Shown: one piece after another, positions 1-64,000 of the stretch
Numbering within the stretch: the stretch's first letter is position 1
How the letters are laid out: each line of letters starts with the position of its first letter
From: an uncultured Prevotellaceae bacterium
GTDB lineage: Bacteria > Bacteroidota > Bacteroidia > Bacteroidales > Muribaculaceae
Direction: 5' to 3'
NCBI GenBank assembly: GCA_900318865.1
Contig: ONMF01000011.1
Span: forward strand, 1 to 64,000
Length of the DNA: 64,000 nucleotides
Notes under the pieces: model-generated
Database searches by the model: none
Told to the model about the DNA's origin: nothing
What the model saw: the letters and a program-made list of their open reading frames with translations, nothing else
Translations under genes and position numbers: made by a program

Positions 1-1558
1 TGGTGGTGGCTTGCACGGTGAGAGCGTCGGATGTGTTGGCGTTCTCATCCTGTGCCACGATGGTGAAGGTGTAGTCCGTTCCGGCCTTCAAGCCCGAGAC
101 GGTGTGCTCGATTTCCACACCGTTGTCGCCCTTGGCGTTGTAGGTGGCACCGTTTTGGTCGGTGATGAGATAGGTGATTTTCTCAGCCTTGTCGTCGGTG
201 GCCTTGAGTGCCACCACCACGCTCATGGCGTTGGCTTTGACCAGCTCGGCCTTGTCGAGAGTGGGCTTCACGTTGTCGTCGACAGCGGGTTTTGCCAGAT
301 AGAAGTGGTCGAGGTAGAACTCATGCTCTCCCACCAGCTCGATGCACATGTAGTTCTGTGTGAAAGCAGCGTTCTCGATGGTGACGTAGTTCCACTGGCC
401 GGGAACCAGCCCTTCGAACTCGATGGCATTGCCATAGGCGTTGTCGCCGAAGATTTTGCACTTGGTGGCGCTCATCGGATACAGGGCCACATGGGCGGTG
501 TTGTAGTCGGCGTTGGGGGCCACGGCATTCTTGGTGCGGCTGTTCATGCCGGTTCCCGTCACATGCACGGTCTTGTGGTCGTTGCCGTCAACTAAGTTCA
601 CTTCTTCGATGGCGGTGTACAGCGGGTTGGGTGCTCCGCCGCCGATGCCCCAGCCGGGGTTGTTTTCCTGCAGGCCCTTGCCGTAGGTGGCGCTGTAGAT
701 GGCAATCACATTCAGCTCCAGGTCGGTGGGCTCGGTGGCGTTGGTCGTGGGTGCGCCCATGGCCTCGGCTACTACAGTCATGGTAATGACATTCGAAGTG
801 ACACCATCCACGGTGGCCTTGATGTCGGTGGTGCCGGCGGCCTGTGCGGTGAAGACACCGTCGGCCACTGTGCCCACAGCGGGATTGGTGCTGTTCCAGG
901 TGATGGTGCCCGGAGCGAGGCGCATGCCATTTTGATCTTTGGCGATGACGTTGATGTTCACCGTGCTACCTACCGTGGGATAGGTGCTGCTTGCATCAAT
1001 GGTGAGTGTGGTCAACACCAAATTGCCCTCGTCGGGCTTGGCCAGATAGAAGTGGTCGAGATAGAACTCCGTCTCGCCCACGAGCTCGATGCACATGTAG
1101 TTCTGTGTGAAAGCTGCGCCCGTGATGGTGACGTAGTTCCACTGTTCGGGAATCAGCCCATCGAACTCGATGGCATTGGGGTAGTCATTGTCGTCGAAGA
1201 TTTTGCACTTGGTGGCATGGAACGGATACAGAGCCACATGGGCTGTGCTGTAGTCGGCGTTGGGCACACTCTTGGGGCGGCTGTTCATGCCGGTACCCAG
1301 CACATGCACGGTCTTGTGGTCACTGCCCTCCACCAGCTTCACCTCCTCAAGGGAGTTGTACAGCGGGTTGGGTGCGCCGTTGTTGATGCCCCAGCCGGGA
1401 TTGTTGTCCTGCAGTCCTTTGCCATAGAAGTCACTGTAGATGGCAATGACGTTGGCCTCGGCATCGGTGGGATCGTTGGCGTTGGCCGTGGGGGCGGTCT
1501 GTCCCCAAACTGTCAATGCTGCGAATGCAACAAGGACAAAAGTTAAAAATTTCTTCAT
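1..1558 (-). CDS. Secreted protein with duplicated carbohydrate-binding-like domain (C-terminus outside window)
   Basis: Read on the minus strand from the ATG at 1558, the frame stays open for 519 codons to the window edge. It starts with a type I signal peptide (MKKFLTFVLVAFAAL, cleavage near WGQ). Residues about 23-175 and 268-424 are two near-identical copies of one domain (VIAIYSDFYGKGLQ versus VIAIYSATYGKGLQ, then FTQNYMCIELVGE and FYLDHFYLAKP in both). A Big_2-like Ig domain lies between them (about 180-262) and an Fn3-like domain (about 428-519) follows. Domains opening with 'VIAIYSD' resemble beta-sandwich modules of Bacteroidota surface glycan proteins, so polysaccharide binding is likely but inferred. 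A TATCTTTG -7 box lies at 1627-1634 (minus). The missing C-terminus may carry a catalytic or sorting domain. Confidence 0.85.
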   Translation of the reverse strand, partial: MKKFLTFVLVAFAALTVWGQTAPTANANDPTDAEANVIAIYSDFYGKGLQDNNPGWGINNGAPNPLYNSLEEVKLVEGSDHKTVHVLGTGMNSRPKSVPNADYSTAHVALYPFHATKCKIFDDNDYPNAIEFDGLIPEQWNYVTITGAAFTQNYMCIELVGETEFYLDHFYLAKPDEGNLVLTTLTIDASSTYPTVGSTVNINVIAKDQNGMRLAPGTITWNSTNPAVGTVADGVFTAQAAGTTDIKATVDGVTSNVITMTVVAEAMGAPTTNATEPTDLELNVIAIYSATYGKGLQENNPGWGIGGGAPNPLYTAIEEVNLVDGNDHKTVHVTGTGMNSRTKNAVAPNADYNTAHVALYPMSATKCKIFGDNAYGNAIEFEGLVPGQWNYVTIENAAFTQNYMCIELVGEHEFYLDHFYLAKPAVDDNVKPTLDKAELVKANAMSVVVALKATDDKAEKITYLITDQNGATYNAKGDNGVEIEHTVSGLKAGTDYTFTIVAQDENANTSDALTVQATT

Positions 1559-1684
1559 TACTTGGTTTTTTGGTTTTAGGTTATTGAAAAATAGGTTTTC
1601 TCGTGTATGTAATCGCATTACAGGTGCAAAGATAAAGGTGCGTCATGAAAAATGAGCCAAAAAACAACTCACAAAACCTCACTT

Positions 1685-1751
1685 TTTTCAAAAACACCTC
1701 CCATTTAATGGGCACAACGGCCCCGATGCTTCCTCACAAGCCTCGGGGCCG
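1685..1751 (-). terminator. Intrinsic terminator after the PepSY-like lipoprotein gene
   Basis: On the minus strand a 9-bp stem CGGCCCCGA/TCGGGGCCG (1718-1751) is followed by a second small hairpin (CCCATT/AATGGG) and a run of T residues. It closes the operon that begins at ribE. Confidence 0.6.
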
Positions 1752-1779
1752 CCGAGTGGCATCGAAAGGGAGCGGCGTG

Positions 1780-2319
1780 TCAGTCGTCCAGGCCCAAAAA
1801 CTGCCCTGCTTTGTCAAATTTGAGTTCAAGGCCGCCTGCCAGCTCAATCTCATAGCCGGCGGGTTTCTGGTCAATCTTGGTGATGACCTTTCCCTGATAA
1901 TTGGTTTTGACATAGGTGGCGATTGCTTGGGGGACGAGTGCCGCAGGCACAGCCTTGGCGTGGCAGTCCACATTTTCCCACTGGCCGGCTTTGTCGAAGT
2001 CGACCTCGGTGCCGTCGGAAAGGGTCACGTCGTACTCAACGCCACCGAACTCGTTGTCGGTCTCAACGAACGACACCGTGGCCTGCGGGAAGTATTGCTT
2101 CAAAAAGTCGGTAATCGGGGTGGGAAGGTCGGTGGGCTTCACGGTGGGTGCAGCGGCAGCAGGTGCTGCCGCGGCCGTTGTGACACCGGTTTCCGGCGCA
2201 GCCTGTTGTGCTTGGACCGAATCGGTCAGCTGTGCGCCGCCGGCCTGGCTGCCGCCATTGTTGCACGATGTCATCGCTGCGAGAGCGGCGATGGTGAGAG
2301 TGAAGATGGTCTTTTTCAT
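1780..2319 (-). CDS. PepSY-like (DUF2874-type) lipoprotein
   Basis: The 179-residue protein has a lipoprotein signal peptide ending in MTSC (Cys19), so it is probably anchored in the periplasm or outer membrane. A low-complexity Ala/Pro/Thr linker (about 25-60) precedes two similar beta-rich units. The first contains FLKQYFPQATVSFVE, EYDVTLSDGTEVDFDKAGQW; the second IATYVKTNYQGKVITKID, YEIELAGGLELKFDKAGQF. This pattern is typical of the BLIP-like PepSY family, common and mostly uncharacterised in Bacteroidales. It lies 36 bases after the FtsX-like permease gene, so it is probably co-transcribed. A link to the ABC system is inference from position only. Confidence 0.8.
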   Translation of the reverse strand: MKKTIFTLTIAALAAMTSCNNGGSQAGGAQLTDSVQAQQAAPETGVTTAAAAPAAAAPTVKPTDLPTPITDFLKQYFPQATVSFVETDNEFGGVEYDVTLSDGTEVDFDKAGQWENVDCHAKAVPAALVPQAIATYVKTNYQGKVITKIDQKPAGYEIELAGGLELKFDKAGQFLGLDD

Positions 2320-2355
2320 TGTGAGAGTGTTTTTGTGGGGTTAATATAACGTGTG

Positions 2356-3546
2356 TTATTGCATCCACAATGCTGCCACGCGCCGGCGGATGGCCAGCAC
2401 ATTGACAGCCGTGATGAGCCCCATGATGGTCAGTGCCACCGCCATGGCCGGCAGCACACTGGCTCCTGTCACACCCAGGGCGGCCAGCGTGCCCTTGTAG
2501 TAGAGCCTTGCGGCCAGCATCAGTGCGATGGCGAGCACCAGCACAGCGGCATTGATGGCGAGCACCATCACGACGTAGGGGCGAGCCACCTGGCCCGGTG
2601 AGTAGCCGAGCAGGAGCAAGTCTTGCAGCTTGCGGGTGTTCTTTTGCAGCAGCAGGTAGATGCTGAGCATGAGCACAAAGAATGCCAGCAGAGAGATGAT
2701 GATGCCCACGGAAATCACGATGCCGATGATGAGCATCAAGAAATAGTTGGCTTTGCTCGACGACATTTTGTCGCCTGCCACCTCATAGCGGTGGCTGGTC
2801 ATGAATTGTTCGATTTTCACGTCGCCCGGGCTGCTGACCTCCACGATGAGGCGTTGCGGCAGTCGGGGCTGCCGCGTGCCGTAGCGCTCATTGGCCCAGG
2901 TCAGGAAGTCCTGTGGCACAATGACGGTGTTGAGCCTGTTGGAGAATCCCACGATGCGTCCCGGCATGTTTTCGGTGAGTCCGTTGCCGCTGAAGGTGAA
3001 CGACAGCGGAATCATTCCCGCCTGCCCCTCGCTGATGCGCGGCATGCCTTGTGTGGCTGCGAAGCCAAAGTTGTAGAGCGACAGGTAGTCGCGCGACACA
3101 ATCACCGGCACCTCGGGCCGCGCCGGGTTGAAGCCCCACTGGTCGGCATTGACATCAATAAACTCGTCGGGGATGGCCTCGAAGAAGAATTGACTGCGCA
3201 TGGCGCGCCCGCTGCCCACGCCCACTGTAGCGCTGATGGCGAAATCGCTGCTGACGAAGCGGCCCACCTGCCGGCACCACGGTTGCTGCTGCAGTGTGGC
3301 GATGGCGCTGTCGGCAAACTCGCTGCCGCTTCCCATCAAGGCACCTGTCCCGGTGATGGCACGGGTAATCACCAGGTAATCCTTGCTGATGAAGCTATCC
3401 TCGTCGGCAAAGACCGGCTTGACGTCGAGATAGAACTGCACGGCCAGGATGACGATGGTGAGGCCCACCAGGTTGGCCAGCGCGAAGCCCGTCAGCTGGG
3501 AGGCACTGACGTGCTTTCTGAGCAGTTTCCAGATGATGTTTTTCAT
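2356..3546 (-). CDS. FtsX-like ABC transporter permease
   Basis: The 396-residue protein has an N-terminal membrane helix (about 18-42), a large extracytoplasmic domain (about 45-265) and three C-terminal helices (near 268-300, 322-347 and 358-385), the FtsX/MacB topology. The helix cluster contains FVLMLSIYLLLQKNTRKLQDLLLLGYSPGQV, the 'gYs..qv' turn common in this family. Its ATG overlaps the stop of the ATPase gene by four bases (ATGA), implying translational coupling. With the upstream ATPase it should form an exporter or mechanotransmission complex in the inner membrane. The substrate cannot be told from the sequence. Confidence 0.82.
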   Translation of the reverse strand: MKNIIWKLLRKHVSASQLTGFALANLVGLTIVILAVQFYLDVKPVFADEDSFISKDYLVITRAITGTGALMGSGSEFADSAIATLQQQPWCRQVGRFVSSDFAISATVGVGSGRAMRSQFFFEAIPDEFIDVNADQWGFNPARPEVPVIVSRDYLSLYNFGFAATQGMPRISEGQAGMIPLSFTFSGNGLTENMPGRIVGFSNRLNTVIVPQDFLTWANERYGTRQPRLPQRLIVEVSSPGDVKIEQFMTSHRYEVAGDKMSSSKANYFLMLIIGIVISVGIIISLLAFFVLMLSIYLLLQKNTRKLQDLLLLGYSPGQVARPYVVMVLAINAAVLVLAIALMLAARLYYKGTLAALGVTGASVLPAMAVALTIMGLITAVNVLAIRRRVAALWMQ

Positions 3547-4187
3547 AAGGCCAGGTGTTGTGTGTCGTTCAACTTGAGGTGGTTGCCCACGCTGGTGGCG
3601 ATGATGCCGGCCCCTTGCCGTGCCGCCTCGTCGGTCACCAGTTGTGCCACGATTTGGTTGTTGGTCTCGTCGAGATGGCTCACCGGCTCGTCGAGCAGGA
3701 TGAAGTCGGCCGGCTGGCAGAGTGTGCGGATAACGGCCACGCGTTGTTGCTGCCCGATGGAGAGCCGCGCCACCGGGCTGTGAAGCTTGTCGGCGATGCC
3801 CAGTGCGTCAAAGAGCAATTCAATTTGCTGCCGGGTCTTGAAATGGGTGATGCGGTTTTTCAGCTCCACGTTCTCCAGTGCTGTGAGCTCGGGAAACAGG
3901 CGCATCTCCTGTGGCAGATAAGCGATGTGGCGGCAGCGCAGCCGGCACCAGTCGTCGATGGTGAGCGAGCGGCAGTCGCGGCCGTCGAAGGCGATGGTAC
4001 CCTCGTAGTCGTTGCGGTAACCGTAGATGTAGGCACACAGTGACGACTTTCCGGTGCCGCTCTCGGCGGCCACCAGATAGCGCATGCCGCGCTCCAGGGT
4101 GATGTGGCGCAGCCAGACGTCGCTGCCGGTGTCGGGCCTGCCGGCAAACACGGCCGGCAAGGTGTGTGATAGCTCAATTTTCTCCAT
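3543..4187 (-). CDS. ABC transporter ATP-binding protein (LolD/MacB-like)
   Basis: The 214-residue ATPase starts at the ATG at 4187. It has a Walker A motif (ESGTGKSSL, about 41-49), a Q-loop region (YLPQEMRLFPELT), the signature LSIGQQQRVAV and a Walker B FILLDEPVSH. It partners the FtsX-like permease, with an ATGA overlap at 3543-3546, and overlaps the end of the CDF gene by 14 bases. The usual H-loop histidine is not obvious: the strand after Walker B reads IIATSVGNH, with Ser where His is expected and a His a few residues later. Whether this affects hydrolysis is unknown. Confidence 0.85.
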   Translation of the reverse strand: MEKIELSHTLPAVFAGRPDTGSDVWLRHITLERGMRYLVAAESGTGKSSLCAYIYGYRNDYEGTIAFDGRDCRSLTIDDWCRLRCRHIAYLPQEMRLFPELTALENVELKNRITHFKTRQQIELLFDALGIADKLHSPVARLSIGQQQRVAVIRTLCQPADFILLDEPVSHLDETNNQIVAQLVTDEAARQGAGIIATSVGNHLKLNDTQHLAL

Positions 4188-5124
4188 GATGGTTCTTCTC
4201 ACATAGGTTTTGACCGCGGAACGGCTCCACGTGGATGTTGGTGATGGTTTGTCCCAGCAGTGCCTGCAGGCACTGCTCGATTTGTGTGGTGATGGCATGG
4301 CTCTGGGTCACCGAGAGGTCGCCGTCGACCTTGATGTGCACATCGACCACGCTCACCGTGCCGTTGCGCCGCGTGCGCAGGTTGTGGAATGCTTTCACTC
4401 CGTCCACCCGGGCTATCGTTTGACCGATTTGCTCCACTTTGTCGGCCGGAAGCGACACTTCGAGCAATTCCTTCACCGCCGGCTTGCCCAGGCGATAGGC
4501 CAGCGTGATAATCAGCCCGCTCACGATGATGGCCGCCAACGGGTCGAGCACGCGCCAGCGTTCACCCAGAAAGATGGCGCCAGCTATGCCGCCCAGCGTG
4601 GCCAGGCTGGACAGCGCGTCGCCCCGGTGGTGCCAGGCATAGGCCAGCAGCGCTTTGCTGTCGAGCCGGCGGCCCACGTGGTGGGTGTATTGAAACAATC
4701 CTTCCTTGACCACGACAGCCATCACGGCCACCACCAGCGTGAGCAGTTCGGGCCGGTCGAGCTGTGCGCCATGGATGGCGGCCCACACCTCGCTACCCCC
4801 CTCGGTGAGCAGTTCCAGGCCCACCAGCAGCATGATGATGCTGATGAGGAACGCAGTGAGCGTCTCAAACTTGCCACGGCCATAGCGGTAGTTCTCGTCG
4901 ATGCCTTTTCCGCTCACCCGCATCATGGCCAGGGCAATGGCATCGGTGCAGCAGTCGCCGATGGAATGAGCGCCGTCGGCAAGCAGGGCGGTGGAGCGCC
5001 CCCACAGGCCAAAGGCGATTTTTATCACGCTCATCACCACGTCGGTGCCCAGGCCCAGCCAGGTGCATCGCGTTTCCTGAGCGCTTCGCTCGGCGCTTGC
5101 CGTGTTAAAGTCGTGGATGTTCAT
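4174..5124 (-). CDS. Cation diffusion facilitator (CDF) metal efflux transporter
   Basis: The 316-residue protein starts at the ATG at 5124 (MNIHDF); an upstream TTG is less likely. It has six membrane helices and a C-terminal cytoplasmic domain. Metal-site motifs are visible: LLADGAHSIGDCCTDAI in helix 2 and YAWHHRGDALSSLATLGG in helix 5, giving the H/D-x3-D pairs that bind Zn2+ or a similar divalent ion. The C-terminal domain has the ferredoxin-like pattern VDVHIKVDGDLSVTQSHAI. CDF proteins exchange protons for Zn, Fe, Co or Mn; the exact metal is not predictable. It overlaps both neighbours (YfcE-like and ATPase), showing one compact operon. Confidence 0.9.
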   Translation of the reverse strand: MNIHDFNTASAERSAQETRCTWLGLGTDVVMSVIKIAFGLWGRSTALLADGAHSIGDCCTDAIALAMMRVSGKGIDENYRYGRGKFETLTAFLISIIMLLVGLELLTEGGSEVWAAIHGAQLDRPELLTLVVAVMAVVVKEGLFQYTHHVGRRLDSKALLAYAWHHRGDALSSLATLGGIAGAIFLGERWRVLDPLAAIIVSGLIITLAYRLGKPAVKELLEVSLPADKVEQIGQTIARVDGVKAFHNLRTRRNGTVSVVDVHIKVDGDLSVTQSHAITTQIEQCLQALLGQTITNIHVEPFRGQNLCEKNHHGEN

Positions 5125-5614
5125 CGTTGAGTTCAATCACTTGACAATGAGTCACATGTCCGGCATCGAGGGTGAGGGTGACCAGTGTGCGCACCTTTTG
5201 CCATCCCTGCCGCCCGGCAGCTCCCGGATTCACCACCAGCACACCCAGCGAGCGGTCGGGCATCACCTTGAGGATGTGGCTGTGGCCGCACACGAATAAT
5301 TGCGGCCTTGACAACAGCAGGCGTGAGCGGATGCCCGGTGCGTACTTTCCCGGATAGCCGCCGATGTGTGTCATCACCACCTTCACGCCCTCGGTCTCGA
5401 AAATCTCCATTTCCTTGAATCGGCGGCGCAGCGTTTGGCCGTCGGCGTTGCCGTAGACAGCCCGGAACACCGGTGCGATGGCTTCGAGCCGGTCGGCCAC
5501 GTCGTCGTTTCCGATGTCGCCGGCATGCCAAATCTCGTCGCACTGCGCAAAATGCAGTGCGAAGCGGTCGTCCCAGTAGGCGTGTGTGTCGCTGATGATG
5601 CCTATTTTTTTCAT
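5105..5614 (-). CDS. YfcE/MJ0936-type metallophosphoesterase
   Basis: The 169-residue protein starts at MKKIGIISDTH (ATG 5614, an ATGA overlap with the ribE stop). It has all calcineurin-like metal-binding motifs of the small phosphodiesterase group: DTH near residue 9, GDIGN, YGNAD, THIGG and GHSH. The length fits the YfcE family, whose members hydrolyse phosphodiesters in vitro and often have no known physiological substrate. It is placed between riboflavin synthase and a metal exporter and overlaps the next gene by 20 bases. A role in nucleotide or cofactor turnover would be inference. Confidence 0.88.
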   Translation of the reverse strand: MKKIGIISDTHAYWDDRFALHFAQCDEIWHAGDIGNDDVADRLEAIAPVFRAVYGNADGQTLRRRFKEMEIFETEGVKVVMTHIGGYPGKYAPGIRSRLLLSRPQLFVCGHSHILKVMPDRSLGVLVVNPGAAGRQGWQKVRTLVTLTLDAGHVTHCQVIELNDEHPRL

Positions 5615-6222
5615 TTTTCGCTGAATTCCATCAGCCGTGCCAGATACTTGCCGATGATGTCGAATTCCAGGTTCACGACAGTGCCCGGAACGATGGCGTG
5701 GAAATTGGTCAGCTCGTAGGTGTAGGGTATGATAGCTACCTGAAAGCTCTCGGGCTGGCTGTTGCACACGGTGAGGCTTGTTCCGTTCACGGTGACACTG
5801 CCTTTCTCCACGGTCACATAGCCCTTGCGGGCCATGGCCGGGTCCACATGATAGGAGAAGGTGTAGTAGCGCGAGCCGTCCACCTCGTCGACGGCGGTGC
5901 AAACGGCCGTCTGGTCAACATGGCCCTGCACGATGTGGCCGTCGAGCCTTCCGTTGATGAGCATGGAGCGCTCCACGTTCACCTCGTCGCCCACTTGGAG
6001 GAGCCCCAGATTGCTGCGGTCGAGCGTTTCCTGGATGGCTGTGACCGTGTAGGTGCCGTCGCCCGGCAGCTTCACCACGGTGAGGCACACGCCGTTGTGT
6101 GCCACGCTCTGGTCTATTTTCAATTCCTGCACAAAAGTGCAACTGAGCGTGATGTGCAGGTTGCCGCCGTCGCGCTCCAATGCCACCACGCGGGCGGCCT
6201 CTTCTACAATTCCTGAGAACAT
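5611..6222 (-). CDS. ribE: Riboflavin synthase alpha chain
   Basis: The 203-residue protein begins MFSGIVEEAARVV, the invariant start of this enzyme, so the ATG at 6222 is chosen over an upstream one. It consists of two lumazine-binding beta-barrel halves: the first with NGVCLTVVKL, the second (about 95 onward) with HIVQGHVDQTA and GSVTVNGTSLTV. The enzyme converts two 6,7-dimethyl-8-ribityllumazine into riboflavin and a pyrimidinedione in the cytoplasm. It is first in a six-gene minus-strand operon. A TATATTTG -7 box lies at 6251-6258, in the divergent promoter region shared with the SPOR gene. No FMN riboswitch is visible. Confidence 0.95.
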   Translation of the reverse strand: MFSGIVEEAARVVALERDGGNLHITLSCTFVQELKIDQSVAHNGVCLTVVKLPGDGTYTVTAIQETLDRSNLGLLQVGDEVNVERSMLINGRLDGHIVQGHVDQTAVCTAVDEVDGSRYYTFSYHVDPAMARKGYVTVEKGSVTVNGTSLTVCNSQPESFQVAIIPYTYELTNFHAIVPGTVVNLEFDIIGKYLARLMEFSEK

Positions 6223-6250
6223 AATCAAATAGTGGTCGGGGTTTACGGTG

Positions 6251-6258
6251 CAAATATA
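6251..6258 (-). promoter_or_regulatory. Predicted -7 box of the ribE operon
   Basis: TATATTTG on the minus strand matches the Bacteroidota -7 consensus TAnnTTTG, about 30 bases before the ribE start. No good TTTG lies at the usual upstream distance, so the call rests on the -7 box and position. Confidence 0.5.
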
Positions 6259-6277
6259 CAAATTTTGTGCGAAATAG

Positions 6278-6309
6278 TTTGTGTGTTTATGGCGAAGTGG
6301 CTAATTTTG
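6278..6309 (+). promoter_or_regulatory. Predicted promoter of the SPOR/DUF3667/AraC operon
   Basis: TTTG at 6278-6281, a 20-base spacer, and TAATTTTG at 6302-6309 match the Bacteroidota housekeeping promoter. The start site should fall near 6315, giving a leader of roughly 14 bases before the ATG at 6329. Confidence 0.7.
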
Positions 6310-6328
6310 CGTCAAACATCACTTGCCC

Positions 6329-6829
6329 ATGAAAAGATATTCACACCTGTTGACAATAGCCCTGCTGGCAATCCTGTTCTCGGCATGCCACAGCAACGAG
6401 GCGAATTACAAGGCGGCCTACGACAAAGCCCGTGCGAAGAAAACCGAGGTTGTCGACGACGAGTTCGCAGCCCTCATCAAGGCCGAGAAGCGCCGCAACC
6501 TGGAGGTGGTGAACGGCGACAGCGTGCGTGTGGAGCATGCCTACATGAATGTGACCGACGGCCAGCAGACCGACGCACTGCGCTACAATGTGGTGGTGGG
6601 CCAGTTCAAGCAGCTGTTCAACGCCCGCACCTACCGCGACCGCCTCAAGAGCGAGGGCGGCTATCCCAGCGTGCTGCTTTATGGCTCGGTGGAGCGCGAC
6701 AAGAAGTATTACGTGGTCATCAAGAGTTTCAGCGAGCTGGATGTGGCGGCGGCCTTTCTTAAAAACCTCCGCCGGCAGTCGGCTGTAAAAATCCTTGAAA
6801 CCGAGCCATGGATATTGGAGCGGTTATAA
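6329..6829 (+). CDS. SPOR-domain lipoprotein
   Basis: The 166-residue protein starts at the ATG at 6329 (MKRYSH) and has a lipoprotein signal peptide ending in FSAC (Cys20). The C-terminal part (about 85-150) is a SPOR domain: YNVVVGQFKQLFNARTYRD, then GYPSVLLYGSVERDKKYYVVIKSF. SPOR domains bind peptidoglycan strands lacking stem peptides, often at division sites. Together these features suggest a periplasm-facing envelope protein bound to the murein. The stop lies 22 bases inside the next gene, so the two are co-transcribed. Confidence 0.85.
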   Translation: MKRYSHLLTIALLAILFSACHSNEANYKAAYDKARAKKTEVVDDEFAALIKAEKRRNLEVVNGDSVRVEHAYMNVTDGQQTDALRYNVVVGQFKQLFNARTYRDRLKSEGGYPSVLLYGSVERDKKYYVVIKSFSELDVAAAFLKNLRRQSAVKILETEPWILERL

Positions 6830-7773
6830 GCGCGGCTGCGAGCCGGCTGGCAGAGTGGTGGCGCGAGTTCTGTGAGTGGCAGCGCACGCCCATGAGAAAT
6901 CCGCCGCTCTCCGAGCAGCAGGCGGTGTGCCTGAATTGCGGAGACAGCTACGACGGCGACTTCTGTCCGCGTTGCGGCCAGCCCGCCACGGCTCAGCGCT
7001 TCACCGTGGGCCATGTGATGCGTCAGGCCCTGGATGTGTGGGGGTTGGGAGGACGCAAGAGTATGCCGCGCACCATCTGGCACTTGATTTGGCGGCCCGG
7101 TTACATGATTTACGATTATCTGAAGGGGCATCGTCAGCCCTATTTCTCGCCGTTCAAGATGCTGTTTCTGGTTACGGCGGCACTCGCTGTTTTTGTCCAT
7201 ATGCAACCCGGTGCCGAGACCCAGGTCGATGCCCAGAACCATAAGCTTGATAGCTTAGAGCGCGTGGTGACAGACTTTGCCGAAAGTTATGGCAAGGAGC
7301 AGAACCGCTCGGTTAAAGAATATCAGCAATCGACACGGCGCATCATGCAGCCGGTGCGCAGCGTGGTGCATTGGTTCGACACCCACGATGTGGCGATAGC
7401 CATTTTGTTCCACCTTTCGATGACGCTGTTCGTGATGTGGATGTTCAGGAAAACTCCCCGCCTGGGCTGCGCCACCGCGGTGGAACATTTCTATGCGCAG
7501 GTGTTCATTGCGAGCCAGCTCAACATCTTCAACGCCTTGGGCGTACTGTTGATGGTTGTTTTCAGCGGGCATGCCACGGCCGACATGCCGTCCGAGCTCA
7601 CCTACGCCTTGTTCGTTCTTGACTTTAAGCAGCTTTATGGCTTCGGCTGGTGGAAGACCGCGTGGAAGACCCTGCTGGTGTTTATCCTTTACGGCATAGT
7701 GATGATTGTGCTCATTCTCTTGTCGGTACTCTGCATGATGTTTGGCTCCGTGGCATTGATTACACCTGCATGA
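6808..7773 (+). CDS. DUF3667 membrane protein with zinc ribbon
   Basis: The 321-residue protein has a cytoplasmic zinc-ribbon near residues 44-60 (CLNCGDSYDGDFCPRCGQP, two CxxC pairs). Next come the conserved DUF3667 segments (GLGGRKSMPRTIWHLIWRPGYMIYDYLKGHRQPYFSPFKMLFL) and about five membrane helices. The function of DUF3667 proteins is unknown; they are frequent in Bacteroidota. The start (ATG 6808) lies inside the end of the SPOR gene, and its stop overlaps the AraC-type gene by ATGA, so all three should be translated from one mRNA. A coupled role in sensing envelope state is a guess from this arrangement. Confidence 0.85.
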   Translation: MDIGAVISAAASRLAEWWREFCEWQRTPMRNPPLSEQQAVCLNCGDSYDGDFCPRCGQPATAQRFTVGHVMRQALDVWGLGGRKSMPRTIWHLIWRPGYMIYDYLKGHRQPYFSPFKMLFLVTAALAVFVHMQPGAETQVDAQNHKLDSLERVVTDFAESYGKEQNRSVKEYQQSTRRIMQPVRSVVHWFDTHDVAIAILFHLSMTLFVMWMFRKTPRLGCATAVEHFYAQVFIASQLNIFNALGVLLMVVFSGHATADMPSELTYALFVLDFKQLYGFGWWKTAWKTLLVFILYGIVMIVLILLSVLCMMFGSVALITPA

Positions 7774-8822
7774 CCGGTGTAATGACCATATTCTCCTTCC
7801 TGATAGGTGTGGCTGCGGCTTTCTTCGTCACCTGCGCGCTCTACATCCTCACCCGTCCCGACCGCACCCGCTTTCAGACGGTGCTGGGCCGCATCTTTGT
7901 GGTGTGGGCATTGCTCAGCGTGAAGGATTTGGTACTGGCTTTCCCGGGAATGTACCGCCAGCCGGTGCTCGATGTGGTGTTTCTCATCGACGGATGGTCG
8001 GTGGCCACATTCACGGTGTTCTTGATGGAGATTGTGCGGCCAGGATGGACTGATGTCATAAAATTGCTGCTGGTGCTGTTGCCTTTTTGGGCGAATACGG
8101 TGGTATATTTTGTGTGGCCGGCCGGAAGGCATGGAATTATCCTGGTTTACACGTGGATGCTGGTAGCGTTTGCACTCGCCATCTTGGCTGTGGGGTTTGT
8201 GACCACACGGCGCCACATCAAGTATGTGCGCGCCAATTTTTCCAATATCGACAACATCGATGTGTCGTGGCTGCGGCAGGTGTTTTTCTTCTTCATCGCA
8301 GGCCAGTTGCTGTGGCTGGGCGTGAGTTTTGCGAGCAACCCCGCGGCCGATTGTTGCTACTACGTGGTTACCCTGGCCATGTGGATGATGGTGCTGCGCT
8401 ACGGTTACAACTTCCGCCCCATCGTCATGCAGCCTGTTGAGCCCGTTGATGAATCGGAGGCAGAGCCTCGTCAATATTCATTTGCCGGGCAAGTGGAGCG
8501 TGTAATCAAGGAAGAGTCGCTGTATCTCAATCCCAACCTCACACTAATGGATGTGGCCAAGCGGGTGGGCACCAACCGCACCTATATGAGCGAGTATTTT
8601 TCGCGGGTGCTTCAAGACACGTTCTACGATTATATCAACCGTTTGCGCCTTGAAAACATGAGCTTGCCCACGATGCGCGAGCATCCGGAATTCACCCTTG
8701 AGCACGTGGCTCAGATAAGCGGATTCAATTCGATGAGCACGTTCCGCAGGGCGTTCACCAAGCACACCGGCATGAGTCCCGGCCAGTGGCGTCGCGAGCG
8801 CCTGGCCGGATGTGATGAGTAA
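7770..8822 (+). CDS. Membrane-anchored AraC-family transcriptional regulator
   Basis: The 350-residue protein starts at the ATG at 7770, overlapping the DUF3667 stop. The N-terminal half (about 1-215) has some six to seven hydrophobic helices (FLIGVAAAFFVTCALYIL, ILVYTWMLVAFALAILAVGFV, VFFFFIAGQLLWLGVSF). After a short linker, residues about 233-345 form an AraC/XylS DNA-binding domain with two helix-turn-helix units (LTLMDVAKRVGTNRTYMSEYFS and FTLEHVAQISGFNSMSTFRRAF, ending GMSPGQWRRE). This is a transcription factor held in the inner membrane, likely reading a membrane or periplasmic signal. Its targets are unknown; its own operon is the obvious candidate. Confidence 0.85.
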   Translation: MTGVMTIFSFLIGVAAAFFVTCALYILTRPDRTRFQTVLGRIFVVWALLSVKDLVLAFPGMYRQPVLDVVFLIDGWSVATFTVFLMEIVRPGWTDVIKLLLVLLPFWANTVVYFVWPAGRHGIILVYTWMLVAFALAILAVGFVTTRRHIKYVRANFSNIDNIDVSWLRQVFFFFIAGQLLWLGVSFASNPAADCCYYVVTLAMWMMVLRYGYNFRPIVMQPVEPVDESEAEPRQYSFAGQVERVIKEESLYLNPNLTLMDVAKRVGTNRTYMSEYFSRVLQDTFYDYINRLRLENMSLPTMREHPEFTLEHVAQISGFNSMSTFRRAFTKHTGMSPGQWRRERLAGCDE

Positions 8823-8832
8823 TGCCCCGGTT

Positions 8833-11085
8833 TTATTCCTTCAGCAATACCGAAGCCACGGCGGCTGTGTCGAGCGCCCACTGATAGGTGTACGCTTCAT
8901 CGGCGCTGTCGCGATTGTCGGTCACTGTGAGGTGCTGGGCCTCGGCCTTGGCGCGAAGCATCTGCCCCACGGTGGGCTTTGCGGCGAGTTTTTTCATGAA
9001 GGCATTGATGCCGGTGGTGTTGAGTGCGAGCACATTTTGGCCGCCGTAAGGCATTTCGAGCCAGATGATGACGCGCCGTGCCACGTCGAGCACCCCGAAC
9101 ACCAGCCCCTTGGCGCTGTCGTTGCCGATGCGAATGAGCTGGGTCACGGTCGACGGGTCGTAGGCCACCCCCGTTTTCTCGTCGACCGCCATGCGATGGC
9201 GTGAATCCATCCATCCCACCGTCAGCCCCGGCGACAGCTCGCCGTTGCTGTAGGCATTGCATGAGAACACGGCAAAACGTGCCCCGCGCTGTGTGAGCAC
9301 CGGCAGGTCGAGCTCTACGTATTCAGCCGTGCCCACCTGGTCGGGAATCTCGCGGATGTCGCCCGAGTGCTTGGCTCCTTGGGGCGCCAGGTTGAAGTAG
9401 GCGCATTGTTCCTCGTGGTCGTCGTAGGTGATAGCGACGCTCAAATCCATGTCGAGGTGCATGGCCGGCAAGCCTTTTCCCCATTGGAGAAAAATGCGCA
9501 CATTGTCGCCTTCGACCGCAAAGCGGGTGCCTTGCAGCGCGCTGCCGGCATCGTGCACGGTAGTGGAGCGGTCGCCCACCGGCACGGGCACAGCGTCGAG
9601 CCTGGGGTCGATATAGACGGTGCTGGCGGCCGGCTGCTGTGCTTCCCAGCGCCGGCGCATCGATTGTCGGTAAATGTCATTGACGGCGATGGCCATGTCG
9701 TCACGTTGCTGCTGGCTGTAGAGTCTTAGCAACGGATTGGGGTCGACCAGCCGCCCGGCGGCCGCCACGGGCCGCACCATGCGTTTCTCTCCATCGAAGT
9801 AGCCGGCGGCGAGCGAGCCCAGCGTGAGCAACAGCCGTGGAGGCAAGCCGGGTGCCACTTGTGCGAATGCGGGCAGCACTTCTTCGGGACCGAACCACAG
9901 CATCGTCGACAGCAGGCAGCGTGCGAAGGCGCCGGGCCGTTGTTTCAGCAGCGCCAGGGTGGCAGCGGTGTCGCGCTTGAGCTTGCCGGCGTTCACACGT
10001 CCCTGCCACACGGGGTACTGCTGGCTGTGGAAGGCGGTGAGCAAGGCGTTCAGGCGTTCATGGCCCGGCCGGTGGGAATACTCCACCAGCCGCAGTGCTC
10101 TGATGAACCGCACCCACATGGCGCGGTGCGGATGCATCTGCTCGCAAGCCTTCTCGGGGTCGATGTCCAGAGCGTTGAGCCAGGCCGCCACGCGGCGGCA
10201 CCACCGCCGGTCGTAATGTAGCCGCAGGGCGTTTTCCTTGTCCTGGGCCGCCTGTTGGCTATCGTCGAGTGGCAGGTAGTGGTGGGAGTGGGCGATGCGC
10301 GCTTTGTTGACCAGCGTGCGCGGTTTCACGAGTTGGGCGTAGCCCGTGTGGCGGTACCACAAGTAGCGCAGCACGTCGGTGGGCGAAGTCAGCAGCGTGC
10401 CGGCTTGCTCGTCGTGTCCGGCCTCCACCAGCGCGTCGACAACCAGCATGCTCGTTTCTTTCATTTTGATGTCGATGCCCTGGGGCCAAGGCAAGTGCCG
10501 CAGCAGGCGCTTGAGGCTGTCGGCCTGCGTGGCATTGAGTGGCACGGCCGATTCCAGCAGCAGCCGCAGGTGTGCCGCCAGTTCTGCATCGCGCCACAGT
10601 TGCAGCGGCTTGAGCTTGCTGCCCTGTCCCTGGTAGACAAAGCCTGCCGTGTCGAACTGTCTGCCGCAGAACGGGCAGCCGTTGTAGCGCTCGAGCGGAA
10701 ACGTGCCGTCGGGGATGAGATGCCCGCACGGCAGGCGTGTGCCGTGAAATCCGGCTTCTTCTCCCCACAGATTGGCCACCAGTGTGACCAGGTGGTCGGC
10801 AAAGGTTTCGCCCGTGGGAATGTCCCATCCGCGCACCAGCGGTGCCCAGTTGAGGTCGGTTCCCATCACCTCGTTCACCACGTCGAGAATCTGCAGCAGT
10901 TGCGTCGGCGGCACGCCGTTGAGGACGTGCAGCAGTTGTTCGGTGGGGGCGTAGCCCAATTTCAGCAGTTGGCTGGTCACTCCCAGCACCGGGCCGGTGA
11001 TTTGTGCCGGGGTGCCCGTCGGCAGGTCGTCGGGCAGATAGATGGCGCCGGCTCTGAGGGCCACGTGTAGTAAATCCGTTTCCAT
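8833..11085 (-). CDS. Large protein with RING-like zinc site, resembling the MXAN_6230/SCO0988 group
   Basis: The 750-residue soluble protein starts at METDLLH (ATG 11085); the frame extends further upstream but the extension is low-complexity. Near residues 134-160 is a Cys/His cluster (LPCGHLIPDG, then CPFCGRQF) like the second half of a RING-HC finger. The middle is helical with no motif I can name. The last third has a beta-rich TerD-like stretch (VAITYDDHEEQCAYFNL, YVELDLPVLTQRGARFAVFSCNAY). I recall a bacterial family named MXAN_6230/SCO0988 of about this size with a RING-HC finger; assignment to it is likely but from memory. It is divergent from the ATPase/DUF4435 gene. The function is unknown; stress or phage response is a hypothesis. 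Confidence 0.65.
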   Translation of the reverse strand: METDLLHVALRAGAIYLPDDLPTGTPAQITGPVLGVTSQLLKLGYAPTEQLLHVLNGVPPTQLLQILDVVNEVMGTDLNWAPLVRGWDIPTGETFADHLVTLVANLWGEEAGFHGTRLPCGHLIPDGTFPLERYNGCPFCGRQFDTAGFVYQGQGSKLKPLQLWRDAELAAHLRLLLESAVPLNATQADSLKRLLRHLPWPQGIDIKMKETSMLVVDALVEAGHDEQAGTLLTSPTDVLRYLWYRHTGYAQLVKPRTLVNKARIAHSHHYLPLDDSQQAAQDKENALRLHYDRRWCRRVAAWLNALDIDPEKACEQMHPHRAMWVRFIRALRLVEYSHRPGHERLNALLTAFHSQQYPVWQGRVNAGKLKRDTAATLALLKQRPGAFARCLLSTMLWFGPEEVLPAFAQVAPGLPPRLLLTLGSLAAGYFDGEKRMVRPVAAAGRLVDPNPLLRLYSQQQRDDMAIAVNDIYRQSMRRRWEAQQPAASTVYIDPRLDAVPVPVGDRSTTVHDAGSALQGTRFAVEGDNVRIFLQWGKGLPAMHLDMDLSVAITYDDHEEQCAYFNLAPQGAKHSGDIREIPDQVGTAEYVELDLPVLTQRGARFAVFSCNAYSNGELSPGLTVGWMDSRHRMAVDEKTGVAYDPSTVTQLIRIGNDSAKGLVFGVLDVARRVIIWLEMPYGGQNVLALNTTGINAFMKKLAAKPTVGQMLRAKAEAQHLTVTDNRDSADEAYTYQWALDTAAVASVLLKE

Positions 11086-11411
11086 AGTATATATAGCGCA
11101 AACTAAAAAAGCAAGGTGATTGTGAAACTGAAAAATAACGCCGAAGCGTCTCAGATAGAAGTAAGTCTCACTTGACCTTGCCGACCACAAAGTTACTGAA
11201 TAAACGGGACACTTGCAAAAACTGTGTCCACTTAAGTGTTTTTTCGCCATTTCCCCGGTGCCCTGCCGACCCCGGCGGCTCATGGTGTGGCGGGGCGCTT
11301 CGGGAGGCGTGGTTTTGATGAATTGAGGGGCTGGGCACATTTTTCGAGTCAAAAGTTTGGCTCGTGGGCAATATTTTTGCTATTTTTACATCAACTTTAA
11401 AAACCATTGCC
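11086..11411. other. Divergent intergenic region between the RING-like and ATPase/DUF4435 genes
   Basis: These 326 bases hold the promoter of the minus-strand gene (11188-11218) and a GGACAC/GTGTCC inverted repeat (11207-11229) that overlaps its -33 element. A possible plus-strand -7 box, TATTTTTG (11372-11379), lies 33 bases before the ATPase start. I see no further gene. The stretch 11230-11340 is GC-rich, without a clear open frame of its own. Confidence 0.6.
11188..11218 (-). promoter_or_regulatory. Predicted promoter of the RING-like gene
   Basis: On the minus strand TTTG (11218-11215), a 19-base spacer and TAACTTTG (11195-11188) match the Bacteroidota consensus. The leader would be about 95 bases. 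The spacer ends in TTTATTCAG, very like the promoter carried by the repeats near rnz and slyD. Confidence 0.7.
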
Positions 11412-12995
11412 ATGATGGATATTCAATTGCCCCCCAGAATAGATGGTGGTGAGCCCCCCGTGCTGAAAGGTGCGCGACAAATCACCATCATCGGAGCCAA
11501 CGGCAGCGGCAAGAGCCGGTTTTGCAGCCAGCTGGTGAAGTCGTGCGGCGACAAAGCCTACCGCATCTCGGCATTGCGGGCTTTGTTCCCCATGGATGAT
11601 GAGCGGCAAGCCAAGCTGCCGGGCAGCATTGCCGACATGTTCGACCGCATCAATGCCAGCACGCCCCAGGTGACCAACACGGCGTCCACCGAGTTCGACA
11701 AGCTCACTTATGTGATGCTCACCGACGAGTTCCGCGACTTGATGAACTACAAGGCCCACTTGCTCATGGGCGAGGAAATGCCTTTTCCCAAGACCAAGCT
11801 CGACACCACGGTGCGCATGTGGCAGGAGGTGTTTCCCAAGAACAAGGTACTGCGCGAGAACGGCAAGTTGCTTTTCACCACCGAGGGCCAGTCCGACAAG
11901 TACTCGTCGCTGCGGTTGAGCGACGGTGAGAAAGCGGTTCTTTACTACATCGGCGCGGTGCTCTATGCCATGCCCGATGCCGTGATAGTGGTCGATGACC
12001 CCGAGACGTTCATTCACCGCAGCATCATGCAGACGTTGTGGAACGTGATTGAGGAGATGCGCCCCGACTGCTCGTTCATCTACAACACGCACAACGTGGA
12101 GTTTGCCTCGTCGCGGGTCGACAACCAGTGCGTGTGGGTCAAGAATTTCGACCCCGAGCATGTGGCGTGGGACTACGAGGTGATGCCCAGCAGCCAGTCG
12201 CTCGACGATGCCATCTACTTCGAGTTGCTGGGCAGCCGCAAGCCGGTGCTTTTCATCGAGGGCGACGAAACGCACTCCATCGACTCCAAGCTCTATCCGC
12301 TCATCTTCCCCGACTACACGGTGAAGCCGCTGGGCAGCTGCAACCGCGTGATTGAGACGGTGCGCTCCTTTGGCAACCTGCGCACGTTTCACCAGCTCGA
12401 CAGTTACGGCATCGTGGACCGCGACCGCCGCAGTGAAGAGGAGGTGGAATACCTGCGCAAGAAAAATATCTTCGTCCCCGATGTGGCCGAGATAGAAAAC
12501 ATGCTGCTCATCGAGGGCGTGGTGCGCTCCATGGCACGCTGGCGCAAGCGCAATGCCGACGAGGTGTTCGGCAAGGTGCGCCGCTCGGTGATGAACCAGT
12601 TCAGCCGCGAAATCAAGTCGCAGGCGCTGATGCACACGCGCCACCGCGTGAAGCATGATGTGGAGTTACGCATCGACATGAAGTTTCGCAACATCGGTGC
12701 CCTGGAGGACCACATGGTGGATCTGGTGAATGAAATCAATCCGCGCGGTTACTATGAGGACTTGTGCCGGTTGTTTCACCGCTATGCTGTGGATGGCGAC
12801 TACCGGGCCGTGCTGCGTGTGTTTAACCAAAAGACAATGCTCAGCGAGTGCAACGTGGCCGGCCTGTGCGGCTATGCCCGCAAGGAGGACTATGTGAAAG
12901 GGGTGCTCACTGTGCTCAAGGCCGGCGGCAAGGAGGCCCGCGAAATCCGCGATGCCATCAAGGCGTGTCTGGCAGTCCCCGACGGCGACGCATGA
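11412..12995 (+). CDS. Single-chain ABC-type ATPase with C-terminal DUF4435 (TOPRIM-like), OLD/PARIS-like
   Basis: The 527-residue protein starts at ATG 11412 (MMDIQLP). The N-terminal half is an SMC/OLD-type ATPase: Walker A GANGSGKSRF (about 33-42), signature LRLSDGEKAVLYY, Walker B AVIVVDDPETF, and H-loop NTHNVEF. From about residue 275 it matches DUF4435: VLFIEGDETHSIDSKLYP, YGIVDRDRR, and FVPDVAEIENMLL, a TOPRIM-like set of acidic residues. Split AriA/AriB of the PARIS defence system and the OLD nucleases have the same pairing of ATPase and TOPRIM. A role as a trigger-and-nuclease defence protein is therefore likely but inferred. The protein is shorter than I would expect for a full AriA-AriB fusion. 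Confidence 0.78.
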   Translation: MMDIQLPPRIDGGEPPVLKGARQITIIGANGSGKSRFCSQLVKSCGDKAYRISALRALFPMDDERQAKLPGSIADMFDRINASTPQVTNTASTEFDKLTYVMLTDEFRDLMNYKAHLLMGEEMPFPKTKLDTTVRMWQEVFPKNKVLRENGKLLFTTEGQSDKYSSLRLSDGEKAVLYYIGAVLYAMPDAVIVVDDPETFIHRSIMQTLWNVIEEMRPDCSFIYNTHNVEFASSRVDNQCVWVKNFDPEHVAWDYEVMPSSQSLDDAIYFELLGSRKPVLFIEGDETHSIDSKLYPLIFPDYTVKPLGSCNRVIETVRSFGNLRTFHQLDSYGIVDRDRRSEEEVEYLRKKNIFVPDVAEIENMLLIEGVVRSMARWRKRNADEVFGKVRRSVMNQFSREIKSQALMHTRHRVKHDVELRIDMKFRNIGALEDHMVDLVNEINPRGYYEDLCRLFHRYAVDGDYRAVLRVFNQKTMLSECNVAGLCGYARKEDYVKGVLTVLKAGGKEAREIRDAIKACLAVPDGDA

Positions 12996-13043
12996 CCCCG
13001 AGCGGGGTGGGCTTCCCGCGCCGTTCGCTGCCTATGGGAAAAA

Positions 13044-13076
13044 ACAGGCGGCCCGCCATCGAGGTGGGCCGCCTGT
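13044..13076. terminator. Bidirectional terminator between convergent genes
   Basis: A 14-bp stem (ACAGGCGGCCCGCC/GGTGGGCCGCCTGT, one wobble) with a short loop lies between the ATPase/DUF4435 gene and the convergent NlpC/P60 gene. Modest T-runs occur on both sides. Confidence 0.7.
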
Positions 13077-13116
13077 TCGGTTTATTCTTTGTATTTATTG
13101 TGTGTGCGTGCAGGGG

Positions 13117-13671
13117 TCATTCCACCACTCGGCAGGCTCCCATGTAGCGGCGGCTGTAGTAGCTCTCGGTGCTTTTGCTCTCGGTGATGCCGGTGCGCAC
13201 AGCCGCGTGGATGAACTTGAACGAGTTCTCCTCCTTGTTCACCTCGGTGACGATGCCCACGTGGCCGATGCGGCGGTTCACCGCGCGTCCGTTGAAGAAC
13301 ACCAGGTCGCCGGGCTGCAGGTCCTTGCGTGCCACGCGCTGCCCGTCGTTGATTTGCCCGCCCGAAGTGCGGTTCAGGTTGATGCCGAAGCGCTTGAACA
13401 CATAGCTTGTGAATCCCGAGCAGTCGAAGGCCCGCGGCGACATGGCGCCGTGGCGGTAGCGCACGCCCTTGAAGCGGAAGGCATAATCAAGCAGTTCCTG
13501 CACATCAATCGAGGTGCGGGGCTGATGCAGAGCCGATTGCTCGAGCTGCTCGAGCACAGTGCCGTGCTTGCGTGCGGTGAGTTCTTGCGCTTGAAGATTG
13601 AAACCTGTGGCGAGGGTGCTGACGATGATGAAAATGAGAGTGAGAAATATGTTATTGTGCTGTAAATTCAT
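13117..13671 (-). CDS. NlpC/P60-family peptidoglycan endopeptidase
   Basis: The 184-residue protein has an N-terminal signal peptide (about 1-29, ending LQAQ) and a C-terminal NlpC/P60 domain (about 57-184). The catalytic Cys sits in FDCSGFTSYVF, the first His in RIGHVGIVTEV and the second in KFIHAAV, giving the full Cys-His-His set. Enzymes of this type cut the D-Glu-diaminopimelate bond of peptidoglycan stems in the periplasm. A TAATTTTG -7 box lies at 13695-13702 on the minus strand, with CTTG 20 bases further upstream. The gene is transcribed alone. Confidence 0.9.
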   Translation of the reverse strand: MNLQHNNIFLTLIFIIVSTLATGFNLQAQELTARKHGTVLEQLEQSALHQPRTSIDVQELLDYAFRFKGVRYRHGAMSPRAFDCSGFTSYVFKRFGINLNRTSGGQINDGQRVARKDLQPGDLVFFNGRAVNRRIGHVGIVTEVNKEENSFKFIHAAVRTGITESKSTESYYSRRYMGACRVVE

Positions 13672-13694
13672 GCAGTTATCGATTTTTGTTTTTG

Positions 13695-13702
13695 CAAAAT
13701 TA
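13695..13702 (-). promoter_or_regulatory. Predicted -7 box of the NlpC/P60 gene
   Basis: TAATTTTG on the minus strand, with CTTG (near-consensus TTTG) 20 bases upstream. The distance to the ATG is about 24 bases. Confidence 0.5.
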
Positions 13703-14399
13703 ACCTAAAAATGCCGCCCGGCCAAGCTGCGGAAACATTTGTAAACATTTACGGATGTAAACCGGTGAGCCATGCCGCAGAGTGCCAATCCCCACGTAAT
13801 AAACGATTGAAGTGCGTTTGAATTATTAAATTATGAAAAATAAAAATTAAAAAAGTAATATATTTTAACATTCTATAGGTTGTATTAAGCACATTTTTAT
13901 TTCTGGAGCTCATTTTTGTTTGAAATAAGAAATGTAATTATAAAGTGAGTCCGGTGTGAGAAAAGTGCGTAAAAATTGTAGGGGTGAAATGTTTTTTGTG
14001 TTTTTTTAGTTGAAAATCAAATTATAACAAAAACAATCGCCCATGCCCGTTGTCCTACAGTGAGATAATGCCTATCCTGGTGCTGTTCCACGCGAAGCGT
14101 TTCCGTGGCTTGAAGTCAATTCTACCTGATGCATGTGTTCAAGCACATGGTGAGTGAGGCGGTGATGAGCGGGCTGTAGAGGGGGCAATGTGTGAGCCCT
14201 CCGCTCACGGCTGTGCAGCCAAAAGTGATGTGCTGGAAGCGTCGGCAGGTGGTTTTTGACCCGTTGACGCATGAATTTGACCCAATGGCAGGTGCCTCAT
14301 GGTGGAAAATAGTAAATTTGTCCCCAAACCGAGGCCCCCTTTGAAATCTATATCAATACATAATTTTATTCTCACACATCATTTCAAAATTGCCTGAAC
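13703..14399. other. Long intergenic stretch, AT-rich then GC-rich, no supported gene
   Basis: The first part (to about 14040) is very AT-rich with no open frame. The part 14040-14310 is GC-richer with frames broken in all six directions and a small hairpin (GTGAGC/GCTCAC near 14190-14207); it may be a decayed gene. A TAAATTTG -7 box at 14313-14320 probably serves the gene at 14400. I see no tRNA, riboswitch or repeat here. Confidence 0.5.
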
Positions 14400-15599
14400 A
14401 TGAAAAATCTTTCAAGAATTCTTTTGGTGATAACGGCCCTGGCGGTGTGCCTGCCGGTTGTGGCCCAGAAAAAACGCGTTTCGTCGCCTGCCAAGGCATC
14501 GACATCATCGGCCAGCGGCAAATATGGCGTGGTGCTGCTTCCGTTTGAGGCCGAGTATTTTGCCGACGACGCGAGCGCGCTCTATGTGATGGCCAGCCGT
14601 TACGACGACTCGAACATCCTGGTGGCTATTGACAAGAAAACCGGCGAGGTGCGCCAGGCCCTGCGCGACCGCAACCTCGATGACGAAGAGGAGATGCGGC
14701 CCTTTGTCACCGGCATGGGCTGCACGAGCGACAGTTTGTTCCTTGCGTGCCGCGACTACGGCATCGTGCGCTGGGACGGCAAGAGCATCGAAAGCAGCGC
14801 GCGTGTGGTCGATTACAAGGCGGTGGCCCAGGCCATCGGTGGCAATGTGCGCAACATCGTGAAGCTCACTTTCTCGCCCAATGGCCGTTATATGGCCGCC
14901 CTGGGCGAGGCTACCTATGTGTTTGACCGTGAGGACGACGGCCGGCTGGTGACATGGACCACCGGCACCGACCGTGCCGTGGTCGACGACAGCGGCCAGC
15001 TGATAGCCGCCGACAGCAAAGCCGTCTATTTCCTACCCAACCAAAAAGGCAGTTTCATCAAGGATTCTTTCCGCCGCCGCCTCGACAATGCCGCCAGCCG
15101 CACTTTTGAGCAAAAGAACGGCGACTTCGACCAGCACAAGCGCGGCGAAATCGTGTTTCTGGCCGTCGACAAGGATTCGGTGCTTCACATGGCCATGGGC
15201 CGGCGTCTGTTTAAGATGCGCACCGACGGCAGCACATGGGAAACCGAGGCCAAACTGAACATCGCGCCCAACACCACGCTGGAGCGCTTTGTGAGCAATC
15301 TGCACAACGCGTGGGGCCAGCACAGCGGCGAAGAAGACCATTTTGTGGAGTGGGCCAAAGACGACCTGGGTGGCACGCCCACCGCTTATGGCCAGCTGGT
15401 CACCGACGTGCCCGATGTGATGAATTACGACAAGACCAAGCCATTCAAGTCGTATAATGTGAGTTATCCCTATATGGACCGTGAAGGGAACCTGTGGGCC
15501 TTCACCAATTGTTACAGAGTCGATGTGGTGGTTCTCAATTCCGGTGGCATCGTGGGTTACAACGTCCTCAAGGGTAAGTTCCTCGACCGCCGCAAGTGA
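14400..15599 (+). CDS. Secreted propeller-like protein of unknown function
   Basis: The 399-residue protein has a signal peptide (MKNLSRILLVITALAVCLP, cleavage near VVAQ). It has repeated beta-rich units such as DSLFLACRDYGIVRWDGKSIE, GRYMAALGEATYVFDREDDGR and REGNLWAFTNCYRVDVVVLN, which suggest a beta-propeller. I cannot name a family. It is followed after 12 bases by a larger secreted protein with similar 'D.rG..WA' blades, so the two form an operon and may act together on the cell surface or in the periplasm. The predicted -7 box is TAAATTTG at 14313-14320, leaving a leader of about 75 bases. Confidence 0.75.
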   Translation: MKNLSRILLVITALAVCLPVVAQKKRVSSPAKASTSSASGKYGVVLLPFEAEYFADDASALYVMASRYDDSNILVAIDKKTGEVRQALRDRNLDDEEEMRPFVTGMGCTSDSLFLACRDYGIVRWDGKSIESSARVVDYKAVAQAIGGNVRNIVKLTFSPNGRYMAALGEATYVFDREDDGRLVTWTTGTDRAVVDDSGQLIAADSKAVYFLPNQKGSFIKDSFRRRLDNAASRTFEQKNGDFDQHKRGEIVFLAVDKDSVLHMAMGRRLFKMRTDGSTWETEAKLNIAPNTTLERFVSNLHNAWGQHSGEEDHFVEWAKDDLGGTPTAYGQLVTDVPDVMNYDKTKPFKSYNVSYPYMDREGNLWAFTNCYRVDVVVLNSGGIVGYNVLKGKFLDRRK

Positions 15600-15611
15600 C
15601 ACCGTGCCGCC

Positions 15612-17477
15612 ATGAGCATCACTCGATTATTGACGATGTGCCTGCTGCCGGTGCTGTTGCTGCCGGTGGCAAGCCGCGGGGCCACCCCCTTTGAGAACGA
15701 CTATTTCACCTTCGATAATCCGCTGGGCGAGCTGGTGAGCCAGGAGAATTTCGTCCCCGAGGGAATGCGGTGCCGTGCCATGAGCATCGTGGACCGCACC
15801 ATGAAAACCCCGCTTAACCCGCAAGAGCCCGTCAACGTGATTCTGGCGGGCTGGCAAGCACGTGTGGCGGTGTATGTGTTCGACGGCAACGTGTCGGTGA
15901 GCGGCCAGGAGATTGGCCGCGCCTATGCCGAACAGGCGTTCAGCTCGCTGGCCGCCGGTAGCGACAAAATCGATGCCAAGACCCGCCAGACCTGCGTATT
16001 GATGCCGCAGTTCGGCAGCAGTGGCGACCTCATCACGGTGAGCGATATTGAGAAGGTTACCTTCATGGGACATGCCGATGCCTTACATTCCACCTACACC
16101 TTCGACGGCTCCCGCTCGGGCATGTTGCAGGCCCTTGATGTGCCGATGGAAATCAGGTTGAACATTTATTCCTACTACGATGCCGGTGCCGATGCCACCG
16201 TGGTGGCCATTTTCCACCAGCTGGGAGTAGACCGCGACGCGGCCCGGAAAGCCTCGCCCGACGTGCAGATGCAGTCGCTGTTTTTCAAGTTGTTCCAGGG
16301 GCTGGCCGGCCACAGCAACCGCAATGAGCTGTCCACTTGGCTCAAGTCGAGCCGGTGGCAGACGCTCGTGCCGGCTTTTGAGCAATATTTCCACCTCAAG
16401 CCCCGCGGCAAGCGTCCGCCGGGCACCGTCACGGTGAAGCACCGTCAAGGCGGCGTGGTGATTGTGATTGGCATCAACGAGTGGACGGTGCTCATCAACG
16501 AGGAGAACATCGAAAAGAAAATCATTATCGAGGTGATCCAGCCACCGGCCGACGACAATTCCTCCCAAGGCCGGCGAGTGGAATTTGAGGGGACGGGCTA
16601 TCCGGCCGGTGTGGCCGAGAACGACACGGCTGTTTATCTGAACCTGCCTGTGCGCCGTGCCGTGATGAGTGTGAATAAAATCGACGGCGGCATTTACATT
16701 CTTCCTTACAAAGACCCCAAGACGACTGTGAGCGACGTGGAATGCTTGCCCGACGGGCGGCTCACGGCATGGGTGAACGGGCGCGGCTGGGTCGATTATG
16801 TGCGGGACCGCACCCTGTGGGAACCCGAGGACCGCACAGCCACTTTCGGCCTTGTGTGCAACAACCCGAAAAACGGCATGGTCATCTGGAATGCCGATTG
16901 GGTGATTGACGTGGACGCGCAAGGCGAGGAGCGATATGCCTATGAGTGTGGCGAGCCGGCCGAGAAGGTAGCCGTTGACCGTCGTGGGGTCATTTGGATG
17001 GCATCGTCGTCCACGCTGCGCAATGCGCGCGACGGTGTCGTGTCGAATCCTGCCACCGAGTTGGAAATGCGCAGCTACCACACCTTGCTGGCCATCGGCG
17101 AGGCCGAAGTGATGGGCTGCGCGTCGAGTGTCTTTGAGCGTGCCGCCGAGGGGATGAAAAAGGCCGAGGAACTCACTTTCCCCGACTATGGCGCCAACAT
17201 GACCTGCGCCGCCCTTGACTCCCGTGGCGATACATGGGCACTGGATTACGGCAAGGGGTTGTTGCACTACACAGGCATTCCCGACAAAGATAACGAGCCC
17301 GTGACAGCGGTTCCCGACCTGCGATTTGACAGCCGGCGCGGCGACACGCACATCACCTGGTTCTACATCGACCGCTCCGATTGCTTCTGGATGATGCAGA
17401 ACAAGTCGCTGTACTTGTGGCGCCCCGGCGGCCTGACTGGCTACGGCTCGCTGCGCGGCATTGTCACGAGCCGGTAA
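15612..17477 (+). CDS. Secreted protein of unknown function with C-terminal propeller-like blades
   Basis: The 621-residue protein has a signal peptide (LLTMCLLPVLLLPVASRGA). The N-terminal 300 residues are mixed alpha/beta with no recognised motif. The C-terminal half has blade-like repeats with a recurring pattern: VAVDRRGVIWMASSSTL, AALDSRGDTWALDYGKGLLHY and FYIDRSDCFWMMQNKSLYLW. These resemble two-component-regulator-like propeller blades (Reg_prop). It is probably in one operon with the gene at 14400, with a strong terminator right behind. The function is unknown. Confidence 0.75.
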   Translation: MSITRLLTMCLLPVLLLPVASRGATPFENDYFTFDNPLGELVSQENFVPEGMRCRAMSIVDRTMKTPLNPQEPVNVILAGWQARVAVYVFDGNVSVSGQEIGRAYAEQAFSSLAAGSDKIDAKTRQTCVLMPQFGSSGDLITVSDIEKVTFMGHADALHSTYTFDGSRSGMLQALDVPMEIRLNIYSYYDAGADATVVAIFHQLGVDRDAARKASPDVQMQSLFFKLFQGLAGHSNRNELSTWLKSSRWQTLVPAFEQYFHLKPRGKRPPGTVTVKHRQGGVVIVIGINEWTVLINEENIEKKIIIEVIQPPADDNSSQGRRVEFEGTGYPAGVAENDTAVYLNLPVRRAVMSVNKIDGGIYILPYKDPKTTVSDVECLPDGRLTAWVNGRGWVDYVRDRTLWEPEDRTATFGLVCNNPKNGMVIWNADWVIDVDAQGEERYAYECGEPAEKVAVDRRGVIWMASSSTLRNARDGVVSNPATELEMRSYHTLLAIGEAEVMGCASSVFERAAEGMKKAEELTFPDYGANMTCAALDSRGDTWALDYGKGLLHYTGIPDKDNEPVTAVPDLRFDSRRGDTHITWFYIDRSDCFWMMQNKSLYLWRPGGLTGYGSLRGIVTSR

Positions 17478-17502
17478 AGGCCGGGCAGAGAGTCATCACC
17501 AT

Positions 17503-17540
17503 AATTGGGGAGTGCGCTTGGAGCGAATTCCCCAATTTTT
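17503..17540 (+). terminator. Intrinsic terminator after the two propeller-like genes
   Basis: The stem AATTGGGGA/TCCCCAATT is followed directly by a T-run. It separates this pair from the TonB receptor operon, whose predicted -7 box (TACTTTTG, 17569-17576) follows immediately. Confidence 0.8.
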
Positions 17541-17615
17541 ATGATTGCTCGATAATATAAAATGGTAGTACTTTTGCAAGCCCAATGGAAACAGCGGGCT
17601 TACGAAAGTAGAGAA

Positions 17616-18500
17616 ATGAGAATAACTGCATTGTTTTTAGCCATCGTGGTGGCAACGGGCGCCATGGCGCAGCCCGGTGGTTACCGCACGGCCATCGTGC
17701 TGAAGAGCGGGGTGCAAGAGATTGTGCCCGACAGCGTTCTGCACCGCTTCACTGTGTTAAAACGGCCCGCCGGGGGGCATACCGTGGGTGTGGAGTTGAA
17801 CGACGGCTCGGCCCTGGCTTTCTCCACCGCCGACATCGAAGAAATCAACTACGGCCCGCTCTCGGCCTACGAGCGGTGGGCCGGTGACTGGTATCTCGTG
17901 GCAAGCCCCAATGGCGAGGCCAACGAGGCGGGCATCATGATTTCACAGGTGGTGTCGATGCCTGTGCATGCCGTGCTGCCATCGCCCTCGAGTGCCGATT
18001 ACGGCACCTGGATTTACTGCACGGTCGACTCGATTGCCCACCGCAGCGGCCTTCATTACGGTGCCCGCTTCAAACTGCGATACAATGCCGATGCCTCGGG
18101 CCGGCAGGGCACCATAGCCCTTGTCCTCGACGACCGGCAGCCTGTCAATGACAGCGAATATGCCGGCGGCCCCGAAACTTATGCCTACTTTGACAAGAAC
18201 AGCACCTACTACTTCGGCCCGCAAGCCGGTCATGCCGGCGGCGACACCGGGCATCGCTATCAGTACTGGCTGAGCAATAACATCGAGACCGAGAAGCTCG
18301 AAGGCATGGAATTGCCTGTGTCGTGGACCCTGGCCACCGTGGCCGACCCGCAATCGCAGTTCAAGTTTGCGCCCGAGCACCAAATCTACTGGGTGACGGC
18401 TCTCGACATTCCGTTCAGCCACGATGAGAATGACATGGTGGGTGTGGTGGACATCTTTTCCAGCGCTCGCTTCATGCGACGTCCGTGGCCCGACAAGTAA
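17616..18500 (+). CDS. Secreted protein of unknown function, first gene of the TonB receptor operon
   Basis: The 294-residue protein starts at MRITALFLAIVV (ATG 17616), with a signal peptide cut near AMAQ. The region 30-85 (TAIVLKSGVQEIVPDSVLHRFTVL, LNDGSALAFSTADIEEINY) resembles the short 'LKSG...I.dIdsI.F' module found at the start of many Bacteroidales secreted proteins. The rest (WAGDWYLVASPNGE onward) may be a lipocalin-like beta-barrel but matches no family I can name. It lies 35 bases after the end of a TACTTTTG -7 box and 12 bases before the TonB receptor start, so it is first in that operon. Confidence 0.72.
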   Translation: MRITALFLAIVVATGAMAQPGGYRTAIVLKSGVQEIVPDSVLHRFTVLKRPAGGHTVGVELNDGSALAFSTADIEEINYGPLSAYERWAGDWYLVASPNGEANEAGIMISQVVSMPVHAVLPSPSSADYGTWIYCTVDSIAHRSGLHYGARFKLRYNADASGRQGTIALVLDDRQPVNDSEYAGGPETYAYFDKNSTYYFGPQAGHAGGDTGHRYQYWLSNNIETEKLEGMELPVSWTLATVADPQSQFKFAPEHQIYWVTALDIPFSHDENDMVGVVDIFSSARFMRRPWPDK

Positions 18501-18512
18501 TTGCGCTGTGAG

Positions 18513-21488
18513 ATGGTGAAAAGAGCTCTCATAATCGTCCTTTCGCTTGTCGTGGCACAGGCACTGCGTGCTGCCGGCACATCGATTACCGTGCCCGGCG
18601 TGGTTACGTCGACAGCCGATGGCGCGCCCGTAGAGTTCGCCACCATTGTGCTGGGCAGCGATGAGCAGTGGGGCATGACCGACCAGCAAGGACGTTTCGC
18701 GTTGCAAATGTCGCATGGCGGTCGCACCGCCGTCAAGGCCACCTGCGTGGGTTACGAGTCGGCCGAGGCCATGGTGACTGTTGCCCCTGGGATGGACACC
18801 GTGCGGCTGGTGATGCGCCCCAGCAACTTGATGCTGGAGCAGGTGGTGGTCACCGCCCAGCGCAAGAGTGAGCATGCCACCACCAGCTATCTCATCGACA
18901 GTCATGCGCTCAACAATCAGCAGATTATCAACATCGGTGATGTCGGGACCCTGCTTCCCGGCGGGAAAACCGTCAACAGCTCGCTGATGAACGACACTCG
19001 CATGGCCCTGCGCGCCGAGGGCGGCGAAATGGGCAACGCGGCCTTCGGCACGGCTGTGGAGGTGGACGGCCAGCGACTGCAGAACAACGCCGAGGTGGGC
19101 GAGACCGACGGCGTGAGCACGCGCGCCATCAGCACGACCAATGTGGCGAGCATCGAGGTGGTTCCCGGCATCCCATCGGTGGAATACGGTGACTTGAGCA
19201 ACGGCATCGTCAAGGTGAACACCAAGCGAGGCCACACCCCTTGGGAAATCACGCTTTCCACCAATCCGCACACCAAGCAAGTGGCCGTGAGCAAGGGTTT
19301 TGACCTGAGCCGTGGTGTGCTCAACGCCTCGTTGGAGCACACTCGCAGCTACAGTAGCCTGGCATCGCCCCACACCGCCTACCAGCGGAACACTGCCACA
19401 CTGAACTACCGCACGCAGGCCTCGCTTGCCCGCCACCCGCTGCTGGTGAATGTGAACCTGAGCGGCAATGTGGGCGGCTACAACAGCAAGGCCGACCCCG
19501 ACCAGTTTGCCGACACCTACACCCGCATGCGCGACCGCGTGCTGCGCGGTTCGTTGCGTGTGGATTGGAATCCCGGCCAGCGGTGGCTGTCGTCGCTCAT
19601 GTTGCAGGCCGATTTCTCGTTGGCCGACAAGCGCCGCACGAGTCTCTATAACGACAACCGGAGCAGCGCCCAGGCACAGATTCATGCCCTTGAGGCCGGT
19701 TACTACATTTCCACCGACTACGATGCCGACCCCCAGGCTCCTATCATTCTGGGCCCCACCGGCTACTGGATGGTGAAATCCTTCAACGACAACCGGCCGC
19801 GAAGCACACTGCTCAAGCTCAAAGCGCAGTGGAATCAGCAGGGGCAGGCTGTGAAAAACCGTGCCATGGCCGGCGTGGAATGGAGTGCCACCGGTAATGG
19901 CGGCCGGGGCACGTATTATGACGACATGCGTTATGCGCCCACCTGGCGCGAATACCGTTATGACCACCTGCCGTGGATGCACAATGTGGCCGTGTACGGT
20001 GAAGACCGGTTGACGCTGACCACCAACGAGTTGGGTGGTTCACTGCTGCTCACGGCCGGTGCCCGTGCCGACATCACCCACATCGGGCAGTCGGCCTACG
20101 GCACGGTGGCATCGATTTCGCCCCGTTTCAATGCGAAATATGTGTTGTGGGCCGACCGCGAAGGCTGCTGGCTATCGGGCCTTAATGTGCATGCCGGATG
20201 GGGAAAAAGTGTGAAACTGCCTTCGTTCGAGGTGCTCTATCCCGCACCCTCTTATGCCGACCGCTTGGCGTTTGTGCCGCCATCCACTGCCGATAACCGC
20301 GCATTTTATGCCTACAACGTGACTCCGTTCAAGGCCGTGCGCAATCCCGACCTGAAGTGGCAGTATGCCCGCCAGCTCGAAATGGGGTTCGAGGCCACGA
20401 CACGCATCGCCACGGTGTCGGTCTCGGCATTCGTGTCGCGCATCATGCGGCCTTATCTGCGCACGGGCATTTTCACGCCTTATACCTACCGCTTCACGTC
20501 ACAGTCGGCGCTTGAGGGCGATTTTCCCATTCCCCCCGCACGGCGCGACTATTCCATCGACGCGGTCACAGGCCTTGTCACGGTGAGCGACCGCAGTGGC
20601 ATTTCGGCCCCGGTGACCTTGCCGGCAACGGAGCAAAACACATTCAATGTCAATTCCACCTATGTCAACGGCTCTTCCGTGCGCCGATGGGGACTGGACT
20701 GGATAGTGGATTTCAAGCAAATCCCCGCGCTGCGAACAAGTTTCCGCCTGGATGGCTCTTATTATCACTATCGGGGTGAGGACCACACATCCATCGCCTC
20801 GGTTCCCAGCGGCGCCCAGTACATGGCCGACGGCATCACCCCCTATCAATATGTGGGCCATTACAGCGGCACGGTGGCCGGTGGCGGCTCGGCGATAGCC
20901 ACGGTACCTAACGGCTCGGTGACCCGATGCGTGAACAGCAACCTCACCATCGTCACCCATATTCCGTCAATCCGCCTGATTATCAGCCTGCGCATCGAGT
21001 CGACACTGTTCGACACCCGCCGCAGTCTCAGCCGTGGGACGGGCGGTGCACCCCGAGGTTATGTGCTGGCCGATGCCACCGACTATTTCGGCGAGCCTTA
21101 CACCGGTCAAGAACGTGACTGCTATGTGGCCTTGTGGCCCGATTACTACACCACTTGGTCCCAGCCCGACGTGCCGGTGCCCTTCGCCGAGCGTTTCCTG
21201 TGGGCGCGTGACCACGACCGGGCCTTGTTCAACGAATTGTCACAGCTGGTGGTCAAGACCAGTCATCGTTATGACCTGAATCCCGACCGCTTGTCGGCCT
21301 ATGTGTCGGGCAACATTAACATCACCAAGGAGATAGGCGACCATGTGAGCGTGTCGTTTCTGGCCAATAACTTCTGGAATTCGATGGCGCGCATCAAGTC
21401 ATCGCAGACGGGGTTGCGCACCACCATCTATAACGCCGGCTACATACCGCCCTTTTACTACGGGCTGAGTTTGCGGGTGAAATTGTAA
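18513..21488 (+). CDS. TonB-dependent outer-membrane receptor
   Basis: The 991-residue protein starts at MVKRALII (ATG 18513) and has a signal peptide (about 1-24). A carboxypeptidase-regulatory-like domain follows (about 28-110: PVEFATIVLGSDEQWGMTDQQGRFAL). Then come a plug (VVVTAQRKSEHATTSYLI, DVGTLLPGGKTVNSS, IEVVPGIPSVEYGDLSNGIVKVNTKRG) and a 22-strand barrel ending YGLSLRVKL. It imports a large or scarce ligand using TonB energy. There is no SusD gene next to it; instead DUF4876 and DUF6850 genes follow directly, so it belongs to a non-Sus transport locus. The ligand is unknown. Confidence 0.93.
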   Translation: MVKRALIIVLSLVVAQALRAAGTSITVPGVVTSTADGAPVEFATIVLGSDEQWGMTDQQGRFALQMSHGGRTAVKATCVGYESAEAMVTVAPGMDTVRLVMRPSNLMLEQVVVTAQRKSEHATTSYLIDSHALNNQQIINIGDVGTLLPGGKTVNSSLMNDTRMALRAEGGEMGNAAFGTAVEVDGQRLQNNAEVGETDGVSTRAISTTNVASIEVVPGIPSVEYGDLSNGIVKVNTKRGHTPWEITLSTNPHTKQVAVSKGFDLSRGVLNASLEHTRSYSSLASPHTAYQRNTATLNYRTQASLARHPLLVNVNLSGNVGGYNSKADPDQFADTYTRMRDRVLRGSLRVDWNPGQRWLSSLMLQADFSLADKRRTSLYNDNRSSAQAQIHALEAGYYISTDYDADPQAPIILGPTGYWMVKSFNDNRPRSTLLKLKAQWNQQGQAVKNRAMAGVEWSATGNGGRGTYYDDMRYAPTWREYRYDHLPWMHNVAVYGEDRLTLTTNELGGSLLLTAGARADITHIGQSAYGTVASISPRFNAKYVLWADREGCWLSGLNVHAGWGKSVKLPSFEVLYPAPSYADRLAFVPPSTADNRAFYAYNVTPFKAVRNPDLKWQYARQLEMGFEATTRIATVSVSAFVSRIMRPYLRTGIFTPYTYRFTSQSALEGDFPIPPARRDYSIDAVTGLVTVSDRSGISAPVTLPATEQNTFNVNSTYVNGSSVRRWGLDWIVDFKQIPALRTSFRLDGSYYHYRGEDHTSIASVPSGAQYMADGITPYQYVGHYSGTVAGGGSAIATVPNGSVTRCVNSNLTIVTHIPSIRLIISLRIESTLFDTRRSLSRGTGGAPRGYVLADATDYFGEPYTGQERDCYVALWPDYYTTWSQPDVPVPFAERFLWARDHDRALFNELSQLVVKTSHRYDLNPDRLSAYVSGNINITKEIGDHVSVSFLANNFWNSMARIKSSQTGLRTTIYNAGYIPPFYYGLSLRVKL

Positions 21489-21510
21489 CCATGTAAAAAA
21501 ACAGAGAACG

Positions 21511-22740
21511 ATGAAGCATATTGTACATTTATTTTTGATAACCATCCTTCTGGCTTCGGCCGCGTGCAGCGATCACGAGCCCACCGGCTATGAGACCCAG
21601 GAGGTGAAAGTGCAGGTGGGCGGAGAACTCACCGTGCGCGAGGGCATCGAGGTGACGTTGACCGACAGCCGGGGCAGCATCTACCGCCAGCGCACCGATG
21701 CGCAGGGCGTGGCAACCTTTGGCGTGCCCGTGGGGCTGTATCGTGCAGCGGTGTCGTGGATAAGCGCTCCCACCGACGGCTGGCGCAGCATCTACAACGG
21801 CTCGGTGAGCAATGTGGTGGTGCGCAGCGGCGAGGCGGTCACCGTCGACCTTCCGCTGTCGCAGGCCAGCACCAGTGCCATTGTCATTGCCGAGTTGTAC
21901 GTGGGTGGTTGCCAAAAAGACGATGGCTCGGGCTGGTTTCATCGCGATAAGTATGTGATTGTGGCCAATAACAGCGGCGACCGCGTGACCTTGCCCGGCT
22001 TGTGCCTGGGCATCGTGTCGCCCTTCAACAGTTACGGTCTGAACAAGAACTATGATGCCGACGGACACCTGAATTATGAGCATGAAGGCTTTGTGCCGGC
22101 CGCCAGCGCCATCTGGTATTTTCAGGGCGACGAGGTGACCTTTGAGCCGTGGGAACAGCGTGTGATAGCGCTCAACGGCGCCATCAACCACACACTCACC
22201 TACAGCGCCAGCGTCGACCTGTCGAAGGCTGAATATTACTGCACCTACGACATCGAGCGCTACAAGAGCACCAACTATTATCCGTCGCCCTCGCAGGAGA
22301 TTTCCACCAGCCACTATCTGCGCGTGGTGCGCTATGGCGACGAGGTGGAAACGGCCTGGCCCGTGAGCACCAGCTCGCCGGCTTTGTTCATTTTCACTCC
22401 TCCCGCCGGAATGACCGCCGTGGAGTTTGGCACCGATGCCGGCAATGTGTGGTACGACGAGGGCCGGGCGCTGCCGGCGTTCACCTGCCGCAAGGTGCCC
22501 GCCTCGTGTGTGCTCGATGGTGTGGAGGTGTTTTCAAGCGCGTGGGAGGAGAATTACAAGCGCCTGCCGTCGGGTATCGATGTGGGTCACGTCGTCTTCA
22601 CCCCGAGGCTGGGCCACTCACTGGTGCGCCGCGTTGATGAGGCGGCCACCCAGGAGCACGGCCACACCGTGTATCAAGACACCAATAATTCAAGTAACGA
22701 CTTTGTGGAGCGCGACCATGCCTCGCTCCGCGACCGCTAA
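21511..22740 (+). CDS. DUF4876 lipoprotein
   Basis: The 409-residue protein has a lipoprotein signal peptide ending ASAAC (Cys19). An N-terminal carboxypeptidase-regulatory-like Ig domain (VTLTDSRGSIYRQRTDAQGVATFGVPVGLYRAAVSW) is followed by the DUF4876 core (AIVIAELYVGGCQKDDGSGWFHRDKYVIVANNSGD, with an LTD/lamin-tail-like beta fold). It lies 22 bases after the TonB receptor and is followed by DUF6850; I recall these three as neighbours in other Bacteroidales. It probably sits on the outer membrane as a substrate-binding partner of the receptor, in the position a SusD would take; this is inference. Confidence 0.85.
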   Translation: MKHIVHLFLITILLASAACSDHEPTGYETQEVKVQVGGELTVREGIEVTLTDSRGSIYRQRTDAQGVATFGVPVGLYRAAVSWISAPTDGWRSIYNGSVSNVVVRSGEAVTVDLPLSQASTSAIVIAELYVGGCQKDDGSGWFHRDKYVIVANNSGDRVTLPGLCLGIVSPFNSYGLNKNYDADGHLNYEHEGFVPAASAIWYFQGDEVTFEPWEQRVIALNGAINHTLTYSASVDLSKAEYYCTYDIERYKSTNYYPSPSQEISTSHYLRVVRYGDEVETAWPVSTSSPALFIFTPPAGMTAVEFGTDAGNVWYDEGRALPAFTCRKVPASCVLDGVEVFSSAWEENYKRLPSGIDVGHVVFTPRLGHSLVRRVDEAATQEHGHTVYQDTNNSSNDFVERDHASLRDR

Positions 22741-22754
22741 GGCACGCTTGACCC

Positions 22755-24353
22755 ATGAAACGCTCGGTTCTTGTCATCATCATCCTGCTGTCGGTCGGGT
22801 TGCGCGGCGTGGCGCTGTCGTGGCTCGACTATGACATGGTGCTTGCCCCCTGGTCGTGGCTTGCCACCGACAATCCCGCCGCCCTTGTAACCTATCAGCC
22901 TGCCGACAGCTCGCAGCGGCTCGTGGCCGACGCGGCCGTGGGGATGGTCACAGGTCATGGACACCTGGCGCCACTGGAGGCATCGCCCCACGAATGGAAT
23001 GTGAAGGGCACGGCACGGGCGGTGTTCAGGTCGAGCAGCCGGGTGGTGATGCGAGGTGGCATGGACTATCATCACCGCTGGGGCAGTGACGCCTGCGGCT
23101 CGGTGTGGATGGAGCCCGGGCAGATGCCGTTCGACATCGTGGAATACACCGACTCCACCCGCGGCAACATCCGCCAGGAGCGCTATGGACTAAATGGCGC
23201 CGTGGGCGTGTCGGTGGGGCGAGGCCTGAGCCTTGGTGGGCGTTTTGCCTATGCTTCGGGCTCGAGCACCAAGCAAAAGGATCCCCGCCACACCAATTCG
23301 CTGATGGAACTTGATGTGCGTGCCGGAGTCATGTGGCAGCACAGCGGGTGGGTGGTTGGTGCCGCCTATCTGCTGCGCCGTTTCACCGAGGCCGTGCAGT
23401 TCCGCACCTATGGCCGCACCGACCGCACCTATGGCTATCTGGTCGACTTTGGTGCCACTTATGGCCGCAGTGAGACCACCGACGGCAAGGGCTACACGAG
23501 CAGCGACAACGAGAAGCCGTTGCTCGACATGCGGCACGGCCTCGCCATCGAAGCGGGTTACCACCGTGGCATTTACAGCGTGGGCGGCGAGTGGCGCTGG
23601 CACCATCGCACGGGGCACTACGGCGTGCAGTCGCCGTCATTTGTCGACTTTAACAAGCATCACGCCGACCGCTGGTCGCTGGCGGGGTGGTTGCAGCGCA
23701 GCACCGCCGATAACCTGTTCAAGATAAACTTTAACTGGACACATGAAAACTTGCGCGACTATGAGCGCACTTATGCCATCGTCAGCCGAGGGGGGGTGAG
23801 CGACATTGAGTATTTCGACGACCGCCTGTCGGGCAAGCGCCAGTCCTATAGTTATATGGTGGGCCTACAAGCCCATTGGGGCATCGAGCGCAGTTTGGCG
23901 GCATGGCAGGTGCGGGTGCAGATGGATTATAGCAACGACGATGTGACGTCGGTCGTTTATCCATATTACCGCCTGCAACGGGTTCATGCAACGTCGGTCA
24001 GCGCCGATGTGGTGCGCAGTTGGCTGGTGGCCGGCGACCGCGTGTGGTCGCTTGTCGCCGGAGCCTTGTGGTCGCGCGGCGGTGGCACGCCGGCCGCCGA
24101 CTCTACCTTTGGCACCCCCGCCGACGGCAACACGCCGCCCGCCCTTCTGACCGAAACCCTCATGCGCCGCCATGAGTGGCTGGTAGCTCCGCGCCTGGGT
24201 GCGTCGCTGGGGGTACGACATTCTTTCCCCGTGGGCAAGCATGTGAGGATTTATGCCGATGCCCGCTATGGTTACACCCATGCCTGGAACATTGAATATT
24301 GTCGCGGCAATCATCGCCACCGGGCGTCGCTCGCCGTGGGATGCCAGTTTTAA
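22755..24353 (+). CDS. DUF6850-family outer-membrane beta-barrel protein
   Basis: The 532-residue protein has an N-terminal signal peptide. After it, alternating aromatic and hydrophobic strands run to a C-terminal phenylalanine (VGCQF), as expected for an outer-membrane barrel. Typical strands are RVVMRGGMDYHHRWG, AIEAGYHRGIYSVGGEWRW and VRIYADARYGYTHAWN. Partnership with DUF4876 and a TonB receptor supports DUF6850. It is 14 bases after the DUF4876 gene. It could be a second pore or an assembly factor for the surface complex; no experimental role is known to me. Confidence 0.82.
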   Translation: MKRSVLVIIILLSVGLRGVALSWLDYDMVLAPWSWLATDNPAALVTYQPADSSQRLVADAAVGMVTGHGHLAPLEASPHEWNVKGTARAVFRSSSRVVMRGGMDYHHRWGSDACGSVWMEPGQMPFDIVEYTDSTRGNIRQERYGLNGAVGVSVGRGLSLGGRFAYASGSSTKQKDPRHTNSLMELDVRAGVMWQHSGWVVGAAYLLRRFTEAVQFRTYGRTDRTYGYLVDFGATYGRSETTDGKGYTSSDNEKPLLDMRHGLAIEAGYHRGIYSVGGEWRWHHRTGHYGVQSPSFVDFNKHHADRWSLAGWLQRSTADNLFKINFNWTHENLRDYERTYAIVSRGGVSDIEYFDDRLSGKRQSYSYMVGLQAHWGIERSLAAWQVRVQMDYSNDDVTSVVYPYYRLQRVHATSVSADVVRSWLVAGDRVWSLVAGALWSRGGGTPAADSTFGTPADGNTPPALLTETLMRRHEWLVAPRLGASLGVRHSFPVGKHVRIYADARYGYTHAWNIEYCRGNHRHRASLAVGCQF

Positions 24354-24405
24354 CGCTTTCAAAACAATGAAAATACTGAATTATAAACTTTAATAAACAA
24401 AACAA

Positions 24406-25623
24406 ATGATGAGAATTTTTACATCTCTTTTTGCCGTGCTGGCGCTTGCCGCCACCGCCGGTGCCACTTCAAGTGAGAGTACTTTCGATTTCAAGAACAA
24501 TCCCGAGGGCTGGCCATCGGCCACTGCCATGGAGCGTTTTGATGACGAAACCGCCGGCAACGTGCCCCAAGCGGGTTACACCGTGGGCGATGTGACCATG
24601 ACTGCTTCCACCGGCACCTATATCCAGACCGACCGCTACCTGCTGGTGGATTTTGACGGAACCGTTACCTTCACGGCCGGCCAGGGCCGCAAGGTCACCA
24701 AGGTGGTGTTTGAGAGCACACGCATGAATTTCACCGCCGATTTAGGCTCGCTCGATGGCCTCACGTGGAAGGGCAGCGCTGTGGCCGTGACTTTCACGAG
24801 CCCCAATGCACGCACGCAAGTGGTGACCGCAGTAGTCACCACCGACGAGAGCGATGGCAGCGAGCAGACCGTTGACTATGTGGAATGTGAGAACATTGCC
24901 GCCTTCAAGGCGCTTGCCGTGGGCACCCCCGCCCGCCTCACGCTCAGCAACGCCCAGGTGAATGCGGTGGACGACATCATGGGTGTGGCTTATGTGGAAG
25001 ATGCCACTGGCGCAGTGGAATTCAGCGACCTGGATGTGCAGCTGAACCGCAACGACCTGCTCAATGGCTACATCTACGTCAAGCGCGGCCAAGTGCTGAT
25101 TTATGACGAGTCGGTGGAAGGTGAAGACCCCGATGGCGAGCGTGTGCAGGCTGTGAGCGATGCGCAGACGTCCGGCGAAACCTTCACGGTGACCCCCGAT
25201 GCGACGCTTACCCCTACTGTGCTGACCCCTGCCGACCTGCTGAGCGACACCCATTTCTCCGAGTTGGTGAAGCTCGAGAATGTGACCCTCACCAAGCCCG
25301 GCCGCTTCTACTTCATCACCGTGGGCGACAAAAACATCCAGGTAAAGGATCAGTTCTTCTATCTGCCCTATGATTTTGAAATTCCTGTTGACGAGGAACT
25401 GGCAAGCATCACGGGTGTGTTCACCTGGAGCGGTGCCCGCTATGCCGTCTATCTGACCGATGTTCAGATCGAGAAAGTAACCGCCGTGGAGGATGTGAAA
25501 ACCGCTCGCGCTACCGATGACCGCGTGTTCACCCTGACAGGCGTGTGCCTGGGCCGGGTCGACGTGAACCAGTTGCCGGCCGGCATCTATGTGCGCGGTG
25601 GGCAAAAGCTGCTGGTGCGCTAA
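24406..25623 (+). CDS. Secreted OB-fold-like protein with C-terminal sorting-type tail
   Basis: The 405-residue protein has a signal peptide (MMRIFTSLFAVLALAATAGA). The first 150 residues are a beta-sandwich (FDFKNNPEGWPSATA, YLLVDFDGTVTFTAG). Residues about 160-365 hold an OB-fold-like segment (IAAFKALAVGTPARLTLSNAQV, GAVEFSDLDVQLNRNDLLNGYIYVKRG) similar to DUF5689-type domains. The last 30 residues (VFTLTGVCLGRVDVNQLPAGIYVRGG) match the tail of many Bacteroidales secreted proteins, shared with the proteins ending at 40487 and 57701. It is last in the TonB receptor operon and probably exported to the surface. The function is unknown. Confidence 0.78.
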   Translation: MMRIFTSLFAVLALAATAGATSSESTFDFKNNPEGWPSATAMERFDDETAGNVPQAGYTVGDVTMTASTGTYIQTDRYLLVDFDGTVTFTAGQGRKVTKVVFESTRMNFTADLGSLDGLTWKGSAVAVTFTSPNARTQVVTAVVTTDESDGSEQTVDYVECENIAAFKALAVGTPARLTLSNAQVNAVDDIMGVAYVEDATGAVEFSDLDVQLNRNDLLNGYIYVKRGQVLIYDESVEGEDPDGERVQAVSDAQTSGETFTVTPDATLTPTVLTPADLLSDTHFSELVKLENVTLTKPGRFYFITVGDKNIQVKDQFFYLPYDFEIPVDEELASITGVFTWSGARYAVYLTDVQIEKVTAVEDVKTARATDDRVFTLTGVCLGRVDVNQLPAGIYVRGGQKLLVR

Positions 25624-25650
25624 TCAACTTGTGGCTTGTCCTGTAAAACG

Positions 25651-25690
25651 GATGCCGGGTCGGCAGTAAGCTGGCCCGGCATCTGTTTTT
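25651..25690. terminator. Strong terminator between the TonB operon and carbonic anhydrase
   Basis: A long GC-rich stem (GATGCCGGGTCGGC/GCTGGCCCGGCATC) is followed by a T-run on the plus strand. On the minus strand a shorter T-run follows, so it can stop both convergent transcripts. Confidence 0.85.
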
Positions 25691-25706
25691 GAAATTCACG
25701 GTGAGG

Positions 25707-26300
25707 TTAGCTGGGGTTGTCGATTTCCTCCAGCCGACCGGTGGTGGAGTCGATGATGAACCCACGCACAACGATGTCGCTGGGAATGAGTGGATGTGTC
25801 TTAATGGTGGCCACGGTGCGGCGCACCGACTCGGTCGTGTCCTTGAAGCCCTCGAGCCACCGGTTCAGGTCGATGCCGCACTTGCGTATGGTGGCGAGCG
25901 TGTCGTCGGTGATGCCTCGCGCACTCATCTCATGATGGAAGTGGTCGAAACTCATGTGGCAAGCGCCGCACTGAGAGTGTGCCACGACCATGATTTCTTG
26001 TACGCCCAGCTCGTAAATGGCCACAATCAGGCTCCGCATGGCCGAGTCGAAAGGCGAAATCACCAGTCCACCGGCATTTTTGATGATTTTGGCATCACCG
26101 TTTTTCAGCCCCAGAGCAGCGGGCAGCAGTTCGGTGAGTCGGGTGTCCATGCATGATAGCACAGCCAGATGCTTGTCGGGGTACTTGTCGGCGATGTACT
26201 TTTCGTAGCCCTTTTGCTCTACGAATGTCTTGTTGAAAGCAAGAATCTGGTCAATCGCCACTGCATGGGCAACGTGAGAGTCTTTTTTCAGTTCGGTCAT
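25707..26300 (-). CDS. Beta-class carbonic anhydrase
   Basis: The 197-residue enzyme interconverts CO2 and bicarbonate in the cytoplasm. Zinc ligands are visible: Cys and Asp/Arg dyad in LSCMDTRLTELL (about 49-60) and His/Cys in VVAHSQCGACHM (about 106-117). The arrangement fits the beta class (C-x-D-x-R ... H-x2-C). It lies 36 bases after the SLC13 transporter gene, so the two may be co-transcribed. This would suit CO2/bicarbonate-dependent fumarate and succinate metabolism in a gut anaerobe; that link is inference. Confidence 0.93.
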   Translation of the reverse strand: MTELKKDSHVAHAVAIDQILAFNKTFVEQKGYEKYIADKYPDKHLAVLSCMDTRLTELLPAALGLKNGDAKIIKNAGGLVISPFDSAMRSLIVAIYELGVQEIMVVAHSQCGACHMSFDHFHHEMSARGITDDTLATIRKCGIDLNRWLEGFKDTTESVRRTVATIKTHPLIPSDIVVRGFIIDSTTGRLEEIDNPS

Positions 26301-26336
26301 GTGATAGGTTGTAAAAGAGGTGAATAGTGAAAACGA

Positions 26337-27887
26337 TTATAAGCCCATGACAGCCTTGACGAGCAGGAGCACGATGGGAACTGTGATGGCCAGAACGCCG
26401 ATGACATCGATGATGGCTCCCGACTTAATCATCTTGGTGATGGGTATATAGCCCGAGGCATAGACGATGGCGTTGGGCGGTGTGGACACGGGCATCATGA
26501 ATCCCAGCGACGAAGCCAGCGCGATACCGACTGCCACAGGAATCGGGCTGAACCCCAGCGACATCGCTGTGCCGATGGAAATGGTACCCATCAGGTTGAT
26601 GGCTGCCGTGTGCGAGGTGAACTCGGCCAGCAGCAGTGAGGTGACGCAGAACACCGTGATGAAGAGAACCTCCGACGGGTGGCCGCCCAGCGCATTCTTG
26701 ATACCCAGGCCAATCCAGTCCGACAGTCCGGTGGTGTACATCAAGCCACCCATTGCCAAGCCTCCGCCAAAGAGAAGCAGTGTTCCCCAGTCGATGCCCT
26801 CCACGCCTTCTTTCCAGGTCATTGTCATCTGGCCTTTCTTCAGGTTGACAGGAAGGAAGAACAGCAGCAGGCCGCCCACCATGGCTGCGATGCTTTCGGG
26901 AATGTGGCTGTCGTAGGCTTTCATCAAGGCCGAGTGCGGCCCGTGCACCAGGCTCAGCACGCTGGGTGCCACCCACAGCACCACAGCCACACCGAAAGCG
27001 AAGAGGGTGTTCTTTTGTGCGCGGGTCCATTTCCCCAGGGCATCCAAGTGGCTGCGGATGAACTCTGTGGCGCCCTTGATGTGCTTCACATCGGATGGGA
27101 ACATGCGCCACAGCATCAGATAGGCCACCACGAAGTAAGCTACCATGGCCACCACTCCCCACACCATCCATTGGAAAAACGACACGTTGGGTGCATCGGG
27201 AGCCATCTGGTCGAGGAAGCCCAGCATCATCACGTTGGGCGGTGTGCCGATGGGGGTGAGCACGCCGCCAATGGAGCATGCGTAGGCCGTCATGAGCATC
27301 AATCCGGTGGAATATTTATAATTAGTCAAGTCGATGGTCTTGCCATTGGCCGCCATCATGTTGCGTATGGCCTCAAGCAATCCCAACGCAATGGGAAACA
27401 TCATGGCCGCCGTGGCGGTGTTGCTGATCCAGCCCGAGCATAGTATGCAGGCCAGTCCGATGGCCAAAAAGATGCGCCGCGGGGAATCACCCACCCATTT
27501 CATCGACATGATGCCGTAGGCGATGCGCTTGTCCAGGCCGTTGACCATCATTCCCTTGGCCAGCAGAAATCCACCGAGGAACAGGAACAGCATGGGGTTG
27601 GCAAAGTTGGCAAACGCGTCTTGCGCCTTTGCCACGCCCAAGAGCACGCACAGTGTGGGGCCCAGCAACGAGGTCACCGGGATAGGAACAGGCTCAGTAA
27701 TCCACCAGATGGCCACCAGGGCCATGATGGCGAGCAATCGGTGGGCTTCCACCGATAAAGCATCGATGGGGAGGAACCACAACGCAAGGGCCAGGAGTGG
27801 ACCCAAAATGGCTCCAATAGCGCGCCGCTTGTTGTCGAACGTGCTTTTAGTCGCTTTGCTGGCGGCAGGTTGGTTGTGTGTGCTCAT
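26337..27887 (-). CDS. SLC13/DASS-family Na+-coupled carboxylate or anion transporter
   Basis: The 516-residue inner-membrane protein has about 11-12 helices and the two sodium/substrate motifs of the DASS family. They are SGWISNTATAAMMFPIA (SNT motif 1) and, in the second repeat, LLLAEFTSHTAAINLMG. Further signatures are GGVLTPIGTPPNVMMLG and MPVSTPPNAIVYASGYI. Members move succinate, malate, citrate or sulfate. The neighbouring carbonic anhydrase makes dicarboxylate transport plausible, but the substrate is not fixed by sequence. It follows the amylase gene with 18 bases between them, suggesting shared transcription. Confidence 0.9.
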   Translation of the reverse strand: MSTHNQPAASKATKSTFDNKRRAIGAILGPLLALALWFLPIDALSVEAHRLLAIMALVAIWWITEPVPIPVTSLLGPTLCVLLGVAKAQDAFANFANPMLFLFLGGFLLAKGMMVNGLDKRIAYGIMSMKWVGDSPRRIFLAIGLACILCSGWISNTATAAMMFPIALGLLEAIRNMMAANGKTIDLTNYKYSTGLMLMTAYACSIGGVLTPIGTPPNVMMLGFLDQMAPDAPNVSFFQWMVWGVVAMVAYFVVAYLMLWRMFPSDVKHIKGATEFIRSHLDALGKWTRAQKNTLFAFGVAVVLWVAPSVLSLVHGPHSALMKAYDSHIPESIAAMVGGLLLFFLPVNLKKGQMTMTWKEGVEGIDWGTLLLFGGGLAMGGLMYTTGLSDWIGLGIKNALGGHPSEVLFITVFCVTSLLLAEFTSHTAAINLMGTISIGTAMSLGFSPIPVAVGIALASSLGFMMPVSTPPNAIVYASGYIPITKMIKSGAIIDVIGVLAITVPIVLLLVKAVMGL

Positions 27888-27905
27888 GGTATGAAAATGT
27901 GGTAC

Positions 27906-29318
27906 TTATTTATAAAGGATATAGGCCGTCATGGGTGCGAGTTTGGCCTTGAGCATGCCTTTTTTCACTTGCAGGCGTGCCTTGGTCACGGCGTCGCGGT
28001 ATTTTCCGTTCTCCACGGTGACATGGATGGCCACGTCGGCCGGCTGTTCATCGAGGTTGATGACCACCGCGGCGCGGCGGCCGCGCTCCACGACGATTTG
28101 CTTGCCATTATCACTGAAGACCAGATGCTCGGGTTGCCCGGCATTGATGCGGCGGAACTCATTGGCCGCTTGCACCAGCGGGTGCTTGTACTCATCGTTG
28201 CCCACACGGCCAATCTCGTTGTCGCCCCAATAATTCTGGCGGGTGCTGCCGTGAGGACGCGAATAGAACAGCGGGGTGCCGAACTGGCGTGCCGCGAGGA
28301 ACACCCATCCCAGGCGCACCAGCTCGTCGGGCATGCCGGCCGAGGCATGGTCGTTGCAATAGGTGTCGTGCGACTCGACCCACGTCACCAGGTGCATCGG
28401 GTCCACCGAGTGGTGCCAGCGGGTGAGGTCGTCGGCGTGGGCGTCGTGCTTGTTCAGGACATTGCGCAGCACCCAGCCGTAGTTGCTGGCCGTCAGGTCC
28501 ATGTATCGGGCATAGCCTTGCTCGGGCACATTGCGGTCCTGAAGCACCTCACCGTAGACGAAGAGTTGCTCGCGCGGCAGAGCCAGCGACAGCCCTTTGA
28601 CCGGCTTGTGGCCCAGGGCCACATCCCAGAAGTCGTTTTGTGGCGATTTGGGGTCGCGCATCTCGTCGGGCAAGCCGATGTGCTTGGCGGTGTCGTAGCG
28701 GAACCCGCGTGCTCCGCAGGCCAGCACATCGTTGACAAATTGCATGTAGTAATACTGGAAGTCGGGGTTCTCGGTATTCACATCGGGCAGTGTGCCCATT
28801 TCGCCGGTGGTGCACTGGTAGCGGTCGCTGTAGTCCTTGATAGGCCATAAGCCGTTGGCGTGAAACAGGTTTTCACGGCCATGCACCGCACTGTCGAGAC
28901 GGGCATTGATTTGCGTGCGGTCGATGACGGTGTGGTTGGGCAGCACGTCCACGATGACGCGCAGGCCCAGCCGTGTGGCCTCGTCGCACATGGCCTTGAA
29001 CTCGCTGCGCGTGCCCAGTTGGTAGTTGCCGATGGTCCAGTCGGTGGGTTGGTAGTGGTAGTACCACTTGCCGTTGCCGAAGAGTTGGCGTCCGCCGTTT
29101 TCTCCCACCACGCACTCGTTGATGGGCGATGTCTGCACGATGGTGTAACCGGCCTGCTTGATTTCGGGCAGGTGCTCGCGGATGGTGTTGAATGACCACG
29201 CCCATGCGTGGAGGATGATTTCTTGGTTGCCGGCTGCGGTGTTGGCTCCTTCGGCACGGCCCATTGCGGGCAGAAGTACCATCAGGGCCATAGCCAGATG
29301 CTTGAGTGTCGTTTTCAT
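27906..29318 (-). CDS. Secreted GH13 alpha-amylase
   Basis: The 470-residue protein starts at MKTTLKHLAM (ATG 29318) and has a signal peptide cut near GRAEG. All four GH13 regions are visible: DVLPNHT (I), GFRYDTAKH (II, Asp nucleophile), FVYGEVLQ (III, acid/base Glu) and VTWVESHDTY (IV). The C-terminal beta domain ends at AYILYK. It should cut alpha-1,4 glucans such as starch or glycogen outside the inner membrane. There are no SusC/SusD genes beside it, so it is not in a classical starch locus. It is 43 bases after the SpoU methylase gene. Confidence 0.93.
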   Translation of the reverse strand: MKTTLKHLAMALMVLLPAMGRAEGANTAAGNQEIILHAWAWSFNTIREHLPEIKQAGYTIVQTSPINECVVGENGGRQLFGNGKWYYHYQPTDWTIGNYQLGTRSEFKAMCDEATRLGLRVIVDVLPNHTVIDRTQINARLDSAVHGRENLFHANGLWPIKDYSDRYQCTTGEMGTLPDVNTENPDFQYYYMQFVNDVLACGARGFRYDTAKHIGLPDEMRDPKSPQNDFWDVALGHKPVKGLSLALPREQLFVYGEVLQDRNVPEQGYARYMDLTASNYGWVLRNVLNKHDAHADDLTRWHHSVDPMHLVTWVESHDTYCNDHASAGMPDELVRLGWVFLAARQFGTPLFYSRPHGSTRQNYWGDNEIGRVGNDEYKHPLVQAANEFRRINAGQPEHLVFSDNGKQIVVERGRRAAVVINLDEQPADVAIHVTVENGKYRDAVTKARLQVKKGMLKAKLAPMTAYILYK

Positions 29319-29361
29319 TTCGGTGTGTATGTTGTTGTTATTATGATTTGTGAAGATTGAG

Positions 29362-30159
29362 TTACATGCTGTGTTGGCGCTGGCGGATGGCCTCATAGAG
29401 CAAGATGGCTGCGCTCACCGACACGTTGAGCGAGTCGAGCCGCCCGTTCATGGGAATGCGGATATGGGCATCGGCGGCCTGTCGCCACTCAGGGGTGAGC
29501 CCGGTGGATTCGGTTCCCATGACGATGGCCGTGCCGCAGCGCATATCGGTGTCGTAATAGGGCTTGGAATCTTGCAGTTGAGCCGTGAGGATGTGAACAT
29601 CGCGCTGTTTCAGAAACCGGATGCATTGCGCCGTGGTGCACGGCACGCACGGCACGGTGAACACCGCCCCGATGGAACTGCGCACGATATTGGGATTATA
29701 AATATCGGTAAGCGGGTCGCACACAATCACGGCATCGGCCGGCGCGGCGTCGGCGCTGCGCAGCACGGCGCCCAGGTTGCCGGGCTTCTCCACGCGTTCC
29801 AGCACCATGAGCAGCGGGTGACGGGGGAGTTGCAGGTCGTCGAGGGTGAGCATGCGAGGCTTGACCACTGCCATGATGCCCTCGGTGCCCTCCCGGTAGG
29901 CAATCCGGTCGTAGACGGGCTTTGTGACCTCGAATCGTTCTCCCTCACACATGGCCAGCACATCGCCCTCGCCACGCGAGGCGTTGTAAATCGCCGGGCA
30001 ATAGAACACTGCCTGCACTTGTGCGCCGCTATTGACGCAGTGCAGCAGTTCGCGGTGTCCTTCCACCACTATCAGGCCGGTGCTGCGGCGCTCGGTCGAT
30101 TTCTGAGAGAGCGCCAGCACCTGCTTGATGCGTGGATTTTGTGTGCTTGATATCAGCAT
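29362..30159 (-). CDS. SpoU/TrmH-family RNA 2'-O-methyltransferase
   Basis: The 265-residue protein has an N-terminal substrate-binding domain (about 1-100, STQNPRIKQVLALSQKSTERR) and a SPOUT domain. The three SpoU motifs are present: LERVEKPGNLGAVLRSADA (1), AIVMGTESTGLTPEW (2) and IRIPMNGRLDSLNVSVSAAILLYEAIR (3). It uses S-adenosylmethionine to methylate a ribose in 23S rRNA or tRNA; the exact nucleotide is not predictable. It lies 16 bases after the stop of the 732-residue protein gene, in the same transcription run. Confidence 0.9.
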   Translation of the reverse strand: MLISSTQNPRIKQVLALSQKSTERRSTGLIVVEGHRELLHCVNSGAQVQAVFYCPAIYNASRGEGDVLAMCEGERFEVTKPVYDRIAYREGTEGIMAVVKPRMLTLDDLQLPRHPLLMVLERVEKPGNLGAVLRSADAAPADAVIVCDPLTDIYNPNIVRSSIGAVFTVPCVPCTTAQCIRFLKQRDVHILTAQLQDSKPYYDTDMRCGTAIVMGTESTGLTPEWRQAADAHIRIPMNGRLDSLNVSVSAAILLYEAIRQRQHSM

Positions 30160-30175
30160 TTCGTTACCGCATGAG

Positions 30176-32374
30176 TCAGTTTTGCGCCCGGAACTGCTTG
30201 AGCACGTCGCACTTGCTGATGTACGGCTCCACGCCCCGGTAGAAGTAACGGGAGTAGAAATTGCTGAGCTCGAGCAGCGCCTGATATTGGTGGGCTTGCT
30301 TGTTGTAGTGGGTGGTGGCGTTATAGTTCGCGTCCCAGGTGGTGTAGGTCAGCTCTTCACCGAAGGGGATGAACGCGCGGGCGTACAAAATGCGTTGCTG
30401 CAGGTCGTAGGCCTGCTCGTCGTTGCTGTCGAAGGCCGCCTTGTTCATTTGCTGGGCTTTGTCGAGCATCTGCACGGCTTCGGCCATGAAGTCCATCTCA
30501 TCCTTGTAGCAAATGGTGTCCCACATGCTGTTGCGGTAGCGTGCCAGATACCAGCAGTCGCCCTTGTAGCTTGCCTGGAAGTAGAGGTTGGCCAGCCGGT
30601 AGTAGTCCTGGGCAGTGGCGTTACCGCCAAAGTTGATGCGGTCGACGATGCTCATCACGTCGCGGCAGAACTGCAGTTTCTGGTTCTCGGTCACGGTTTT
30701 GTCGGTCACCTTGTTATCGATGGCGTCCCAAGAGCGGTCCACCACTTGGCGCTTGAACCAGCGCTCCACGTTGTAGTCGCGGGCGGCCATGTAGCGGGCG
30801 ATGCCCTGCCGGTTGATGTAAGACACAGGCACTTTCTCCAGGTAGGAGATGGCTGCGGTGAATTGCCCTTCGCGCAGCAGTTTGGTGCCCACGATGTCGT
30901 TGAACCAGTTCTCGTCGAAAGCCTTGCTGCCGCTAAGCACCAGTCGCTCCAGGTCGTTGGTCGGTTTGGAACGGAGATACTCCCCGTAGGAAATCATCTC
31001 TTCAGCCGAGAGCATATCGAGTTCCTCGCCGTAGTTGCCGCTGAACCATGCCGTGGCCGACTCCTCCTGCTCCTGGGCGGTGTAATTGTTGAGCGACTGC
31101 TCATAGCGTTGCATCCATCCGAGCAATGCGGTGGACAGCTGGATTTTTCCCCAATCCTTGAATTTGGGCACCAACTGGTCGTAGACGACGTTTTGCAGCA
31201 CCTCGCTGTAGTGGTTGCTGCTCGACCAGCCGGAGCCGGCGTCGCCGGGCTCGGCTTTGCAGGCATCGGTCAGCCAATTGATGTTTTTAGCCGTGAGGTT
31301 GTAGAATTTGTTGTTGTCGGCGCCGGCATCGGTCTGCGCCACGATGAGGCAGGCGCGGGCGTTGTCGCGCATGCGCTGTGTGCCGTCCATCTTCACCGCT
31401 TTCTCAAGCGAGGCGATGGCTGCATTGTTGTCGCCCTGCAAATGCTGGATATAGCCCAAAGCACTCTGCCAGAGAGCCTGATTCTTGCAATTTTTGTTTT
31501 TGACGGCCTGCTGTGCCAGCACTTTGAATTCTTCGAGCTGACGGTTGAAGGCGGCCATCTCCTGCGAGACGTTGTCCTGTTCGTTCTGGGCTTTGAGCGT
31601 CTCCTCGGCGTTGTTCACATAGTCCTGGACCAGGAAGATGAGTGTGGGGGCATTGGGGTCGGCGGCATATTCCTTCTGGATGCCTTCCAGGTCGCGCTCG
31701 TTGCGCATGACCCACTTGATTGACTGCATATCGCCCAGGCCGGCATAGATGCGGCAGGCCTCGGCCTTGCTGCCGGTGCGCAGCAGGGCTCCGGCATAGA
31801 TGTCCTGCATCATGTCGCGGTAGACGCTGGGTGGCAGTTTCACACCGGTGGAGCCCCAGTACTTGACGATGGCCTGGTTGTCGCCCTTGAGCATGAGGCT
31901 GCGCATGAGCAGCAGGCAGTACTGGGGGCGCAGGCGGGTGCCCTCGTAGGTGCGTGCCGCATTGAAGATATAGTCAAGCTTGGCGTTGTGCTGCTTCATT
32001 TGCAGCTTGGTGGGGTAGGCCCACTCGTTGTCTACGTCCACCTTGTCGCATTCCTGCAGGTAGGTGATGAGCAGTCGCAGGTAGAGTTGCATCTCGGTGT
32101 CGCCCTTTTTGCGGGCGGCGGCGATGATTTCGTTGGTCGATGTGTCGAAATTCTCCAGATTCACCCATGACAGGCTGCTCATGGCGTAGTCGTCGACCGA
32201 CGAATCGTAGATTTTCCAGTACTGATTCAGCCTTTCGGTGAATTGTTGGCCCATTTGGTTGCGGTTAAAAGCACTGAATGTGTAATAATGCGGCCTGAAC
32301 CAGGGTCCGCATGCCAATGCGCCGGCTGCTGCAAGCACAAGGGTGCTAATGGCTAAAAATCGTTTCATAATCAT
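30176..32374 (-). CDS. Large secreted helical-repeat protein of unknown function
   Basis: The 732-residue protein has a signal peptide and a Cys at the likely cleavage site (AGALACGPWF), so it may be a lipoprotein although the lipobox is imperfect. A second ATG six bases downstream (MKRFLAIS) is an equally good start. The rest is a long alpha-helical solenoid with TPR-like pairs (ALWQSALGYIQHLQGDNNAAIASLEKAV, GQFTAAISYLEKVPVSYINRQGIARYMAARD, AQDYYRLANLYFQASYKG). I know no named family. Its start overlaps the end of the DUF3142-like lipoprotein gene by 29 bases; the two form a unit with a probable joint role on the cell surface. Confidence 0.8.
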   Translation of the reverse strand: MIMKRFLAISTLVLAAAGALACGPWFRPHYYTFSAFNRNQMGQQFTERLNQYWKIYDSSVDDYAMSSLSWVNLENFDTSTNEIIAAARKKGDTEMQLYLRLLITYLQECDKVDVDNEWAYPTKLQMKQHNAKLDYIFNAARTYEGTRLRPQYCLLLMRSLMLKGDNQAIVKYWGSTGVKLPPSVYRDMMQDIYAGALLRTGSKAEACRIYAGLGDMQSIKWVMRNERDLEGIQKEYAADPNAPTLIFLVQDYVNNAEETLKAQNEQDNVSQEMAAFNRQLEEFKVLAQQAVKNKNCKNQALWQSALGYIQHLQGDNNAAIASLEKAVKMDGTQRMRDNARACLIVAQTDAGADNNKFYNLTAKNINWLTDACKAEPGDAGSGWSSSNHYSEVLQNVVYDQLVPKFKDWGKIQLSTALLGWMQRYEQSLNNYTAQEQEESATAWFSGNYGEELDMLSAEEMISYGEYLRSKPTNDLERLVLSGSKAFDENWFNDIVGTKLLREGQFTAAISYLEKVPVSYINRQGIARYMAARDYNVERWFKRQVVDRSWDAIDNKVTDKTVTENQKLQFCRDVMSIVDRINFGGNATAQDYYRLANLYFQASYKGDCWYLARYRNSMWDTICYKDEMDFMAEAVQMLDKAQQMNKAAFDSNDEQAYDLQQRILYARAFIPFGEELTYTTWDANYNATTHYNKQAHQYQALLELSNFYSRYFYRGVEPYISKCDVLKQFRAQN

Positions 32375-33389
32375 TAGTGTTATAGTATTTTAAGTTTTTG
32401 CTGTCAAGGCTGTAGAGCACCACCTGGTCGTTGATTCCCGGGCGCTGCTGCTGCAGCTGGTTGTGCACCAGCTCGATGACGTGTGCCGTGGGGCGCATCA
32501 CCAGCACGGTGTCGCCCACGTTGATCCAGGTGTCGCTCGATGCGTTGCTGTTAAAAATGGGCACGTCGCGCGACAGGACCACCGTGTACTTGCCTTCGGT
32601 TCCGGCCGGCCGGTAAACGGTGGTGTCGGCCAGGTTCTCTTCGTATAAAATGGCCTTGAACTCACCGTTGTGCGTGTAGAGCAACTGCCATCCGAAGGCG
32701 GGGTAAGCCGCGCACAGCGGCAGGCGGTAGCTGTTCAGGTCGTTGAGATAGGGCTGCACGTCGCGCGGGTCGAGAATGGGATTGCGGCCATTGCGCCGCC
32801 TCACGTCGCCGGTGTTGTAGACCATGAGCACCCCCTCGTCGGCCGGTGGCGGTGTCATGCGCAGCTGGTGCAGCCTGATGGTGACACTGAGCCCGATGCC
32901 CCGCTCGGCCAGGAGGCTGCGCACTTGTTTCAGGAAATCGAAGTAGGACTGCTGCGATGTCGCCGTCCAGTCGCAGTCGATTTGCACCTGCCGCACGCCG
33001 GTCACATCGCACGTTTCACACATTTGCAGCACGCGGTTCACCAGCAGGGGTGCCACGCTGTCGATGCCGTGGCGCAGACAATTCTCCATCACAAAGATGG
33101 TGGGAATCACCTCAATGCCGGCCGGGATGGTGTCGTCGAAGCGCAGGGTGGCGTTGGGCATGGGGCGGCCGTCGCGCAGCACCACATCGAAGAACCTGAC
33201 GTACATCTTCCGTATGTCGTGCCAAGCCAGAAATTGCCGCTCGGCGCTGTCGAGTTTCAGCACGGTGCGCCAGTAATAAACGGCCGGCGCGGGGTCCTTC
33301 ACCGGCTCGGGCGAGTGGCTGCATCCGCCCCCGGCGACGCATAGCGCCGCCATGACGGCCGTCATGCAATATGTGAGCAGTCCACGCAT
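32346..33389 (-). CDS. DUF3142-like lipoprotein
   Basis: The 347-residue protein has a lipoprotein signal peptide ending VAGGGC (Cys23). The body looks like a TIM-barrel fragment: AVYYWRTVLKLDS, VRQVQIDCDWTATSQQSYFDFLKQV, ADEGVLMVYNTGD and CAAYPAFGWQLLY. The order 'YyWr ... vQiDcDw ... aYPaFGW' resembles DUF3142 proteins, which are poorly characterised and may act on sugars. It starts one base after the DUF805 stop and overlaps the helical-repeat gene, so all three are tightly coupled. The enzyme activity, if any, is unknown. Confidence 0.7.
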   Translation of the reverse strand: MRGLLTYCMTAVMAALCVAGGGCSHSPEPVKDPAPAVYYWRTVLKLDSAERQFLAWHDIRKMYVRFFDVVLRDGRPMPNATLRFDDTIPAGIEVIPTIFVMENCLRHGIDSVAPLLVNRVLQMCETCDVTGVRQVQIDCDWTATSQQSYFDFLKQVRSLLAERGIGLSVTIRLHQLRMTPPPADEGVLMVYNTGDVRRRNGRNPILDPRDVQPYLNDLNSYRLPLCAAYPAFGWQLLYTHNGEFKAILYEENLADTTVYRPAGTEGKYTVVLSRDVPIFNSNASSDTWINVGDTVLVMRPTAHVIELVHNQLQQQRPGINDQVVLYSLDSKNLKYYNTNDYETIFSH

Positions 33390-34010
33390 TTATTGATATT
33401 TGGGCGACGGGCCGTATTTGTTTTCGTTGCGGTCGCTATCCTGCAGGTTGTAGATGAGCAGGATGAGCATCAGGATGGAGTAGGCCAGCGAGGCAAGGCC
33501 CAGCGCCATGCCCATGGTGCCCATGCTTTCCTGGAGGCTATTGATGAAGCCCATCGGGTCGCTTTCAGCCAAATCCATAATGGGCCAGTAGATTTTGAGT
33601 GCGAGTGCTTGAAGCGCCAGATAGAAGAATGCCGTGATGCCCACGATGATGCCGCTGCGGCCGATGTCGTGCAGTCGTCGCGTCTGCACTGCCAGCAGCG
33701 GGCACAGCAGCGCCAGGCCCAGCAGCAGGCTGGCCACGAGCATGGTTTTCGTGCCGAAGAACATGAATATGAAGCTTGCGGCCCAGCCACAAAGCATTTG
33801 AAACAACTGCCAATACCAGAACTCACTTCGGCGTGCGCGGCCGGAGAAGTCGGCGTACTTGGCAAAGCACGTTTTCACGGCGTCGCCAAAGGTCATTTGC
33901 GGCAATTCGCGCACAGGCTGGTTGTAATAAGGGGGCTGTTGTTGCTGTTGTTGCTGTTGTTGTTGTCCGGGGTTGAACACCGGGGGCATGGGATTGTTGT
34001 TCGTTTCCAT
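33390..34010 (-). CDS. DUF805 membrane protein with polyglutamine N-terminus
   Basis: The 206-residue protein has a cytoplasmic N-terminal tail with ten consecutive Gln residues (about 16-25). The DUF805 core follows: MTFGDAVKTCFAKYADFSGRARRSEFWYWQLF, then four hydrophobic helices and the conserved RRLHDIGRSG between helices. DUF805 proteins are small inner-membrane proteins of unknown function. The tail ends DSDRNENKYGPSPKYQ, also typical of the family. It lies between tadA (46-base gap) and the DUF3142-like gene, which starts at the very next base. Confidence 0.9.
   Translation of the reverse strand: METNNNPMPPVFNPGQQQQQQQQQQPPYYNQPVRELPQMTFGDAVKTCFAKYADFSGRARRSEFWYWQLFQMLCGWAASFIFMFFGTKTMLVASLLLGLALLCPLLAVQTRRLHDIGRSGIIVGITAFFYLALQALALKIYWPIMDLAESDPMGFINSLQESMGTMGMALGLASLAYSILMLILLIYNLQDSDRNENKYGPSPKYQ
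33936..33965. repeat. CAA/CAG trinucleotide repeat encoding polyglutamine
   Basis: Thirty bases of alternating CAA and CAG codons (minus strand) encode ten Gln at the N-terminus of the DUF805 protein. Such tracts can change length by slippage without breaking the frame. Confidence 0.8.
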
Positions 34011-34056
34011 TATTGTTGCGGATTAGTGGGTTAAAGATTCTGGTTAAGGGGTTTTG

Positions 34057-34500
34057 TCAGCGTTTTTTTTTGAAAAACTCGGTCATGAGTTGGCTACATT
34101 CATCGGCAAGCACACCACCCTGCACCACCGTCTTTTTGTGGAAAGGGTGCTCGTGATAGGTGTGATAGCCGCGCTTGGGGTCGACCGCGCCGTAGACCAC
34201 GCGGCCTATTTGGCTCCAGGCCAGGGCACCGGCACACATCAGGCAAGGTTCCACGGTGACGTAGAGTGTGCAGTCGGGCAGGTATTTGCCACCCAGCGAG
34301 CCGGCGGCGGCCGTGATGGCCTGCATCTCGGCGTGGGCGGTGACGTCGGTGAGGGTTTCGGTGAGGTTGTGTCCGCGACCCACCACCCGGCCTCCACCCA
34401 CAATCACGGCACCGATAGGCACCTCGTCGCGTGCCAGTGCCCGGTGGGCCTCGTCGAGGGCCATGCGCATGTATCGTTCGTCGTCGGTGAGTGTTGTCAT
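34057..34500 (-). CDS. tadA: tRNA(adenine34) deaminase
   Basis: The 147-residue protein starts at MTTLTDDER (ATG 34500, an ATGA overlap with the LRR protein gene). It has the zinc deaminase motifs TAHAEMQAI (His ligand and catalytic Glu) and EPCLMCAGAL (two Cys ligands). The segment GAVDPKRGYHTY is also typical of the family. TadA converts A34 to inosine in tRNA-Arg(ACG) and is usually essential. The overlap with an unrelated surface-protein gene reflects compact packing. The C-terminus FFKKKR is basic, as expected for tRNA binding. Confidence 0.92.
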   Translation of the reverse strand: MTTLTDDERYMRMALDEAHRALARDEVPIGAVIVGGGRVVGRGHNLTETLTDVTAHAEMQAITAAAGSLGGKYLPDCTLYVTVEPCLMCAGALAWSQIGRVVYGAVDPKRGYHTYHEHPFHKKTVVQGGVLADECSQLMTEFFKKKR

Positions 34501-35633
34501 AGCCAAATCTTTTTAACGTAATCGCCCACGATGATGATATAGGAGCGGCTGATGGGCAGCACAATCACGCCATCGACCGAGGGCCGCTGGTACCACAGCA
34601 TGCCGTACACGTCGTAGACCTGCGTCCATGTGCCGTAATTGTCGCCGTGCACATGCACCGTGCCGTCGTGCGCGGTGATGATGGGGTGGGTGCGTTCTTG
34701 CTCCAGGTCGGCCACCGGTGTGGGCTGGGTGTGGTGCTCCACTGCCGGCGCCTGTGCCAGCAGGTTGGTGGGCACAATGGTGAGAACCCGGGAGCGCCGG
34801 GTGGGTGGCAGGTAGAAATTGTCGGCCGCAGTGAGGGCCATCAGGTAGCCTTGCTCGTCGTAGATGCGGTAGGCCATGCCTCCACCCAGCGACAGCCGTT
34901 GCCAGTTGCCGTCGAGTGCAGGCTCGTCGGTGAGGCGCAGTGTGACATCGAGTTCATCGGCCGTCCACATGGAGAAAGCCTCGAAATCGCCCCACACCGG
35001 GTGCTGCTGATAGGCATCGGCGCAGGTGTCGTCGGGCACCACCAGTTCTACGCCCTTGACCTCTTGTGGCTCCGTCAGTGGCGGTGTGGGTGCGGCGCAG
35101 TAGATTTCCACCAGGCTGGGGCAGTCGTTGAATGCCTCCCGGCCGATGCGTTGCATGCTTTGAGGCAGCATCACCGAGCGCAGCGAGTGGCAGCCGTCGA
35201 AAGCCCCGTCGCCCACCCGGGTGGTGCCGTCGGGCAGGGCGATGGTGGTGATGGCGGTGCCCTGCAGCATGTGCGGGCTCACTGCTTCCAGGCCCACGGG
35301 CAGTGTGATGTCGTGCAGTGCTGTGGCTTGTGCAAAGGCGGCCTGCCCGATGCTGGTCACCTGGTTGCCCACTTGCACTTCGGTCACCGTCGAGGCGAAA
35401 AAGGCGCTGTCGTCAATGGTCGCCACGGCATAGTTAGCCTCGTCGTAGAAGACCGTTTCGGGGATGATCATCACCCCGTCGTAGAGGTTGTGGCCGGCAG
35501 CATCGGTTTTTGCCACCACTGTCACGCGGTCGGGGCCGTCGACGCGGTAGGCCAGACCTCCCGATTCGAACGTCTGCGCTCCGGCTACCGGTGTGGCCAT
35601 TGCCAGCGTGATGTATAAGAGCAATTTTTTCAT
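34497..35633 (-). CDS. BspA-like leucine-rich-repeat secreted protein
   Basis: The 378-residue protein starts at MKKLLLYITLAM (ATG 35633) with a signal peptide cut near AGAQ. Residues about 60-175 hold LRR_5 (BspA/TpLRR) repeats: ATIDDSAFFASTVTEVQVGNQVTSIGQAAFAQ, LHDITLPVGLEAVSPHMLQ and LRSVMLPQSMQRIGREAFNDC. The C-terminal region is beta-rich and ends VGDYVKKIWL, like a degenerate Bacteroidales sorting tail. Surface LRR proteins of this kind bind host or microbial proteins. It follows murF-alr after 13 bases and overlaps tadA by four. Confidence 0.82.
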   Translation of the reverse strand: MKKLLLYITLAMATPVAGAQTFESGGLAYRVDGPDRVTVVAKTDAAGHNLYDGVMIIPETVFYDEANYAVATIDDSAFFASTVTEVQVGNQVTSIGQAAFAQATALHDITLPVGLEAVSPHMLQGTAITTIALPDGTTRVGDGAFDGCHSLRSVMLPQSMQRIGREAFNDCPSLVEIYCAAPTPPLTEPQEVKGVELVVPDDTCADAYQQHPVWGDFEAFSMWTADELDVTLRLTDEPALDGNWQRLSLGGGMAYRIYDEQGYLMALTAADNFYLPPTRRSRVLTIVPTNLLAQAPAVEHHTQPTPVADLEQERTHPIITAHDGTVHVHGDNYGTWTQVYDVYGMLWYQRPSVDGVIVLPISRSYIIIVGDYVKKIWL

Positions 35634-35646
35634 TCCTTGTCGAGCA

Positions 35647-38127
35647 TTATTCACGATAATATACGCGTTTCACCCGTGGCGACACGCTGGTGAGCACTTC
35701 GTAGGCGATGGTGCCGCGCACCTGTGCCAGCTCCTCGATGGGGATGTGCTCCCCGAAGATTTCCACCCGGTCGCCCACCTGGCACTGCGCGTCGGTCACG
35801 TCGATCATCACGGCGTCCATGCACACGTTGCCCACGGTGGGGCACAGCGTTCCGTTGACCCACATGTGGATGTGGCCGTTGCCGTAGTGGCGGTCCAGAC
35901 CGTCGGCATAGCCGATGGTGACCGTGGCGATGCGCGACGGCCTGGTGAGCTTGCCGTGGCGGCCGTAGCCGATGGTGGTGCCGGCCGGCCACTGCTTGAT
36001 GCTGATGATGACCGAGCGCAGCGATGCCACCGGCTTGAGCGCCTGCTCGCCATCGACCGTGCCGATGCCGTAAAGGCCGATGCCGATGCGCACCATGTCG
36101 TTCTGATGCTCGGGGAAGCGCACGATGCCGGCGGTGTTGAGGATGTGGCGCAGCAGGTGGTGGTCGAAGTGGCGCTGCAGCTCGTCGGCGCAGTCGTCGA
36201 AGTAGGCAAACTGCTGCCTGGTGTACTCGTCTTGGTCGGGCTCATCGGCCACGCACAGGTGCGAGAACACCGATGCCGGCTTGAGCACATGCTGGCTTCG
36301 GAGCTCGGCGATGAGTTCGGGCAGTTGCTCCTTGATGAATCCCAGGCGGTGCATGCCCGTGTCAATCTTCAGATGGACGGGGAAGTGGGTGACACCGTAC
36401 TTGGCACCCTCGCGGATGAGCTGGCGGCACACGTCCATGCTGTAGACCTCGGGCTCAAGGTGATGAATGAACATCGATTTATAGTTCACCACGCTTGGGT
36501 TGAGCACGATGATGGGCATGGTGATGCCTGCCTGCCGCAGCTGCACGCCCTCGTCCTGCACGGCCACGGCCAGATAGTCGGCCCCGCGGTCTTGCAGTGT
36601 CTTGGCAATCTCGTAGCTGCCCGTTCCGTAACCCGAGGCCTTCACCATGGCCACGGTGCGTGTGGTGGGCTTGAGAAATGACTTGAAGAATTTGAAATTG
36701 TGAGCCAGCGCGTTCAGGTCCACTTCCTCCACCGTTTGGTGCTGCTTGGCTTCGAGCAGGTCCACGATTTGCTCGAAGTGAAACTCCGGTGCCCCCTTCA
36801 CCAGCACCGTCTCGTCTTCAAAGTCGCCTTGAGCCATGAGTTCAAGGAACTGCGTGGTGCTCTCGAAGAAACGAGTGTAGGGAAGGCTATCGAAGTAGTG
36901 GCCGTGGCGGCACATGTCGGGACCGATGCCCAGCAAGCGGCCCACGTTCTTGTTTTTAAGCCACTCGCTCACGCGGATGTAGCGCTCGTCGGGGGTGAAG
37001 GAGTCGGCAGCCAGGTCGCTCAGAATCACGGTGGTTTTTCCGGCTCCCGAGCGCCGTGTCATGAAGTCGATGGCCGGTGTGAGCGAGTTGTAATCGCTGG
37101 TGTATCCGTCGGCGATGATGGTGCAGTTGTTCACCCCTTCAATCACATCGAGCCGGGTTCCCACGGGTGTGAGCCGGGCCATGCGCCGCTCAATCTCGCT
37201 GTGCTCCACGTTCAGATAGAGCATCACCGCCAGGCAGGTGATGACATTCTCGATGTCGCGCTCACCGGGGAAGGGCACGCTGAACCGGTGCTCCTCGCCG
37301 TCGTAGCGGTAGGTGATGGCAGTGCTGTCGTTCACGCGGGTGACGCTTGTGACGGCCAGCGGCGCGCCGGGCAGGATGAGCGACCACGCCACCTCATGAA
37401 CCACGTCCTCGTCGAGCAGGGGCTTGATGGTGGCACGCACCAGCGTGTCGTCGGCCGGATAGACCACACACTCGCAGCTGGTGAGGATTTTGGCTTTCTC
37501 GGAGGCTTTCTCTTTCATCGATGCAAAGCCTTCGTTGTGCTCGGCCCCAAGATTGGTGATGACGCCTATGGTGGGCCGTATCATGGCCTGCAGATTGTCC
37601 ATTTCGCCGGTGGTGGAGATTCCCGCCTCGATGATGGCCAGCGTGGTGTCCACATCGATGTCCCACAGCGAGAGCGGCACCCCGATTTGCGAATTGTAGC
37701 TGCGTGGTGAGCGCACGATGTGGTAATCGTCCTTGAGCAGCTGGTAGAGCCATTCTTTGACGGTGGTCTTGCCGCGGCTTCCGGTGATGCCTATCACCGG
37801 GATGTCGCGGAATCGGCGCCGGTGGAAGGTGGCCAGTGACTGCAGTGCGTCGAGGGTGTTGTCCACTATCAGAAAGTTGGCGCTGAGCAGCACCAGCGAG
37901 GTCGCATAGTCACGCTCCACCACAAAGTTGCGCACGCCCCGCTCATAGAGCCCGGCAATGTAGTTGTGACCATCGTCATTTGGGGTGTGCAGTGCGAAGA
38001 ACAGGGTCTCGTCGGGGTTGGACAGCGAGCGTGAGTCGGTGAGCAGCTGGCTCACCAGCGACTCCTCGTCGATGAGCCTGCTGTCGCAATGCAGCACCTC
38101 GGCAATTTCCAGTATAGAGTATTTCAT
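35647..38127 (-). CDS. murF-alr: Bifunctional MurF-alanine racemase fusion
   Basis: The 826-residue protein starts at MKYSILEIAEVLH (ATG 38127). The N-terminal half (about 1-450) is MurF, the ligase adding D-Ala-D-Ala to UDP-MurNAc-tripeptide, with ATP loop ITGSRGKTTVKEW, LIIEAGIS-like helix (LAIIEAGISTTGEMDNL) and TNLGAEHNEGF. The C-terminal half (about 455-826) is a fold III alanine racemase. It has the PLP lysine in VAMVKASGYGTGSYE, the IDTGMHRLGF loop and the catalytic Tyr region VRIGIGLYGIG. The fusion, known in Bacteroidota, couples D-Ala supply to its use. It lies between a GSCFA gene and a surface LRR gene. Confidence 0.95.
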   Translation of the reverse strand: MKYSILEIAEVLHCDSRLIDEESLVSQLLTDSRSLSNPDETLFFALHTPNDDGHNYIAGLYERGVRNFVVERDYATSLVLLSANFLIVDNTLDALQSLATFHRRRFRDIPVIGITGSRGKTTVKEWLYQLLKDDYHIVRSPRSYNSQIGVPLSLWDIDVDTTLAIIEAGISTTGEMDNLQAMIRPTIGVITNLGAEHNEGFASMKEKASEKAKILTSCECVVYPADDTLVRATIKPLLDEDVVHEVAWSLILPGAPLAVTSVTRVNDSTAITYRYDGEEHRFSVPFPGERDIENVITCLAVMLYLNVEHSEIERRMARLTPVGTRLDVIEGVNNCTIIADGYTSDYNSLTPAIDFMTRRSGAGKTTVILSDLAADSFTPDERYIRVSEWLKNKNVGRLLGIGPDMCRHGHYFDSLPYTRFFESTTQFLELMAQGDFEDETVLVKGAPEFHFEQIVDLLEAKQHQTVEEVDLNALAHNFKFFKSFLKPTTRTVAMVKASGYGTGSYEIAKTLQDRGADYLAVAVQDEGVQLRQAGITMPIIVLNPSVVNYKSMFIHHLEPEVYSMDVCRQLIREGAKYGVTHFPVHLKIDTGMHRLGFIKEQLPELIAELRSQHVLKPASVFSHLCVADEPDQDEYTRQQFAYFDDCADELQRHFDHHLLRHILNTAGIVRFPEHQNDMVRIGIGLYGIGTVDGEQALKPVASLRSVIISIKQWPAGTTIGYGRHGKLTRPSRIATVTIGYADGLDRHYGNGHIHMWVNGTLCPTVGNVCMDAVMIDVTDAQCQVGDRVEIFGEHIPIEELAQVRGTIAYEVLTSVSPRVKRVYYRE

Positions 38128-38149
38128 TTTTAGAGATGATAAATCATGT

Positions 38150-39130
38150 TTATTGTATCTTGTCGCGTAGTATTTCGTCAAGATAGGGGTATTCTTTTAT
38201 TAGGTTGCGCAGCACATGGCGCGTGTCGGCATTGAAGCGCTCCACCTGCTCGGGGCTGGCACTCATGGGGCGGTGCTGCAGCCGCTTGTTCACACGCTCG
38301 CAGCGTGCCACGGCCTGTGCACTGCGGTCGTCGAGGTAGGTGGCCTGGAACTGCTGCCAAATGTATTCCACCGCCACGTCGCTGGGGTGAACCATGTCGG
38401 GGGTGTAGAAGCGGTAGTCGCGCAGGTCGTCCATCACGATTTCGTAGGCCGGGAAATAGTCCACCCGCGGCTGCCGGGCGTTGGCCCGGGCGAGCACGTT
38501 GTTCACCGCCACCCGCAGCGTGGCCTTGCTCAGCGAGTTCACCTCCAGCCCGTCGGCAATGTGGCGGATGGGGCTCACGGTGAAAATCACGCGCACCGCT
38601 GGGTTGAAGCGCCACAATCGTTCCAGCGCGTCGGTCAGGGTGGTGGTGATGTCGGGCACGGTGGCCATCTCACGCAGGAATTGGTACTGCTGCACCTTGT
38701 GGCAGTTGCTCACCACCCGGCCATTGTCGAGACGCCGGTAGACCATGGCCGTGCCCAGCGTGACGACCAGCACCTGGGCCTCGGCCAGATGCCGGTGCGC
38801 CTCGGCGATGCGTCGGTTCATGCGGCCCAGGGTGGCCTGCTTGTCGGGCAGCGAGAATCGTGAGTGGAAGGCATAGCTGTTCCACACGCCGTTCTGCTCA
38901 AACAGGTCGATGCCTGCCACCGGCTCGGCACTGATGAGCCGCTCCATGCTGGCTGCGATGCTCATGGGGTTGTAGATGGTGCCGAAAGGGTTCACGTCCA
39001 CCCGCATCATGGCACCACGCATTTTGGCGCCGATGTTGTCGCTGAAGCACGACCCCAGCAGCATCACAGCGTCGCTGTGGTGAATCAAGCCTCGGTTCTC
39101 GGCCGTTTTTATGGTGGTGCGGAATTCCAT
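38150..39130 (-). CDS. GSCFA-family protein (SGNH-like)
   Basis: The 326-residue protein contains the name-giving motif LLGSCFSDNIGAKM (about 25-38), with the nucleophile-like Ser, and later conserved blocks (NPFGTIYNPMSIA, VVTLGTAMVYRR, FTVSPIRHIADGL, MVHPSDVAVEYIW). The pattern GxSxxD plus a C-terminal D/HP block suggests an SGNH hydrolase fold, possibly an esterase acting on cell-wall or polysaccharide acyl groups. The function is not established. It is 22 bases upstream of murF-alr and 7 bases downstream of the nuclease gene. Confidence 0.9.
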   Translation of the reverse strand: MEFRTTIKTAENRGLIHHSDAVMLLGSCFSDNIGAKMRGAMMRVDVNPFGTIYNPMSIAASMERLISAEPVAGIDLFEQNGVWNSYAFHSRFSLPDKQATLGRMNRRIAEAHRHLAEAQVLVVTLGTAMVYRRLDNGRVVSNCHKVQQYQFLREMATVPDITTTLTDALERLWRFNPAVRVIFTVSPIRHIADGLEVNSLSKATLRVAVNNVLARANARQPRVDYFPAYEIVMDDLRDYRFYTPDMVHPSDVAVEYIWQQFQATYLDDRSAQAVARCERVNKRLQHRPMSASPEQVERFNADTRHVLRNLIKEYPYLDEILRDKIQ

Positions 39131-39137
39131 AGTGGTG

Positions 39138-40469
39138 CTAATTGGAGGTGGTGATGCCCCAGTAATTTAAATCAAACGTCGCTTCCACCGTCGCTTCTAT
39201 GTCGTCGGGCAAGTTACAGAAGAAGTCGATGCCCGTGCGTGCCTCCAATTCGTCGATGCTGATGGCGTAGTCGCCATAGTTTTTGTTCTTGTCCGACACG
39301 TCTTGGTGAATGGTCCACAATCCCATCGCCTGGTAGGTGCCGGTCGATTTGTTGTAGGCAAGAAGAGCCATGTAGAAGTATTTGGGCACCAAGAACCGGT
39401 TGTTGCACAATTGGTCATACACGCCCTGCGATGTGGTGCCGTTGAGCTTCACGTTGTCGATGGTGGCCGCTTTCACGACATACAGCGTGTCGCATGCCTG
39501 TCCCCACACACGGATTTTGGCTTCCAGATTCGCCCACAGCACACCATTATGATTTTGCCACTGGGGTTGCATGTTGGTCATGTAGAATGTTTGGTCGTTT
39601 TGTTCTGTTGAGCACAGGCGGTCGGCGCTGGGACAAAGGTGGCCGCGTGAGAACCCGCTGCCCGAGTAATCGTTTTTTCCGGGGCTGTTGGAAATGTCGG
39701 GGTCGGCGGCAAAATTGTTGGTGCGCTCTACGTTTTGCGCCATGTTGCCGGCATGCATCTCGTAGCACGACCAGCGATTGGCCACTTTGCTGTTGTCCCA
39801 CTCGATGGAGTAGGTGATGCCATAGTTGCTGGTGCTCTTCACCGACCATGCGTTGTTGTCGCTCTCGCTCAGGTGCGGGAACTCAAGCCTCCACGACTCG
39901 TTGCACTTCGAGCGCCAGCCGCTGATGAGGCTGTTGCGGTTCACGTTGTTGTCGAAGGTAGCGCTCATGGTGAACGTGGCCGAGGCCTCGTCGCTCACTT
40001 GGTCGCCGAACACGCTCACGGCGTGCAACGTCAGGCTGCTGCTCACCGTCAGTGTCACCGGACTGGGGCCGCTCATGCGTGTGGCCGACGTGGCAGGGTC
40101 GGTGCCGTCGGTGGTGTAGTAAATCGTGCTGCCGCTTGTGCCGGTGATGGTTACCTGCTGGGCGCTGCTGATGGTGCCTCCGGCCGGCGAAATCTCAGGT
40201 TTGGTCAGCTCCACGGTGGTGGTGATGCTCTCAATCTGCGAGTAGAGGTAGTCGACGCTTTGGTCGCTGTTCTTGAGGTAGATTTTCAGACCCACGCCGT
40301 CGGCCGAACCAAAGGCTCCGCCCACGTAGCGCACGCTATCCATGCCATCGGCATCGTAGGTCTTGACAACGCCGTTTTTCAGTGTGATGGTCATCGACAC
40401 GGGTTCGGAGGCCATGGCGTTCACGGTTGCCACCATAACGAGGAGGCTCAGTAATGCTAACTTTTTCAT
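39138..40469 (-). CDS. Secreted DNA/RNA non-specific endonuclease
   Basis: The 443-residue protein has a signal peptide and an N-terminal Bacteroidales module (MTITLKNGVVKTYDADGMDSVRY). A chitobiase/hexosaminidase C-terminal-like domain follows (PEISPAGGTISSAQQVTI, IYYTTDGTDP). The rest (about 200-430) is a beta-beta-alpha-Me nuclease: SRGHLCPSADR with the catalytic His and Arg, and TNMQPQWQNHNGVLWANLE with the Mg-binding Asn. It should degrade extracellular DNA and RNA for nutrition or biofilm turnover. A strong AGGAGG site precedes its ATG, unusual for this genome. It sits 17 bases after the large secreted protein. Confidence 0.9.
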   Translation of the reverse strand: MKKLALLSLLVMVATVNAMASEPVSMTITLKNGVVKTYDADGMDSVRYVGGAFGSADGVGLKIYLKNSDQSVDYLYSQIESITTTVELTKPEISPAGGTISSAQQVTITGTSGSTIYYTTDGTDPATSATRMSGPSPVTLTVSSSLTLHAVSVFGDQVSDEASATFTMSATFDNNVNRNSLISGWRSKCNESWRLEFPHLSESDNNAWSVKSTSNYGITYSIEWDNSKVANRWSCYEMHAGNMAQNVERTNNFAADPDISNSPGKNDYSGSGFSRGHLCPSADRLCSTEQNDQTFYMTNMQPQWQNHNGVLWANLEAKIRVWGQACDTLYVVKAATIDNVKLNGTTSQGVYDQLCNNRFLVPKYFYMALLAYNKSTGTYQAMGLWTIHQDVSDKNKNYGDYAISIDELEARTGIDFFCNLPDDIEATVEATFDLNYWGITTSN

Positions 40470-40486
40470 TGCTCGTCCTCCTATCG

Positions 40487-42781
40487 TTATTTAACAACTT
40501 TCTTTCCGTTCACGATGTAGATGCCGCGGGGCAGGTCGCTCCACGGCTGGTGCATCTTCACACCCAGCAGGTTGTAGATGCCTGTGGGACGCTGCACCAT
40601 GCTGTCGCGCGTGAGGTCGTCGACCACGGTGATGATGGGCTCGCTGGTGTCGTCGGCGAATTTCAGATGCACGCCCTGTGTGCCGGGCACCTCAAAGTAG
40701 GCTGTGGTGCCGTCCACGTTGACGCTTGAGCCATTCACCCAGTCCACGCCGCCGGCCTCGTTCATGAAACGCTGCGAGCGGTCGGTGCTCAGGGTGGTGG
40801 GGGTATACACACCCACGAATGAGTACTCATCGTATTCACCCACTTGGCCGATGCGCTTGGGGCCGTTGGCCCGCGTGCCGGCAATGGTGTGCGTGATGCG
40901 TTGCGGCTCGGCGCTGCTCAGGGTGGTGGCCCCGAAGGTCATCACGGTGATGTCGTTGTTGGGCTTCACCAGATAGGGCTTTCCTGCCTCGATACCGGAT
41001 GCCTGGGTGAAAAGCATGTTGCCGGCTGCGTACAGCGAGCCGCTCATGGGGCCGGTGACAGGCTCTCCCTGCTCCAGGCCGCTGAATTCCATCACCTTGC
41101 CGTCGAAGTCATCGAGGTCGAACGGCAGGGTGAGCGGTGTCCACACGTTGGCGGCGAAAGTGCGTTTGTAGCGCACGGCCACATTGTTCAGGTCGGTGTC
41201 GGGTTTCACAAACTCCTGCTTGGCATCCACCACATAGGTGACATCGGCCAAGCCGTTCTGCTCCAGCGGGAAGTAGGTGTCTTTGCCGTCGATGGCCGTG
41301 CCGGCCACGATGGCGCTCAAGTCGACCAGCGCCCCGTCGTAGGGCGTGGTGTAACCTTTCTCCAGTCCGTCGGTGATGGCCACACCATTACCCACTCGCA
41401 CATCAGTCACCGCCACCCAGTCGGCCAGGTGGTCGTCGTATTCCTCGGCCTTGATGGCTGTTGCCTCGGTAGTCGCCTCGGTCACGGGGTCGGCAATCAC
41501 CAGGAACGCGGTGTTGGTCTTTCCCTCCACCGGCTCGAACTGGGGCAGGCCTGTGGTTTCGTTAACGCTGTATTTGCCCACTATCCATCCGGCCAAGTGC
41601 TGGTTGTATTTCAAGTTGCGCGTGGGAAGCATATCGCCGTGGAAAAGGATGGCACCCGAGTTGTCGCGCACATAAGTGTCGGTGCCGTGCACAGTCAGCA
41701 CACGGGCGTTGCAGTCGTCGGGCAGCGACAGGCGCACCGTGGTGCCCGGCTCCTGCTGCTTGAGCTCGCTCAAACCCGTCACGGTGGTCAGCGGCTGCTC
41801 AGTTTTCTTGCGGAAAATATACACCAGCGGCATCGTGGAATTGCTGCCATAGCAAGAGAAGCGAGTGTTTTGCGCATTATAACGGATATTATTGCGCGAG
41901 TTGTTGCCTTGGAAAACAATAGTAGCCTCATGTGTATTGCTGTTGATTGAAATGGAGGCTTTTGCATTGTTGTCCGTGGTGGTTTTGGTGCCCAGGTTGT
42001 TGTTGCTGCTGGATGAGGCGTATAGGTAACCATTGCCGGTGTTGAAGTACCATGCGCCGGTGGCTCCCTCCAGAGTGAGGATTTGTACACCGCTGCCGGG
42101 AATTGTTGTCTCGTCGGTGATGGTGATGGGTGCTTGGTCGCGGTAGTTGGCGTTGGTCTGTGGCCCCATGGCGAAGGCGTCGCCGTTGTTCTTGCTGCTG
42201 GTGATGATAATCAGGTCGCCATCGGCCAGCGTGCTGGCGTTGGTCACCAACTCATAGGTGCCATCGCCCGTGGGGTCGTCAATCGGGTCGTCGCCGCCAC
42301 CGCCACTCCCCGAGGTGCTGTAAGTCACTGCGATGGATTTCACGTACAAAGCCCTTTGGGCGCTCGTCTGCGACAGGGTCACCACAATCGTGCCGCTGGC
42401 ACTGCCGGTGAGGGTGTACTCGGTGGCGGTGACTGTCAGCGATTGCTCCGAGCCAAAGGCCTTTCCGCCCACGGTGACGTTGAGCTTTGCCGAGGTGTCC
42501 GAGGCCCCTGCGGCATTGACCTTGATTTGTGTGATGGTGCCGCTGATGCCGCTCGTGGTGAGCGTGAGGTGACTCACGGCTTTTTTGCTGGTGCCGTAGT
42601 GGATGCCTCTACTGCTATCGAAAGTCGACTCGTCGGCATCGCTGGTCACCGTCCATGCCACGCCGTCATCGGCTGTGCCGCTGCCGCCACAGGCCGCGGT
42701 AAACGTCAGCGTCGACGTTTCGGCTCGGCACACGCCGGCACACAGCATCAGCAGGGTGAGTAGGGTGGATAAGTGTTTCAT
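40487..42781 (-). CDS. Large secreted protein with C-terminal sorting-type tail
   Basis: The 764-residue protein starts at MKHLSTLLTLLML (ATG 42781) with a signal peptide cut near CRAE. Residues 25-150 form a beta-sandwich (LTFTAACGGSGTADDGVAWTV). A Gly/Asp linker then precedes a segment like a surface-adhesin ligand-binding module (YELVTNASTLADGDLIIITSS). An OB-fold-like segment follows (VTGLSELKQQEPGTTVRLSL). The end, RPTGIYNLLGVKMHQPWSDL then GIYIVNGKKVVK, is the common Bacteroidales tail. A TAAATTTG box lies at 42819-42826 (minus). It is first in a long minus-strand run; the ligand is unknown. Confidence 0.78.
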   Translation of the reverse strand: MKHLSTLLTLLMLCAGVCRAETSTLTFTAACGGSGTADDGVAWTVTSDADESTFDSSRGIHYGTSKKAVSHLTLTTSGISGTITQIKVNAAGASDTSAKLNVTVGGKAFGSEQSLTVTATEYTLTGSASGTIVVTLSQTSAQRALYVKSIAVTYSTSGSGGGGDDPIDDPTGDGTYELVTNASTLADGDLIIITSSKNNGDAFAMGPQTNANYRDQAPITITDETTIPGSGVQILTLEGATGAWYFNTGNGYLYASSSSNNNLGTKTTTDNNAKASISINSNTHEATIVFQGNNSRNNIRYNAQNTRFSCYGSNSTMPLVYIFRKKTEQPLTTVTGLSELKQQEPGTTVRLSLPDDCNARVLTVHGTDTYVRDNSGAILFHGDMLPTRNLKYNQHLAGWIVGKYSVNETTGLPQFEPVEGKTNTAFLVIADPVTEATTEATAIKAEEYDDHLADWVAVTDVRVGNGVAITDGLEKGYTTPYDGALVDLSAIVAGTAIDGKDTYFPLEQNGLADVTYVVDAKQEFVKPDTDLNNVAVRYKRTFAANVWTPLTLPFDLDDFDGKVMEFSGLEQGEPVTGPMSGSLYAAGNMLFTQASGIEAGKPYLVKPNNDITVMTFGATTLSSAEPQRITHTIAGTRANGPKRIGQVGEYDEYSFVGVYTPTTLSTDRSQRFMNEAGGVDWVNGSSVNVDGTTAYFEVPGTQGVHLKFADDTSEPIITVVDDLTRDSMVQRPTGIYNLLGVKMHQPWSDLPRGIYIVNGKKVVK

Positions 42782-42931
42782 ATTATCTTGTTTTTGTTTT
42801 GGTATTTCTTGCAACCTACAAATTTAGCAAATATTCGCCAAACTCGGTCACAAAATCCGATGAAACACACCACAATTTGGGCAAAACCGAAGAAAATCGC
42901 GTTTTTTGTTGCCGTTTGGCAATCATTTTTG

Positions 42932-42939
42932 TAACTTTG
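42932..42939 (+). promoter_or_regulatory. Predicted -7 box of tRNA-Ser
   Basis: TAACTTTG lies 17 bases before the tRNA, so transcription should begin close to 42946. A TTTG (42905-42908) lies 23 bases upstream, slightly far for a -33 element. Confidence 0.6.
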
Positions 42940-42956
42940 CCCCGCTTTTAGGCAAT

Positions 42957-43044
42957 GGAGTGATGCTCGAGTGGCTGAAGAGGCACGCCTGGAAAGCGTG
43001 TATACGTCAAAAGCGTATCCCGAGTTCGAATCTCGGTCACTCCG
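42957..43044 (+). tRNA. tRNA-Ser (GGA)
   Basis: An 88-base class II tRNA. The acceptor stem GGAGTGA pairs with TCACTCC, with discriminator G at 43044. The anticodon stem CACGC/GCGTG encloses loop CTGGAAA, giving anticodon GGA, which reads UCC and UCU. A long variable arm (TACGTCAAAAGCGTA) and T-arm (CCGAG TTCGAAT CTCGG) complete the fold. The 3' CCA is not encoded. A terminator follows directly. Confidence 0.95.
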
Positions 43045-43052
43045 CAAAAAAA

Positions 43053-43080
43053 AGTCCCGACTTTGCTCGGGGCTTTTTTT
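43053..43080 (+). terminator. Terminator of tRNA-Ser
   Basis: The stem GTCCCGA/TCGGGGC with a short loop is followed by seven T residues. An almost identical hairpin recurs at 43167-43195. Confidence 0.8.
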
Positions 43081-43144
43081 GTGACCGAGATGAGAACTGC
43101 GAGTTCGAGACCGACGCAGTCGCTTTCGCAGCGCAGCGGAGAAA

Positions 43145-43201
43145 GAATCTCGGTCACTCCGCAAAAAGTCCCGACTCAGGTCGGGGCTTTTTTTTGTGAC
43201 C
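43145..43201 (+). repeat. Duplicated tRNA-Ser 3' end with its terminator
   Basis: The 23 bases 43028-43050 (T-arm 3' half, acceptor 3' strand and following A-run) recur identically at 43145-43167. In both places a GTCCCGAC...TCGGGGC hairpin, a T-run and GTGACC follow. The copy lacks the tRNA 5' half, so it is not a tRNA gene. GTGACCGAGAT (43081-43091) is also inverted relative to ATCTCGGTCAC in the copy. Confidence 0.85.
43167..43195 (+). terminator. Second terminator in the tRNA-Ser 3' duplication
   Basis: The stem GTCCCGAC/GTCGGGGC is followed by eight T residues. It matches the terminator at 43053 except in the loop. Confidence 0.7.
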
Positions 43202-43211
43202 AAATCGCAGC

Positions 43212-43235
43212 AGCCCCCTATGGGGCTCCGTTTTT
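43212..43235 (+). terminator. Third short terminator-like hairpin
   Basis: The stem AGCCCC/GGGGCT with loop CTAT is followed by CCG and five T residues, between the tRNA duplication and the convergent helicase gene. Confidence 0.5.
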
Positions 43236-43260
43236 ATGGGAATGTACTGGGAATGCCGAC

Positions 43261-44679
43261 TCACCCGATGAGGTAGACGTGACTGGTGGCGCGGGTCAGG
43301 GCTGTGTAGAGCCAGCGGTGATAGTCCAGTGTTTCCATGGCGTCGGGCATGATGGCTCCCATGTCGACAAAGACGTTGCGCCATTGCCCGCCTTGCGCCT
43401 TGTGGCACGTGACGGCGTAGGCGAATTTCACCTGCAGGGCGTTGTAATAAGGGTGTTCTTTCAGTGCCTTGTAGCGGCTGCGCTTGTCGCCGGGCAGCTC
43501 GGCCATGACTTCGTTGAAGAGCTGTTCGCTCTGCTGCCGGGAGAGGGCGGGCGAGTCGGACAAGAGCGTGTCGAGCACGATTTTCACATCCATCTCCAGG
43601 TTGTCGTGGTCGGGGAAAACGACTGTGACATTGGCAAACTGCAGCCCGTAGCGCGCTTCGGCGTCGCTCCAAACGCGGGTGATGCGGCACACGTCGCCGT
43701 TGGCCACGAAGTCCATTTGCTCGTAGTCCTGTGCCCAGTGGTAGTTGTTCTTGGCCACGATGAGCATGTCGCCCGGCACGAGCAGTTCCTCGCGGTAGAG
43801 GATGCGGTTGCGAATGCCGGTGTTGAACATCGAGGCCCGGCGGTTGCTGCGTGTCACCACGATGGTCTGCTCCATGCCGTCGCGGTCGTAGCAGTCGCTG
43901 AGCGTTTCCATGAGCCATTCGCCCGTGGTGGCTTCAATGTCGGGCCAGCCGTCGAGTTGCAGCTGCGGTGCAGTGAGCACGTCGTGCTCCATGGCTTGGC
44001 GCAATAGCGTGGCGTTGAACAAAATGCCCGACTGCTGAGCTTGCCGTGCCACTTGCCGCAGGGTCACCTGCCCCACGTTCAGCCCATAACCCTGCAGCAG
44101 CGCCACATCGAGCGCCGGGCTGGACGTTTGCCCCACGGGCGGCAGCTGCGCGCCGTCGCCCATGAGCAGCAGCCGGCATCCCTGGCCGCTGTAGACATAG
44201 GTGATGAGGTCGTCGAGAAGCCGTCCGGTGCCGAAGAGCGTGGCGCCGTCGGCGGTGTTGGAGGCTATCATCGATGCTTCGTCCACGATAAACAGCGTGT
44301 CGATGTGCTTGTTCTCGGCCAGCCCGAAGGTGTCGCTGCCGTAACTGTGCTGCCGGTAAATCTTGCGGTGGATGGTGTAGGCCGTGTGGCCCGAGTATTC
44401 GGTGAAAATGTGTGCCGCCCGGCCGGTGGGTGCCAGCAGCACGCACCGATGGTGCCACGATGTGAGCACCTTGACGATGGCACCGGTGAGCGATGTCTTG
44501 CCCGTTCCGGCATATCCGTTGAGCACGAGCAAAGCCCGCTCGGTGCGGGTGAACACAAAGCGTCCCATGGCCACGATGAAAACCAGCTGGTCGTCGTTGG
44601 GCTCATAGGGCAACTGCGCCATCACCTCGATGGCGAAGCGGCGCACATGCTCGTCCTGGCGGTCGATGATGGCAGGCAT
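43261..44679 (-). CDS. RecD/Pif1-like superfamily 1 DNA helicase
   Basis: The 472-residue protein starts at MPAIIDRQDEH (ATG 44679). Helicase motifs in order are: I, LNGYAGTGKTSLTGAIV (about 43-56); Ia, LLAPTGRAA; II, LFIVDEASM; III, LLMGDGAQLPPVG; V/VI (UvrD_C_2 type), YAVTCHKAQGGQWRNVFVD and YTALTRATSHVYLIG. It has the AAA_30 plus UvrD_C_2 layout of RecD2 and Pif1-like 5'-3' helicases but no RecB/RecC neighbours. A role in DNA repair or fork processing is likely. It follows the small membrane-protein gene by 13 bases. Confidence 0.9.
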   Translation of the reverse strand: MPAIIDRQDEHVRRFAIEVMAQLPYEPNDDQLVFIVAMGRFVFTRTERALLVLNGYAGTGKTSLTGAIVKVLTSWHHRCVLLAPTGRAAHIFTEYSGHTAYTIHRKIYRQHSYGSDTFGLAENKHIDTLFIVDEASMIASNTADGATLFGTGRLLDDLITYVYSGQGCRLLLMGDGAQLPPVGQTSSPALDVALLQGYGLNVGQVTLRQVARQAQQSGILFNATLLRQAMEHDVLTAPQLQLDGWPDIEATTGEWLMETLSDCYDRDGMEQTIVVTRSNRRASMFNTGIRNRILYREELLVPGDMLIVAKNNYHWAQDYEQMDFVANGDVCRITRVWSDAEARYGLQFANVTVVFPDHDNLEMDVKIVLDTLLSDSPALSRQQSEQLFNEVMAELPGDKRSRYKALKEHPYYNALQVKFAYAVTCHKAQGGQWRNVFVDMGAIMPDAMETLDYHRWLYTALTRATSHVYLIG

Positions 44680-44692
44680 GGCGGGGTGGGGG

Positions 44693-45340
44693 TCACTTGG
44701 GCATGAAGCGTGAGTGGTCGGCAGGGTCGGCGGGCGGCTGGGGCTTGGCCGGCTCGTCGGGCTTGACGGGGCCGGCGGCCTTGTGCGTGTGCTTGTTCCA
44801 CTCATCGCGCACGCTGTGCTCGATGGCCTGGAACTGCCGGCGGCCACCCTCGATGCCGCGGTCGATGGTGCCGTCCACGGCCTGCTCGATGGTGTGGTTG
44901 AATTCAAAGGGGAGCAGCGACAAGATGCTCGAGACGAGCGCCAGCAGCAGCACGCCCACGCTCAGTTTGTAGCCGACGCCCATGCCCAGCACCGAGAATC
45001 CCTGTCCCAGGTCGTCGGCGGGAGTCACTTCGGGAGCATGGAGCAACGCGATGTCGTAGGTTTGGCCCACACGCACAAAAAACGCGATGCACAGTGCAAT
45101 CAGCACGATGGAGCCCACGGCCCACCAGTTTTTCTTGAGGCAGTTAAGCCCGATGGCCAGGAAACAGGCGATGAAAGGAAACAGCCCTTTGAGCAGGCTG
45201 AAAGCGCCGAAATGCTGAGAAATGGTGCCGGCGGTGAACTCAAATCCCGTGATGCTTCCCTGAAACGATATGTTGTAGAATGGCAGGAAAGCATAGCAGA
45301 TGAGCGCAAGGGCCAGCAATATGTTGGTGATGGGTTTCAT
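44693..45340 (-). CDS. Membrane protein of unknown function
   Basis: The 215-residue protein starts at MKPITNILLAL (ATG 45340). It has about four hydrophobic helices: ILLALALICYAFLPF, LLKGLFPFIACFLAIGL, AVGSIVLIALCIAFF and LSVGVLLLALVSSILSLL. A charged, Pro-rich cytoplasmic tail (DEPAKPQPPADPADHSRF) ends the protein. I recognise no family. It is probably co-transcribed with the helicase gene, from which it is separated by 13 bases. The upstream side borders rnc with a 134-base gap. Confidence 0.7.
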   Translation of the reverse strand: MKPITNILLALALICYAFLPFYNISFQGSITGFEFTAGTISQHFGAFSLLKGLFPFIACFLAIGLNCLKKNWWAVGSIVLIALCIAFFVRVGQTYDIALLHAPEVTPADDLGQGFSVLGMGVGYKLSVGVLLLALVSSILSLLPFEFNHTIEQAVDGTIDRGIEGGRRQFQAIEHSVRDEWNKHTHKAAGPVKPDEPAKPQPPADPADHSRFMPK

Positions 45341-45474
45341 TGATAGCTGAAAAGTTAGTTTCCAAGGTGCGAAAATAATAAAAATCAGGCACAATCGGCG
45401 CGATTACACCTAAATTTGCACTATTTTACTAATTTTTGCAGCCGGGCCGGCTATGGCTTTCGGTGGGCCTTGCG

Positions 45475-46275
45475 TTATAATTGAGGCGGTGTGTCGTCGG
45501 CTGCCGGTGCTGTGGTGGAGAGCACCTGCTCGCGGAAGAGCGCGTCGGTCTTGATGCGCTCAAACGCCTTGCGCGAGGCACCCTGGTGCGACTCCTTCTT
45601 GCTGTAGCCGATGGCGTCGGCGGCATAGATGCCTCCCAGCATCACCGCCGTCTTGAACACGGCGTTGTTGTCGCGGTCGTTGTAGGTGTCGACAAGTTCG
45701 AACTCGATAGTGACCCTGAATTTCTGCGTCCATTCAATCAGGCGCGACTTGTAGTTCTGCTCGGTGTTGACCAGAGCATTGATGTCGAAGTGGTCGCGGA
45801 TGATGCGTTGCTCGATGAATTGCTTGCATGCATGGTAGCCGCGGTCGAGATAGATGGCGCCCACCAGCGCCTCGACGGCGTTGCCATTGATGTAGGAGTT
45901 GTGTGACGATGAGTGCGACGATGCCCTGACGTGGGTGTCGATGTGCAGCGAGCGTCCCACGCGGTTCAGGCTCTCGCGCTGCACAATCTTGGCGCGCGTG
46001 GAGGTGAGGAAGCCTTCGTGCTTGGTGGGATAGCGGTTGTAGAGGTAGTCGGCCACCACCAGGTCGAGCACGGCGTCGCCCAGGAACTCCAGGCGCTCGT
46101 TGTTGGCCCAGTGCCCGTCGGGCAGCTGCACCGGCTTGCTGCGGTGCACAAAGGCCAGCTGATACAGGTCGATGCGCCGCGGGTAGAATCCCGTGATTCG
46201 ATGAATAAAAACATAAAGCTCCTTATCCTTGACGAAAAGGAGCTTTATGAGTGATATGACATCGCTGGGAACCAT
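45475..46275 (-). CDS. rnc: Ribonuclease III
   Basis: The 266-residue protein has the RNase III signature NERLEFLGDAVLDLVVADYLY (about 59-79), with the catalytic Glu and Asp, and the second acidic helix NGNAVEALVGAIYLDRGY. A double-stranded-RNA-binding domain follows (about 165-245: NYKSRLIEWTQKFRV, FKTAVMLGGIYAADAIGYSKKESHQGASRKAFE). The N-terminus is about 30 residues longer than in Escherichia coli, as usual in Bacteroidota. It processes rRNA and degrades duplex RNA. The gene order acpP-fabF-rnc is the standard one. A perfect 12-bp inverted repeat covers codons about 10-21. Confidence 0.95.
   Translation of the reverse strand: MVPSDVISLIKLLFVKDKELYVFIHRITGFYPRRIDLYQLAFVHRSKPVQLPDGHWANNERLEFLGDAVLDLVVADYLYNRYPTKHEGFLTSTRAKIVQRESLNRVGRSLHIDTHVRASSHSSSHNSYINGNAVEALVGAIYLDRGYHACKQFIEQRIIRDHFDINALVNTEQNYKSRLIEWTQKFRVTIEFELVDTYNDRDNNAVFKTAVMLGGIYAADAIGYSKKESHQGASRKAFERIKTDALFREQVLSTTAPAADDTPPQL
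46213..46248. promoter_or_regulatory. Perfect 12-bp inverted repeat at the start of the rnc coding region
   Basis: ATAAAGCTCCTT (46213-46224) and AAGGAGCTTTAT (46237-46248) are exact reverse complements with a 12-base loop. In the rnc mRNA this forms a stem-loop 28-63 bases after the start codon. It could mask ribosome access or be cut by RNase III itself. The encoded residues (IKLLF...KDKELY) are probably conserved for protein reasons, so function is unproven. Confidence 0.5.
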
Positions 46276-46312
46276 AGTCCGGAACTACTGTTGTGAGGAG
46301 CTATGGCGGCGA

Positions 46313-47596
46313 TTATTCGGCATATTTCTTGACCACGATGCTGGCGTTGTGACCGCCAAAGCCAAAGGTGTTGGACAATGCGATGTTGACATCGCGTTTC
46401 TTAGCCTGGTTGAAGGTGAAGTCCATCTTGTAGTCGATTTGCTCGTCTTCATCGCCTTCGGCGTGGTTGATAGTGGGCGGGATGATGCCGTCCTGGCAAG
46501 CCTTGATGCAGAACAAAGCCTCCATGGCGCCGGTGGCACCCAGCATGTGTCCGGTCATGGACTTGGTGGAGCTGATGCTCATCTGATAGGCGTGCTCGCC
46601 GAAGACATCGGCAATGGCCTTGGCCTCGCTGGGGTCGCCCACGGGCGTGGAGGTGCCGTGCACGTTCACATAGTCCACGTCCTCGGGTTTGATGCCGGCA
46701 TCCTTGATGGCGCGTTGCATCACGAGCTTGGCGCCCAGTCCCTCGGGGTGGGTGGCCGTGATGTGGTAAGCGTCGGCGCTCATGCCGCCGCCGATGACCT
46801 CGCCATAGATTTTGGCACCGCGGGCCAGAGCGTGCTCCAGTTCTTCGAAGATGAGGCACACAGCGCCCTCGCCGATGACAAAACCGTCGCGCGACGCGCT
46901 GAACGGACGCGATGCCGTGAGCGGGTCGTCGTTGCGGGTCGACAAGGCGTGCATGGAGTTGAAGCCGCCCACGCCAGCCGGGAAGATGGGTGCCTCGGCA
47001 CCGCCGGTGACGATGGCCGTGGCCTTGCCCAAGCGCACATAATTGAACGCGTCAATCAAGGCGTTGGTCGAGGTGGCACAAGCCGACACCACACCGAAGT
47101 TGGGGCCGCGGAATCCATACTTCATCGAGATGTGTCCGGCAGCGATGTCGGCAATCATCGTGGGGATGAAGAACGGGCTGTATTTGGGGCCGTCGGCCTC
47201 GTGGATGGCGTAATAGCCTGCCTGCTCCTCGAAGGTGTGCAGTCCGCCGATACCCGACCCGAAAATCACGCCCACTTCGTCGCGGTCCACCCCTTCGGCC
47301 GTAAGATTCGAGTCGATGATGGCTTGCCGCGCGCTGGCCAACGCATACTGCGTGTAGAGGTCGGTGCGCTTCACATCTTTGAGCTCTCGTCGGTCCTCGG
47401 GGTCGACAAGACACATAGTGGGGTCAAAACCCTTCACCTCGCAGGCGAACTGGGTCTTGAACAGCGATGCGTCGAAATGTGTAATAGGCCCGGCACCGCT
47501 CACTCCCTTGAGGGCGTTAGACCACGTGGTCTCAACGTCGAGCCCCAGCGGAGTGATGGCCCCCAGACCTGTTACCACTACTCTCTTTAATTCCAT
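46313..47596 (-). CDS. fabF: Beta-ketoacyl-ACP synthase II
   Basis: The 427-residue enzyme starts at MELKRVVVTGLGAITPLG. The Cys-His-His triad is visible: VVSACATSTNALID (Cys near 170), VNVHGTSTPVGD (first His) and FGFGGHNASIVVKK (second His). It condenses malonyl-ACP with acyl-ACP in fatty-acid elongation. It sits between acpP (38-base gap) and rnc (37-base gap), the conserved Bacteroidota order. Nothing is unusual in length or motifs. Confidence 0.97.
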   Translation of the reverse strand: MELKRVVVTGLGAITPLGLDVETTWSNALKGVSGAGPITHFDASLFKTQFACEVKGFDPTMCLVDPEDRRELKDVKRTDLYTQYALASARQAIIDSNLTAEGVDRDEVGVIFGSGIGGLHTFEEQAGYYAIHEADGPKYSPFFIPTMIADIAAGHISMKYGFRGPNFGVVSACATSTNALIDAFNYVRLGKATAIVTGGAEAPIFPAGVGGFNSMHALSTRNDDPLTASRPFSASRDGFVIGEGAVCLIFEELEHALARGAKIYGEVIGGGMSADAYHITATHPEGLGAKLVMQRAIKDAGIKPEDVDYVNVHGTSTPVGDPSEAKAIADVFGEHAYQMSISSTKSMTGHMLGATGAMEALFCIKACQDGIIPPTINHAEGDEDEQIDYKMDFTFNQAKKRDVNIALSNTFGFGGHNASIVVKKYAE

Positions 47597-47634
47597 AGTG
47601 TAGTGATTAGGGTGATATTAAGGAAAAGCTGGAT

Positions 47635-47877
47635 TTACTCGGCAGCCTTGGCGTTCTCAATGTATTTGATGGCGTCGCCAACGGTCTGAATGCCTTCGGC
47701 CTCGGTGTCGGGAATTTGGATGTCGAACTCCTTCTCGAACTCCATAATCAGTTCCACCGTGTCGAGCGAGTCGGCGCCCAGATCCTGTGCAAAAGTAGCT
47801 TCGGGGGTCACTTCTGATTCACTCACACCCAGTTTGTCAACGATAATAGATGTCACTCTTTCTGTAATTTCTGACAT
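47635..47877 (-). CDS. acpP: Acyl carrier protein
   Basis: The 80-residue acidic protein has the phosphopantetheine attachment motif [16 protein letters not shown], with Ser near residue 37. The length and the pattern of four helices are standard. It carries growing acyl chains in fatty-acid synthesis and directly precedes fabF. No clear -7 box was found in the AT-rich 220 bases upstream (47878-48096). Confidence 0.97.
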
Positions 47878-48096
47878 AGTCGTAAATTTTAAGTTATTAA
47901 TAATATTTGTCTTATTTTTTGTATTGCGACTGCAAAGGAAACAATTATTATTTAAATATTAAAGAAAAATTTCCACAAATTGCTGCCTCGTTGCGTTTTT
48001 TTGTCTTTCGAGCGCACAAAAAATGAAAATTTAAACACATTTTATCATTTCGCCGCTCACTGAGAATGGGCAGAAAACGGCTCCGGGCGGTGGATG

Positions 48097-49017
48097 TCAG
48101 TCGTGGTTCAGGTCCACCACCAGGCCCTCGGCGGCCAGCCGTGTGGCCGGGAACACCTCCTGTGCCTCGCGCAGCAGCGGGGTCTCGTCGTCGTAGCGAT
48201 TAGAGAAATGCCCGATGATGAGCTGGCCCACTCCTGCGTCGCGGGCCACCGTGGCGGCGTCGCGGGCGGTGCTGTGATAGCGCGCATGGGCCTGGCGCGC
48301 GCAGTCTTGGGCGTAGGTGGCCTCGTGATAGAGCCAGTCGACGCCTTCCACGGCATGCACCACACGGCGCGATGGCATGGTGTCGCTGGCGTAGGCGTAG
48401 CTGCGGCAGGGGTCGGGCGGCAGTGTGAGCTCGGCATTGGGCACGGTGTGCCCGTCGGGGGTGATGTAGTCACTTCCCTGGCGCAGTGAGTTCATGGCGT
48501 GGTGTGGCACCTGCCAGCGCTGCACGGCCTCGGGCTTGATGTGCCGGAGCTTGGGCTTTTCATCAAATCTGAACCCCACAGCCGGCACGCGGTGCCGCAG
48601 GGGGAAGGCGGTCACCTTGATGGCGTTGTCCTCGTGGACGATGGCCGTGCGCGTGCCGATGACGTCCCATTCCACGGTGAAGGGCATCTCGCGGCAAAAG
48701 TAGTCGAGCATGCGGCCAAATTGTTCCTTGCCGTCGGCAAAGGTGTGGATGGTGAGTGTGCCGCTCTTGCCCAGCAGCGCCAGTGTCGACAGCAATCCCG
48801 GCAGCCCGAAGCAGTGGTCGCCGTGAAGATGGCTCAGGAAAATGTGCGTCAGGCGTGAGAACTTGAGGCGCTGGCGCCTCATCTCCAGTTGCGCCCCTTC
48901 GCCGCAATCAATCATCATCAGGTGGTCGCGCACGTTCAGCACTTGGCACGACGGCAGATGCCGCAGGGTGGATGTGGCCGAGCCGCAGCCCAGTATGTTC
49001 AGTTCAAATCGTGTCAT
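48097..49017 (-). CDS. rnz: Ribonuclease Z
   Basis: The 306-residue metallo-beta-lactamase-fold protein opens with ELNILGCGSATST. It has the zinc motif FLSHLHGDHCFGLPGLLS (HxHxDH) near residues 61-78 and further ligands in AYASDTMPS and IIGHFSNRY. It cuts precursor tRNAs at the 3' side of the discriminator base. This suits a genome in which the nearby tRNA-Ser lacks an encoded CCA. The predicted promoter lies inside the tandem repeat just upstream, with a leader of only a few bases. Confidence 0.93.
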   Translation of the reverse strand: MTRFELNILGCGSATSTLRHLPSCQVLNVRDHLMMIDCGEGAQLEMRRQRLKFSRLTHIFLSHLHGDHCFGLPGLLSTLALLGKSGTLTIHTFADGKEQFGRMLDYFCREMPFTVEWDVIGTRTAIVHEDNAIKVTAFPLRHRVPAVGFRFDEKPKLRHIKPEAVQRWQVPHHAMNSLRQGSDYITPDGHTVPNAELTLPPDPCRSYAYASDTMPSRRVVHAVEGVDWLYHEATYAQDCARQAHARYHSTARDAATVARDAGVGQLIIGHFSNRYDDETPLLREAQEVFPATRLAAEGLVVDLNHD

Positions 49018-49029
49018 GGTTCAGGAGTG

Positions 49030-49060
49030 CAAAGTTACGAATAAACGAGCGCAGAGCAAA
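49030..49060 (-). promoter_or_regulatory. Promoter of rnz carried by repeat copy 1
   Basis: On the minus strand TTTG (49060-49057), a 19-base spacer, then TAACTTTG (49037-49030), a perfect match to the Bacteroidota consensus. Only 12 bases separate the box from the rnz ATG, so the leader is very short. The -33 box, spacer and most of the -7 box lie inside the repeat; the last two bases (TG) of the -7 box are outside it. Confidence 0.75.
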
Positions 49061-49105
49061 ATGAGAAACGCAGTTTTTCATTTCTATGCCGAGTGAGAGT
49101 AACTT
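49032..49105. repeat. Promoter-bearing repeat, copy 1 (rnz-proximal)
   Basis: A 74-base unit with terminal inverted repeats AAGTTAC/GTAACTT. The centre holds an 11-bp hairpin, AAATGAGAAAC/GTTTTTCATTT with loop GCA and one G-T pair. Copy 2 follows after a 12-base linker (GGGCGGCAGCCA), with a period of 86 bases. Confidence 0.9.
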
Positions 49106-49117
49106 GGGCGGCAGCCA

Positions 49118-49191
49118 ACGTTACGAATAAACGAGCGCAGAGCAAAATGAGAAACGCAGTTTTTCATTTCTATGCCGAGTGAGAGTAACTT
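49118..49191. repeat. Promoter-bearing repeat, copy 2 (distal)
   Basis: The interior of copy 1 is repeated identically 86 bases on, including the hairpin and the -33 element. The left end reads ACGTTAC instead of AAGTTAC, so the minus-strand -7 box becomes TAACGTTG, one base from consensus. The trailing GGGCGGCAGCCA is present again. Confidence 0.9.
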
Positions 49192-49207
49192 GGGCGGCAG
49201 CCAGCAT

Positions 49208-49244
49208 TATAAAAAATGTGCAACTGTTTCACAACAGCTGCACA
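49208..49244 (-). terminator. Terminator-like hairpin downstream of the NAD(P)HX repair gene
   Basis: A 12-bp stem with one mismatch (TGTGCAACTGTT/AACAGCTGCACA, loop TCAC) is followed, on the minus strand, by a T-run. It lies about 130 bases beyond the stop at 49374. The interval 49245-49373 is AT-rich; it contains only a 12-codon frame (MKKLVAKLSLFS) at 49270 that I do not call as a gene. Confidence 0.55.
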
Positions 49245-49373
49245 CTTTAAACCTTAAAAATCTAATCCTATGAAAAAACTTGTTGCAAAATTAAGTCTTT
49301 TTTCTTGATTGTCAATAGTTGAGACTCACAATAATAGGTAATTATACTTTCGAATTGTTAAATCCGCCGTTTT

Positions 49374-50888
49374 TTAAGACATAATGTTGCGGATGGCTCG
49401 GCCCATGTTGTTGGCGATATCGCCGGCCATGAGGCCCATTTCGCCATGTTCTTGCTCGGCCAGGTCGCCGGCGTAGCCGTGCAGGTACACGCCCAGCACC
49501 ACGCTCCAGTCGGGGGCATAGCCTTGCGCGATGAGGGCGGCGATAACCCCGGTGAGCACGTCGCCGCTTCCGGCGGTGGCCATGCCGGCGTTGCCGCTGC
49601 TGTTGATGTAGATTTTCCCGTCGGGGCGCACGGTGGTGGTGTAGTGGCCCTTGAGCACGATGGTGATTTCGTAGAGCCGCGACACGTCGATGGCCTTGCG
49701 CAAGCGTTCCTCGTCGGTGACATGCTCGCCGAAGAGCCGGTCGAATTCGCCGGCGTGCGGTGTGATGACCGAGCCCTTGGGGATGCTGCGCAGCAGCATG
49801 GGCCGGCGGGCGATGCAGTTGAGCGCGTCGGCGTCGAGCAGGCACGGTGACCGGAAAGTCTTCAAGAAGGTGTCGAGCGCGTCGATGGTTTCATCGCTGG
49901 TGCCCATGCCGGGCCCCAGGGCCACCACACTGTGACGCCGCCGCGAGTCGATGCCCGTGGTGAAAATCTCGTTGCGGTCGGGCTCGAAGAGGGCTTCGGG
50001 CACGGCTGTCTGCATCACGGCATAGCCGCATCGGGGTGCATGCACGGTCACCAGTCCGGCTCCGGCCCGGAGCGCGCCCTTGGCGGCCAGCACAGCCGCT
50101 CCCATCATTCCATAGCTGCCGGCCACCAGCATGATGCTGCCGTTGTCGTATTTGTTGACAAACTCGTCGCGCGGTCGCAATGCCGCCTTGACGTCGTCGC
50201 GTTCCACCAGATAATAGTCGGTGGGCGTCTGGGCAATGGCCTCGAGGTTCATCTCCATGTCGAGAACCTTGCATTGGCCGATGAATTCGGCGTTCTCGGC
50301 AAAGAAGAACGAGAGCCGCTTGAACTGATAGGTGAGCGTGAGGTCGGCCCGCACGATGTTCCGGTGGTCGCTCCCCGTGTTCCACTCGCCGAACAGCCCC
50401 GACGGCACGTCGATCGACACGACATAGGCATCGCTGTTGTTGATGTATTGCACCAGTGCCGTGTATCCGCCGCGCAGCGGGTTGCGCAGTCCTGAGCCGA
50501 ACAGGCCATCGATGACCACATCGTCGGGGCCCAGTTCGGGCGGCTCGAAAGTGTCGGTGACTTCCACAAAGTTGTCGCCGGCAAGCGGGATGAGCCTGTC
50601 GCGGTTGGTGGCGCAGCACATCGACAGGTGTGCCGAGCGGATGTTGAACAGATAAATCTCCGGGCGGTAGCCCTGCTCCCAAAGCATGCGGGCCACTGCC
50701 AGCGCATCGCCTCCGTTGTCGCCGGGTCCGGCAAAGATGACAAATCGCTTGGTGGCTCTCCAGAGCGACACCAGCTCGTAGGTCACCGCTGCCGCCGCTC
50801 GCTCCATGAGTGTGAGCATGGACAATTCATCGCGGTCGATGGTCTTGTCGACGATGTGCTTGATTCCGTCGGTAGTGAATATTTTCAT
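49374..50888 (-). CDS. nnr: Bifunctional NAD(P)H-hydrate epimerase / ADP-dependent dehydratase
   Basis: The 504-residue protein has an N-terminal YjeF_N epimerase domain (about 1-215, FAGPGDNGGDALAVARML, DVVIDGLFGSGLRNPLRG). The C-terminal half is a carbohydrate-kinase-like dehydratase (about 225-500): MLVAGSYGMMGAAVLAAKGALRAGAGLVT, TPHAGEFDRLFG and GNAGMATAGSGDVLTGVIAAL. It repairs hydrated NADH and NADPH, restoring the cofactors. The length and domain order are standard for the fused enzyme. A TAATTTTG -7 box lies at 50932-50939 on the minus strand, about 44 bases before the ATG. Confidence 0.95.
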   Translation of the reverse strand: MKIFTTDGIKHIVDKTIDRDELSMLTLMERAAAAVTYELVSLWRATKRFVIFAGPGDNGGDALAVARMLWEQGYRPEIYLFNIRSAHLSMCCATNRDRLIPLAGDNFVEVTDTFEPPELGPDDVVIDGLFGSGLRNPLRGGYTALVQYINNSDAYVVSIDVPSGLFGEWNTGSDHRNIVRADLTLTYQFKRLSFFFAENAEFIGQCKVLDMEMNLEAIAQTPTDYYLVERDDVKAALRPRDEFVNKYDNGSIMLVAGSYGMMGAAVLAAKGALRAGAGLVTVHAPRCGYAVMQTAVPEALFEPDRNEIFTTGIDSRRRHSVVALGPGMGTSDETIDALDTFLKTFRSPCLLDADALNCIARRPMLLRSIPKGSVITPHAGEFDRLFGEHVTDEERLRKAIDVSRLYEITIVLKGHYTTTVRPDGKIYINSSGNAGMATAGSGDVLTGVIAALIAQGYAPDWSVVLGVYLHGYAGDLAEQEHGEMGLMAGDIANNMGRAIRNIMS

Positions 50889-51009
50889 GGGTCAATCGTG
50901 AATTCGGGTGGGTGTAAAAATAATTAACTCGCAAAATTACGATATTTTCATGTCAATAAATAGCAAAATCGAAAAAAACTACCAAAATAGTTCAAAACCC
51001 GAGTCTAAA

Positions 51010-51041
51010 TTTGCTCGTCAAATGAAACTTTTATAACTTTG
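51010..51041 (+). promoter_or_regulatory. Predicted promoter of hpt-adk
   Basis: TTTG (51010-51013), a 20-base spacer and TAACTTTG (51034-51041) match the consensus closely. The ATG follows 20 bases after the -7 box. Confidence 0.75.
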
Positions 51042-51061
51042 TGCAAATTTTTTCTTACCCT

Positions 51062-51628
51062 ATGGATGAAGTTACTTTCAAGGGGCTGACTTTCGAGCCC
51101 TATATCAGACGAGAGGAGATAGCCAAGCAGGTGCAGCGCATGGCCCAGGAGATTAAGCGTGACTGCGGCGATGAGAACCCTCTGTTCCTTTGTGTGCTTA
51201 ATGGTGCTTTCATGTTTGCTGCCGACTTGTTCCGTGCATGCGACATCCACGATGCGGAAATCACGTTTATCCGCTTCAAGTCGTACGAGGGGATGTCGTC
51301 GACAGGCTCGGTGAAGCAAATCATGGGCCTGAACGAGAGCATCGAGGGCCGCACCGTGATTATTGTGGAAGACATTGTGGACACCGGTGTCACTGCCCAG
51401 GAACTGCGCAACTTGCTTGCCACCCACAATCCCAAGGATGTGAAGATGGCCACCCTGCTGTTCAAGCCCGCTTCGCTCACGGTGGGTCCCAAGCCGGAGT
51501 ATGTGGGATTTGAGATTCCCAGCAAGTTTATCATTGGCTATGGCCTCGACATCGACGAACTGGCCCGCAACCTGAGCGACATCTATGTTCTGAAGGAGGA
51601 CAAGAAGGAAGAGGGCGGCGAGGCCTGA
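51062..51628 (+). CDS. hpt: Hypoxanthine phosphoribosyltransferase
   Basis: The 188-residue enzyme starts at MDEVTFKG (ATG 51062), the first ATG after the promoter. It has the flexible-loop SYEGMSSTGSVKQI and the PRPP-binding motif RTVIIVEDIVDTGVTAQEL. It salvages hypoxanthine and guanine to IMP and GMP. The end (EDKKEEGGEA) is acidic and variable. It precedes adk with a 65-base gap and probably shares its promoter. Confidence 0.95.
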   Translation: MDEVTFKGLTFEPYIRREEIAKQVQRMAQEIKRDCGDENPLFLCVLNGAFMFAADLFRACDIHDAEITFIRFKSYEGMSSTGSVKQIMGLNESIEGRTVIIVEDIVDTGVTAQELRNLLATHNPKDVKMATLLFKPASLTVGPKPEYVGFEIPSKFIIGYGLDIDELARNLSDIYVLKEDKKEEGGEA

Positions 51629-51693
51629 GGCCTGTCTTTTGAAATTTCACTGCATAAACCTAACAATACTTATTTAATTATTCCAGAAGCGTT

Positions 51694-52272
51694 ATGTTGA
51701 ATATCGTCATTTTCGGTGCGCCTGGCTCCGGCAAAGGAACACAGAGCGACAAACTGATTGAGAAGTATCGACTTTTCCACATTTCGACGGGCGATGTGCT
51801 GCGTGACAACATCAAGCGCGGCACCGAGCTTGGAGCCATTGCAAAAGACTATATCGACAAGGGGCAGCTGATCCCTGACGACTTGATGGTGAGCATCCTG
51901 GCCGATGTGCTGGATGCCAACCGCGAGCAGGCCCGGGTGGGTGTGATTTTTGACGGATTCCCCCGCACCATTGCTCAGGCTCAAGCTCTCGATGCCATGC
52001 TGGCCGAGCGTGGCACCGGTGTCACCGCCGTGGTGGGGCTGGAGGTTCCTGAAGAGGAACTGGTGCAGCGCATTTTGCTGCGCGGCAAGCTCTCGGGCCG
52101 TGCCGACGACAATCTTGAAACGGTGAAGAACCGCCTGGATGTGTACCACAACCAGACGGCTCCGCTGCGCGACTATTATCAGAAGCAAGGGCTGTATCGT
52201 GCCATTGAGGGGCTGGGTGCCATCGACGACATCTTCGGCCGCATCTGTGCCGTGGTCGACGCTCTTGACTGA
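51694..52272 (+). CDS. adk: Adenylate kinase
   Basis: The 192-residue enzyme has the P-loop IFGAPGSGKGTQSDKL (about 6-21), the NMP-binding segment STGDVLRDNI, FDGFPRTIAQA and the short LID GRADDNLETVKNRL. The short LID without Cys residues marks the non-zinc form. It keeps ATP, ADP and AMP in balance. It is the last gene before a strong bidirectional terminator. Confidence 0.96.
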   Translation: MLNIVIFGAPGSGKGTQSDKLIEKYRLFHISTGDVLRDNIKRGTELGAIAKDYIDKGQLIPDDLMVSILADVLDANREQARVGVIFDGFPRTIAQAQALDAMLAERGTGVTAVVGLEVPEEELVQRILLRGKLSGRADDNLETVKNRLDVYHNQTAPLRDYYQKQGLYRAIEGLGAIDDIFGRICAVVDALD

Positions 52273-52321
52273 CGCATGTGGCGCCCACGGCGAGTAATCA
52301 TCGCACGATCGCACTAAATAA

Positions 52322-52357
52322 AAAAGCATCTTCACACGCAATGTGAAGATGCTTTTC
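52322..52357. terminator. Bidirectional terminator between adk and the slyD-like gene
   Basis: A 15-bp perfect stem (AAAAGCATCTTCACA/TGTGAAGATGCTTTT) with a five-base loop and A/T-runs on both sides. Confidence 0.9.
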
Positions 52358-52382
52358 TGTTATCTTCCGGTGGGGCGAGGCT

Positions 52383-52934
52383 TCAGTTGCAGCCTTCGCA
52401 TCCGTGGCAGTGGTCGTGCTCGCAGTCGCAGCCACAATCGCAGTGGTGGTGCTTGGGGGCCAACTCTTCGGGGGTGGCATCGCGCACCAGCAGCACGCGT
52501 CCGGCATACTTCACGCGCTCCCCGGCCAGCTGGTGGTTGAAGTCGAGCGTCACCTCTTTGTCGCCCACTTCCACCACGAGCCCGTCCATGCGGTAACCCT
52601 CTTCGGTCTGCATGGGCACCATCGCTCCGGGCTTGACCTTGGCCGCGTCAAACTTTCCGTCGATTTCAAAAATGCTCTTATCGAGCTTCATAACCAGGTT
52701 CTCGTCCTTGGGCCCGAACGCCTGGTCGGGCTCCAGGGTGAAGTTGAACTCAGCGCCCTGCTCCAGCCCGGCGATGCCGTCGGAAAAGCCTTGAATCATG
52801 CTGGGGTCATGGCCGAAGACGAAGCAATCGGGGTGCTCGCTTGTGAAGGAGTAGACCAGTGCGTCGGCATCGTCGGCCACAACGAAAATGTCGTAGGCCA
52901 GCTCAATGTATTTGCCAATTGTGATTTGTTCCAT
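52383..52934 (-). CDS. SlyD-like FKBP-type peptidyl-prolyl isomerase with metal-binding tail
   Basis: The 183-residue protein has a split FKBP domain with the IF (insert-in-flap) domain of SlyD: YDIFVVADDADALVYSF, FGHDPSMIQGFSDGIAGLEQGAEF, then FGPKDENLV and LDFNHQLAGERVKYAGRVLLV. The tail, HHHCDCGCDCEHDHCHGCEGC, is rich in His and Cys and should bind Ni2+, Zn2+ or similar ions. SlyD proteins fold proteins and deliver nickel to hydrogenases. Its promoter lies in the repeat at 52965, and it converges on adk. Confidence 0.92.
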   Translation of the reverse strand: MEQITIGKYIELAYDIFVVADDADALVYSFTSEHPDCFVFGHDPSMIQGFSDGIAGLEQGAEFNFTLEPDQAFGPKDENLVMKLDKSIFEIDGKFDAAKVKPGAMVPMQTEEGYRMDGLVVEVGDKEVTLDFNHQLAGERVKYAGRVLLVRDATPEELAPKHHHCDCGCDCEHDHCHGCEGCN

Positions 52935-52962
52935 AAAAAGAATAATTAATGATTTAGGCCGG

Positions 52963-52993
52963 CAAAGTTACGAATAAACGAGCGCAGAACAAA
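52963..52993 (-). promoter_or_regulatory. Promoter of the slyD-like gene carried by repeat copy 3
   Basis: On the minus strand TTTG (52993-52990), a 19-base spacer and TAACTTTG (52970-52963). The arrangement is the same as at rnz. The leader to the ATG at 52934 would be about 20 bases. Confidence 0.75.
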
Positions 52994-53039
52994 ATGAGAA
53001 ACGCAGTTTTTCATTTTTTATGCCGAGCGAAAGTAACTT
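52965..53039. repeat. Promoter-bearing repeat, copy 3 (slyD-proximal)
   Basis: A 75-base unit closely matching copy 1, with the same AAGTTAC/GTAACTT ends and the same central hairpin. It differs by a few bases (GCAGAAC for GCAGAGC, one extra T, GAGCGAAAG for GAGTGAGAG). Confidence 0.9.
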
Positions 53040-53050
53040 GGGCGCAGCCA

Positions 53051-53125
53051 ACGTTACGAATAAACGTGCGCAGAACAAAATGAGAAACGCAGTTTTTCAT
53101 TTTTTATGCCGAGCGAAAGTAACTT
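53051..53125. repeat. Promoter-bearing repeat, copy 4 (distal)
   Basis: A tandem copy of copy 3 with an 86-base period and an 11-base linker (GGGCGCAGCCA). As in copy 2, the left end reads ACGTTAC, weakening the -7 box to TAACGTTG. One further change (AAACGTGCG) lies in the spacer. Confidence 0.9.
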
Positions 53126-53154
53126 GGGCGCAGCCAGGTGTGCTCGTGGCGACG

Positions 53155-53772
53155 TCAGCGCTTGAGCTGGAAGCCTATGTGCACGTCGTCGTAGTTTTCG
53201 TTGAGGAAGGCGATGGCTTGCAGCGTTTCACTGTCGCTCAGCCCGCTTATCCAGGCCAGCAGGCGCAGCAGCCGGTCGGTGTCGGCCATCAGATACAGGT
53301 GCTTGCTGTCCACGCGGGCCTGCATGGTGACGGGCACGCCGTGCCAGCGCAGCGTGAGTGTGCCCTGCTCGGGCTTGAAGGTGTAGGTGCCGCCGATGGT
53401 CAGCCCCACCACGCGCAGCGTCCAGCGCTCGTCGGCCGTGAGTTGCAGCGATTGCCAGCGCTGGCCGATTTTGAGCTTCTTGAAAGCGTCGTTCACCTTC
53501 TTTTTGAGCTTGCTTTTTGCCAAGGGCTTTCCCAGCTTCCCGAGGACTGAGGTGCCGCGCACTTCCACCACAGGCTTGTCGTAATGCCATTCATCGACCA
53601 GCAGTGCCGCTGGGTCCAGGTCGGAGCGTTGGCTTGAGCATCCGCTCAGAGCCGGCACCAGTGTCAGCGCGGCCACCATCATGCAGCCGATGAGCCAATG
53701 AGATTTTAACAATGTGTGAAAAAACCACAAGTCGTGTTCGTTTTGAACGGTAGATTGATGATTGCGCGTCAT
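53155..53772 (-). CDS. Lipoprotein, probably DUF4923 (lipocalin-like)
   Basis: The 205-residue protein has a hydrophobic segment ending in ALSGC (lipobox; Cys45 from the ATG at 53772). The n-region is unusually long, so an internal start (MMVAAL) is possible. The body has LLVDEWHYDKPVVEVRG, SKLKKKVNDAFKKLKIG and GGTYTFKPEQGTLTLRWHG. These resemble Bacteroidales DUF4923 lipocalin-like lipoproteins, a match made from memory. A TAACTTTG -7 box lies at 53832-53839 (minus), favouring the ATG at 53772. The function is unknown. Confidence 0.7.
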   Translation of the reverse strand: MTRNHQSTVQNEHDLWFFHTLLKSHWLIGCMMVAALTLVPALSGCSSQRSDLDPAALLVDEWHYDKPVVEVRGTSVLGKLGKPLAKSKLKKKVNDAFKKLKIGQRWQSLQLTADERWTLRVVGLTIGGTYTFKPEQGTLTLRWHGVPVTMQARVDSKHLYLMADTDRLLRLLAWISGLSDSETLQAIAFLNENYDDVHIGFQLKR

Positions 53773-54016
53773 ATCAGGTTGGATTTCTGTATTTTATTCT
53801 CACTGCTCCCCATCGGTGTCAGTGCCCGATGCAAAGTTAACACATTTTTCCAAGCGGCCATCAAAACCGCCCGAAAAAGTGAAAACACCGGTCGCGTTTC
53901 GGTTTTTGTGCCGCAGTCGTGAGGGAGCCAATCTGGTCTAAGTGCTCCCTGGTGTTGCAATAATCCGGGGTGTTGAGGCGTTATGGTATAAAGATAAAAA
54001 ACCAAACGGAGGAGCT

Positions 54017-54781
54017 ATGAAACGTAATATGATGATTGTTACAGTGGCCTTGCTTGCGTCACTGATTGGCTGCAAGACGTCAACAGGCATCATGGGGACC
54101 AAAGCTGTTGCCCCCGCCGAGGAAGACAATAGCCAGTTTGTCATGCTGGCCGAGGCAGTGCCCGATGCCATACTCGAGGTGCGCTATTACAGCACCTATA
54201 ATTTTGTGGGCGCGCGCGTGGACGGATATGAGGAGCCCGTGGCACTGCTCACGCGCCGCGCCGCCGACAGTCTGCGGGCTGTGAGCGACGAGGTGATGAG
54301 CCGGGGTTACCGGTTGAAGATTTATGACGCTTATCGCCCTCAGAAGGCAGTGAACCATTTCGTGCGCTGGGCGGCCGATGTGGCCGACACGCTGATGAAA
54401 CCTTATTTCTATCCCCGTGTTCCCAAGAGCGAGCTGTTCTCGCGTGGATATATCGCTGCCAAAAGCGGTCATTCGCGCGGCTCGACGGTTGACCTCACGC
54501 TGTTCGACATGCGCACCGGCAAAGAGCTCGACATGGGCGGCACGTTCGACTGGTTCGGCGTGGAGAGCCATCCCGACTTCGGCGGTGACCCGGCCAGCCA
54601 GCGCCATCTGCGCCCCGACAGCCTCACGGCCGAGCAGTTTGCCCACCGCATGCTGCTTCGCTCGGCCATGCTTCGCCATGGTTTCAAGCCCATTCCCGAA
54701 GAGTGGTGGCACTTCACCCTCAAGGACGAGCCTTTCCCCGACACCTATTTCACCTTCCCAGTGGCCCGCATCAAGAAATGA
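54017..54781 (+). CDS. M15D (VanX/DdpX-like) D-Ala-D-Ala dipeptidase lipoprotein
   Basis: The 254-residue protein starts at MKRNMMIVTV (ATG 54017), preceded by a strong GGAGGAG site. The signal peptide ends in SLIGC, so it should be a lipoprotein. The M15 zinc motifs are present: GHSRGSTVDLTLFD (His and Asp ligands) and EEWWHFTL (catalytic Glu, His ligand). The segment YDAYRPQKAVNHF carries the transition-state Arg typical of VanX. It cuts D-Ala-D-Ala, probably released from the wall, in the periplasm. No vanH/vanA genes are nearby, so a resistance role is unlikely; recycling fits better. Confidence 0.92.
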   Translation: MKRNMMIVTVALLASLIGCKTSTGIMGTKAVAPAEEDNSQFVMLAEAVPDAILEVRYYSTYNFVGARVDGYEEPVALLTRRAADSLRAVSDEVMSRGYRLKIYDAYRPQKAVNHFVRWAADVADTLMKPYFYPRVPKSELFSRGYIAAKSGHSRGSTVDLTLFDMRTGKELDMGGTFDWFGVESHPDFGGDPASQRHLRPDSLTAEQFAHRMLLRSAMLRHGFKPIPEEWWHFTLKDEPFPDTYFTFPVARIKK

Positions 54782-54889
54782 GCGGCCCCGGCCTGTGGGT
54801 TATGGCATAGCAGTGACCGTTTTTTGCGGTTTTTGTCGTCATGTTGCAAGAAAATCATTATCTTTGCTTTCTGAAACAAATGATACACC

Positions 54890-55435
54890 ATGGAAAGGCG
54901 CTGCCCGCAATGCGGAAAATTGACACAAGTGAGTGACGAGGAATTGGCTCTCCACGGCAATGTGGTGGTGTGCCCGCAATGCCTCACTGTGTACGATGTG
55001 AACGACGGCGCGCTCACCGCCAGCGAGGCCCGCGAGCGCCGGCGACAAGCCGTTGCCGCCGCGCCGGCCATGCGCTATTGCCCGGCATGTGGCACCCGCC
55101 TTCAGGAGGGCATGCGCTACTGCCCGCAGTGTGGCATGCAGTTGCAGTCGTGGAGTGGGCAAGCCCCCGCGGCTGTGCCGCATCCCGATGCCCGGGTGAG
55201 CGCCGAGCCGCCCCGCGACAGCGGCAGCGCGGCCCAGGAGCAGGCCCCCGACGGCGAGAAAGAGGAGGGAAGCTTCCACATTCCGTTCATGCCCTATCGA
55301 TTTAATTCGGCAACATTCGGGACGTTGTTTCCTAAACCCCGCGCCAGCAAGCGCATGCAGGCTGTGGCCTACACGGTGATTTTGCTCTTGCTCGGCTTGC
55401 TGGTGGCCATCATCATCGCGGCTTACCGGATGTGA
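54890..55435 (+). CDS. Zinc-ribbon membrane-anchored protein
   Basis: The 181-residue protein has three zinc-ribbon half-sites or knuckles: CPQCGKL and CPQCLTV (about 5-32), then YCPACGTRL and YCPQCGMQL (about 64-86). An acidic, Ala-rich linker and one C-terminal membrane helix (VILLLLGLLVAIIIAAY) follow, with no signal peptide. It is probably cytoplasmic and tail-anchored. A TATCTTTG -7 box lies at 54859-54866. Zinc-ribbon, linker, helix layouts are common and give no clear function. Confidence 0.8.
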   Translation: MERRCPQCGKLTQVSDEELALHGNVVVCPQCLTVYDVNDGALTASEARERRRQAVAAAPAMRYCPACGTRLQEGMRYCPQCGMQLQSWSGQAPAAVPHPDARVSAEPPRDSGSAAQEQAPDGEKEEGSFHIPFMPYRFNSATFGTLFPKPRASKRMQAVAYTVILLLLGLLVAIIIAAYRM

Positions 55436-55510
55436 CACCTTCTTCTACTAATTAAACATATTTGTAATCGACTCCATTAACCACTAACAAGAAAAACAAA
55501 AACATAGTCA

Positions 55511-56590
55511 ATGAACAACCATCGTTATTGCGTCATCATGTGTGGCGGCGTGGGAAGCCGTTTCTGGCCTTACAGCCGTCAGGACAAGCCCAAGCAATTT
55601 CTCGATTTTCTGGGCACCGGCCGCAGCCTGCTGCAGATGTCGGTGGACCGCATCGAGGGTATCGTGCAGCCACAAAATATCTACATGCTCACCAACGAGC
55701 AGTATGCTCCCATCATCCGTGAGCAATTTCCCGACATGCGCCCCGAGCAAATCCTGCTGGAGCCCTGCCGACGCAACACGGCGCCCTGCATCGCCTGGGC
55801 GGCCTATCACATTCATGCCCTGGACCCCGAGGCCCAGATTATGGTGGCTCCCAGCGATCACTTGGTGCTCAAGGCCGACCGCTTCAGGGACAGCGTGCTG
55901 AAAGCCTTCGAATTCATAGAGCGCACCGACGCCATCCTGACCCTTGGCATCAAGCCCCACCGTCCCGAGACGGGTTATGGCTACATCCAGGTGGGCGACC
56001 ATGTGGGCGGTAACTTTTCGGCAGTGAAGACGTTCACCGAGAAGCCTAACGCAGAGTTGGCACAGGTGTTCCTGCAGTCGGGAGAGTTTTATTGGAATTC
56101 GGGCATGTTTTTCTGGAGCGCGCAGTGCATCATCGAGTCGATACGCTCCTTTGCGCCCGACATCGCCCAGAAACTCGACCCCGGCATGGGAATCTACGGC
56201 ACACCGGGCGAGAAAGCCTTCATCGAGCAGAATTTTCCGTCGTGCCCCAGCATCTCTATCGACTTTGCTGTGATGGAAAAGGCACCCAACGTGTATGTGG
56301 AGTGCGTTGACATCGGGTGGAGCGACCTGGGCACTTGGGGCTCGCTTTACGAGATTTCGCCCAAAAACGTTGACGGCAATGTGACGCAGCGTTGCAAGGC
56401 CTTGATGGTGAACAGCCGGGGAAACATTGTGGCAGTCGAGGGCGACAAGGTGGTGGTGGCCTCGGGCTTGAACGACTTTATCATTGCCGACGCCGACGAT
56501 GTGCTGCTCATCGTTCCGCGCGAGGAGGAGCAGAAAATCAAACTCTATGTCAATGAGGTGAAGTCGAAGTTTGGAGAGCAATATCTTTAA
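55511..56590 (+). CDS. manC: Mannose-1-phosphate guanylyltransferase
   Basis: The 359-residue cytoplasmic enzyme has the nucleotidyltransferase signature MCGGVGSRFWPYSRQDKPKQFL (about 10-31) and the substrate motif VKTFTEKPNAELA. Further matches are EPCRRNTAPCIAW, APSDHLV and FYWNSGMFFW, ending in the beta-helix region. It makes GDP-mannose, used for GDP-fucose, O-antigen and capsule. It is the short form without the phosphomannose isomerase domain. It stands alone between the zinc-ribbon gene and a small secreted protein. Confidence 0.95.
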   Translation: MNNHRYCVIMCGGVGSRFWPYSRQDKPKQFLDFLGTGRSLLQMSVDRIEGIVQPQNIYMLTNEQYAPIIREQFPDMRPEQILLEPCRRNTAPCIAWAAYHIHALDPEAQIMVAPSDHLVLKADRFRDSVLKAFEFIERTDAILTLGIKPHRPETGYGYIQVGDHVGGNFSAVKTFTEKPNAELAQVFLQSGEFYWNSGMFFWSAQCIIESIRSFAPDIAQKLDPGMGIYGTPGEKAFIEQNFPSCPSISIDFAVMEKAPNVYVECVDIGWSDLGTWGSLYEISPKNVDGNVTQRCKALMVNSRGNIVAVEGDKVVVASGLNDFIIADADDVLLIVPREEEQKIKLYVNEVKSKFGEQYL

Positions 56591-56689
56591 ACCGCAATCG
56601 TTCATCATCGGGTTAAACCATTTGTGACACGAAAAGTCTATAGATAAAAAGAAAACAGTAACAACAACTCATTAAAAAACATTACGACA

Positions 56690-57196
56690 ATGAAAAAAGT
56701 ATTATTCCTTTTGATTGCAGCTTTGCTGCTGGGCGTGGGCAATGTTTCGGCCCAGCCCAAGAAGGCTCACAAGAAAGCCAAAGCTCCCGTTGCCGCCAAG
56801 GCACAGCCTCGCTGCTTCACCGGCACCTATGAGAACACCGGAAACGGCATCCTGACCGATTATCTGGCTCTGGAGGTCAATGAGGAGACCAATGAGGTGG
56901 TGGGTACCTTCAAGGATGGAACCGGTGTGGTGACCAACCTGAAGGGCGTGCGCAAGGGTGCCGTGCTCGTGTTGCAAGACGCCGCCACCGGCGAGGAGTT
57001 TGACGAGGCCCGGATGTACGACAACAACACGCTGAAGTTCTCGAGCTTCACCGGCACGTTCAAGCGTACGTCGGACAAATACATCCCCATCCAGGGTGAT
57101 GCTCAGCCCGAGGTGGAGAAGGCCGGCAACACCACGCTGGAAGAAGCCGCCGAGAAAGTGCGCCGTGCCGCTGCGGCCGGTGGCCCGGTTTTCTGA
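56690..57196 (+). CDS. Small secreted protein of unknown function
   Basis: The 168-residue protein has a signal peptide (MKKVLFLLIAALLLGVGNVSAQ) and a basic Lys/Ala-rich segment (about 23-40). A beta-rich domain follows, possibly lipocalin-like: CFTGTYENTGNGILTDYLALEVNEE, VVGTFKDGTGVV, VLVLQDAATGEEFDEARMYDN, LKFSSFTGTFKRTSD. The C-terminus is helical (LEEAAEKVRRAAAAGG). I know no family name. A good terminator follows. Confidence 0.75.
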   Translation: MKKVLFLLIAALLLGVGNVSAQPKKAHKKAKAPVAAKAQPRCFTGTYENTGNGILTDYLALEVNEETNEVVGTFKDGTGVVTNLKGVRKGAVLVLQDAATGEEFDEARMYDNNTLKFSSFTGTFKRTSDKYIPIQGDAQPEVEKAGNTTLEEAAEKVRRAAAAGGPVF

Positions 57197-57224
57197 ACCA
57201 CAGGGTTTCGCAAGCCATAACATC

Positions 57225-57260
57225 AACACTGCCTTCCGTCCAGGATGGCGGTGTTTTTTG
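57225..57260 (+). terminator. Intrinsic terminator after the small secreted protein
   Basis: The stem AACACTGCC/GGCGGTGTT (one wobble), extended by TCC/GGA, is followed by a T-run. Confidence 0.75.
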
Positions 57261-57420
57261 TTGCCTTTTGTCGCCGGATTGGTGAATTTGGTTGAAAATT
57301 GTTGTTTAAATGCAAGATTATTGCATAAATTTGTCATCTTTGCCTCATTATTTGTGACCCTGCCGATGCGGGCTGTGAATAAAGAAGTCAGAAGTTTATT
57401 ACTGAATCAGGACAAAACAA

Positions 57421-57701
57421 ATGAGAAAATTATTATCCCTGCTTGCTGTGGCAGCCGCAGTGACGGTTGTGGCGAGCACCCCACGAAGATGAATGTGACC
57501 ATGCGCAGTGGTGACGTGATAACTTATCAGATTGCCGACATCGACAGCATCTGGTTCTCGGGCGAGAGCACAACCCCGACGCCCGTGGCTGCCGAGAATA
57601 ACGGCCCCGATGTGATTTACGATTTGTCGGGCCGTCGCCTGCGCAGCATCGACGCTGCCGGCATCTACATTGTCAACGGCAAGAAAGTGCTGGTGAAATA
57701 A
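57421..57701 (+). pseudogene. Short secreted protein gene with a frameshift after the signal peptide
   Basis: From ATG 57421 a signal peptide (MRKLLSLLAVAAAVTVVAS) is read, but the frame stops at 57490-57492. The next frame continues with a module common in Bacteroidales secreted proteins (MNVTMRSGDVITYQIADIDS) and a sorting-type tail (YDLSGRRLRSIDAAGIYIV). Adding one C to the CCCC run at 57479-57482 would join both parts into a protein of about 93 residues. A TAAATTTG -7 box lies at 57326-57333. This may be a real frameshift, a sequencing error, or a variable tract. Even when repaired the protein is little more than signal peptide and tail, perhaps a deletion remnant. Confidence 0.7.
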
Positions 57702-57722
57702 CCCGTCACCTGACAAAACAGG

Positions 57723-57758
57723 CGGTGAGGGCTTTCAATCCTACGAAAGCCCTCACCG
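57723..57758. terminator. Bidirectional terminator between the frameshifted gene and the sirtuin
   Basis: The perfect stem CGGTGAGGGCTTTC/GAAAGCCCTCACCG has an eight-base loop and lies between convergent genes, with A/T-rich flanks. Confidence 0.85.
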
Positions 57759-57787
57759 TTATTATATATATAATACGATAAGTCGTG

Positions 57788-58492
57788 CTATTTCCTGAGC
57801 ATCTCGATGAGCCGTGGCACGCCCTCGGTGGCTTTGCAGGCCAGCACGTTGACCCAGGCCGGCACGGCAGCCGGGCGTGGGTCGATGTAGTAGACCGGCA
57901 CGCCGTGGGGCACATATTGCAGCAGTGCCGCCGCCGGGTAGACCACGAGCGAGGTGCCGATGATGACAAACACGTCGGCCTGGCTGGCCAGCCGTGCGGC
58001 GGGCTCCATGTTGGGCACGGCTTCACCGAAAAACACGATGTGCGGACGCACAGGGTCGCCGTAAGGGTCGCGTGTGTCGACGGTGGTCACCAGCCCCTTG
58101 TCGGTGAGCTGGTCGCAGGGCAGTGTGTACACGCGCTCGGGGTGACGCATGGAGCGCACCTTCATCAGCTCGCCATGCAAGTGAATCACATGGCTGCTGC
58201 CGGCGCGCTCGTGCAGGTCGTCGACATTTTGCGTGATGACGTGCACATCGAAGTCGCGCTCCAGCTCCACCAGCCCGCGATGGGCGGCGTTGGGCATGAC
58301 CGATTGTGACATTTTGGTACGCAGGTTGCTGTAAAACTGGTGGATGAGTGCAGGGTTGCGTGCGAAACCCTCGTCGCTGGCAACCTCCATCACGGGGTAG
58401 TTGTCCCACAGCCCGCCGGCATCGCGATAGGTGCTCATGCCACTTTCGGCGCTGATTCCCGCACCTGTGGAAATGACGATTTTCTTTCTCAT
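57788..58492 (-). CDS. SIR2-family NAD-dependent protein deacylase
   Basis: The 234-residue protein has the sirtuin motifs VISTGAGISAESGMSTYRDAGGLW (about 6-29), VITQNVDDLHERAGS (with the conserved Asn/Asp), VIHLHGEL (catalytic His), RPHIVFFGE and VIIGTSLVVYP. Tyr and Arg in TYRDAGGLW are where class III desuccinylases have them. The four zinc-binding Cys are missing: the region after HGEL reads MKVRSMRHPERV. It may remove succinyl or acetyl groups from lysines. It is converged on by the frameshifted gene and divergent from the FKBP pair. Confidence 0.9.
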   Translation of the reverse strand: MRKKIVISTGAGISAESGMSTYRDAGGLWDNYPVMEVASDEGFARNPALIHQFYSNLRTKMSQSVMPNAAHRGLVELERDFDVHVITQNVDDLHERAGSSHVIHLHGELMKVRSMRHPERVYTLPCDQLTDKGLVTTVDTRDPYGDPVRPHIVFFGEAVPNMEPAARLASQADVFVIIGTSLVVYPAAALLQYVPHGVPVYYIDPRPAAVPAWVNVLACKATEGVPRLIEMLRK

Positions 58493-58599
58493 GATGCAAT
58501 TTATTATGGAATGAATGTCAAATTTAATAATTTTTTATTACAAAAACGAAACAATAACGATAGAAATGCGCTACCTTTGCCGAGAAATTTAAAAATGCA

Positions 58600-59184
58600 A
58601 TGGACAAACTGAGTTACGCACTGGGCCTGAGCATGGGCCACAATTTCAAAGGAACGGGCGTGAAGACGCTCAATATCGAGGATTTTGCCGCAGGACTGCG
58701 AGCGGTGTACGAAGGTGCCGAGATGCAGATGACCTTTGCCGAGGCCAAGCAGGTGGTGACCGACTACTTCACCCGCCTCGAGGAAGGCGCTGCCGATGAG
58801 AATGCACGCCTGGGCAAGGAATTCCTGGAGCAGAATGCCCGGCAAGACGGTGTCCATGTCACACCCAGCGGCCTGCAGTACATGGTGGTGAAAGAGGGTA
58901 CCGGCGTGCGTCCCGGCAAGGACGACTCGGTGACGGTGCACTACACCGGCCGGCTGATTGACGGCACGGTCTTCGACAGCTCGGTGGAACGCGGCGAGCC
59001 TGCCACCTTTGCCGTGGGGCAAGTGATTCCCGGCTGGGTCGAGGGATTGCAGCTGATGCAAGAAGGGGCTGCCTTTCGCCTGTTCATTCCTTCGGAGCTG
59101 GCCTATGGCAAATATGGCACAGGCCCCATCCAGCCTAACAGCACGCTCATCTTCGACGTCCAGCTCATCAAGGTGAACAAGTAA
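58600..59184 (+). CDS. FKBP-type peptidyl-prolyl isomerase (FkpA/MIP-like)
   Basis: The 194-residue protein has an N-terminal helical dimerisation domain (about 1-80, MDKLSYALGLSMGHNFKGTG, LGKEFLEQNARQDGV) and a C-terminal FKBP domain. The FKBP domain shows VTVHYTGRLIDGTVFDSSVERGEPATFAVGQVIPGWVEGLQLM and the end ELAYGKYGTGPIQPNSTLIFDVQL. It has no signal peptide, so it is probably cytoplasmic, unlike the following gene. A TACCTTTG -7 box lies at 58572-58579, about 20 bases before the ATG. It catalyses proline isomerisation in protein folding. Confidence 0.93.
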   Translation: MDKLSYALGLSMGHNFKGTGVKTLNIEDFAAGLRAVYEGAEMQMTFAEAKQVVTDYFTRLEEGAADENARLGKEFLEQNARQDGVHVTPSGLQYMVVKEGTGVRPGKDDSVTVHYTGRLIDGTVFDSSVERGEPATFAVGQVIPGWVEGLQLMQEGAAFRLFIPSELAYGKYGTGPIQPNSTLIFDVQLIKVNK

Positions 59185-59228
59185 AGCGAAAAAACCAAAT
59201 CAATAACAATACACAACAAACTCAAACA

Positions 59229-60110
59229 ATGAAGAAAATTCTTTCTATCGCAATGGTTGCGCTCGTGGCAGTGAGCCTCGTGGGTTGCAACGAGAAGAGT
59301 GCCACGAAGTCGACTCCGCTGAGCGACTCGGCCATTTCCATGTTCGGTGATTTCGCCGGCAGTATCATTAAATTCCAGTCGCAGCGCGACTCGACTCTCG
59401 ACAAGGCCGCTTTCATGAAAGGCCTGAAGTACATGCTTAATGGCGACACCGCTCAGAGCTACGTCACCGGTATGAGCTTCGGAATGCAACTGCTCGGTGA
59501 GATTCAGCGCCTGGCAAAGAACAATGTGAACTTCGACAAGGCTTTGTTCATCAAGCACTTTGAGAAAGCTCTCAATCAAGATTCGACCTTGAACGAGCAG
59601 ACCCTGCAGCAATTGCAGGCCGACTTCCAGAATATCATGCAGCGCGCCGAGAAGGAGGGCAAGGCCAACGACCCCAAGGCCATGAACAACCGTAAGGCCA
59701 GCGAGGCCCACATGAACAAGGTGCTCAAGGAAGGCTACACCAAGACGGCCAGCGGTGTCGCTTACAAGGTGCTCAAAGAAGGTGCCGGCGAGACTTTCAA
59801 AGAAGGCCAAAAAGTGCTGCTCAAGTACACCGGCCGCCACATCGATGGCAAGGAATTCGATTCGTCGCGCGACAGCGCTGTGGTTTTCGACATGCGTCAA
59901 GTGGTGCCCGGCTTTGCCGAGATGCTTAAGCTCATGAAACCCGGTGAGAAAGTGAGTGTGGTGATTCCCAGCGAGCAGGCTTATGGCGAGGACGGACAAG
60001 TCAACCCCATGACCGGTGAGCAAGTGATTGGCCCCAACGAGGCGCTCATCTTCGACATCGAGACTGTGGGTGTGGCTCCTGCCGAACCCGAGGCTCCCGC
60101 ACGCCGCTAA
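59229..60110 (+). CDS. FKBP-type peptidyl-prolyl isomerase lipoprotein
   Basis: The 293-residue protein has a lipoprotein signal peptide ending SLVGC (Cys20). A helical N-terminal domain (about 30-165) is followed by an FKBP domain: VLLKYTGRHIDGKEFDSS, FDMRQVVPGFAEMLKLMKPGEKVSVVIPSEQAYGEDG and NEALIFDIETV. It should help fold proteins in the periplasm. It follows the cytoplasmic FKBP gene after 44 bases, suggesting an operon of two isomerases for two compartments. Confidence 0.93.
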   Translation: MKKILSIAMVALVAVSLVGCNEKSATKSTPLSDSAISMFGDFAGSIIKFQSQRDSTLDKAAFMKGLKYMLNGDTAQSYVTGMSFGMQLLGEIQRLAKNNVNFDKALFIKHFEKALNQDSTLNEQTLQQLQADFQNIMQRAEKEGKANDPKAMNNRKASEAHMNKVLKEGYTKTASGVAYKVLKEGAGETFKEGQKVLLKYTGRHIDGKEFDSSRDSAVVFDMRQVVPGFAEMLKLMKPGEKVSVVIPSEQAYGEDGQVNPMTGEQVIGPNEALIFDIETVGVAPAEPEAPARR

Positions 60111-60137
60111 TTGCGCGTTACATTCAGAAAAACTCCG

Positions 60138-60184
60138 GCAGGGGTGCTTCGCACTGTGCAAGGTGAGGCACCCCTGCTGTTTTG
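60138..60184 (+). terminator. Terminator after the FKBP pair
   Basis: The stem GCAGGGGTGC/GCACCCCTGC is followed by TGTTTTG. It separates the isomerase operon from aroA. Confidence 0.8.
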
Positions 60185-60198
60185 TTGATAATGGTTCT

Positions 60199-60230
60199 CT
60201 TGCTGGTGTGCACTGTTTTTTTTACCTTTG
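60199..60230 (+). promoter_or_regulatory. Predicted promoter of aroA, near-leaderless
   Basis: CTTG (60199-60202), a 20-base spacer and TACCTTTG (60223-60230). Only four bases separate the -7 box from the ATG at 60235, so transcription would begin at or next to the start codon. Confidence 0.6.
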
Positions 60231-60234
60231 TGCC

Positions 60235-61473
60235 ATGAACAATACTCGCCTTATCCCCCCTGACGCACCCATCGTGACAACGGTGGCGTTGCCACCGTCC
60301 AAAAGCATCAGCAACCGCCTGTTGCTGATGCGGGCGTTGTCGGGCCGCGAGGGCGCGGCCATTCACAACTTGGCCGTCTGCGACGACACGCTTGCCATGC
60401 GGCAGGCCCTGGAGTCGTGCCAGTCGCGGGTCGATGTGGGAGCCGCCGGCACTGCCATGCGCTTTCTTGCCGCCTATTTCGCCTCACGGGCAGGCCGGGC
60501 TGTGCTGCTCGACGGCACGGCGCGCATGCGCCAGCGCCCCATCAAGATACTGGTGGACGCTCTCAGGCAAATGGGAGCCGCTATTGCCTATGCGGGGCAG
60601 GAGGGATTTCCGCCGTTGAAAATCGAGGGGCAGGACTTGCAAGGCGCCCGGCTGACGCTGCCCGGTGACGTGAGTTCACAGTATGTTTCGGCGCTGATGA
60701 TGTTGCTTCCCACCGTGGGCGGCGGGGAAATAGACTTGACCGGCGAGGTGATTTCGCGACCCTATATCCACATGACATCCCGCTTGATGGAGGAGTTCGG
60801 GGTGCAGTGTGTCATTGACGGTGCGCACATCGGAGTGCCTGCCGGCAGCTATGTGATGCACGACTGTGTGGTGGAGGCCGATTGGTCGGCGGCATCCTAT
60901 TGGTACGCCCTGGCAGCTTTAACGCCCGACTGCCACATCGTGCTCGAAGGCCTGCGTGAAGACAGCCTGCAGGGCGACAGCCTGGTGCGCAATCTGTTTC
61001 GTGCGCTGGGCGTGCGCAGCGAGTTTGATGCCCGCGGCGCATTGCACCTCACTCATGTGCCGGTGTGCAACTGTCCCTATTATGCCGACTTGACCGACAC
61101 GCCCGATTTGGCACAAACCATCGTGGTCGTGGCGTGCCTGCAACGGCGTCCGTTCCGCATCACCGGCCTGCGCTCACTGCGCATCAAAGAGACCGACCGC
61201 CTCGAGGCGCTTCGCCTCGAGTTGCGCAAGTTGGGTTGCGACATCACCATCGAAGGCAACGACACACTGTCGTGGAACCGCTCGCCGGTTGCCGCCGAAG
61301 CGACGCCCCCGCGCATTTCCACCTATCACGACCACCGCATGGCCATGGCCTTCGCCGCTGCCGCGCTGCTGCATCCGGGCCTGGTGATTGAGGATGCCGG
61401 CGTGGTGTCGAAATCATATCCTGATTTCTGGCGGCACCTGGCTGCTGCCGGATTCTCTCTTGCCTCGGTATAA
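60235..61473 (+). CDS. aroA: 3-phosphoshikimate 1-carboxyvinyltransferase (EPSP synthase)
   Basis: The 412-residue enzyme starts at MNNTRLIPPD (ATG 60235). It has VALPPSKSISNRLLLMRAL (shikimate-3-phosphate binding), DVGAAGTAMRFLAAYF, GTARMRQRPI, DVSSQYVSALMML, SLRIKETDRLEAL and STYHDHRMAMAFA, all expected for EPSP synthase. It is the sixth step of the shikimate pathway, using phosphoenolpyruvate. It is somewhat shorter than the Escherichia coli enzyme. No other aro genes are near. Confidence 0.95.
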   Translation: MNNTRLIPPDAPIVTTVALPPSKSISNRLLLMRALSGREGAAIHNLAVCDDTLAMRQALESCQSRVDVGAAGTAMRFLAAYFASRAGRAVLLDGTARMRQRPIKILVDALRQMGAAIAYAGQEGFPPLKIEGQDLQGARLTLPGDVSSQYVSALMMLLPTVGGGEIDLTGEVISRPYIHMTSRLMEEFGVQCVIDGAHIGVPAGSYVMHDCVVEADWSAASYWYALAALTPDCHIVLEGLREDSLQGDSLVRNLFRALGVRSEFDARGALHLTHVPVCNCPYYADLTDTPDLAQTIVVVACLQRRPFRITGLRSLRIKETDRLEALRLELRKLGCDITIEGNDTLSWNRSPVAAEATPPRISTYHDHRMAMAFAAAALLHPGLVIEDAGVVSKSYPDFWRHLAAAGFSLASV

Positions 61474-61498
61474 AGTCCACTGCTCAATGAAAAAAGAA

Positions 61499-61535
61499 AG
61501 CGGGAAACTTCCCAGTCTCCCGCTGACATGTTTTT
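61499..61535 (+). terminator. Hairpin after aroA
   Basis: The stem AGCGGGA/TCCCGCT with an interior loop is followed by a T-run at 61531-61535. A longer imperfect hairpin around GAATGAACA/TGTTCATTC (about 61594-61632) follows and may stop the convergent GT2 transcript. The remaining bases to 61708 show no gene. Confidence 0.6.
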
Positions 61536-61708
61536 CAGTGTTCTGAAGCCTAAAAACTTTTAACTAAACCCAAATGATCATGGTATATTGAGTGCGAATG
61601 AACAAACTCAATAAGAGTTCCTGTTCATTCAACGCAAAAATATATCATCGGAGAATAATGTGCAAATAATATATACCAATTGGCTGATTTTGTCGGTAAA
61701 ACATTGTT

Positions 61709-62689
61709 TCAGCTGTCTTTTTCCCGCTTTTTCCCGCCAAACAGCGCCAAAAACACATTTTTCCCCAGCAATGAGACGATAATCCCGATTTTATTCTTGG
61801 TGCGCACTCTGGCATCGGCGAGGCAGCCATGCCTCAATCGCTTGATGCCTTTCCAGCACCGGTCGGCCGCTTGCCGGCCCCAAGCGGTGGAGAGCGGTAC
61901 AAGCCGCAGCATGTTGAAATAAGCGCTCAGCAGCCGCGACCGCACGGCAGGCAGGTGCTGTGGCGCTTCATCGGCCACGCGTTGCTCCAGCGATTCCATG
62001 ATGTTCAGCACATCGAGCCGTCCCGGGGTGAACTCGGAGGTGATGCTGCCTTTACGTTGGCGGTAATAATAGACCAGTTGCGTGGTATAGGCCACGCGCG
62101 TGATGCGCTGCAAGAGGTCGTAGGTGATGGCTAAATCCTCGTAGAGAAGTCCCGGCTCGTACCGCAGGCCATTGAAAACCTCGGCTTTGAAGAGCCTGCT
62201 GCACGACGAATTGGTGAGAGCGCCCTGGTAAAACACTTCGTCGATGGCTTCATCACGATTATACATCACCACTTCAGTTGATTCGGTGCTGGCGGGCTGC
62301 TGGGGGGTGACCCCGTCGGGCACCATGAGCCAGCTGCCCACGGCCACGTCGGCACCGGTGTCGGTGAGCGTCTGTAGCAGATGCAGCACGGCATTGTGCG
62401 GCAGCCAGTCGTCGCCGTCGACCATCATCACGTGCGTGCCGCGCATGAGATTGAGTGCCGTGTTCCGAGCTTCGGACAGGCCGCGGTTGTTCTCGTGAAC
62501 CACTCTCACCCGATTGTCGCGCTCGGCCCACTGGTCGCACAGTGCGGCACTGCCATCGGTCGACCCGTCGTCGATGAGCAGCACCTCCAGATTGCGATAC
62601 GTCTGTGAGAGCACGCTCTCCACGCATTGCTGCAGATAGGGCTCAACGTTGAAAACCGGGATGATGACTGAAATCAGCGCACCTTCCAT
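61709..62689 (-). CDS. Family 2 glycosyltransferase
   Basis: The 326-residue protein has a GT-A domain: [56 protein letters not shown] and MMVDGDDWL (DxD motif near residue 93). The aromatic-rich region after it ([14 protein letters not shown]) is typical of capsule and O-antigen transferases. The C-terminal part is basic and amphipathic ([26 protein letters not shown]), suggesting membrane contact. It overlaps the end of cysS by 16 bases, so it is translated from the same mRNA. The acceptor is unknown. Confidence 0.9.
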
Positions 62690-64000
62690 TCGAAGCCGTC
62701 TTTGGTGTCTTTCACGTCGAATCCGGCATCGTTGAGCCGGTCGCGAATCAGGTCGCTGGTGGCCCAGTCCTTGTTGGCCTTGGCCTGGCGGCGCACTTCG
62801 AGCAGTAGGTCCACTGCGCGCCGGTAAGGCTCCAAGTTCACGCCTTGCGCATTGCCGTCGGCCTCGTCACGCATTCCCAGCACATCGAAGAGATAGGTCT
62901 GGAACAAGCCTTGCAGCAGGTCGATGTCGGCCTGTGTGAGTGTGGCATGGCCATCGTTCACCTGATTGATGATGCGGCAGGCATCGAACAGCGTGGCAAT
63001 CACCACAGGGGTGTTCAGGTCGTCGTTCATGGCTTCGGCACAGCGCTGGGGCAGGGTGGTGACATCGACGGTCGATTGATGGGCCGCTTTGAGTTGCTGC
63101 AGCCGGTGCCATCCGTCGAAGATGCGTTCGTAGGCCTTCTCGGCAGCCTGAAGAGCCTCGTTCGAGAAATCGACGGTGCCACGGTAGTGGGCCTGGAGGA
63201 TGAAGAAACGGATGGTCATGGGGCTGTAAGGCTGGGTGAGCAGCTCGTGGTTGCCGGTGAAGAACTGCTCGAGTGTGATGAAGTTGCCCAGCGACTTGCC
63301 CATCTTCTGGCCGTTGATGGTAATCATGTTGTTGTGCATCCAGTAGTGCACCATCTCATCGCCCTGGCTGGCCACGGCTTGTGCGATTTCGCACTCATGG
63401 TGCGGGAACACCAGGTCCATGCCGCCGCCGTGGATGTCGAAGTGCTTGCCCAGATATTTGCGTCCCATGGCTGTGCACTCGCAGTGCCACCCCGGGAATC
63501 CCTCGCTCCACGCCGATGGCCATCGCATGATGTGCTCGGGCTGGGCCTTCTTCCAAAGCGCGAAGTCCACCTGATTGTGCTTCTCGCCGACGCCGTCGAG
63601 CTCGCGGCTGGCGTTTATCACGTCGTCGAGGTTGCGGCCCGAGAGCGTGCCGTAACGGTGCACGCGGTTGTATTTCTCGATGTCGAAATAGACGCTTCCG
63701 TTGCTCTCGTAGGCAAAGCCGTTGTCGATGATTTCCTGCACCAGTTGCTGCTGCTCGATGATGTGGCCTGTGGCTTGTGGCTCGATGCTGGGCGGCAGCA
63801 CGCCCAGCAGGTTCATGGCCTCGTGGTAGCGGCGGGTGTAGTATTGTGCCACTTCCATAGGCTCGAGTTGCTCAAGCCGTGCTTTCTTGGCAATTTTGTC
63901 CTCGCCTTCGTCGGCATCGTGTTCCAGGTGCCCCACATCGGTGATGTTGCGCACATAGCGCACTTTGTAACCCAGGTGTTGAAGGTAGCGGAAGAGCACA
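62674..64000 (-). CDS. cysS: Cysteine-tRNA ligase (N-terminus outside window)
   Basis: The 442 residues visible cover all but roughly the first 50 of this class I synthetase; the HIGH motif lies beyond the edge. Present are [11 protein letters not shown], the zinc-site region [15 protein letters not shown] and [15 protein letters not shown], and the KMSKS loop as [12 protein letters not shown] (Gly replaces the first Ser). The anticodon-binding DALR domain follows, and the C-terminal [20 protein letters not shown] matches the family end. It charges tRNA-Cys. It overlaps the GT2 gene, so the pair is one transcription unit. Confidence 0.95.

Follow-up and report, generated by a model that had tools for sequence, protein, structure and literature searches.

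The hairpin units that stand in tandem upstream of rnz in an uncultured Prevotellaceae bacterium are most probably (at a probability of roughly 0.7) copies of a non-autonomous mobile hairpin element which inserts inside the -7 box, at TAnn^TTTG (the caret marks the junction), of promoters that already exist. The units belong to a repeat family of 61-90-bp hairpin units, present in dozens of copies per genome in this gut (rumen) group, and the downstream genes appear to keep their start site while the control region is swapped.

The tandem pair upstream of rnz and its relatives

In the window (the whole stretch of DNA that was analysed, 64,000 nucleotides), rnz (ribonuclease Z; ORF at 48097..49017, minus strand) is preceded on the same strand by a gene-proximal unit (49030..49115) and a distal unit (49116..49201) of 86 bp each, arranged head to tail without a gap and identical at 85 of 86 positions. 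The sole difference is CAAAG/CAACG, i.e. TAACTTTG/TAACGTTG, so that the proximal unit, whose right end ...TTCGTAAC is joined to the target's TTTG, reads TTTG-N19-TAACTTTG and ends 12 nt 5' of the ATG, and the distal unit reads TTTG-N19-TAACGTTG. The 3' arm of the inner hairpin (49059..49083, minus strand) ends at the TTTG (49057..49060, minus strand) that is the predicted -33 box for rnz; the distal unit has an identical copy of this hairpin (49145..49169, minus strand). These data confirm in the sequence the coordinates, the strand and the promoter described in an earlier note on this DNA, and also its near-identical tandem copies with a period of 86, although the repeated unit is 86 bp and gapless instead of 74 bases; of the 11-bp hairpin with a three-base loop that it had proposed, the 3-nt loop is retained and the DNA fold gives 10 pairs with mismatches. 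The family has another tandem pair in the window (52963-53134, minus strand), about 28 nt 5' of a slyD-type FKBP gene (52383-52934). The only Rfam match was a FopS-like sRNA gene beside the rnz pair (window 49208-49279, minus strand; RF04319, 44.4 bits, E 2.8e-4), which is below the gathering score of 56.

The 23-mer consisting of spacer and box occurs 4 times in the window versus 0 times in 100 shuffles, and TTATTCGTAACTTTG, with at most 1 mismatch, was found 45 times in the genome versus 0 times for a reversed control. A DNA search gave 55 full or partial matches in the host genome (2.5 Mb) and a sequence model (R1) gave 50. With the same model, 90 of the 101 genus genomes searched contained matches, several of them at least 50 copies, and, at E<=0.001, 35 further genomes of the order, outside the genus, were matched, tandem arrays included (36/295 when the host is counted). 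Scanning of contigs for the inner junction detected two uncultured Bacteroidales MAGs, RUG14590 and RUG12435, and one further match on a Burkholderiaceae contig that was taken as chance. The RUG prefix stands for rumen. A search of viral contigs for the exact promoter end of the unit gave no match. The units are short, non-coding, dispersed and numerous, and possess terminal inverted repeats (AAGTTAC/GTAACTT) that are short and nearly invariant in A1, as is typical of MITEs; as hairpin repeats with many intergenic copies they also resemble REP/RAYT elements. The earlier note's view of a small non-autonomous element or REP-like repeat is supported in that the family, with some 50 copies in the host and matches in most genomes of the genus, is a dispersed, REP/MITE-like repeat linked to promoters. 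The family was not described in the literature searched, a weak sign of novelty given that coverage was partial.

Genes were scored around every TTCGTAAC[T/G]TT[G/A]-type match in the host genome, using gene calls from a simple codon-score script that misplaced start distances for a few loci (L027, L048, L089). All 33 proximal (TAACTTT) matches, which include four that consist of the box end only and are not full elements (L038, L088, L093, L094), face a same-strand gene start (median distance about 32 nt), and there is no case inside a gene. Another 20 array loci were inspected, most of them in other species, and there too every unit faces the downstream gene. The bias to gene starts, on which the promoter idea had been staked, is therefore present. 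Among the genes upstream of units, 14 have the same orientation and 15 the opposite one, and this absence of bias indicates that the unit belongs to the downstream gene. Of 34 proximal matches, 28 have a TTTG 19 or 20 nt 5' of the box, versus 1.8% of random positions. Proximal unit and target together thus display the consensus of sigma-ABfr promoters, TTTG near -33 and TAnnTTTG at -7 (PMC7366714), separated by about 19 nt, whereas ordinary sigma-ABfr promoters are not repeats. Many of the downstream genes, as read from their proteins, are housekeeping genes (rnz, valS, tyrS and genes for a ddl-type ligase, a fumarase-type and a dUTPase-type protein).

Filled and empty promoters in sister species

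Orthologous promoters were compared between the host genome (G000) and the sister genomes G012 (16 genes) and G051 (20 genes) and, in reverse, 8 G051 loci were compared with the host; orthologues of rnz at 60% identity or more were present in 17 of 18 relatives. The rnz promoter of G051 is empty and reads TTTTTTATAACTTTGCAC (longer reading GCACATTTTTTATAACTTTGCACCCC), whereas that of the host reads TTTTTTATAA^TGCTGGC...(2 units)...TTCGTAAC^TTTGCAC (longer reading GCACATTTTTTATAA^TGCTGGCTGCC...(172 bp)...TTCGTAAC^TTTGCACTCC). As the rnz promoter of G012 (TATCTTTG) is likewise empty, the change is an insertion in the host genome. The -7 box TAAC^TTTG (49030..49037, minus strand) is the insertion junction according to this comparison, and the left junction (49202..49211, minus strand) would consist, relative to the G051 empty site TTTTTTATAACTTTGC, of the target half TATAA and a decayed GTTGGC (TGCTGGC). 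Comparable pairs were obtained at L020 (empty TTTTTTTCGTACCTTTGTAG, filled TTTTTTTTGTAAC^GTTGGCTACGCC...TTTTTTCGTAAC^TTTGTAG) and L045 (empty CAGTAACTTTGCAAACG, filled GGGTAAC^GTTGGCTCTGCCC...TTCGTAAC^TTTGCAAACG) and, in the opposite direction, at lgt, which is filled in G051 (CATTTTTGAA^GTTGGCTCCGCC...TTCGTAAC^TTTGCAAG) and empty in the host (CATTTTTTGATTAACTTTGCC). The box (TAnnTTT[G/A]) was kept at 6 of 6 loci filled in G000 and empty in G051, and TAnnTTTG at 4 of 5 in the reverse case. In nearly all remaining empty cases the box is retained and the sequence 5' of it differs; at several loci the upstream sequence is too diverged for a simple insertion to be visible. There is no clear target duplication, as at most TAAC is repeated and this possibly is element sequence.

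These comparisons show that the element interrupts the -7 box, TAAC being on one side and TTTG on the other, and indicate that insertion is site-specific. Of the resulting promoter, TTTG at -7 and the 5'UTR are the target's own, and the remainder (-33 box, spacer and TAAC) is brought by the element. A complete promoter supplied by the unit, as had been proposed for rnz, does not agree with these results, because the sister species already possess the rnz -7 box at the same place. The empty rnz promoter, the ancestral -7 box of which adjoins the terminator of the FopS-like sRNA, lacks a TTTG at 18-21 nt; the filled promoter has one. The same sRNA-like sequence is found 5' of rnz in several relatives. 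At one gene (L268/L281), the sister species carries a different family, with GCACTAATTTTG ends, on the same box.

The best-surviving alternative, although rather unlikely, is that there is no mobile element and that a promoter sequence was copied from gene to gene, through recombination at short homologies or gene conversion with the box TTCGTAACTTTG as anchor, and was then duplicated in tandem by slippage. This box is common, units are homogeneous within an array and differ between arrays, orthologous promoters of sister species differ in hairpin type (L024, L031, L051), and at L019 and L020 the final ~10 bases of the unit are similar to the target, all of which is compatible with copying. 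The insertions at rnz, L020, L045 and lgt, however, are clean on both sides, begin with the constant left end GTTGGC and bring no other donor flank, and conversion with one anchor would not yield a fixed left boundary. Mixed A-B-A arrays at one promoter in rumen MAGs also argue against copying.

Junctions, arrays and hairpins

The sequence TAACGTTG was found at 28 of 30 distinct inner junctions in several species. What had been taken for a damaged -7 box in the distal copy is therefore the regular left end (GTTG) of the unit. If the unit begins with GTTGGC and ends with TTCGTAAC, insertion at TAAC^TTTG must leave TAAC^GTTGGC as left and GTAAC^TTTG as right junction, and when insertions recur at one site every inner junction becomes TAACGTTG, as seen. 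Alternatively, arrays may have grown by slippage between GTAAC repeats, which would give the same junction pattern. The GTTG change lowers pairing in the junction palindrome and so is not there to improve the hairpin.

Within the unit, two nearly constant flanks, GCCSAAGTTACTnnCRCTCGG and CTCGYTTATTCGTAAC, enclose a slot whose palindrome differs from copy to copy. The inner hairpin of a single copy is no more stable than shuffled sequences (fold, z -0.66), and the hairpin claim therefore rests on covariation: among 23 ungapped slots, 91.3% of cells were paired and 30 compensatory cells were counted versus 9.8 expected (0/500 shuffles), with far lower values in slid controls. At the inner junction GTAACGTTGGCTGCCGCCCAAGTTAC, an imperfect palindrome (49099..49124, minus strand, in the rnz pair), the arms also change together, being GGC/GCC, GACC/GGTC or GGCC/GGCC in the genus and GCGAT/ATCGC, GCAGT/ACTGC or GAGGT/ACCTC elsewhere, where the count comprises only four sequences. 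In other Bacteroidales genera the inner arm GATAC accompanies the box TATCTTTG, which indicates that the arm follows the box.

Several related repeats were also observed. A second family (L021, L022, L025, L029 and L281 in G000) has the same inner hairpin and GCACTAATTTTG ends, its distal copies often being TAATTTTA and the gene-proximal copy TAATTTTG. In G000, the hairpin arm of the unit at L051, L049 and L092 is interrupted by a nested third hairpin element (AATAATGGCGGCGGCTCAGCAATAT...CCTTGCACATTA or CAATA); this is bordered by TTTG on either side, which suggests that a TTTG target was duplicated. Some arrays (L006, L011, L030, L182, L268) contain the repeat TTTTCCTCCTTCTTGCAAGGCATAGTCCAAGCGAGCTTGGATCTGCGCTTGCTGCGCGCGTCGG. 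In other Bacteroidales families, units whose arms are GTTGC/GCAAC (L240, L242, L243, L267) are apparently not at promoters and might be REP-like relatives outside the promoter niche.

A promoter or operator module, in which units are retained because a regulator binds them, form a regulon and have spread by selection, would account for the strict promoter position and the fixed spacing and would suit the many housekeeping genes downstream. This explanation is improbable, as the sequence of the inner hairpin is swapped wholesale between copies while pairing is retained, the downstream genes are unrelated and presence differs between sister species. Even less probable is a role at the RNA level, as terminator or as insulator against read-through from upstream: the hairpins do covary and the rnz array does stand between the terminator of the FopS-like sRNA and the promoter, but half of the upstream genes are directed away and the hairpins, the inner one of which is AT-rich, lie 5' of the predicted start. 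On these grounds the terminator reading was rejected, and the hairpin position makes use at the DNA level likelier than use at the RNA level. A phase-variable invertible promoter with the AAGTTAC/GTAACTT ends as recombination sites can practically be dismissed, because the inverted ends do flank the -33 region but are short and no inverted copy was seen at any G000 or sister-species locus examined.

Proposed mobilisation and comparison with known elements

For insertion of a mobile element, the target would be the -7 box of promoters for the major Bacteroidota sigma factor, and the right end of the unit would bring TTTG for -33, TAAC as one half of the -7 box and, between them, a spacer of the ideal 19-20 nt. 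An insertion into TAAC^TTTG would remove the old -33 region and at once rebuild a full promoter employing the target's TTTG, start site and 5'UTR, and with such a right end insertion into a -7 box would be neutral or improving. Further units at the same site would generate head-to-tail arrays with an intact box in the gene-proximal copy only, and the junction hairpin would be formed by the box half and its inverted copy GTTAC. We infer that an enzyme inserts the units and that their promoters are active; both hairpins, that of the inner slot and that of the junction, would serve mobility, probably as recognition or folding features for mobilisation as DNA.

No mobilising enzyme was found, and no complete IS sharing the ends of the unit came up among the sequences inspected. 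At 10 loci for Y1 (HUH) transposases, one in the host genome and nine in relatives, no unit flanks the gene, and a Y1 transposase, although present, was therefore rejected as partner; G012, whose assembly is 83% complete, has many unit copies and no Y1 match. The single Y1 gene of the host (L148; G000 C27:121342-121677) has a YIKNQEKHH motif and in this resembles subclass 1.2 (PMC6006769). An integron attC cassette was also rejected, as the left end GTTGGCT/GTTGACC does not match the core site GTTRRRY.

Correia repeat enclosed elements (CREE) of Neisseria are non-autonomous, have about 100-157 bp and inverted ends, vary in presence between strains, are often located 5' of genes and can generate promoters, their mobilising mechanism being undetermined (PMC2649163). 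The unit shares with them its small size, inverted ends, position 5' of genes and predicted formation of promoters. CREE occupy varied positions, including coding regions, and cause a target duplication (PMC2649163), whereas the unit targets the -7 box itself, faces the gene in all copies, forms arrays and has a variable hairpin slot, and its junctions lie at TAAC^TTTG without a TA target duplication. BrickBuilt, a MITE of Porphyromonas gingivalis, is likewise an intergenic Bacteroidales element with tandem repeats and with promoter activity; it is constructed from 23-nt repeats, lies 49-591 nt from genes and has bidirectional promoters, and no box targeting is described for it (PMC4596501). 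CREE and BrickBuilt are the closest promoter-bearing small elements found, and promoter-box targeting is described for neither. REP elements with TnpA_REP (Y1), of which subclasses 2.4/2.6 occur in Bacteroidetes, are hairpin repeats with many copies per genome, and guides of the IS200/IS605 type pair with a short target (PMC6006769). The unit resembles them in its hairpins and copy number, and its GTTAC could pair with GTAAC as a guide, so that by analogy guide-target pairing would fit the match between arm and box; it differs in its promoter location, in flanking no Y1 gene and in showing no GTAG-type foot.

A fuller proposal, to which we would give rather less than even odds, is that the units may constitute a new class of site-specific promoter cassette of Bacteroidales, in which the inner arm is an inverted copy of the host's -7 box and its pairing would guide integration into any TAnn^TTTG, a recombinase or HUH-type enzyme would act in trans, the carried half promoter would make insertion harmless, and lineages would move to another target box through joint changes of arm and end.

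If true, targeting of a core promoter box by an element with the matching half promoter would make insertion harmless by design, housekeeping promoters would be naturally rewired with the start site unmoved, and the element might be put to use for the insertion of DNA at promoters of Bacteroidota. Promoters that look conserved in such genomes may be recent insertions.

Follow-up and report, generated by a model that had tools for sequence, protein, structure and literature searches.

Several described families of small bacterial repeats resemble, in one or more respects, the element considered here. The BrickBuilt MITE of Porphyromonas gingivalis (PMC4596501) is also from the Bacteroidales and occurs in intergenic copies (about 20 for BrickBuilt), with internal tandem repeats, as the element here has tandem units, and with promoter elements, for which transcription capability has been reported in promoter-probe assays. 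The Correia elements of Neisseria, as presented in part of a review (PMC10969869), are likewise promoter-carrying miniatures that often lie just upstream of genes. REP/REPIN sequences, with TnpA-REP (PMC8266576, PMC3116915), are palindromic, extragenic and present in many copies, as is the element here. The IS200/IS605 family, e.g. IS608, shares with it single-strand hairpins and a target choice by base pairing, which for our element is a proposal; in IS608 the target is selected through pairing of its bases with those of the transposon (PMC5934647). In Bacteroidetes, the sigma-ABfr promoter consensus comprises TAnnTTTG at -7 and TTTG near -33 (PMC7366714).

The DNA analysed here is a 64-kb stretch (the window) of a 2.51 Mb Muribaculaceae genome (G000), compared principally with G044, a near relative or sister species. 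It contains two tandem pairs of a repeat unit, each just upstream of a minus-strand gene, encoding RNase Z in one case and a SlyD-like protein in the other. Our preferred reading, to which we give a probability of about 0.72 on the basis of sequence comparisons, is that the repeat is a copy of a non-autonomous mobile palindromic element of the Muribaculaceae, that inserts at -7 boxes and restores what is presumably an active promoter. The relevant features, all on the minus strand, are as follows.

48097-49017, minus strand: ribonuclease Z (NCBIfam NF000801, 302.6 bits, over the 252 cut-off)
49030-49115, minus strand: gene-proximal unit upstream of RNase Z (TRF, repeat search)
49116-49201, minus strand: distal unit upstream of RNase Z; the orthologous G044 site is without both units (repeat search, empty-site comparison)
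52383-52934, minus strand: SlyD-like FKBP peptidyl-prolyl isomerase with a His/Cys-rich tail (Pfam FKBP_C, E=6.5e-5, over cut-off; 67.8 bits, below the 174 cut-off, with the SlyD model NCBIfam PRK10737)
52963-53048, minus strand: gene-proximal slyD unit (86 bp), with intact -7 box (sequence, TRF, repeat search)
52963-52970, minus strand: -7 box TAACTTTG, of the sigma-ABfr type TAnnTTTG (sequence; consensus from PMC7366714)
52990-52993, minus strand: -33-type TTTG in the hairpin 3' arm, with the -7 box 19 nt downstream (sequence)
52991-53017, minus strand: central hairpin AAAATGAAAAAC-TGC-GTTTCTCATTTT, the stem sequence of which varies by locus (hairpin comparison, folding)
53033-53039, minus strand: left arm, AAGTTAC, the complement of the GTAACTT in the -7 box (arm/box comparison, folding)
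53049-53134, minus strand: distal slyD unit, ending on the right in TAACGTTGGC, the unit-to-unit junction (sequence, TRF, repeat search)

A repeat search of the window found exactly two 86-bp copies in each pair, at 52963-53134 (98% identical) and 49030-49201 (99% identical), and TRF agreed, calling 52963-53136 with 2.0 copies and a 97% match for the slyD pair and a 98% match for the rnz pair, so confirming the earlier note, which had described two 86-bp copies upstream of a minus-strand gene twice over. That note placed the slyD pair at 52963-53139; the start is correct, the end is about 5 bases too long. The spacing of the four copies is 86/3847/86. Over an 82-nt unit, identity within pairs is 98.8% (slyD) and 100% (rnz), and slyD and rnz units are 93-94% identical to each other. 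In both pairs the gene-proximal copy reads TAACTTTG and the distal copy TAACGTTG, in accord with the earlier claim that only the former keeps an intact box, and the proximal unit has the sigma-ABfr layout, i.e. TAnnTTTG at -7 and TTTG near -33. Elsewhere in the window, 33935-33966 is a short tandem array of the 9-bp GCTGTTGTT (3.6 copies).

The origin of this arrangement can be read from orthologous sites. At rnz, G044 is empty (CACATTTTTTA-TAACTTTGCAC) and G000 filled (CACATTTTTTATAA-[172 bp]-TTCG-TAACTTTGCAC), the longer alignment being CAGTTGCACATTTTTTA-TAACTTTGCAC in G044 vs CAGTTGCACATTTTTTATAA-TGCTGGCTGCCGCC...TTTATTCG-TAACTTTGCAC in G000; the slyD genes of the two genomes are 94% identical. 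At a second locus, L061, G044 reads GTTTTTTTCG-TACCTTTGTAG vs GTTTTTTTTG-TAA-CGTTGGCTACGCC...TTTTTTCG-TAACTTTGTAG in G000. Further filled/empty pairs, all ending at the native box, were found at a cupin gene, L064, lgt, L171, L183, L186, L187 and L188, with differences between G000 and G044 running in both directions. The precise presence or absence at orthologous sites, which is typical of a MITE, is thus seen with both flanks cleanly kept at rnz and L061 only, and with the gene-side flank at several more, where the left flank has diverged. At rnz the element is missing from the outgroups G012 and G003, at lgt from G012 and G013, and at L171 and pepD from G012; the insertions at these sites are therefore gains. 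Comparison of these sites establishes, at the level of sequence, that existing promoters receive the element precisely at their native -7 box (TAnnTTTG).

Filled alleles have TAAC or TAAT in the box, also at sites where the native one has TATC or TAAA; the element therefore brings its own TAnn, up to the shared TTTG. TAA or TAAC is present on both sides at rnz and L061, which, given the microhomology, may be a duplication or an element-borne box. Empty boxes at type 1 sites are exactly TAACTTTG in five of eight cases, vs 11 of 77 native boxes on contig C11. The comparison with empty sites also means that the distal TAACGTTGGC is the junction of TAA(C) with the left end of the element; the upstream copies are thus not decayed promoters, as the earlier note had implied for the distal copy.

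In G000 as a whole, sequence searches and retrieved stretches, on which all genome-wide counts rest, give about 65 matches in about 41 clusters of one to four copies, i.e. the short, non-coding unit (about 75-86 bp across the family of elements) has the many dispersed copies expected of a MITE, and the earlier suggestion of a dispersed, promoter-like unit holds, the promoter function being presumed from the layout. Both array size and copy number are lower bounds, since contigs end inside or close to arrays (L069, at the end of G000:C2; G044:C28; G044:C60). Scans with the pattern CTCRNYTTGCACTAATTTTG and with a further pattern gave 72 and 55 hits, respectively, vs none for either reversed control. 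The earlier note held that finding single copies to be the rule, and the pairs to be assembly artefacts, would weaken its case; one detected copy is indeed present in 23 of 41 clusters, but two to four in the other 18, and both chance and an artefact are contradicted by the about 65 matches and by a slyD pair in the same place in a relative that was sequenced independently, a roe deer rumen MAG (L040/L088).

Of the 41 clusters, 39 are followed by a codon-supported reading frame in the same orientation. The downstream genes, named from N-terminal sequences, are mixed housekeeping genes, including ddl, valS, fur, rarA, dnaG, kdsB, fumarase and sbcD. The proposal that the unit specifically co-regulates RNase Z and SlyD is not supported: about 40 housekeeping genes with no relation to one another have the unit in front of them, and in the sister species it is present at slyD and absent from rnz. 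On contig C11, the one sampled in this respect, TAnnTTTG was found in 91 upstream regions, and 14 of these carry the element, or roughly one detectable promoter of this kind in six; much of the basal transcription in these rumen and gut bacteria may thus have been rewired by it. Matches at E <= 1e-4 were found in 57 of 297 Muribaculaceae genomes, in nine of 30 sampled genera, the nearest named record being a Muribaculaceae MAG from roe deer rumen; no match was found among 16 genomes from other families of the order. A phage or plasmid origin was rejected, no match having been found in the phages, plasmids and viral contigs searched, as was a structured RNA family, an Rfam search of the unit having given no match. 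A main role as intrinsic terminator of the upstream gene was likewise set aside, many clusters lying between divergent genes. Several elements (L117, L054, G044 L127, L138) have a second intergenic repeat next to them, which is GC-rich (CTCTCCCCCTAAGTTAGGGGGAGTGGCCGAAGGCCGAGGG and variants).

Toward the gene, the parts of the unit are, in order, left arm, GC-rich stretch, hairpin, TTTG and -7 box. The stem of the hairpin is 8-13 bp long and differs among loci, at least five unrelated sequences being represented; of 84 G000 units, 70 have TTTG at 19-20 nt upstream of the box, vs 4% in shuffles. There are two main types, type 1 units ending in ...GCTCGCTTATTCG-TAACTTTG and type 2 units in ...GCTCAACTTGCAC-TAATTTTG, and a third type ending in CAC-TATCTTTG; a long variant has about 100 bp (TTAACTTCGTTTTCCTCCTTCTTGCAAGGCATAGTCCAAGCGAGC...) between hairpin and right end (L043; G044 L136, L143, L188). 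As to terminal inverted repeats, only the arms AAGTTAC/GTAACTT are seen near the unit ends.

The left arm reads as the box in reverse complement, and the two co-vary. Among 71 scored units from the window genome and its nearest relative, which share descent and hence are not independent events, the box/arm pairs GTAACTT/AAGTTAC (36), CTAATTT/AAATTAG (32) and CTATCTT/AAGATAG (3) occur without a single cross-match; 44 further units with one of these three boxes have no exact arm. Other species add CTATTTT/AAAATAG and CTATATT/AATATAG, making five co-varying box types in all. Folding of five units as single-strand DNA gave a single long hairpin, in whose base stem the box is paired with the arm (z-scores of -5.0, -3.6 and -3.2 for types 2 and 3; weak values of -0.7 and -2.0 for two type 1 units). 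Covariation of a mid-stem hexamer in type 2, at a level reached by nine of 2000 shuffles, is suggestive only.

Within arrays, units are head-to-tail with an exact period. Copies of the slyD pair are closer within a species (98.8% in G000, 97.6% in G044) than between species (91.5-95.1%), bearing out the earlier idea of local homogenisation, and at L054a both copies share one hairpin in G000 and another in G044. It can be inferred that arrays are homogenised, by conversion or re-insertion, with hairpin cassettes probably swapped too.

The uniform position and orientation at promoters, the conserved spacing of TTTG and TAnnTTTG, and the presence of the core across genera would also be consistent with a vertically inherited host promoter module, i.e. 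a regulon, in which one regulator binds the palindrome upstream of -33 and selection keeps the copies without mobility. Such a regulon is unlikely, however, given that orthologous sites differ by precise presence or absence, that one regulator would not recognise so many unrelated hairpin sequences, and that the downstream genes have no common theme. A supercoiling-sensitive switch, with the -7 box in the base stem of a cruciform, such that folding shuts the promoter, would account for the arm following the box in five box types and for the predicted fold; as the main role it is very improbable, leaving the empty and filled sites unexplained, with weak type 1 folds and with many type 2 left arms mismatched (AAATCAG). 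A DNA-invertase switch acting at GTTAC...GTAAC was also considered; no copy with an inverted interior stood out among the units viewed.

A selfish palindrome of the REP or IS200/IS605 kind, moved by the Y1 transposase of the genome and with only incidental promoter activity, would fit the hairpins, the lack of clear terminal inverted repeats, the head-to-tail copies, insertion beside a short fixed target and the base-pairing precedent of IS608 (PMC5934647). G000 indeed has one IS200/Y1-type transposase-like gene, in single copy (L117 1481-1929; G000:C27 about 121300-121750), but this is flanked by its own unrelated palindromes (CCCCAGGTTTCGGCGCATTACTGCGCCAAACCTGGGG), and not by the element, as it would be in a REP/RAYT arrangement. 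Moreover, Y1 genes do not track the element: the element-rich G100, G104 and G119 (94-99% complete) are without Y1_Tnp, and G015 has nine Y1_Tnp genes and no element match. An IS200/Y1 transposase is hence unsupported as an obligatory partner, and a non-exhaustive search found no autonomous partner or mobilising enzyme. With every cluster sitting at a promoter, and no GTAG tag noticed when units were viewed by eye, this explanation appears quite improbable.

By sequence comparison, each insertion leaves a box at the right end of the element, so that a complete -7 box is re-created beside the gene, and the hairpin region places TTTG at -33. If the repeat is, as we prefer, a mobile element that rebuilds promoters, the rebuilt promoter would work, and selection would keep the gene-proximal box. 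Less surely, the element may move as a single strand in folded form, with the left arm paired to the -7 box in an IS608-like manner, a proposal that is speculative. The fuller scenario, in which the element finds the -7 box by pairing with its own arm, inserts, rebuilds the promoter and so can spread harmlessly through housekeeping promoters, with the arm evolving along with the box type, is tentative and on balance doubtful. The covariation of arm and box makes target choice by base pairing directly testable. Were the scenario true, it would represent a safe-haven strategy, in which the landing site is a core promoter box and each insertion leaves the gene a working promoter; none was described in the papers searched. 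No account of such an element was found in the open-access literature, most subscription journals being outside that search.

The differences from the described systems are as marked as the likenesses. BrickBuilt has IS5-family-like terminal inverted repeats, contains a 23-nt repeat and is located at 49-591 nt from genes, whereas the element here consists of 75-86-bp units ending in a -7 box. The Correia elements are from a different phylum with a different promoter type, and the passages of the review consulted (PMC10969869) mention neither insertion at a -7 box nor arm/box covariation. REPs are 20-40 bp in length with a GTAG or CGTC tag (PMC3733652), compared with 75-86 bp here, with no such tag apparent by eye and no partner gene found. 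In contrast to the IS200/IS605 family, the unit is without a transposase, and a link to such an enzyme is unsupported. What sets the element apart from BrickBuilt, Correia elements and REPs is its place in the -7 box together with the matching arm, and from its sequence it appears to be a new variant among promoter-carrying miniature mobile repeats.
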